Part shown: positions 1-24,956 of the stretch, piece after piece
Layout of the letters: the number at the start of each line of letters is the position of its first letter
How positions within the stretch are numbered: the stretch's first letter is position 1
Virus record (IMG/VR): IMGVR_UViG_3300027898_000036
Coordinates: 1-24,956 of that record
Length of the DNA: 24,956 nt
From: a virus
Reading direction: 5' to 3' (one strand)
Made by a program: the position numbers and the translations under genes
Notes under the pieces: model-generated
Database searches by the model: none
Told to the model about the DNA's origin: nothing
What the model saw: the letters and a program-made list of their open reading frames with translations, nothing else

Positions 1-1
1 C

Positions 2-451
2 ACCGAGCCCATCAAGTTCCAAGTAGGAACCGTGCTCAAGGGCCCGAAATACGGCATAGCGGAGGGATGGTGCGTGTTTTCCCTCCTTCCCATCAAAAAG
101 GCTCATCCTTTGGGCATGGAGCCGGTCAAAACGGCCATTATCGCGACCGCTCTCATCGCCGCGATGGTGTGTATCCCCTTCGGCCTTTGGTGGGGAGTCG
201 GCCAAGCTGATCAACGGGCCGAGAACTGTAAGGCTCTCGGCGTGAATTGCCCGACCGAGGCGACCCTCATGGATCTCGGAGGGATGGCCTACGTCGAGCA
301 TAACCCGAACGGGACTTGGAGCGTGAGGGCCGAGCCTCGAGACGAGGGGAACCCGGATCACCACATAAAACCCAACGTCCCCGAATCGGATCCTCCTTAC
401 GAGGTAGCTCCGAACGACCGACACGTGGAGGGGAAAGTCAGTGGGGTCTAA
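2..451 (+). CDS. Small membrane protein, unknown function, possibly 5'-partial
   Basis: I do not recognise this protein. The frame is open from the left edge of the window and its codon choice (ATC, AAG, TTC, GAG) already looks coding there, so the gene may begin outside the window. Alternative internal starts are GTG at 74, seven bases after GGAGGG at 61-66, and ATG at 116. A hydrophobic helix (about 118-190) with ALIAAMVCIPFGLWW suggests one membrane span, followed by a soluble, acidic, proline-rich tail of about 85 residues with two cysteines. The stop overlaps the next start by 11 bases, so it is the first visible gene of the rightward operon. Function unknown. A lysis accessory or membrane anchor is possible but not shown. 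Confidence 0.6.
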   Translation, partial: TEPIKFQVGTVLKGPKYGIAEGWCVFSLLPIKKAHPLGMEPVKTAIIATALIAAMVCIPFGLWWGVGQADQRAENCKALGVNCPTEATLMDLGGMAYVEHNPNGTWSVRAEPRDEGNPDHHIKPNVPESDPPYEVAPNDRHVEGKVSGV

Positions 452-794
452 CATCGACAAGTATGAAGTTACTAAGATCGCACACTCTGAGATCAGAAAG
501 GCGGTCACTTCGGTCATCGAAAAGAACAAAGACATTGTCGAATCTCAAACGGTCGAGATGGTTCTTTCGATGGACATCGAGCCAATTTTCAAGGAATTGG
601 TAAACGCTCAAGCTAAGGACGTCCTCGAGGATTGCGTGAAAGTCGCCGTCAGAAGGGCGTTATCCGACGCGATGAACAGTGAGGAAGTCCAATCGTTCAT
701 CAAACAAAAGGCCATCAACGTGCTGACGGGAGTCAGGATCGACCTTTCGAGTGTCGCGACGGTCAAAGTCAAGAGGGCCACTCATGGAGTTTAA
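441..794 (+). CDS. Small helical protein, hypothetical (paralogue of next gene)
   Basis: This is a 117-residue protein of unknown function. The GTG start at 441 is supported by GGAGGGGAAAG at 427-437 and overlaps the preceding stop by 11 bases. The sequence is strongly helical and charged with no cysteine cluster, signal peptide or membrane segment, and it is mostly amphipathic with regular Val/Ile/Leu spacing. The stretch around residues 45-97 aligns without gaps to the equivalent part of the next gene product: shared D-x-E, V, L-E, R, S and E-V positions, about 9 identities in 51 with many conservative changes. This suggests an old tandem duplication. It lies in a rightward operon ending in a DNA methyltransferase, so a DNA-metabolism or early role is conceivable, but nothing in the sequence proves it. 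Confidence 0.7.
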   Translation: MGSNIDKYEVTKIAHSEIRKAVTSVIEKNKDIVESQTVEMVLSMDIEPIFKELVNAQAKDVLEDCVKVAVRRALSDAMNSEEVQSFIKQKAINVLTGVRIDLSSVATVKVKRATHGV

Positions 795-1125
795 GGTTCC
801 AGGAGACAGACCCGGAGAGTTCCATGTCCTCCGGGTGGAACTCGAGGCGTCCCGGACGACCCTTCTGAAAGCCTTGAGCACGAAGCATAAGGCCATCGAG
901 GACGCGGTCGAGGAGGCGATAAGCAAGACCGACCCCGAACAACTTGTCGCGAAGATCGTCCGGGACAAGTTGCCCCTTATCCTCGAAAACGCCATCGAAA
1001 ACAGGTTGAGGGCTATGGTTGACTCTGTAACGAGGTCTCCCGAAGTCGCTGACAAAATGCGCGAAGCGGTTCGACAATCAATACTCAGAAAGTTTGGAGA
1101 AACAAATGGACAGGATAACGACTGA
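784..1125 (+). CDS. Small helical protein, hypothetical (paralogue of previous gene)
   Basis: This is a 113-residue protein of unknown function. I chose the ATG at 784 over an upstream GTG at 751 because AAGAGGG lies about eight bases before it and the 11-base overlap with the preceding stop repeats the arrangement of the previous junction. The N-terminus (GDRPGEFHVLRVELEASRT) is followed by a long helical region with alternating charged and aliphatic residues. Residues from about D56 onward align without gaps with the preceding gene product. The C-terminus is polar and overlaps the methyltransferase start by 20 bases. No enzyme motif is visible. The pair might form a heteromeric helical complex, but that is inference. 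Confidence 0.7.
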   Translation: MEFKVPGDRPGEFHVLRVELEASRTTLLKALSTKHKAIEDAVEEAISKTDPEQLVAKIVRDKLPLILENAIENRLRAMVDSVTRSPEVADKMREAVRQSILRKFGETNGQDND

Positions 1126-2163
1126 ACAATTCAGCCTAACTAATTGCCACGTCTTAGAAGGACTGTCCAAGCTTCAAAGCAATAGCGTAGATTGCATAGT
1201 GACAAGCCCCCCTATTGGGGATTGAGAGACTATAGTCTTCAACCTACGATTTGGGGAGGGTCTCTAAAATGCGACCATCAATGGTCTAAGATGGTCAAAA
1301 AATCCGGTAACGGTTCGGTCAACGCCAAGATGATAGGGGACACACTTTCTCAATCGTCAGCGACTAGGATGCCTCATGACTCGGAACTATGCGACAAATG
1401 CGGAGCATGGATGGGACAATTAGGTTTGGAGCCGACCGTAAAGATGTTTCAAGAGAACATCTTGCTCGTCACGTCGGAACTTTACCGGATACTCAAACCT
1501 AGTGGAACGATGTGGCTCAACCTTGGCGATTCTTATTTTACAGGAGGAGGGCCCAGAAAAGAGAACAAAGACGGGAACTTCGACCGGGACTTGCAAGGGC
1601 CGCCAATACAACCCAATCGATTGCCGGGCGGAGCTCCCGTAAAGTCAAAAAGCCTCGTCGGAGTTCCTTGGAGGGTCGCGCTAGCTATGATGGACGACCA
1701 AGGATGGATCTTGAGATCCGAAATAATATGGTCTAAATCCAATCCAATGCCTGAAAGTTGCAAGGATAGACCGACAAGGGCTCATGAGCAAGTGTTCTTG
1801 TTCACTAAGAAAAGCAAGTATTACTACGATCCGTCTTACCTTCAAACCGAACCTCAAAAATCGAGCGTGAGGATAGACGGTTTGACTGATATGGTAAACG
1901 CTAGGGATGTTTGGAGCCTTCCCGTTTCAAGTAGTAGTGAAGCGCATTTTGCCACTTATCCCTCGGAATTGGTCAAGCGGTGCATCCTTTCCGGGTGTCC
2001 TCTCGGAGGTAAAGTGCTAGACCCGTTTTCAGGATCCGGCACGACCGTAGCGGTTTCGGTCGAATTAGGACGTTATGGGATAGGGTTTGAGCTTAGCCGA
2101 AAGTATTGGAACATGAGCGTTAACCGGATGAAGGTGACTAACCTTAACCTGTTTACCTCCTGA
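1106..2163 (+). CDS. Beta-class DNA methyltransferase (N4-cytosine/N6-adenine), frameshifted
   Basis: This is an S-adenosylmethionine-dependent DNA methyltransferase acting on an exocyclic amino group. The ATG at 1106 follows TTTGGAGA and overlaps the preceding stop by 20 bases. The start frame gives an N-terminus ending in I-V-T-S-P-P, then runs into TGA at 1223. The rest is in the -1 frame, open to 2163. Joining the frames at the C run (1207-1212) restores the catalytic motif TSPPYW, so one C appears to be missing; the repaired product would be about 352 residues. Later features are a possible zinc site (C-x-H and C-D-K-C), GQLGLEPT, and the AdoMet-binding motif DPFSGSGTT near the C-terminus, an order typical of beta-class enzymes. 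TSPPYW favours N4-cytosine but does not prove it. The gene uses more ATA, TTA and AGG codons and is less GC-rich than its neighbours, suggesting recent acquisition. It could be a pseudogene, a phase-variable or recoded gene, or a sequencing error. Confidence 0.85.
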
Positions 2164-3658
2164 ACTTTCCAGGGCAGCCGATCCTTCCGAAAGAGTCCTT
2201 TAGCTTGATCCGATCCTTTCGCTCGGTCACTGGTGAGCCCGGACGCTCACGGTGGCCGAGCTTTTCTACGATCAGGTCGGTCGCTTTCCCTATCGGTTCG
2301 ATCGCCGTGCTCCTCGAGACCCTTCCGCCGTACCTCATGGCACACTCGAAAGCGAGGGCCCGCGCGATGACGATGTCGTCATGTTTCCCCGGAGGAGCGT
2401 TCATGGTGATCTTTCCTCCCGGCGTTTTCTCGTATTGGTAGGACGACAGCTCTCCCATTCCGACCGCTCCGATCGCAAACCCGTCCGAGTTCTCGTAGTC
2501 TTTCCCGACAAACCGGACGTCTTGGTTGGCGATCGCGATCGCGAGTTGGTTGATGAGGTTGACCTTCCGGAGGTTGTTGAAGATGAACGGGTCGAGCGGT
2601 TGGTCGGTGATCGACTCCTCGAGCGCTCTGAAAGACCGGTCTCCAACCCCGGTCGAGTCGACCAAGACGGGAGCTCCCCTAAACCTCTTGCACCGGGACG
2701 CGATCCAATCCTCGATGAGGATCCAGTCCATCGAGTTGATCCGGTCGAGAAAGACCTCGTCGCCGGTGTAGGCGTCGATGACAGAAACGACGGTGAAGTC
2801 CTGGTGTCGGCCGAGGTCGACACCGATGCAAAATTGGGATCCGCTCGCGCGAAGCCGCTCGGCCTCCTCGTTGTCGATCACCGAGACCTCACGGTAACCG
2901 CGGAAGATCGCGCCGACGGCGTCGAGGAACTCGGCGTAGATCTCCTGAGTGAGAAGGTGTTCGGGATAACCTTTGACGAGGTCGGCCATCTCCGCCGCGG
3001 TGATCAAGGGATTGCTTGAGGTCGGCATTTGCCACGAGGCGTATCCGGGTTCCTTTTGGACTCCAAGGTCATAGAAGTCTTTGACCCAGTTGTCGCCTCG
3101 AGGAGTGGTCGTGATGACGAAACTCCCCTCGTGGTCGATCAGGACGGGCCGGATATATTGGTAGTAGATCTCCCCGTTCGGCTCCGTCGCTCCCTCGTCA
3201 AAGCCGACTTGATCCAATCCTCGACCTAGGAGAGATCTAGGTTTGTGGCTCGATTTACCGAAAATCGCTCCGCCTGACCGGAACGCGACGACTTGACGTC
3301 CGGATCCCATCCTTGGCTCACCGGCGAGCAGGGATCCCATCGCGTTCCCTGTGACGAGGTTGACGCACTCCTCGAAGACGACGGAGCCGAGCTCGTAGTT
3401 AGGGCCGAGGCACCAAGACCAACCGCCAAGGGCCGCGCAAACGACGTGCTCGGCCGCCATCGCCTTGCTCTTTCCCCAACGACGGCCACAAATGAGAGAC
3501 TTGAACCTAGCCCGCGACGTGTGGAACTCCATTTGTCCCGCGTGAGGACGGTAGCCCATGACCTCGAATAGCTTGAGCTTTTCCTCGATTGTGATCGATT
3601 GCATTAGCCCCTGGTAAAACGGCCGTTTGACCGACGCGAGCTCCTTCGACCTGAGCAT
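2153..3658 (-). CDS. terL: Terminase large subunit
   Basis: This is the DNA-packaging motor ATPase and genome-cleaving nuclease; it docks on the portal and pumps DNA into the prohead. The 501-residue length is normal. The ATPase domain has a Walker A-like CGRRWGKS (residues 57-64), a Walker B ending in F-D-E (153-155) and a coupling motif TTTPRG (183-188). The RNase H-fold nuclease domain has acidic residues in GVDLG (D281), LVDSTG (D334) and GKHDD (D427/D428). The ATG directly abuts the TAA of the upstream tail-hub-like gene; an alternative start is M19. It is the last gene of the leftward operon and converges on the methyltransferase, with an 11-base overlap of the 3' ends. No small terminase or portal lies beside it, which is unusual because terL normally heads the head-gene module. 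Confidence 0.95.
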   Translation of the reverse strand: MLRSKELASVKRPFYQGLMQSITIEEKLKLFEVMGYRPHAGQMEFHTSRARFKSLICGRRWGKSKAMAAEHVVCAALGGWSWCLGPNYELGSVVFEECVNLVTGNAMGSLLAGEPRMGSGRQVVAFRSGGAIFGKSSHKPRSLLGRGLDQVGFDEGATEPNGEIYYQYIRPVLIDHEGSFVITTTPRGDNWVKDFYDLGVQKEPGYASWQMPTSSNPLITAAEMADLVKGYPEHLLTQEIYAEFLDAVGAIFRGYREVSVIDNEEAERLRASGSQFCIGVDLGRHQDFTVVSVIDAYTGDEVFLDRINSMDWILIEDWIASRCKRFRGAPVLVDSTGVGDRSFRALEESITDQPLDPFIFNNLRKVNLINQLAIAIANQDVRFVGKDYENSDGFAIGAVGMGELSSYQYEKTPGGKITMNAPPGKHDDIVIARALAFECAMRYGGRVSRSTAIEPIGKATDLIVEKLGHRERPGSPVTERKDRIKLKDSFGRIGCPGKFRR

Positions 3659-5962
3659 TTAGAACCCGATAAACCGACCGGTCAACTCCGTCCAAGCGTG
3701 AGACTTGGTCACGTGATGCTCGACCGACATGACGACCAAGCGGGTCGACGTGTCGAGGCCCAACCGCGGGGAATAGACGGTGATCGCATCGAGAGGGAAA
3801 ATGTCCGGTTGGATCCAATTTGTTTTGATCGGGACGTCGAGCCCGGGAACCCGGAGTACTGCGTACATTTGTTGGGCCGCTTGCTGAGCGAAAGAGGGAC
3901 TCGCGAACTGGGAGTCCATCCAAACCGCTTGCTGTTGGTAGCCCAAAAAGTTGAAGGCGTTGACGTTATAGACCGAGTCGAGGTCGTCGTATTTGAAGAC
4001 GATAGGTTCAGACTTAGGCGAGTAGGCGTTGACCCCGATGACCGCGGACGTATTCCGGACTTGTTGGAGATCCTTGGTCATTTGCATAATCTCGCATCCG
4101 TTGAGGTCGGTTCCGGATCCTACGACACCGGCGACGTCTGACTCCCAAAAAGTCCTCTTAATGGTCGTCGGGGTCATGAACTTCTGGAACCGTAGGCTCC
4201 CGTTGATGTCGACCGCGATGAAGTAACCGATCGAAAAAGCGATCTTCGCGAGGATTTGAAGGGGTGAGACTCCCGTGTTGCGTGTGAGCACGGATCCGGC
4301 GTCTCCGACCGGGAGATAGTACGCATGAGGCGACTCCGGACTCCCGAGGTCGGTTCCTAGCCCGAACGGAGCGTCCGGGACGAAGGAGGAGAAGTACATG
4401 TCCGCGATGTCGAAGTGGCCAAGCGAAGCGAGGTAGGCGGCCGCGTAGAACACGTTCCAACCGTCCATCCACGGGAGCGCGTAGCGAGGGTTTTGCATTT
4501 GGATGAAGCGGTCGCGGAGGCCCATCTTGAACATCGAGCCGTTCGTGGTCGCGATCACTTCGCCGGTCGTGTGGCCATATCCTGAGAACGCTTGTTGAAA
4601 AGCGACCAGGCCGCCGGGGATAGACCGGCCAAGCGTGACGAGGGCCGCGTTTTGGCCTGAGTTGACCGACCAATTCCCCCAATAGCCGAGGGCTCCGGTC
4701 GGGAGTATCCTTTGCCGGTTGTTGTTGAAAAGCAAGGATCCGGACGTCGTCACGATGAGCTCGTCGGGATTGAACTCCCAACGGAGATGAACCTCCTCCG
4801 GAGAGACCGCGACCGGTAGGTTGGTGTTCCTCATCGTCACCGCTTGCCAAACGAGGTCGACCGCTCTAAGGCAGACGCATTGATCAGCGAAAGGAGTCGA
4901 CCGATAGGTTCCGTTGGTCGGCCCCGTGAGGTCAAGATGGTAGTAGCAGACGGGCCCCGAAAGGCTCGAGGTACTCGGGTTGATCGTCGCGCTCCATCCC
5001 GTAGGAACCGCTCCGGCCGTGGTGAAGGAGTAGCTCCCGAGTCCGGCCGGGTAAGTGTCCCCGATCGTGAACTCAGGCGAGTCGTAAGAGCACGAGACGT
5101 TCCACTTGGTCGGATGAGCCGAAAACGAAAGCGCGATGAACCGGAACGCGCGAACCTCGAGGGAGTTGATCAAGGTGATCGGGGCTCCGGTGTTGTCGAC
5201 CCGGTTCTCCTCGAACACATAGGGGACATCGTTGTTCCCGACCCATATTTGGAGGCGTCCGGCAAGGAGGCGGAACTCGAGGTAGTTCATCGGGTTCTTT
5301 GGCGCATGGCCGACGACCCCGCTCGTGTCGTACTGGTCGTCCGCTTGCCCGAAACTAGCGTTTGTGTCCCCTTGGTCGCGGAAACTTTCGAGGTCTTTCC
5401 AGGTCGTCCCGTTGTCGGTCGACCTCGAGATCACGACCGAGCCGCCTCCGTCATAGTGGAGCGAGTAGAGGACGACGTTCGACCCTGTCCCGATCCCGAC
5501 GCGGAACGTCGTGTACTTGACATAGTCGCCGTCTGAGACGTCGCGGTCTTGCTGGTCCAGGCGAGACCAAAGGAACGTCACTCCTTGAGCCGAGATAGTC
5601 GCGGTCGCGTCGAGATAGTACGACTCGGCCGTCGACGGCGAAAGTTGGAGGTCGAACTCGGTGAAGTTGTGGGGAGTGTTCTGCCTGAAAGTGAAAGGCA
5701 CCGTCCCGACGTTGGCCCATTTGACATTAGGGGACGAGTCGCTCCCGAGCCCGTAGCCTACGGCCTGGTCGTGATAGACCATGACCGGCTTAGGGTAGAT
5801 CGCTTGAAGGTTGTAGTCGGCAATAAAGTCGACGTTGGATCCCCACACGGCGGCCGTGTTGTTCCAAGGGAAGTCGGAGTACTCGAACCGCGGGAGCTTG
5901 ACGTAAGTCCACCGTGATTGAGGGTCTTGGAGTTGAACTTGAGCGTAATCTTGGATCCTCAT
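3659..5962 (-). CDS. Large tail protein, tail-hub / baseplate-like
   Basis: This 767-residue protein is probably a distal tail component. The ATG at 5962 has GGAGG six bases upstream and shares ATGA with the upstream glycosyltransferase stop. The N-terminal two-thirds is beta-rich, with many Trp, Tyr, Asn and Gly residues. It includes a stretch with LQIWVGNNDVPYVFEENR typical of a carbohydrate-binding or concanavalin-like sandwich. The C-terminal third (from about residue 550) resembles hub proteins of the gp27/Tal type: SPLQILAKIAFSIGYFIAVD, then a beta-rich domain with late elements AITVYSPRLGL and AWTELTGRFIGF. Assignment rests on this pattern and on its place between tail and packaging genes. 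It could bind receptors through the inserted beta domain. A structure-based search would settle which hub family it belongs to. Confidence 0.55.
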   Translation of the reverse strand: MRIQDYAQVQLQDPQSRWTYVKLPRFEYSDFPWNNTAAVWGSNVDFIADYNLQAIYPKPVMVYHDQAVGYGLGSDSSPNVKWANVGTVPFTFRQNTPHNFTEFDLQLSPSTAESYYLDATATISAQGVTFLWSRLDQQDRDVSDGDYVKYTTFRVGIGTGSNVVLYSLHYDGGGSVVISRSTDNGTTWKDLESFRDQGDTNASFGQADDQYDTSGVVGHAPKNPMNYLEFRLLAGRLQIWVGNNDVPYVFEENRVDNTGAPITLINSLEVRAFRFIALSFSAHPTKWNVSCSYDSPEFTIGDTYPAGLGSYSFTTAGAVPTGWSATINPSTSSLSGPVCYYHLDLTGPTNGTYRSTPFADQCVCLRAVDLVWQAVTMRNTNLPVAVSPEEVHLRWEFNPDELIVTTSGSLLFNNNRQRILPTGALGYWGNWSVNSGQNAALVTLGRSIPGGLVAFQQAFSGYGHTTGEVIATTNGSMFKMGLRDRFIQMQNPRYALPWMDGWNVFYAAAYLASLGHFDIADMYFSSFVPDAPFGLGTDLGSPESPHAYYLPVGDAGSVLTRNTGVSPLQILAKIAFSIGYFIAVDINGSLRFQKFMTPTTIKRTFWESDVAGVVGSGTDLNGCEIMQMTKDLQQVRNTSAVIGVNAYSPKSEPIVFKYDDLDSVYNVNAFNFLGYQQQAVWMDSQFASPSFAQQAAQQMYAVLRVPGLDVPIKTNWIQPDIFPLDAITVYSPRLGLDTSTRLVVMSVEHHVTKSHAWTELTGRFIGF

Positions 5963-8103
5963 CGCGAACCTCCATGGAAAGGACGTCCGGGCGTTTTCGG
6001 AGCCTCAAAATGGCCGACATGCCTCGACCCGGAGGTTTTGACCGCGACCGGGGTCGGACACTCGACCACGCGAGCTCCGAAGTCCTTCATCCGTTGGAGG
6101 AGCTCGCGCTCCTCGGCGATATGGAGGCCTTCGTCAAACCCATGGACTCGAGTGAAAAAATCGACCCTCACAAAGACCCCGCTCGTGAAAGCGCCGTCGG
6201 TGAAACAAAGGCCGCCGTCTCCCGCATGGGTGAAAAGAGGGCAGACCACGGCGTCAGCCTGGCCGAAGTATTTGGAGACGGCCTCGACCGCTCCGGGGAG
6301 CGGGATGTCGTCGTCATCGATGAACCACACCCATTCCGTGAGGGATTGGTCTACTCCCCGGTTCCGAGCGAAACTCGCACCGCTCGGTTTCTCGATGACG
6401 ACCGCCCCGACCCCTTCCCTCGCTTGGCTGAGCTCGAGGACGTAACCGGCGCTTTTGCGGCCGTCGGCGACAAGGACGACCGGAACGTCGTCCGGGAGGT
6501 TAGACATGAGAGTACGGGCCTCGAGAGGCCTCTCGCGGGTCGGTATGACGACGGTGAGGGCTCCGTCTTTCCCTGGTGACGCGAGGATCCTGCCTCCCCA
6601 GTGTTCAGGGACGTCCCCAAAATTGGCCCAAGGAATAAGTCGGGAAGAATGGTGGGCGTCTCCGTCGGACCGCTTCGACCAATAGGTTCGGGCCGTGGTC
6701 GAATAGAGGTGTTCGACCGTTCCATTTAACCCGGCTAAAATCCGGAAGTATTTCCAGTCCTCGGCCGCGAGGCGATGATCGTCCTCGACGGGGAACTCGG
6801 TCGACCTCGCGACGTCTCCCCAAACGACGACGGCCGACGTCTTGATGAAATTCTCTCTCTCGAGGCGGTCACGGTCAAACGTAAGGTCTCCGCGGAGTTG
6901 AGCCTCGGGATGTTCGTCGGGCCGGTACCTGAAACGTCCGGTCTCGGGATCTTTCCATCTCCACGCGAACGACGTCCTCGAGTAGCTCATGAGAAGGCCG
7001 GGACGCGACTCGTGAAATGCGACATGCTTGGCGAGATGGTCAGGGTTCCAAGTGTCGTCGGAGTCGAGGAAAGCGACGTACTTCCCGCGTGAGAGGGAGA
7101 CCCCGTAGTTTCGCGCGGCCGCGGGCCCGCGGTTGTCCGCGAGGTTGAAGTACCAGATACGATCCTGGTAGTCAAAGAACCGGTTGGTAGCCGCTTGGCG
7201 GATCGCCTCCCAATCTCCGGATCCGTCGTCAACGACATAGAGCCGCCAATCCTGGAAAGACTGACGGACGACCGAGTCGATCGCTTCGAAAAGGAGGTCG
7301 GAACGGTTATAGGTCGGGATGACGACGGAGACCGTCTCGGGTTTCCCTTCTCGTTTCTCAGTGAGGAGGAACCTGCCCCGGCACCACTCTTCAAACCGCC
7401 TCGGCATCTCTTTGACCGTCTGGTGCTCGAGGTGGTGGACATAGGCGTCCCTGACTTGAAAGAGCTTGGTGTACCGAGCGGCCCGAGCGAAAAGGTCGTA
7501 GTCTTCGCCGAAGATCCGGTAATCCTGGTCGAAGCCTCCGAGCCGATCCCATAACCGCCGATCTATGAGGAAACAATATCCGCCTTGAGGGACGTAGGGA
7601 TCCGAAACGGGGAGGATCCCGGAGAACTGAACCGACGCGATCCTCCACCACTTGCAAACTTTCTCATAGTTGGCATAGATGTCCTCGACCCGAGAGGGAT
7701 CTCCAAGGGCCGGAGGAGAGACACCCAGCGAACCGACGCAACGGCTCGAGAGAGGGATCACCAACCCGCATTGATCTGAAAGGGACTCCCTGAGCCTCGA
7801 GAGGGATCCGGGAGAGAAAACGACGTCGTTATTGACCACGAGGAGCGCGTCATAGTTTCCGGGATGGCTCACCCCAATGTTGACCGACTTGCAATAGTTC
7901 CCGCGGTCTGAGTTGACGATCATCCTCGTTTTGGCTTTCGGGTTGTCGATGTCGGCCCGGATCGCCCCAAGCGTCTCGGGTTCGGAGCCGTTGTCGACCA
8001 AGACGATAGAATCCCCGTCCTTCATCTCCGCGCGGAGCGACATCAAAGTTTGAGTTAAGAGAAAAGGTTTGTCGAGTGTTGGGATGACGATCCTGATATT
8101 CAT
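5959..8103 (-). CDS. Triple-domain GT2 glycosyltransferase
   Basis: This is a protein of about 714 residues with three consecutive family 2 (GT-A fold) glycosyltransferase domains. Domain 1 starts MNIRIVIPTLDKP, has VDNGS and carries NND where a DxD metal-binding motif would be. Domain 2 (from about residue 257) has VSVVIPTYNRS, VVDDGSGD and DSDD. Domain 3 (from about residue 515) has LTVVIPTRERP and DDDD. Such enzymes transfer sugars from nucleotide-sugar donors. I chose the ATG at 8103 over one at 8130 because GGAGAG lies just before it, it overlaps the radical SAM stop as TAATG, and the first domain begins there. It also overlaps the tail-hub-like gene by ATGA. Three different acidic motifs suggest stepwise addition of different sugars, with domain 1 possibly altered. 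Targets could be virion proteins or a host surface glycan. Confidence 0.85.
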   Translation of the reverse strand: MNIRIVIPTLDKPFLLTQTLMSLRAEMKDGDSIVLVDNGSEPETLGAIRADIDNPKAKTRMIVNSDRGNYCKSVNIGVSHPGNYDALLVVNNDVVFSPGSLSRLRESLSDQCGLVIPLSSRCVGSLGVSPPALGDPSRVEDIYANYEKVCKWWRIASVQFSGILPVSDPYVPQGGYCFLIDRRLWDRLGGFDQDYRIFGEDYDLFARAARYTKLFQVRDAYVHHLEHQTVKEMPRRFEEWCRGRFLLTEKREGKPETVSVVIPTYNRSDLLFEAIDSVVRQSFQDWRLYVVDDGSGDWEAIRQAATNRFFDYQDRIWYFNLADNRGPAAARNYGVSLSRGKYVAFLDSDDTWNPDHLAKHVAFHESRPGLLMSYSRTSFAWRWKDPETGRFRYRPDEHPEAQLRGDLTFDRDRLERENFIKTSAVVVWGDVARSTEFPVEDDHRLAAEDWKYFRILAGLNGTVEHLYSTTARTYWSKRSDGDAHHSSRLIPWANFGDVPEHWGGRILASPGKDGALTVVIPTRERPLEARTLMSNLPDDVPVVLVADGRKSAGYVLELSQAREGVGAVVIEKPSGASFARNRGVDQSLTEWVWFIDDDDIPLPGAVEAVSKYFGQADAVVCPLFTHAGDGGLCFTDGAFTSGVFVRVDFFTRVHGFDEGLHIAEERELLQRMKDFGARVVECPTPVAVKTSGSRHVGHFEAPKTPGRPFHGGSR

Positions 8104-9860
8104 TAGTCTCTCCGTGGACATGCGCGACAATTCGAATTGTCTCCGCTCTTTACATAGTAAAAATTAGCGAGGAAAAGCTGATAGCTAGCGTTGTCGTCAA
8201 CGATTTTGGCCCATGGGTCGACGTTGAAGTCTCCGATCTTGAGCCGCGCGAGGCAAGACCAGGCCGTACCGTCGTAATCGACATACATCTCTTTGGGGAC
8301 TTCTTTGAACTCGGGAGGCTCGTCCGAGACGTCGGGAGGAGGAGGCACCCTTTTTGCCGAGTACCCGATCACGTCGACCTCCCCTACCACGAACGCGACG
8401 TCGACAAGTGCGGCCACAAGTTGAGTTACGAAAACATTGTCGGTGACCGTGGTCGTTATCCCGAGCGCGGTCGTGACGAAAACATTAGTTATGTAATTAA
8501 GCTGTGTGCCGTTGTATTGTTCAACCGCGAATTGCACTTCGTTTACTTTATAGAGGATGTCGTTCCCGTGAGTGTAGTTTGGTACTGTGAGTTGAGGAGG
8601 GTAGTTAAAAGTCGTGTTGGTCTGGTTTTGCTGGATCGTGGTGATCCCTACCAGGGTCGTCGTATAACCTAAAGTGTTTACTCCCGTTGCGGTGTAGGTC
8701 GTGGTGTGGTCTAACGCGGTCGTCGCCGTCGTGCTTGCCACGCTTCCGGGAGGGTTGGAAAGTGCAAACCCCGCGACGGCCGTACCGTTCAATATCCCAC
8801 CGTAGTTTGTGGTCGTCGGGAAGTAAGTTGCGGGTGTCGTCGTGAAGGTCTGATAAACCGTCGTCGTCCCGCCGGGGACGGTCAAGTAAGGAGGGTTCGT
8901 GACCGTGGTCTCGGCCGTGACAACCCAGTCCCAAAATGCTCTCGCCGCGGTGATCGATGTCAAATGAGGCCCCGTAGTCCCCGTGGTTCCCCTCGGAGAC
9001 GTCCCTCCGCATGGAGACAGTCCGTAGAACATGATGTCGGCCCATCTCCGGATCTTTCGCGGGTCGGTGTTGTCGATGATCGCGTTCGGGTTGGCCGTCG
9101 AGAATTCCGGCATTTGAACGACGAGGTTGAGCCCGGCGGCATCGGCCGCGATCCTCGCCTTCGCAACGTTCTCGAGAGTCTTGTCACGGAGGAACCGGAG
9201 CGACTCCTCGACCCGGTCGGTGACGTGGTGGTCGGCCGGAACCATGAGGAGTTGTTCCCCATGCTCCTTCCGTCCGATCCCGAGCTCGGCGCAAAGTTCA
9301 ACCCACGGAGCGAGCTCCTCGATGTTGCTCGCCATCGCGGTGAACTGAGAGTCGACTTTGGATCCAGGTTTGGCGGCCTTGAAAGCTTTGACGGACTTGA
9401 CCAAGTGAGCGAGGTTCCCCTTTCTCATCCTTGAGTAGCCTTCGGGAGTACCGGCATCGATCGACACCGAGACATGAGGGGATTCTCCGACTGATTCGAG
9501 AACTCGAGGGAGGTCGAGGTAGTGTCCGTTGGTAAAGAAAAAGAGGCTTTTCCCGGCCTCTATGACGTCTTTCGCGGCTTGGCAGAACATAGCGCCAAGG
9601 GTTGGCTCACCTAGACCGCCTAGCTCGACGTGGTCGACGTGAGGAAAGACTTTCTCTTTGACATGAGCCCAAGTTTCAGGGCTCATGTCATCAGCGACCG
9701 GGAGCTCGTCGCGGCCGTCCGTGAAAACGACCGTCCCTCGCTTTTTCCGGCCTTCGTTTCCGCCCCCGGCTAGTGCTTCCCTTTCGCAGAAGAAACAACC
9801 TAGGTTGCATCCCGCGGCGATCCGGACATGCACCGACCGGGGACGGAAAACGTACCTCAT
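8103..9860 (-). CDS. Radical SAM protein with SPASM-like C-terminus and Thr-rich insertion
   Basis: This 585-residue enzyme would use a [4Fe-4S] cluster and S-adenosylmethionine for radical chemistry. The cluster motif CNLGCFFC is at C18, C22 and C25, and GGLGEP (81-86) is the GGE-type SAM-binding element. C-terminal cysteines C284, C536, C578 and C581, with YVDYDGTAWSC around 526-536, look like a SPASM/twitch auxiliary-cluster region. Between C284 and K520 lies an unusual block (about residues 285-503, bases 8352-9008) rich in Thr, Val, Asn and Tyr, with TTT runs and a repeated P-P-x-L-T-V-P motif; it is more AT-rich than its surroundings. The start overlaps the upstream stop as TGATG and the stop overlaps the glycosyltransferase start as TAATG. 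SPASM relatives modify peptides or sugars. With the adjacent glycosyltransferase, a role in virion or surface modification is inferred, not shown. Confidence 0.85.
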   Translation of the reverse strand: MRYVFRPRSVHVRIAAGCNLGCFFCEREALAGGGNEGRKKRGTVVFTDGRDELPVADDMSPETWAHVKEKVFPHVDHVELGGLGEPTLGAMFCQAAKDVIEAGKSLFFFTNGHYLDLPRVLESVGESPHVSVSIDAGTPEGYSRMRKGNLAHLVKSVKAFKAAKPGSKVDSQFTAMASNIEELAPWVELCAELGIGRKEHGEQLLMVPADHHVTDRVEESLRFLRDKTLENVAKARIAADAAGLNLVVQMPEFSTANPNAIIDNTDPRKIRRWADIMFYGLSPCGGTSPRGTTGTTGPHLTSITAARAFWDWVVTAETTVTNPPYLTVPGGTTTVYQTFTTTPATYFPTTTNYGGILNGTAVAGFALSNPPGSVASTTATTALDHTTTYTATGVNTLGYTTTLVGITTIQQNQTNTTFNYPPQLTVPNYTHGNDILYKVNEVQFAVEQYNGTQLNYITNVFVTTALGITTTVTDNVFVTQLVAALVDVAFVVGEVDVIGYSAKRVPPPPDVSDEPPEFKEVPKEMYVDYDGTAWSCLARLKIGDFNVDPWAKIVDDNASYQLFLANFYYVKSGDNSNCRACPRRD

Positions 9861-10426
9861 CAGAGGTTTGTGATCGCCGCGTTGATGAGGGTCTTGGCGA
9901 GCGTTTGGATCGCCGTCTCGATGGTAGCTACCGTAGTCTCGATGCTCGAGATCGTCGCCGCGTCAGTGATTTTGGCCGTCGCGAGGACGTTTTGGATGTC
10001 AGCCGGAGGGATCGTCATCGCACGGACGATAGCCGTGTCGATCGCTCCCTCTTGGGACTCCGCGATGCTCTTGATCACGGGGAGCAAGAGCCCGACCAAC
10101 GGGCCGCCTCCGAGGACTGAGGAGAGGGTCAAACCTGCTCCATAAGTCTTCTCTTCGGCTGAGTCCGGAGAAGTGCCCGCATCGGCGGCCGGAGCCACAG
10201 ACTGAGGGTATTGCCAAGAACGCGGGCCGGTTCCTTGAGCGACCGAAGTCATCCAAACGGGATTACCGTACCCGTCGCCGATGACCTTGAGGTTGACCGT
10301 CGTGTCACTAAAGACGGCCGTGACGATCGCCGGAGCGAGGTCTCCCGCCTTAGCGTTTCCGCCGATCGATTGAGCCTCCTCGATGGTCAAGCAGACTAAG
10401 ACGATTAGGCCGAGATAGGGTTTCAT
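9860..10426 (-). CDS. Phage virion-associated protein, R-V-W-G-like N-terminal domain
   Basis: This 188-residue protein starts MKPYLGLIVLV. Its first 75 residues follow the layout of a small family common in phage structural regions: short MKP start, hydrophobic strand, APAIV, V-N-L-K-V, D-G, then W-x-T-S-V and S-W-Q-Y-P (usually W-H-W-P). I know this pattern mainly from unannotated phage proteins and cannot name a function. The second half adds an Ala/Gly-rich hydrophobic stretch (SSVLGGGPLVGLLLPVI) and a long Ala/Thr/Ile helix, which could be membrane-active or an oligomerisation helix. Strong SD GGAGG lies four bases before the ATG, inside the end of the upstream gene, with an ATGA overlap. 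It ends in a TGATG overlap with the radical SAM gene. Confidence 0.65.
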   Translation of the reverse strand: MKPYLGLIVLVCLTIEEAQSIGGNAKAGDLAPAIVTAVFSDTTVNLKVIGDGYGNPVWMTSVAQGTGPRSWQYPQSVAPAADAGTSPDSAEEKTYGAGLTLSSVLGGGPLVGLLLPVIKSIAESQEGAIDTAIVRAMTIPPADIQNVLATAKITDAATISSIETTVATIETAIQTLAKTLINAAITNL

Positions 10427-10857
10427 GATCCTCCGTTGATGGTCTTTTGGAGCTCCGACACGACTTGGTCGTGAGTGAGTCCGGTGGTCGAGACTCCGAG
10501 CTCGGTCGCGAGGGTAAAGAGCTCCGGGTCGGTCAGTTCGGCGAGGTTCCCAGTATGAGGCCTCGGAGTGGGTTCGGCGACCGGCTCAGGCTCAGGCTTA
10601 GGCCAATCGAAAGCGACGACTTTCGCGGTGACGTCCGGAGAGGGGACGCATTTGAGTCCCTCGAGCCAAGCGACGACGGCGGGGAGTTGAATATGGTCGG
10701 CGTCCGGCTGTTCGTTTCGGAACGCGGTCGCCTCAGATTCTACGGTTGACTTTTCATCGACGGGGATCCGGCGGAGAAGGACGTGCCCTCCTACGGTGTA
10801 GATCACGGTCGAGAGTTCTGACCCGAGAGGGTCAGTCCAGTTCATGAACGGAGTCAT
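10423..10857 (-). CDS. Small protein with Pro-Glu linker and SAP/HeH-like C-terminus
   Basis: This protein is about 144 residues. The frame is open to a TTG at 10959, but the 5' part uses codons unlike the rest (TTA, TCA, GAA). I prefer the ATG at 10857, eight bases after AGGT; ATGs at 10893 and 10845 are alternatives. The N-terminal half looks globular (WTDPLGSELSTVIYTVGG, then a hydrophobic beta strand). The middle is a linker of alternating Pro and Glu (WPKPEPEPVAEPTPRP). The last 38 residues (LAELTDPELFTLATELGVS, then a second helix) resemble the helix-extended-loop-helix / SAP fold, often used for nucleic-acid or protein contacts at the end of phage structural proteins. It overlaps the next gene by ATGA. 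Function unknown. Confidence 0.7.
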   Translation of the reverse strand: MTPFMNWTDPLGSELSTVIYTVGGHVLLRRIPVDEKSTVESEATAFRNEQPDADHIQLPAVVAWLEGLKCVPSPDVTAKVVAFDWPKPEPEPVAEPTPRPHTGNLAELTDPELFTLATELGVSTTGLTHDQVVSELQKTINGGS

Positions 10858-10869
10858 TGGGGTTAACCT

Positions 10870-10885
10870 GCCTTCGTTTGAAGGC
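10870..10885. repeat. Short inverted repeat upstream of the SAP-like gene
   Basis: Perfect 6-base arms GCCTTC and GAAGGC flank a GTTT loop. In the leftward mRNA it would form just before the AGGT Shine-Dalgarno and the ATG at 10857, so it could affect translation of that gene. It lies in the 156-base gap (10858-11013), the longest non-coding stretch in the leftward operon. There is no T run after it in either direction, so it is not an intrinsic terminator. A TAAAAT at about 10894-10899 (minus strand) resembles a -10 element, but I see no matching -35. Confidence 0.4.
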
Positions 10886-10974
10886 GTCGACATTTTACTC
10901 AGGTCGGTGGTATCATCCGTCCGTCGCTTGAGATACGACAAGCGCGGTTCGATCCTCAACCCCCAACCATACTT

Positions 10975-11012
10975 AACCCCGTGAGCCCGAGCGAGCTTAC
11001 GGGGTTCTTTTT
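10975..11012 (+). terminator. Intrinsic terminator-like hairpin, oriented against the late operon
   Basis: Arms AACCCCGTGAGC (10975-10986) and GCTTACGGGGTT (10995-11006) pair over 12 bases with one G-U, around an 8-base loop, followed by CTTTTTG (T run 11008-11012). This is a good rho-independent terminator for rightward transcription. All genes here read leftward. In that direction the hairpin directly follows the tape measure stop codon but lacks a downstream U run. It may block antisense transcription entering the tape measure gene, and as a 3'-end hairpin in the leftward mRNA it may stabilise or partly attenuate the message. Leftward termination is unlikely without U's. Confidence 0.55.
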
Positions 11013-11013
11013 G

Positions 11014-14000
11014 TTAAGGGGTCGAGCGCCTCGATGCGGCTCCGTTCGTTGCGAAGTCGAGAGAGGTCTTTCCTTGAGCGACGATGACCGCGTTGCTCTT
11101 GAGTTGGCGGCCGTCCGAATCAGAGACGACGACCCGGATCGTGACCTCAGACCTTGAGGTCGACCCGCTCGGGTTGACGATGTCGCCAAACCCTGAGAAC
11201 CGGGATCCTCCTCGAGGCTCCACTCCGGCGAGGGCGTCGTCCCGGAAGTTTCGAGGGTCTCCCGAACCGAGCATCCTCGCGAACTGAGGGTACATAGACC
11301 GAGCTCCTCGAGTCTGCTCCTCCGTTCCACCGAAAGCGCGGTGAAAGAGCCCCGTCGCCGCAAACTCCCGGTGAGTGAACTGACTCATAAAGAGGCGGCC
11401 GCTTTGAGGGACGTTGAGGACTTCCGAGATCAACCTTTGATCCCAACCGTTCGAATAAGCCTCGGCCGCTTGGAGCCCTTCGACCGCGGCCGCGTTTCTC
11501 GCCTCGGTAAAGTCGGCCTCCATCCCTTCCGTCCAAAGGCCTTGACCCCTGAGTTTGTCGCGGTTGGCGCTGAGCTCCTTGACCCGTTTCTCCGCCATGT
11601 TGACCTGTCCGAGCAGAGTCCCGCGGATGTCTCCGAAGGATCCGTAACCGGCTTGGTAGAACGACATGAGGGCCGAAAGGTTCGACCTTCTCGCCGAATC
11701 CGTTCCGGACATTGGAGCGACGGCGAGTCCCCGTTGCTGTTGAGCTAGTCCGACCTGCATCGAGGAGAGCTCACGTTGAAGGCCTTGAACCTCTTTCGAG
11801 TCCGGACTATAGCCCCTCGCGAGAAAGTCTTGGATCTCCGCTTGCTTGGCGGCGACGTTCGTTTGGCTGACCCCGTAGAGGCTGAGTTGGGCCGCCGCTC
11901 CGGCCGCGCCTCCCGCTCCGGAGATGAGCGCGACCGAGGATCCTACCGAGGATATGATTCCATGGGTCTCCGTCGTCATATAAGTCGCCGCGGCCCGCGC
12001 GTTCCCGGCCGCTAGTTCAGCCTGTTTCTCGCTGACTTTAAGGTTCTCGACCTGGGTTTGAAGCTGAGTGCGTTGCTCGTGAGTGAGGTATTGAGACGTC
12101 TTGAGGATGTCCTCGAGGACGGCTTTCTGCTTGGCCATCGCCTCGGCTTGGAGGTCGAGCTCCCTGGTTTGAGTGACAGCCGAACCTTGGATGATCCCGG
12201 GCATCTCGGCCGACCTTCTTTTGGCGATCTCGAGTCCGGCGGTCGAAACCTTCTCTTGGTTGACCATGTCCTCACGCGACTTGGAGACCCCGGTCGTCGC
12301 TTGGAACTCGAGCCCCTCGATCTGCTCCGTCATTTGAGCCTTCTCGAGCGGGGATAGCCTCCCTTGGCTTTCTCGCTCCGCCATGAGCCGTCGCAGGTCA
12401 GAAGCCTCGGACATCATCGCGGCCGTCTTCTGGCCCCACGGAAGGGCACTCGCGGAGGCACCAGAGTAAAGGGCCGCATCGAAAGCACGGCTAGACCTCC
12501 CGATCGCGAGAGCTCCCGACGCTCCGGCCTCTTGAACGGCGAGGTTCCATGGAGCGTCGACGGCCTGGTCGCTAGCCTGAGCGTCCATAAGGGCGGCCTG
12601 GTTGAGCATGGCCGCGCGTTTCCCGGGATCCGTTTGGAGGGCGGCCTCCCTTCTGATCGCGGAGCTCGCGGCCGACACGGCTGAAAGCATGGATCCCGCT
12701 TGGCCTCTCATCGCCGCGGATCCTTGGTACCTCCCGGCCCGTTCGAACCCGTAACTCGCTACCCCGACCGCGGAGCTCGCGGCCTCGACCTCGTCTTCGA
12801 CGTTGACGCGGGCGAACCCCTTCGCGCGGAGCACGGCCGCCGCGTCCCTTGCCGACTTGGTACCGAGGGACGCGAGGGCGGAGGCGGCCGCATCCTCGTT
12901 CCCATAAGAGAAGTTCTCGAGGATCTCCTCCGCGTGTCCGTTGACGTTAGCGGGATCTCCATAAGCCTTGATCGCTCCCGGAGAGTAGGCGGCCCGTTTG
13001 AGGGCATCGGTGAAGGCTTTCCGGTTTTCAAGGCTGTTCGGGAAGATCTTCGCGATCGAGCTATTGGTCGAATCGCTGAGCATCATCCCCGACAAGTCTT
13101 GGCTCATCCTCTCCTCGAGGACGTCGTTCGGAGTGACCTTCCGGGTCATGAACTGACCGATAGCATCAGCGATGCCCGCGGTCGAACCGATCCCGGGCAT
13201 TATCATCGTCCCGATCATCGCGGCGTCGAGAGATCTCCTCCAATCGAAATTGAACGATGGATCCGAGGTTGGAGCTAGTCCCCTCGATTGAGCGATAATA
13301 TTGAGCCTGGCCGTCAAGATGTCGTGCTCGATGAAAGGCGAGACGGCCGACCCGGCCGCTCCACCTATCGCGGATCCCAAGCCCAAACCTATTCCCGCTC
13401 CTACGGCCGTCCCTGCTCCCGGGACGACGGATCCGATCAATCCTCCCAAGACCGCGCCGATGACCCCTCCTCCGGCCGTCAAACCGCCTGGGATGAGCCT
13501 TTGAGGATAGAACGGCTCCCCTCCGACGACGGAGCTCGAATAAGCGTTCATCCCGGCCCCGGCCTGGCTGACCATTTGATGAACTCCCCAAACTCCGGCG
13601 ACTGACCCTATCGCTCCCCACGTGCTCGGCTCGGCCGGTTTCGGAGGAGCTCCCCCACCGTTGGCCGGGCCGAGAAAATAGGATCCGTCTTGAGGGTTGA
13701 AGTATCGTCCGACGGTCGGGTCGAAAGCGACGGGAACCGTCCCCGAAGGCGTCCATACGGCTCCCTGACTCACGTTCTGCATCGCATAGGCGTAAGGAGC
13801 CGTATTTTGCGGGAGAGCCATGGGAGAGGCTCCCGCGTTCTGGTGGAACGACGACGTCGGAGGAGGCGGGACGACCGGAGCCGGGCCTCCCGCGGCCCCT
13901 TGAGAGCTCGATGAAGAGATTCCCGGCCCCATCGACATCGAGGGAGTTCCGCCTTGATTGCCCGCGACCTCCTTGAGGGCACGGATGACCTCCATGATTT

Positions 14001-14046
14001 GAGCCGCGTTCTCGAGCTCGAAAGTCAGCTTAGCGGTAGCGCTCAT
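11014..14046 (-). CDS. Tail tape measure protein (probable)
   Basis: This 1010-residue protein is the longest in the window and lies downstream of the tail tube candidate, the position of a tape measure. The tape measure fixes tail length and is ejected with the DNA. The first 150 residues are helical then low-complexity (Gly, Ser, Pro, Ala). Residues about 185-240 form a glycine-zipper hydrophobic block (GGVIGAVLGGLIGSVVPGAG), typical of tape measure or membrane-penetrating segments. Most of the rest is Ala/Glu/Gln/Lys-rich helix consistent with coiled coil (MTEQIEGLEFQATTG onward, KQKAVLEDILK). The C-terminus is beta-like (SEVTIRVVVSDSDGRQL). No peptidoglycan hydrolase motif is evident. The start is five bases after the upstream stop with only a weak AGG. 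An internal virion or ejection protein is the main alternative. Confidence 0.7.
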   Translation of the reverse strand: MSATAKLTFELENAAQIMEVIRALKEVAGNQGGTPSMSMGPGISSSSSQGAAGGPAPVVPPPPTSSFHQNAGASPMALPQNTAPYAYAMQNVSQGAVWTPSGTVPVAFDPTVGRYFNPQDGSYFLGPANGGGAPPKPAEPSTWGAIGSVAGVWGVHQMVSQAGAGMNAYSSSVVGGEPFYPQRLIPGGLTAGGGVIGAVLGGLIGSVVPGAGTAVGAGIGLGLGSAIGGAAGSAVSPFIEHDILTARLNIIAQSRGLAPTSDPSFNFDWRRSLDAAMIGTMIMPGIGSTAGIADAIGQFMTRKVTPNDVLEERMSQDLSGMMLSDSTNSSIAKIFPNSLENRKAFTDALKRAAYSPGAIKAYGDPANVNGHAEEILENFSYGNEDAAASALASLGTKSARDAAAVLRAKGFARVNVEDEVEAASSAVGVASYGFERAGRYQGSAAMRGQAGSMLSAVSAASSAIRREAALQTDPGKRAAMLNQAALMDAQASDQAVDAPWNLAVQEAGASGALAIGRSSRAFDAALYSGASASALPWGQKTAAMMSEASDLRRLMAERESQGRLSPLEKAQMTEQIEGLEFQATTGVSKSREDMVNQEKVSTAGLEIAKRRSAEMPGIIQGSAVTQTRELDLQAEAMAKQKAVLEDILKTSQYLTHEQRTQLQTQVENLKVSEKQAELAAGNARAAATYMTTETHGIISSVGSSVALISGAGGAAGAAAQLSLYGVSQTNVAAKQAEIQDFLARGYSPDSKEVQGLQRELSSMQVGLAQQQRGLAVAPMSGTDSARRSNLSALMSFYQAGYGSFGDIRGTLLGQVNMAEKRVKELSANRDKLRGQGLWTEGMEADFTEARNAAAVEGLQAAEAYSNGWDQRLISEVLNVPQSGRLFMSQFTHREFAATGLFHRAFGGTEEQTRGARSMYPQFARMLGSGDPRNFRDDALAGVEPRGGSRFSGFGDIVNPSGSTSRSEVTIRVVVSDSDGRQLKSNAVIVAQGKTSLDFATNGAASRRSTP

Positions 14047-14050
14047 TGAG

Positions 14051-14788
14051 CTAACCTACCCCGACGGTGGTCAATCCCCCGGTCTTTACAGTAGCGGAGA
14101 CCGTGTAGGTGAGCACGATCAGGCCGCCTCCTCCTGTTCCCGGAGAGGCCGTCCCGGCGCATCCGCCGCCGCCTCCACCGTAAGCGCCTCCCGCTCCTCC
14201 TGCATAAGGAGGAGAGCCCGTGTAGGCTCCGCCGCCTCCTCCTCCGGATCCCACCGTCCCGTACTCCGTCCCGGCCGCTCCGGCTCCCGCGTTCACGTTG
14301 TTTCCGGCCGCGCCTCCCGCGCCTCCATGGGTGTTGTCGCCTTGCCCGCCGACGACACCTCCCGAGGCTCCCGCGAGTCCGTTCGCTCCGGCTCCGTTCG
14401 GGCCCGCGGCTCCTCCTCCTGAGCCTCCCGAGTTTGTTGCTCCCGCCGCTCCTCCTGAGCCTCCCGCATAAGTGACGTCACCGACCGCGGTCGTCGCCGA
14501 AGCGCCTCCGGGAGCACAGACGGTAGCGGCCGCTCCAAACCAAGTGTCTCCTCCGGCGCTAGCTGAGGACGCACTCCCTGCTCCGATCTGGTAAGTGATC
14601 GCGACACCAGGAGTACACGCGAGCGCGTTCTTTTTGGCGTACTTGCCTCCCGCCCCACCGACGACGGGACTACCTCCCGAATAGGCTCCGCCTCCCTGAC
14701 CTGCGCCGATGCACTCCACTTGAAGCGAAGTGCATCCGGCCGGAGGAGTCCAGGAGGTTCCCGACGTCAGGGTGACGACGGTCGGCAT
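14051..14788 (-). CDS. Glycine-rich tail adhesin-like protein
   Basis: This 245-residue protein begins with a conserved beta module (TSGTSWTPPAGCTSLQVECI, then GAGQGGG) known from many phage glycine-rich tail proteins. The rest is dominated by runs of Gly, Ala and Ser with interspersed Asn, Tyr and Pro, ending in a beta strand GGGGLIVLTYTVSATV. In such proteins the Gly motifs can pack as polyglycine-II helices, as in the T4-like S16 adhesin, and present variable loops to the receptor. A receptor-binding or fibre-tip role is therefore plausible, but could equally be a structural decoration. It lies between a 64-residue protein and the tape measure gene, separated from each by a few bases. Four cysteines are present in the N-terminal half and one near the end. 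Confidence 0.7.
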   Translation of the reverse strand: MPTVVTLTSGTSWTPPAGCTSLQVECIGAGQGGGAYSGGSPVVGGAGGKYAKKNALACTPGVAITYQIGAGSASSASAGGDTWFGAAATVCAPGGASATTAVGDVTYAGGSGGAAGATNSGGSGGGAAGPNGAGANGLAGASGGVVGGQGDNTHGGAGGAAGNNVNAGAGAAGTEYGTVGSGGGGGGAYTGSPPYAGGAGGAYGGGGGGCAGTASPGTGGGGLIVLTYTVSATVKTGGLTTVGVG

Positions 14789-14790
14789 AG

Positions 14791-14985
14791 TTAGCTGACT
14801 ACACCGTCAGTAGCGAGGGCGAGGGTTCGGTCGGCGTCGTACTTGGTCGCGTAGTTTTTGGCGAACGTGTCCAGGTCGGTACCGTCCGTAGGCGTGAGGA
14901 TCTCTTGGTTCGCGACGACCCCGTCGTCAAAAGTGATCTTCACCATCATCGTCGTCCCGTTGTTCCAAAGGATTGAGTAGACCAT
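14791..14985 (-). CDS. Small hypothetical protein, 64 residues
   Basis: This 64-residue protein has an N-terminal beta hairpin (MVYSILWNNGTTMMVKITFDD) followed by a short helical region (TDLDTFAKNYATKYDADRT). It resembles the small XkdX-like or companion proteins often found next to fibre genes, but there is no specific motif. Its start reuses the upstream stop as TAATG and its stop is two bases before the glycine-rich protein's ATG, so it is likely translated with both. A chaperone or joining role for a fibre is only a guess from position. Confidence 0.6.
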   Translation of the reverse strand: MVYSILWNNGTTMMVKITFDDGVVANQEILTPTDGTDLDTFAKNYATKYDADRTLALATDGVVS

Positions 14986-16091
14986 TACAGATAGGCTCCT
15001 GCTAAAGTGACGTCACCGGCGGCGACGGCCGTTGTATCCGAGTCGGCGTAGTTTGCGGTGATCGCAAAGGCGATCCCGTTCGAGAAGGCGATCCCTTCCG
15101 GAGGGAACGGGATCTCACGGCCCGCTCCAAGGGCCGCGGTCGGGTTGGCCGGGATCATGATCGTCCAAACCGGGACGTCGGTTCCTACGGTCGGAGCGGA
15201 GGCCTTGTCGTAGACCTTGAGGAACCGCGCGGCCGCGTTGACGTTCCCGAGAGAGAGCATCTTGAGCACTCCCGCGGTAGCCTTTGTCGACGTCGCGTTC
15301 GTGGTCGCGGCCGAAACGATCCGGAACTTGGTCGCTCCGCCGGTCGCTACCCCGATGACCTTGACCGGGATAGTCGACTGGTCGGACGCGATGACGGTCG
15401 AAAGGCTCGAGGCCGAGACTTGTTGGCCGAGAGTCGAGGTGTCGATTCCGACCGTGATGGCGGGATCGATCGGAGCCGAGCTCGCCATCGTCTGAATGGC
15501 CACGTTCCCCGTCCCGACGATCGCGACGGTCAACCGGATCCGGAATTGAGCGTAGGGAGCGGTCGAGAAAGTCCAAGACTTCACGATTCCGGCATAGGTC
15601 GCGAAGTTGATCAGGACGTCGCCGGTGTAAGCCTCGAGGCGGCCTCCCTTGACGGAGACCCAGTTGATCCCGTCGTAGACTTCGAACACTCCTTGCCCGG
15701 CCGTGATCGTCGCCGGGATCGAGATCGTGATCCCTACCCCGTCGTAAGCTTGGAGGCTTGAGACCGCGATGGTCGTCCCGACGGTCGTCGCCGAAGTCCA
15801 GTTAGTTGTGTTAGGAGCGAGGTAAGCGTCCTTGATCGTGAGAGCGCCGATCAGGGCGTTATAGATCCCTGAAAGCCATCCGCGGATCCCGGCTCCTCCG
15901 GTGGGTTGGGTGATCCCTGTCCCGTCCGTCCCTTGGGCTCCCGAAACGGTCGCGAGGTTGGTCGAGTCGGTCGTACCGAGGTTGACGGATCCGATGCTGT
16001 TGGATCCGGCGTTGATCCCGACGTTTCCGACTGAGATCGTTCCAGAGACGATATTGACGTCTTGGACGTTTCTCTCGTTGTCGAGGGCCAT
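14985..16091 (-). CDS. Virion structural protein, fibre- or tail-surface-like
   Basis: This 368-residue protein is poor in charge and rich in Gly, Ala, Thr, Val and Ile, typical of beta-structured fibre or appendage proteins. The N-terminus (VQDVNIVSGTISVGNVGI) is a beta repeat region. The middle (IPATITAGQGVFEVYDGINW) looks like a beta sandwich. The last 110 residues match a pattern I know from many phage structural genes: RFLKVYDKASAPTVGTDVPV, then a strand with IPANPT, then GIAFSNGIAFAITANYADSD and a final strand. That module is usually annotated only as a hypothetical or structural protein. Both ends are TAATG overlaps with neighbours. Confidence 0.65.
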   Translation of the reverse strand: MALDNERNVQDVNIVSGTISVGNVGINAGSNSIGSVNLGTTDSTNLATVSGAQGTDGTGITQPTGGAGIRGWLSGIYNALIGALTIKDAYLAPNTTNWTSATTVGTTIAVSSLQAYDGVGITISIPATITAGQGVFEVYDGINWVSVKGGRLEAYTGDVLINFATYAGIVKSWTFSTAPYAQFRIRLTVAIVGTGNVAIQTMASSAPIDPAITVGIDTSTLGQQVSASSLSTVIASDQSTIPVKVIGVATGGATKFRIVSAATTNATSTKATAGVLKMLSLGNVNAAARFLKVYDKASAPTVGTDVPVWTIMIPANPTAALGAGREIPFPPEGIAFSNGIAFAITANYADSDTTAVAAGDVTLAGAYL

Positions 16092-16492
16092 TAGCCTGCC
16101 ACCCCGAAGGCATAGACGTCTCCTTGGAGGAGCTTGGTCGGCGAGCTAGCGGACGGAGATGCGTTGACGTTGGCCACTCCCGCGGGAGCGCTCGCGTTAA
16201 CGTAAATCGGGCCGGTCGTGACCGAGATCCTCATCCCGCATGAGTTAGCCCATGCGGCGGTCAAAACGGCCGCCGGGCCCGCCGCGAGTCCGCCGATAGT
16301 GTTGGCGATCAACGTCGCGAAAGGGACGGCCGCCGCGTTCGGGCCGGTGACTGATCCCTCCCATTGGGTAATCCCGTTCTTGTCGATGAGCTCGACCCAC
16401 ATAGCAGAGGCCGCCGCGGCGTACATGCAAAGGGCGTCGATCGGCGGGGTCGAGCCGACGACGACGGTCGCGAAAGAGTGGTTGGTTGGCAT
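16091..16492 (-). CDS. Small Ala-rich structural protein, hypothetical
   Basis: This 133-residue protein is unusually rich in Ala, Val and Thr with few charges, and no signal peptide is evident. Segments such as AMWVELIDKNGITQWEGSVT suggest beta strands, and GGLAAGPAAVLTAAWANS could be a buried helix. I do not recognise the family. It lies between the tail tube candidate and a fibre-like protein, with TAATG overlaps on both sides, so a tail accessory or decoration role is likely. The C-terminus (LLQGDVYAFGVAG) ends in a hydrophobic strand. Confidence 0.6.
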   Translation of the reverse strand: MPTNHSFATVVVGSTPPIDALCMYAAAASAMWVELIDKNGITQWEGSVTGPNAAAVPFATLIANTIGGLAAGPAAVLTAAWANSCGMRISVTTGPIYVNASAPAGVANVNASPSASSPTKLLQGDVYAFGVAG

Positions 16493-17319
16493 TAGGTGAT
16501 CACCAAAGGAGCGGTCGGGGTGTTGTTACCCAGGACGATGAAGTTGAGCGGTTGGAACGTCTGTCCGGGAGTGACGGTGAGGTCTCTCTCGTTGTTCGCG
16601 TTCATGCTGGTCAGCGAGAAAGTCCGCGCCCCGGCGATAGCGACGGTCACGTTCGTCCCGTCGGCGCATGGGTCGGTACCGTAAGGGATCTCCGCGACGG
16701 TAGCCGACGCGCTCGCGACCATTTGACCGGCCTCCCAATAGCCGACGAACTTTGTCCCGTCGAGGGGAGCGTTAGGGAGGTGGTTGTTCGAATAAGCGAA
16801 GTCTAACCCGTAGACCGAGCCGGTGAACCCGGAGATCGTCGCTTGGTCAAACATCATCTTTCCGCTCGAGTCGACCGTGTTGAGGTAGGACGTCGCGGTG
16901 TTCGCGGCCGCCTTTGTCGGGAGCGCCGGAGCAAGGAATGTGCCTCTCACTCCGATCTCTTGACCCTTTCGGATCGAGACCGAGAACGACTCCGCCTTAC
17001 AGTTCGCGAGGGTGTAAGTCGACTGACCAGACGTCCCGATGATCGTGTTCGCGGCCGTGTCGTCAAACCCGGATCCGAACGTCCTCGACATCCAAAGGTT
17101 CCAAAAAGCAAGCGAAAGGAGCTCGGTCGACTTCGTCCGGAACATGAATTGGACGTCGACCCGAGTCGATTGGAGTCCTTCGGCGATGTTCGTCGCAAAA
17201 GTGTTACCGACCGGTGCTCCGGGTTGGAGGTTTCGGGGAGCGGACATCGACCAGGAGTAACACGGGTAAGCGGTTCCTCCGATCGAGATTTTGCCTAAAC
17301 GGCCTTGAATGATTGACAT
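16492..17319 (-). CDS. Major tail tube protein (probable)
   Basis: This 275-residue, beta-rich protein has the size, composition and position of a siphovirus tail tube subunit, between gpG-like and adhesin/tape measure genes. The N-terminus (MSIIQGRLGKISIGGTAYPC) begins with short strands as in tube proteins. The middle has LANCKAESFSVSIRKGQEIG, an internal strand pair, and TDPCADGTNVTVAIAGARTF. The C-terminal domain (RDLTVTPGQTFQPLNFIVLG) could be an Ig-like extension. An AGGA-type SD lies about ten bases before the ATG. The evidence is positional and compositional; another virion protein cannot be excluded. Confidence 0.55.
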   Translation of the reverse strand: MSIIQGRLGKISIGGTAYPCYSWSMSAPRNLQPGAPVGNTFATNIAEGLQSTRVDVQFMFRTKSTELLSLAFWNLWMSRTFGSGFDDTAANTIIGTSGQSTYTLANCKAESFSVSIRKGQEIGVRGTFLAPALPTKAAANTATSYLNTVDSSGKMMFDQATISGFTGSVYGLDFAYSNNHLPNAPLDGTKFVGYWEAGQMVASASATVAEIPYGTDPCADGTNVTVAIAGARTFSLTSMNANNERDLTVTPGQTFQPLNFIVLGNNTPTAPLVIT

Positions 17320-17322
17320 GGG

Positions 17323-17859
17323 TTAGTTTCCTTTTGCGAGTTCAGTTTCGATGAGGTCTTTGATCTTGGTTTGAGCGATGTCGGTCAGGTTGATCGGGCG
17401 GGCCGGGATCTTGGATCCATGCCAACCTTTGTCCGAGCCTTTTTGCATCGTCCCGGCATATTTGAGGTCGGAGCCGATGGAGACCGAGGTATCGGTGATC
17501 TCCTCGACGTGGTGAAGGTCGAGCGCGTTCGTCCAAGACGACATAAGGGCGGTCGTCCGGATCAAGATGTTCTGAGGCCCAAAGGCTCCGTTTTGAGTGG
17601 CCATGAGCGGAACTTTCCCGAACCGGTTGAGCCGCGGGTATCCGAGCCTTGCTTTCTCTTTGATCGTCCAAGGTGAAAGCGGAGTCCAAGCGGGGTCTCC
17701 TCCGACCTGGAATTGGCGAAGCGCGTCGAGCCGGAGGATGTCCGCGATCTTTCGTCCGAGTCCTCCCTTGAGGTCGACCTTGGAGGCGACGTCCTTGAGC
17801 ATCGCCTCCACTTGGGACGTGTCGACGTGGATCCTCGCGGCCGGTACCTCTATTGCCAT
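17323..17859 (-). CDS. Phage virion morphogenesis protein, Mu gpG / tail-completion-like
   Basis: This protein is about 178 residues. The frame extends upstream to 18030, but that part is the shadow of the preceding gene. I chose the ATG at 17859, which overlaps the preceding gene by 10 bases and has GGGAGG about 12 bases upstream. The layout fits the Mu gpG-like virion morphogenesis family: helical N-terminus (VEAMLKDVASKVDLKGGLGR), then WTPLSPWTIKEKARLG, LIRTTALMSSW, a strand with IGSDLKYAGTMQKGS, and KIPARPINLTD near the end; the A-R-P-x-x-x-L motif is characteristic. These proteins act in head-tail joining or tail completion. The protease/scaffold upstream is also Mu-like. Confidence 0.75.
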   Translation of the reverse strand: MAIEVPAARIHVDTSQVEAMLKDVASKVDLKGGLGRKIADILRLDALRQFQVGGDPAWTPLSPWTIKEKARLGYPRLNRFGKVPLMATQNGAFGPQNILIRTTALMSSWTNALDLHHVEEITDTSVSIGSDLKYAGTMQKGSDKGWHGSKIPARPINLTDIAQTKIKDLIETELAKGN

Positions 17860-18656
17860 GAGATGACCGTCCTCCCGACCGGCGTGGTCGAACCGATGGT
17901 GAAGTTGGCGAGGGTTCCACCGGCGACGGTGATCCCGGAGACCGCGGCGATCAGCGAACCGGCCGTCGCGGGGTTTCCTCCTCCCGGAGCCAAAGTGTAA
18001 GTCCCGGCCGCCGCAAAGGTAGCCGTCCAAGTCTTCCCGGTGACGAAAGTTCCCGAGACAGGATCCGCCGCGGTTCCCGTGACCGTCACCGTCTGAGGAG
18101 TGACTCCGCTCGCTGAGACGACGATGGTCGGGATCCCTCCGGCGTAGTTTGCCTGGTTGACGGGAGTTCCGGCGACGTACCCTCCCGCGGTCGTGTAGGA
18201 CGCGAGGTTGGGTTGGACGTAGTAGTAGTTAAGCGGGTTAGGGTTCGCTCCAAGGTAGTTTTGGATCAACTGGATTCCCGGGTGTTGGAGCGCCGTGAAG
18301 TAGGATCCTCCGACGACCCCGGCCCCGATGTTGAGCCACGTGAGGTAAGTCTCGAGGTTCGAGTATCCCGAGCCGCCTTGAGCGATGAGCCCGTTGATCA
18401 CGTATTGGAGTTGAGCGAACCAATTCGAGAAAAGGCTCGTGAAAACTTGCTGGTTCCCGACTCCGCTTTGAATGTAGAGGCTAGCGCTCCCAAGCGTCGA
18501 CGCGGTGTTCAAACTCGAGAGTCCGGAAAGGTTGGCGGTCACGAGAGCGGTAGCGCCGGTGTTGCGGTCGGCGAGCCCCTCCTCATATCCCCAAGCGATT
18601 TTCGCGATCCCGTCGAGGAGTGAGTTGAGTTCAGAAACGAGGAGGGCGTAAGCCAT
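17850..18656 (-). CDS. Structural protein with Ig-like C-terminus, hypothetical
   Basis: This 268-residue protein has a largely helical first 130 residues (ELNSLLDGIAKIAWGYEEG, FSNWFAQLQYVINGLIAQGG). It then has a beta-rich Thr/Val/Gly section (IPTIVVSASGVTPQTVTVTG and following) that looks like one Ig-like or carbohydrate-binding domain. It lies between a connector candidate and the gpG-like protein. I do not recognise the helical part; a head completion or neck protein is plausible from position. The start is a TAATG overlap with the preceding gene. Confidence 0.6.
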   Translation of the reverse strand: MAYALLVSELNSLLDGIAKIAWGYEEGLADRNTGATALVTANLSGLSSLNTASTLGSASLYIQSGVGNQQVFTSLFSNWFAQLQYVINGLIAQGGSGYSNLETYLTWLNIGAGVVGGSYFTALQHPGIQLIQNYLGANPNPLNYYYVQPNLASYTTAGGYVAGTPVNQANYAGGIPTIVVSASGVTPQTVTVTGTAADPVSGTFVTGKTWTATFAAAGTYTLAPGGGNPATAGSLIAAVSGITVAGGTLANFTIGSTTPVGRTVISWQ

Positions 18657-19099
18657 TAGTATTCACCACCATAGCGGAACCGTCGTCCGCGGGTCGTCAT
18701 CGGCCGGAACGTGCGAGCGTGGTTCCCGGCCCGGACAGGGTTGAGCATTTGAAGGCCGGGGATCTCGATGCGTCCGGCGAGGATGTCGGCTAGCCCGTCT
18801 TTCGCCGACTTGATCAGAGAATTCGCGTAAGACGGCCAAGTTCCCGGCTCCGGGGAGCTCGCGGCATATTTGGACTGTTCGATGTACCCCGCGGTGAGCT
18901 CGTTCGCGATCGATACGATCTCGTCCGGTGGAGTGACCGTGTTTCCGTTTTCGTCAACGGGAAAGTAGAAATTCTCTCCGAGGCGGCCGTTTATGAACCG
19001 GTCGGCGCGGGCGGCATGAACCGTATAGACGTCCGGGCTGATCCCGCCTTTGACGTTGACGCAAAGGGCGGTCACTGACGATAGATCGGAATAAGCCAT
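18656..19099 (-). CDS. Head-tail connector-like protein
   Basis: This is a 147-residue protein, the first gene after the major capsid protein. It starts MAYSDLSSVTALC and is mostly helical with an aromatic hinge (INGRLGENFYFPVD), a helix (VSIANELTAGYIEQSKYAAS) and a basic C-terminal tail (TFRPMTTRGRRFRYGG). Size, position and layout resemble the gp36/gp6-type connector proteins (DUF1320-like) that form the ring below the portal. No obvious SD precedes its ATG. Instead the leader contains two stacked inverted repeats including the 34-bp palindrome, so translation may depend on structure or coupling. It ends in TAATG with the next gene. Confidence 0.6.
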   Translation of the reverse strand: MAYSDLSSVTALCVNVKGGISPDVYTVHAARADRFINGRLGENFYFPVDENGNTVTPPDEIVSIANELTAGYIEQSKYAASSPEPGTWPSYANSLIKSAKDGLADILAGRIEIPGLQMLNPVRAGNHARTFRPMTTRGRRFRYGGEY

Positions 19100-19101
19100 G
19101 A

Positions 19102-19119
19102 GTCGAAAGTGTTTTCGAC
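19102..19119. repeat. Inverted repeat in the leader of the connector gene
   Basis: Perfect 7-base arms GTCGAAA (19102-19108) and TTTCGAC (19113-19119) surround a GTGT loop. It sits two bases upstream of the connector ATG on the leftward strand and overlaps the 34-bp palindrome by three bases, so the two RNA hairpins could not both form completely. It may expose or hide the connector start. There is no SD between it and the ATG. Confidence 0.65.
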
Positions 19120-19150
19120 CGGGGACGTTTCACGTGAAACGTCCCCGGTC
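19117..19150. promoter_or_regulatory. 34-bp perfect palindrome with parS core
   Basis: Both 17-base halves are exact reverse complements with no spacer (centre between 19133 and 19134). The central 14 bases (19127-19140) are GTTTCACGTGAAAC, identical to the core of the bacterial chromosomal ParB-binding site parS and to the 14-mer described for Streptomyces. Flanks are C and G instead of T and A of the 16-base Bacillus site. It lies in the 64-base gap between the major capsid and connector genes. As RNA it would form a very stable hairpin of about 15 base pairs and an ACGU loop, with no U run on either strand. It may bind host ParB, act as an mRNA stabiliser or attenuator after the capsid gene, or both. 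Confidence 0.75.
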
Positions 19151-19163
19151 TCTAGTCTTGGCC

Positions 19164-20108
19164 TTAGTAGTTGAGGGTCGCGAGGCTAGCGCACTCGGCG
19201 GCGATCAGCTTAGGCGTAGTGAATCGGCCGTACTCGATCTTCCACGATCGGATGTCGGGCTCATACCACTTGCTGACGTACTCCTCTGTCCAGAGTCGCA
19301 CGGCCCAAGTGAGCATGTTCCTTCCCAGTCCGCCGGGAGCGATGTAGGCGACGATGAAGTTCTTGCCCGCGACACGGGCGAGAGACCTCGGTTGTCCCTT
19401 GTTGGCCGAGTTGAGGAGAGCCTTGACCGGGACGACGTCCATTCCGTAGAACTTCTGAGGGAGATCCTCGACGTCGTTCGCTGTCCCCTGCAAAGGAGAC
19501 TGGTAGTACTCTTCTTTTCTGAACTCCTCAGTCCGCATGATCGCACGGAACGAAGCCGGAGCCCCGATGATCGTGTTAGGCGTCCTTCCGGATGCGACCT
19601 CGACGTCTTCCTTCATCGCGTCGATGAGGGCTCGAGGTGATCCGGTCGAGGCGTTCGACAAGTCGCACAAGGCGGAACCGTTTCCGCCGTATGCCCTTGA
19701 GTTGATGAAGTTTGCGGTGTTGGTCGCAAACCCACCAGACCCAAAGATCAAGTTTTCGTAGTTGTTCAAGACTTGCTGTTTCACTGTTTCGGTCTTGACC
19801 ATCTCGATGTCGAGGACATCGTCGGCGTTTCGCAGGTCTGACTCCGTGATCAGGGCGTGGAGCGAGTGCTCGACACACTGATACGAGGTCAGCTTGAACC
19901 CGGCGTCGGTCTGCCTTGATGGGGCTCCGTTCGCGCGGGTGTCGTCCATGAGGTCAAAGAGGACTCGATCCCAGATAGGAAACTCGTCGCTGAGGTGCTG
20001 GACCCGTATCGGACGTAGAACCTTGTCGGCCGCTAAGTCCGGCGGGATGTACTTGACCGAGACGTCGGTCAAGAGGGCGTTGAGGTGGAGCTGGTTAGTT
20101 CCGGGCAT
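19164..20108 (-). CDS. Major capsid protein
   Basis: This is a 314-residue capsid shell subunit of HK97 fold. The N-terminus (LLTDVSVKYIPPDLAADKVL) followed by RVQHLSDEFPIWDRV matches a capsid family common in phages. Other diagnostic parts are the long helix region (ITESDLRNADDVLDIEMVKT), the peripheral domain with VASGRTPNTIIGAPASFRAI, and late strands (FIVAYIAPGGLGRNMLTWAV, then YEPDIRSWKIEYGRF). No separate delta domain is visible. A strong SD, GGAGGT, sits eight bases before the ATG, consistent with high expression. It follows the decoration-like gene with a six-base gap and is followed by the 34-bp palindrome. Confidence 0.93.
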   Translation of the reverse strand: MPGTNQLHLNALLTDVSVKYIPPDLAADKVLRPIRVQHLSDEFPIWDRVLFDLMDDTRANGAPSRQTDAGFKLTSYQCVEHSLHALITESDLRNADDVLDIEMVKTETVKQQVLNNYENLIFGSGGFATNTANFINSRAYGGNGSALCDLSNASTGSPRALIDAMKEDVEVASGRTPNTIIGAPASFRAIMRTEEFRKEEYYQSPLQGTANDVEDLPQKFYGMDVVPVKALLNSANKGQPRSLARVAGKNFIVAYIAPGGLGRNMLTWAVRLWTEEYVSKWYEPDIRSWKIEYGRFTTPKLIAAECASLATLNY

Positions 20109-20114
20109 GGCTTG

Positions 20115-20660
20115 TTACCTCCTCACTCCTGGGTCGAGTTCGACAAGGATGAGGTCGTATTGAGCGGCCGCGGGTTGAATCGCGTAGCCCAACTGGTAGA
20201 AGATCGTCCCGGAGGCCGGTAGCGCGGTCGCCGCGGCGAGGACGAGGTTGTAGGTGATCGGGAGTCTGACGTCGACCGCGAGGAGCGACTCAGGGGAGTC
20301 GATCAGCGGGGACTGAGACCCGAGCTTGGTCGTGTTGACGGCCGCTTGGACGATCGAGTCGGTGGTGATCGCGCCGTTAGCCCAAACCCGGATCACTCCG
20401 CGTTTCTGGACTCCGACGTTTTGACCTTGGAACGCGGCCTCACGGGTGACCCCGACGATACGGCGGGTCGCGAGACCGGCCGCGGTCGGGGTCGGTACTA
20501 CGATGTCGCCGACGACTCCTGGAACTCCCGCGGCGTTAGCCGTCGCGACTTCCGCGGCCGTCGCGAGCGAGACCGGAGTGAAGGGAGGGATAGCGTTAGC
20601 CGTCCCGATGTTGTCGTAGTAGTAGAAACCCTGAGACTCATGGAGCGTGTCAAGAGGCAT
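20115..20660 (-). CDS. Capsid decoration / head-stabilising protein-like
   Basis: This 181-residue protein lies between protease/scaffold and major capsid genes, the usual position of decoration proteins. The sequence is Ala, Val, Thr and Gly rich with a GFYYYDNIGTANA start, VVGDIVVPTPTAAGLATRRI and IVGVTREAAFQGQNVGVQKR, where the G-V-x-x-x-A and R-G-V-I-R-V-W pattern resembles DUF2190-type and other beta-rich head proteins. The ATG follows GGAGGG five bases upstream and overlaps the protease/scaffold stop by 11 bases. A trimeric capsid-binding role is inferred from position and pattern. Confidence 0.6.
   Translation of the reverse strand: MPLDTLHESQGFYYYDNIGTANAIPPFTPVSLATAAEVATANAAGVPGVVGDIVVPTPTAAGLATRRIVGVTREAAFQGQNVGVQKRGVIRVWANGAITTDSIVQAAVNTTKLGSQSPLIDSPESLLAVDVRLPITYNLVLAAATALPASGTIFYQLGYAIQPAAAQYDLILVELDPGVRR
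20117..20122 (-). promoter_or_regulatory. Strong Shine-Dalgarno of the major capsid gene
   Basis: Minus-strand GGAGGT lies eight bases before the capsid ATG at 20108. It is the best-placed and most complete ribosome-binding site I see in the leftward operon. Most downstream genes instead depend on overlapping stop and start codons, so the capsid protein should be made in excess of its neighbours. Confidence 0.7.
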
Positions 20661-21228
20661 GTCGTCCCTCCGTTAGCATCTTTCTGGCCTTCTTGATCGC
20701 TTCCTTTCGATCAGTCAGCTTGGGATCGTTGGCTTGGAGCTCGTCGGCCTTTTTGATGACCGCGGACTCGTCGTCAGCTTTCCCGTCCTGGGCGTCGTCG
20801 TCCTCGAGGTCGACCTTGGATCCATCGGAGTCCATAGCGACCGCGTCGGGCAACTGTGCGAGCATGTCAGCGACTTCCCCGATCACGTCGAGTTTGTCGA
20901 TGGCCTTGTCGTCTTTCTCATCGAGCCGGTGCTTGCCCGGCTTGGTTGGCGAGGAGAGCGAGACCACGTCACACCCACCCAAGACGAGGAGCTCGGCGAG
21001 CCGTAGGAACCTCTTCCGGAGTGCGGGTGTAAGCTTCGGTTGAAGCCTCTTTTCGCGGGTCAAGTTCTCGACCTCAGAAAGGCGGAGCTTGGTTTTGAGT
21101 TCCTTGAACTCGGCCAGGCTCACACCGTTCGAAGTCTTTTCTTCTGCGGCTTTGAGCTTGGACTCGGCGTCTGAAAGTTTCTTTTTCAGCGCTTCGTTTT
21201 CGGCCGTTGCCTCTTCGAGTGTGGGCAT
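20650..21228 (-). other. Possible internal translation start for a free scaffold (nested in frame)
   Basis: The ATG at codon 221 (MPTLEEATAENE) follows AAAGGGAAAAAAC, an imperfect Shine-Dalgarno at suitable spacing, and lies exactly between the acidic linker and the coiled coil. The product would be 192 residues containing only the scaffold region. Phage lambda Nu3 and Mu Z are made in this way from within their protease genes. That it is used here is inference. Confidence 0.4.
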
Positions 21229-21888
21229 GTTTTTTCCCTTTTCGCGATCGTCCGCGAAATCGTCTTCGGAGGCGTAAACCTCCGCTACTCCCTCGTCCTC
21301 TTCTCCCTCGCTCGATGGAGCGATGACCTTGGTTTGGTCGCTGTTCACGTGGACTTGGTTAGCGCCGATGAGCTTCACCGACTTGTCGGAAAGAAGGACA
21401 CGCTCGACCGGACGGAGACCCTTGATGTAGGGTCTCGCGGTCAGCGCGACGGCCTCGAGCACGGCCCGGGGAGTCTCGTCTCCCTTGGCGGAGAGCTCAG
21501 GGGAGACATAGTCGAAATCGAGCTCTCCGCTCGAGAACTTGAGGGTTCCGTTTTCGAGCTTTTCCTTGACCTCGGGGTCGGTCGGCTCGAACATGACGAA
21601 AAGCCTTTCGCCGCCTTCGTCTAACCCGACGGCCTTGACCCACCCCTTGACCTCGAGGGACGAGTCCTCTTTGTGGTCGAGGTTGATCGGGATCTCGTTC
21701 CCCTTGATCCCGGCGTCGAAATTCGCCTTGATCTCGCGGAGGACGGTCGGGGTGATCTCGAAACCGTTGTCTCCTCCGGCGGCCGGATAATCCCACTTCC
21801 CGCATCGGAGGACGTCGAGTTTCCAAAGTCCGTTACCTTGGAGCGTCGGAGCCGAAGGCCCGAAAAAGTAGACTTGGCCTCTGTTCAC
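20650..21888 (-). CDS. Mu gpI-like prohead protease / scaffold
   Basis: This is a 412-residue fusion of a maturation protease and a scaffold. The N-terminal 170 residues follow Mu-like gpI: INLDHKEDSSLEVKGWVKAV, then RLFVMFEPTDPEVKEKLENG, LKFSSGELDFDYVSPE and VLEAVALTARPYIKGL. The His in the LDHK segment and Ser in KFSSGEL are candidate catalytic residues of a serine protease. A very acidic linker (SSEGEEDEGVAEVYASEDDF) leads to a coiled-coil region (ATAENEALKKKLSDAESKLK) and a helical, charged C-terminus that would bind the capsid protein and be removed on maturation. The GTG start overlaps the upstream stop as GTGA and has GAGGA nearby. An internal ATG at 21228 might give a separate scaffold. 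Confidence 0.85.
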   Translation of the reverse strand: MNRGQVYFFGPSAPTLQGNGLWKLDVLRCGKWDYPAAGGDNGFEITPTVLREIKANFDAGIKGNEIPINLDHKEDSSLEVKGWVKAVGLDEGGERLFVMFEPTDPEVKEKLENGTLKFSSGELDFDYVSPELSAKGDETPRAVLEAVALTARPYIKGLRPVERVLLSDKSVKLIGANQVHVNSDQTKVIAPSSEGEEDEGVAEVYASEDDFADDREKGKNMPTLEEATAENEALKKKLSDAESKLKAAEEKTSNGVSLAEFKELKTKLRLSEVENLTREKRLQPKLTPALRKRFLRLAELLVLGGCDVVSLSSPTKPGKHRLDEKDDKAIDKLDVIGEVADMLAQLPDAVAMDSDGSKVDLEDDDAQDGKADDESAVIKKADELQANDPKLTDRKEAIKKARKMLTEGRHAS

Positions 21889-22139
21889 GACCGATGTCCT
21901 CGCTCGTGGTCAGCCGTGAGGATCCCGAGGATCTTGTCGAGTTTGTCGGCGTTAGCCGCGTACCTCGTTTCCGTCTCGTGGAGACGTCGCTCGTGATCTT
22001 CGACCGTCTTGGAGAGGATCCCGATCGATTGAGTCCACTGTCCCCAACGGAAGATCGAGACGATCAAACCGGTCACGACTCCGACCCACGCGGCCGCGGC
22101 TCCGATCCATGCGGTGAGAGGTGGTTGGTCGTGGTTCAC
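21885..22139 (-). CDS. One-helix membrane protein with coiled coil
   Basis: This is an 84-residue protein starting at GTG (22139), which overlaps the peptidase stop as GTGA and lies seven bases after GGGAG; an ATG at 22157 is less likely. There is one membrane helix (LTAWIGAAAAWVGVVTGLIV), then a short basic/Trp segment (FRWGQWTQ) and a charged coiled coil (EDHERRLHETETRYAANADK). The layout is seen in small phage proteins of holin or haemolysin-XhlA type, in which the coiled coil faces the cytoplasm. It follows the peptidase and shares its promoter, so the two could act together at the envelope. Holin function is not proven. Confidence 0.65.
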   Translation of the reverse strand: MNHDQPPLTAWIGAAAAWVGVVTGLIVSIFRWGQWTQSIGILSKTVEDHERRLHETETRYAANADKLDKILGILTADHERGHRS

Positions 22140-22816
22140 GCGGCCACTCCCGTCCATGCGTCAAAGTCGGGGTCGACCTGGGTCAGGTAGTTGTACGGGA
22201 TCCAACAGTGGCCGTCTTCACCCCAATCCGCTCCCCACGAGTTCCGGACTTGGAAAGCCTCGAGGAGGTCGTCGTATCCGACAAAAAGGATACAGTGGCC
22301 TTCGGCTTGGGGAGGGACTTGAACGGGGATGACGGATCCCGGGGTGAGGTTGTTCCAATCGACGTCGTAAATGTGGAGGCCGACGACGACCGGCCCCTCG
22401 GTCGCGAGAGAAACCTTGATGTCCGAGACGCTCGCGCATCTCGAGTAGGAGGCGATTTTATAGACAGTCCCGTCAGCCGCCTTGATCCCCGTTTGTTGGA
22501 GGACTTGCATCGCGGCTCGAGGAAAAGTCCCTTGAGTGTCAGGGGATCCGTCGACCGCCTTACAGGCCTGGTAGAACCCGTCGACGTCGAGGCTAGGCCA
22601 TTGTTTGTCCTTTGACCAAGCTTGGTAACGCTTGAGTCCCGCGACCGAATAGGCTACACACTCGGAGGAGTCACCTTGGTCAAAGACTGGGCCGGTCGAG
22701 GCTGACCGGGAAACGCGCGGAGGTAACTCGGCCGCGCCATAAGGGATCCCGTCGACAAGAAAGTCTCGAGGATCGTGAGGGTCTCTAAAGTAGCCGTATT
22801 TCGATGGAGCGGACAT
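22136..22816 (-). CDS. Papain-like cysteine peptidase (family C1)
   Basis: This 226-residue protein has a C1-family catalytic pattern. FDQGDSSECVAYS supplies the oxyanion Gln47 and catalytic Cys53, AEGHCILFVGYDD supplies His174, and VRNSWGADWGEDGHCWIPYN supplies Asn192. The first 45 residues (YGYFRDPHDPRDF) resemble the propeptide-like start of prokaryotic C1 proteins. There is no signal peptide. It is the first gene after the near-consensus promoter and has AGGG about nine bases before its ATG. Possible roles are lysis of a protein-linked wall or S-layer, virion assembly processing, or host-protein cleavage. C1 enzymes are uncommon as phage endolysins, so I would not assign lysis firmly. Confidence 0.88.
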   Translation of the reverse strand: MSAPSKYGYFRDPHDPRDFLVDGIPYGAAELPPRVSRSASTGPVFDQGDSSECVAYSVAGLKRYQAWSKDKQWPSLDVDGFYQACKAVDGSPDTQGTFPRAAMQVLQQTGIKAADGTVYKIASYSRCASVSDIKVSLATEGPVVVGLHIYDVDWNNLTPGSVIPVQVPPQAEGHCILFVGYDDLLEAFQVRNSWGADWGEDGHCWIPYNYLTQVDPDFDAWTGVAA

Positions 22817-22869
22817 AGGGGTTTCCCTGTATCCGCGTCCGCTTACGGCGATCGGCCCGCGATTGCGTT

Positions 22870-22897
22870 ATTATAGCCGAAACTTCGAAAAAGTCAA
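22870..22897 (-). promoter_or_regulatory. Near-consensus sigma-70 promoter for the late operon
   Basis: On the minus strand, -35 TTGACT (22897-22892) and -10 TATAAT (22875-22870) are 16 bases apart, 11 of 12 consensus positions. Transcription would begin about 7 bases further, near 22863, giving a leader of about 47 bases before the peptidase ATG at 22816. The -35 overlaps the stop codon of the preceding 86-residue gene. It is the only strong promoter I found, and it fits expression by the host's main sigma factor, without a visible phage-specific control element. The leader holds no clear hairpin of note. Confidence 0.85.
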
Positions 22898-23154
22898 GAT
22901 GGGTCGCTAGAGGGCTCATAAAGGGCCTTAGCGGACTCGTCACCCATGTCTACGACGACGGCTCCTCCTCCTAGAACCCTTTCGATCTCGTCCTCCCTGA
23001 GAAGGTCGATCCGTTGGGTCGTCGCCGTGATGTTCTCGGGTTCCCCGCCTCGGATGACGATCTTCTCGATGACTCCGTTTCTGGTCGAGCGGATCAGGTA
23101 GAGGAGAGCCTTTTCCTTCCGTGTGATGGCGACTTTTGTCTTTGAGTCCTTCAT
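22894..23154 (-). CDS. Small hypothetical protein, 86 residues
   Basis: This 86-residue protein has a basic, helical N-terminus (MKDSKTKVAITRKEKALLYL) and a probable beta segment (VIEKIVIRGGEPENITATTQ). It then has RIDLLREDEIERVLGGGAVV and an acidic, Ser/Pro-containing tail. No known motif is evident. It starts with an ATGA overlap with the previous gene. Its stop codon is part of the downstream promoter's -35 box, so read-through from its own promoter could affect the late promoter. Function unknown. Confidence 0.65.
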   Translation of the reverse strand: MKDSKTKVAITRKEKALLYLIRSTRNGVIEKIVIRGGEPENITATTQRIDLLREDEIERVLGGGAVVVDMGDESAKALYEPSSDPS

Positions 23155-23675
23155 TGTTTGGCTTGAGAGATGTTGTTGATCGATGCGATCGTTACCGACG
23201 ATTGGAAAGCGCTCATCATAGTGGTCTTGAGCGACCTGAGACCAAAAGACGACTCCTTGACCGGCATCGTCTCCTCAAAATAGTATTGCCAGGCTCCGGC
23301 GTTGAATACCGACGCATGTCGGTTAAGGATGTCAGCCGTAGACCCCTCGAGCTCGGAAAGGAGGGCGGCCGTGTCGTCCGGCGTCTCACCTTGGATGATC
23401 CCCGTGATGGTGAGGCTGAGATAAGCTTTCCCCACCGGCCCGGATCCCGTGTTGAGCGCTTCCCACTCCCTCGAGATCGAACCAAACTCGATCATCAAAA
23501 GCGGGGTCATCCCCTCATCGATGTTGTCGGTGTAGTAGGGAAGGACGGTGACGGGAGCAACGCTCTTGCCCGGTGAAAGCACGTTCGCTAAATTGGTGTT
23601 GATCTCCCCGGCGTTGTTGTTGAGGAAAACCGTCAGCGCGTTCGCCGCGTCTTGGATCCTAGGCGATTGTCGCAT
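23151..23675 (-). CDS. Hypothetical phage protein, possible tail-terminator type
   Basis: This is a 174-residue protein. It starts with a helix (PRIQDAANALTVFLNNNAGE), then a strand (VTVLPYYTDNIDEGMTPLLM) and a sheet of short strands (AYLSLTITGIIQGETPDDTA). It continues with a helix (AALLSELEGSTADILNRHAS), an aromatic segment (AWQYYFEETMPVK) and another strand. This helix-sheet-helix order with an aromatic strand late in the chain resembles tail terminator or minor tail proteins, but the match is weak. It overlaps the preceding GT9-like gene by 17 bases. It is separated from the tail genes by the whole head module, so it could also be unrelated. Confidence 0.5.
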   Translation of the reverse strand: MRQSPRIQDAANALTVFLNNNAGEINTNLANVLSPGKSVAPVTVLPYYTDNIDEGMTPLLMIEFGSISREWEALNTGSGPVGKAYLSLTITGIIQGETPDDTAALLSELEGSTADILNRHASVFNAGAWQYYFEETMPVKESSFGLRSLKTTMMSAFQSSVTIASINNISQAKQ

Positions 23676-24956
23676 GGCCGGTCAATTCTGTCACATGTTT
23701 CAAGATCTCGGTCGGTTCAATCTCATCGAGACAGTTCGCTCCCGGGCCTCCGTTCCGGTGAAAGCATCGGTCAGGTCGGTCGACCGCGCATCCTTCGAAC
23801 GGACGGCAAGACATCCGGTACCTTGCCGCGCATAGGGGAGGTTGGTCTTTCCAGATAGTCCGGTAAGGAGTCCGAGCTCCACAAGAACCGATCAGCCCGG
23901 ACGGGTTGTGAGTCGCATAGAGCCACACCGACGGGGTTCCGACCGCGTTCGCGATGTAACTCGCTCCCGAGTCAAACCCGACCCAGCAACGGAGCCGCTT
24001 GATCTGGTGCATGAACCGATCGAGCGGGCCGTCCCCGTACCGAGGAAAACGAGGGTCGCTCCGGATCCCGTCGTCGGTACAAAAGAAAACCGGTTGGAAA
24101 CCCTCTCGATGGAGGAGGTCGGCGAGCTCGTCCGCGCGGGAGTAACGTTTATGGATCCAACCTCCGTTAAGTTGGATCCCGACCGCGAAGTCCCCAAGGT
24201 CGTCGGATGTGTCTTCGCCTCCTGGTTTGATGACCGGGAGCATCCTCTCTTGTATCGGGATGTTGTCGATTCCGAGCTCAAAGAACCCGTGATCGGCCGT
24301 CCCCTCGACTCCGTTCGCGATGTTCCATGTCCGAGCGTTTGACGGGATCTCCTGAGTCTGATAGAGCTCGACCACTTGATCAAAACACGGCATCCTTTGA
24401 CAAACGACCGACGGGCCGCCTTTGACGATGTAACAGATTGTCTTGATGTGAGGATAGAGCCGTTTGAAGTGGTCGACGGCCGAACCGTGCATGATCGCGT
24501 CACCGATCCCCGTCCCGTCAGGGAGTGCCATGACGTAGGTGTCCATGAGCGGAGGGATCGAATAACTGTCCCCCATCGTCACGCGGCCGTAGACTTCCCG
24601 TTTCCAGACGAAAGACTTCGCGTCGACTTGGTTGATCTCATCGAGCGGGTCGACCTCTCCGCTCAGGATATGGACGTCCTTTCGAGGGAAGGGCAGGATC
24701 CTCGAGATCGCCGGACGTTGGCCATGCTCCATGTGGACTCCGCAAACTCGAGCGAGCGCCTCCATGTCCCTCTTGAAAGCGTCCTGGTAATCACGGTCGG
24801 AAACGTTGCAAAGGGTAGCCGAGCCTTCATGGCTCGCGATGAGCGGAAGGATCTCGGGAAAGACCCCGGCCTCGGCGAGGATCCGTTGAGCCGCGACTTG
24901 GTACCCGTCGATCTCAAACCCGCAAAGTCGACCGGCCTGTTTCTTGACCGTCTCGG
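23659..24956 (-). CDS. GT9-like glycosyltransferase, 5' end beyond the right edge (partial)
   Basis: The protein runs out of the right edge: 432 codons are visible and the frame is open to base 24954. An ATG at 24765 is a poor start, with AGAGGG only two bases away. From about the middle it matches heptosyltransferase-type (GT9) enzymes: ALPDGTGIGDAIMH, FAVGIQLNGGWIHKRYSRAD, FQPVFFCTDDG, and WVGFDSGASYIANAVGTPSV then WLYATHNP, with a Cys-rich tail (SCRPFEGC, RCFHRNG, NCLDEI). The N-terminal 115 residues (RLCGFEIDGYQVAAQRILAE and on) are a separate region that I do not recognise. A surface-glycan or virion-glycosylating role is inferred. It is transcribed ahead of the capsid operon and overlaps the next gene by 17 bases. 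Confidence 0.8.
   Translation of the reverse strand, partial: ETVKKQAGRLCGFEIDGYQVAAQRILAEAGVFPEILPLIASHEGSATLCNVSDRDYQDAFKRDMEALARVCGVHMEHGQRPAISRILPFPRKDVHILSGEVDPLDEINQVDAKSFVWKREVYGRVTMGDSYSIPPLMDTYVMALPDGTGIGDAIMHGSAVDHFKRLYPHIKTICYIVKGGPSVVCQRMPCFDQVVELYQTQEIPSNARTWNIANGVEGTADHGFFELGIDNIPIQERMLPVIKPGGEDTSDDLGDFAVGIQLNGGWIHKRYSRADELADLLHREGFQPVFFCTDDGIRSDPRFPRYGDGPLDRFMHQIKRLRCWVGFDSGASYIANAVGTPSVWLYATHNPSGLIGSCGARTPYRTIWKDQPPLCAARYRMSCRPFEGCAVDRPDRCFHRNGGPGANCLDEIEPTEILKHVTELTGHATIA

Follow-up and report, generated by a model that had tools for sequence, protein, structure and literature searches.

In Bacteria, few pairs of a DNA site and its protein are as highly conserved as parS and ParB, and SMC loading follows this pairing. 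The locus described here raises the question of why an exact parS core is found on a viral contig, at the centre of a perfect palindrome directly behind a capsid gene: by chance, as part of an RNA hairpin, or as a site for a host protein. The window analyzed, that is, the whole stretch of 24,956 nucleotides from the IMG/VR record IMGVR_UViG_3300027898_000036, contains a perfect 34-bp palindrome at positions 19117-19150 (GACCGGGGACGTTTCAC|GTGAAACGTCCCCGGTC), with 17-bp arms that are 100% complementary and a loop of zero length. Its centre, at 19127-19140, is the chromosome-type 14-bp parS core GTTTCACGTGAAAC, an exact match to the published parS definition (PMC7383237) and to the M. smegmatis consensus (PMC7022226); the core is enclosed by two GC-rich outer arms, GACCGGGGAC (19117-19126) and GTCCCCGGTC (19141-19150), which pair with each other, and none of these features is assigned to a strand. 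Compared with the parS consensus tGTTtCACGTGAAACa, a palindrome of 14-16 bp, all 14 core bases are present, while the outermost pair is C-G and not T-A.

The palindrome lies in a 64-bp gap (19100-19163) that separates the capsid gene from the next late gene. Upstream in transcription order is the gene for the 314-aa major capsid protein (19164-20108, minus strand), which matches PHROG 1005, major head protein, with an E value of 9e-28 and is 23.7% identical to the capsid protein of Microbacterium phage ValentiniPuff. The next late gene, an open reading frame at 18656-19099 on the minus strand, is found where a head-tail connector gene would usually lie; its 147-aa product has no PHROG match and its function is unassigned by homology. 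Elsewhere in the window, an open reading frame at 8103-9860 codes for a 585-aa protein that, read by eye, has a radical SAM-like start (CNLGCFFCE) and a long threonine-rich stretch, and the adjoining one at 5959-8130 for a 723-aa protein that, again by eye, resembles a glycosyltransferase.

The 14-mer has no other match in the window at up to three mismatches. The contig IMGVR_UViG_3300006162_000002 (G001), of 45,276 bp, represents the same virus and contains the whole window at 99.98% identity; in this twin contig TTTCACGTGAAA is found only once at up to one mismatch, the expectation for the 14-mer being 2.1e-4 copies under a first-order Markov model. Perfect palindromes with a half-length of at least 17 are expected 2.4e-6 times in the window, considering base composition only, and the seven-base parS half-site has a probability of about 1 in 20,800 once a palindrome is given. 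The sequence-only reading of this DNA had reported the perfect palindrome, the parS core at its centre and its position after the capsid gene, all of which were confirmed; it had also put the half-site chance at 1 in 16,000, where the rarity stands and the figure is replaced by the recomputed one. The exact parS at the centre of the palindrome is not due to chance.

At the RNA level, both strands of the palindrome fold into a 15-bp stem closed by an ACGU tetraloop, with z-scores of -6.0 and -5.6. A second, small hairpin, GTCGAAAGTGTTTTCGAC (19102-19119, no strand assigned), was read from the sequence on the side of the palindrome that faces the start codon of the next gene, and the fold pairs four of its base pairs. 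The main stem is not followed by a U-tract on either strand, the next bases on the coding strand being GAAAACAC, and for this reason it is not a classical terminator; despite its stem, the palindrome does not qualify as an intrinsic (rho-independent) terminator and is absent from the listing of the terminator scan. Scans of the window against Rfam at the gathering score and for tRNA gave no match. Beyond the window, the twin contig contains at 3172-5294 perfect GC-rich hairpins between early genes, beside a promoter-like TATAAT/ACCACACTCGG repeat; one of them measures 69 nt (5226-5294), and some are accompanied on the minus strand by a short run of T and by a TATAAT stretch resembling a promoter.

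Is the core confined to this virus? In IMG/VR, the 14-mer occurs in at least 120 stretches and the 16-mer CGTTTCACGTGAAACG in at least 119, matches that may include host fragments or host DNA, redundant contigs or prophages, whereas two permuted palindromes of the same composition match 0 and 2; the resulting fold-enrichment over controls is a lower bound. In INPHARED, two parS-centred queries match 352 and 338 records, as compared to one for a scrambled core, a difference of two orders of magnitude among records that are redundant; the matches span phages of Listeria, Microbacterium, Arthrobacter, Gordonia, Bacillus and Lactobacillus, microviruses and others. In many viral places the core has no long arms. 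The bases flanking the 14-mer are most commonly T..A (94 of 148 viral sites), and the C..G of this virus is found at 3 of the 148. A set of viral DNA of 2.09 Mb contains six zero-loop palindromes with a half-length of at least 13, all centred on parS, a result that is only suggestive because five of the six were fetched by the parS core. The highest parS density encountered in this analysis is that of the inovirus bajarodino virus 3 (PQ006097, 6183 bp), with six exact copies of TTTCACGTGAAA at 706, 742, 3043, 3585, 4382 and 5923; in Vibrio phage phi 3 (NC_028895), a 16-bp parS match is located at 2934-2949, within the annotated left terminal repeat.

The combination of parS and hairpin is also found in unrelated phages, where the core again occupies the tip of a GC-rich stem. 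Gordonia phage Hail2Pitt has two intergenic parS-centred palindromes, of 34 and 30 bp, Gordonia phage Orchid has another one with different arms, and that of Tortoise microvirus 39 measures about 38 bp. In Arthrobacter phage VroomVroom parS is placed within a hairpin 3′ of a tail gene, while in Curtobacterium phages Moss and Kalimba it forms the tip of a hairpin directly 3′ of the capsid gene, before the head-tail adaptor; the Arthrobacter relatives of these Curtobacterium phages have a strong conserved post-capsid hairpin devoid of parS. Gordonia phages Bianmat (near 1505) and Newt (near 1925) retain the hairpin, but mutation has turned its parS core into CACATG (GTTTCACATGAAAC), and these stems that outlast their cores indicate that the hairpin can persist without parS.

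Searches with the capsid or the terminase as single proteins returned only near-identical copies of this virus, and no close relative with a diverged gap was found among them. A two-sequence capsid alignment search gave 80 loci including the twin contig, the remainder being 22-31% identical; 58 relatives were examined, i.e., 57 of these loci and one locus from an Acidobacteria MAG, and the post-capsid gap was readable in 56. In many of the 56, the capsid gene is followed by a strong hairpin whose sequence is unrelated. One relative, L317, contains the exact 16-mer CGTTTCACGTGAAACG in this gap with almost no outer arms, whereas L319, whose capsid is 99% identical to that of L317, has an entirely different gap lacking parS; the post-capsid position is thus reused, with parS coming and going. 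The possibility that this capsid family inherited its post-capsid parS from a common ancestor was discarded, as 55 of the 56 readable relatives are without it.

The conservation of the core against its surroundings, which the sequence-only reading had proposed to compare in related phages, could be followed in analogous phages, this virus having provided near-identical copies only. Arthrobacter phages VroomVroom, JasmineDragon and Emotion contain six, six and seven exact parS sites, respectively, scattered along their genomes. The syntenic 14-mers are identical at six and five sites, while identity in the 40-bp flanks falls to 77% and 56%; for one site of VroomVroom, Emotion offers no equivalent. 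JasmineDragon, Emotion and L317 were fetched by homology and not by parS, and the argument for selection is limited to these three, since a search with the core itself necessarily returns conserved cores; conservation among matches of that kind was dropped as a proof of selection. Enrichment over controls, a core more conserved than its flanks and the nearly armless site of L317 strongly support the earlier suggestion of a parS-type site selected at the DNA level, and selection at the sequence level is well supported for this class of sites.

Which protein would then recognize these sites? Profile searches with PF02195 (ParB_N), PF17762 (HTH_ParB) and PF13614 (ParA-type) gave no match in VroomVroom, JasmineDragon and Emotion, nor in the 45-kb contig of this virus, which may be incomplete; the claim that parA and parB are missing from the window thus extends to the twin contig, and the cognate protein would have to be that of the host. 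The three Arthrobacter phages also have no match to the integrase profiles PF07508 and PF00589 and have an annotated recombination directionality factor; they are possibly extrachromosomal prophages. As for the host, the virus is weakly linked to a phage of Acidobacteriota and to a MAG: among the genomes of a collection, a single distant relative of the capsid, 23% identical, was located in an Acidobacteria MAG, a match too weak to name the host. The 14-mer is present in 31 of 99 sampled genomes of the phylum of this MAG (reversed control, 0 of 99), the virus-host link being itself weak; the exact 14-mer was not found in the nearest MAG genome, which says little, as this MAG is not established as the host.

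The explanation that we favor, and regard as probable though far from certain, is a nested pair, in which a post-capsid RNA hairpin carries at its apex an orphan host-type parS that loads host ParB. As RNA, the stem would form a strong hairpin just 3′ of the capsid stop codon, which probably shields the 3′ end of the capsid mRNA or reduces transcription into the connector genes. As DNA, the apex should act as an orphan chromosome-type parS, and host ParB is the expected loader because the viral sequence at 45 kb matches neither ParB nor ParA. From sequence comparison we infer that ParB would bind the viral parS and, loaded as a CTP clamp, would spread along the phage DNA to the benefit of the virus; it could couple this DNA to host ParA and SMC, which could serve the positioning, partition or organization of the phage genome, and it may also affect late transcription. 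The sequence-only reading had likewise named SMC attraction, packaging and a transcriptional roadblock as roles that ParB might play here. The absence of a loop in the 34-mer would follow from parS being itself palindromic, and hence able to form the tip of the hairpin at no cost. Against this nested arrangement are the single site in this virus, its rare C..G flanks, the lack of conservation of a post-capsid parS, as in L319, and the stems of Bianmat and Newt that are retained with a mutated core.

A post-capsid hairpin acting only as RNA, in stability, processing or attenuation, with parS at its tip by coincidence, would account for the fold z-score of about -6 and agrees with the hairpins of unrelated sequence in many capsid relatives, with the conserved parS-less hairpin in the Arthrobacter relatives of the Curtobacterium phages and with the other perfect hairpins in the early region of the same virus; moreover, the site was picked out from many windows. 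However, RNA has no need of GUUUCACGUGAAAC at the tip, a sequence expected in about 1 in 20,800 palindromes, the core recurs after the capsid gene in Curtobacterium phages and almost without arms in L317, and the missing U-tract speaks against a classical terminator, all of which makes coincidence unlikely. The sequence-only reading had offered the RNA hairpin as an exclusive alternative; the hairpin itself was borne out by the capsid relatives and by the Arthrobacter relatives of the Curtobacterium phages, while the exclusiveness was lost, parS and hairpin being nested.

Two further explanations keep the DNA site and change its function. It is rather improbable that the core is an operator for another host or phage DNA-binding protein, such as a repressor or a late regulator: the site is indeed palindromic, intergenic and close to late genes, and in some Microbacterium phages it falls within genes whose annotation is that of an HTH DNA-binding protein, but the 14-mer equals the bacterial parS (PMC7383237, PMC7022226), and its occurrence in phages of very different hosts, including inoviruses and microviruses, would require one regulator common to all. 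Even less credit is given to a replication, cruciform or packaging element; perfect palindromes with zero loop can extrude as cruciforms, and a single site per genome would suit an origin or a packaging site, yet elsewhere the core is scattered in six to seven copies per genome, occurs six times in a 6-kb inovirus and is found in many places without long arms.

Since parS within a hairpin recurs in unrelated phages, phages may borrow the segregation protein of their host. We would give about even chances to the broader proposal that orphan host-type parS is a general and unreported feature of tailed phages, inoviruses and microviruses, often placed in gene-end hairpins, which would let viruses devoid of parAB load host ParB clamps, and thereby ParA and SMC, to position, segregate or organize their DNA; among open-licence articles none was found on a phage parS bound by host ParB, which does not imply that it is unpublished. 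If phages of many hosts carry an exact parS and no parAB, this could represent a mimicry of the centromere; phage biology would be linked to chromosome segregation, and prophages lacking an integrase, as may be the case for the three Arthrobacter phages without an integrase match, would have a route to persist. Culturable phages would then provide ready test systems.

T-phi of phage T7, located after gene 10, is an example of a post-capsid transcription hairpin. The stem described here resembles it in being strong and directly 3′ of the major capsid gene, but differs in having no U-tract on either side and an exact parS at its apex. The Noc-binding site NBS (TATTTCCCGGGAAATA) is bound by a protein of the same family and has equal length and symmetry, while the viral site has the parS bases at positions 1 and 6 (PMC7383237). 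The parABS systems of actinobacteriophages (Dedrick et al. 2016, as cited in PMC12704722) likewise pair a phage with a centromere-like site, but there the phage supplies its own ParA and ParB, whereas in this virus, whose contig may be incomplete, neither is detected and the site has the host-type sequence. In Bacteria, parS measures 14-16 bp (14 bp as defined in PMC7383237; M. smegmatis consensus in PMC7022226). The protein that recognizes it, ParB, closes into a clamp with CTP and then spreads (PMC12704722). The usual setting of parS is a bacterial chromosome, close to oriC and to parAB; the present site instead occurs once on a viral contig, nested in a palindrome of 34 bp behind the capsid gene, and the 45 kb of viral sequence contain neither parA nor parB. 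A single parS can suffice for chromosome segregation in Pseudomonas aeruginosa, according to PMC4368675, and the viral site, also palindromic, agrees in all 14 central bases with tGTTTCACGTGAAACa, the parS that serves the ParABS-SMC system on chromosomes.
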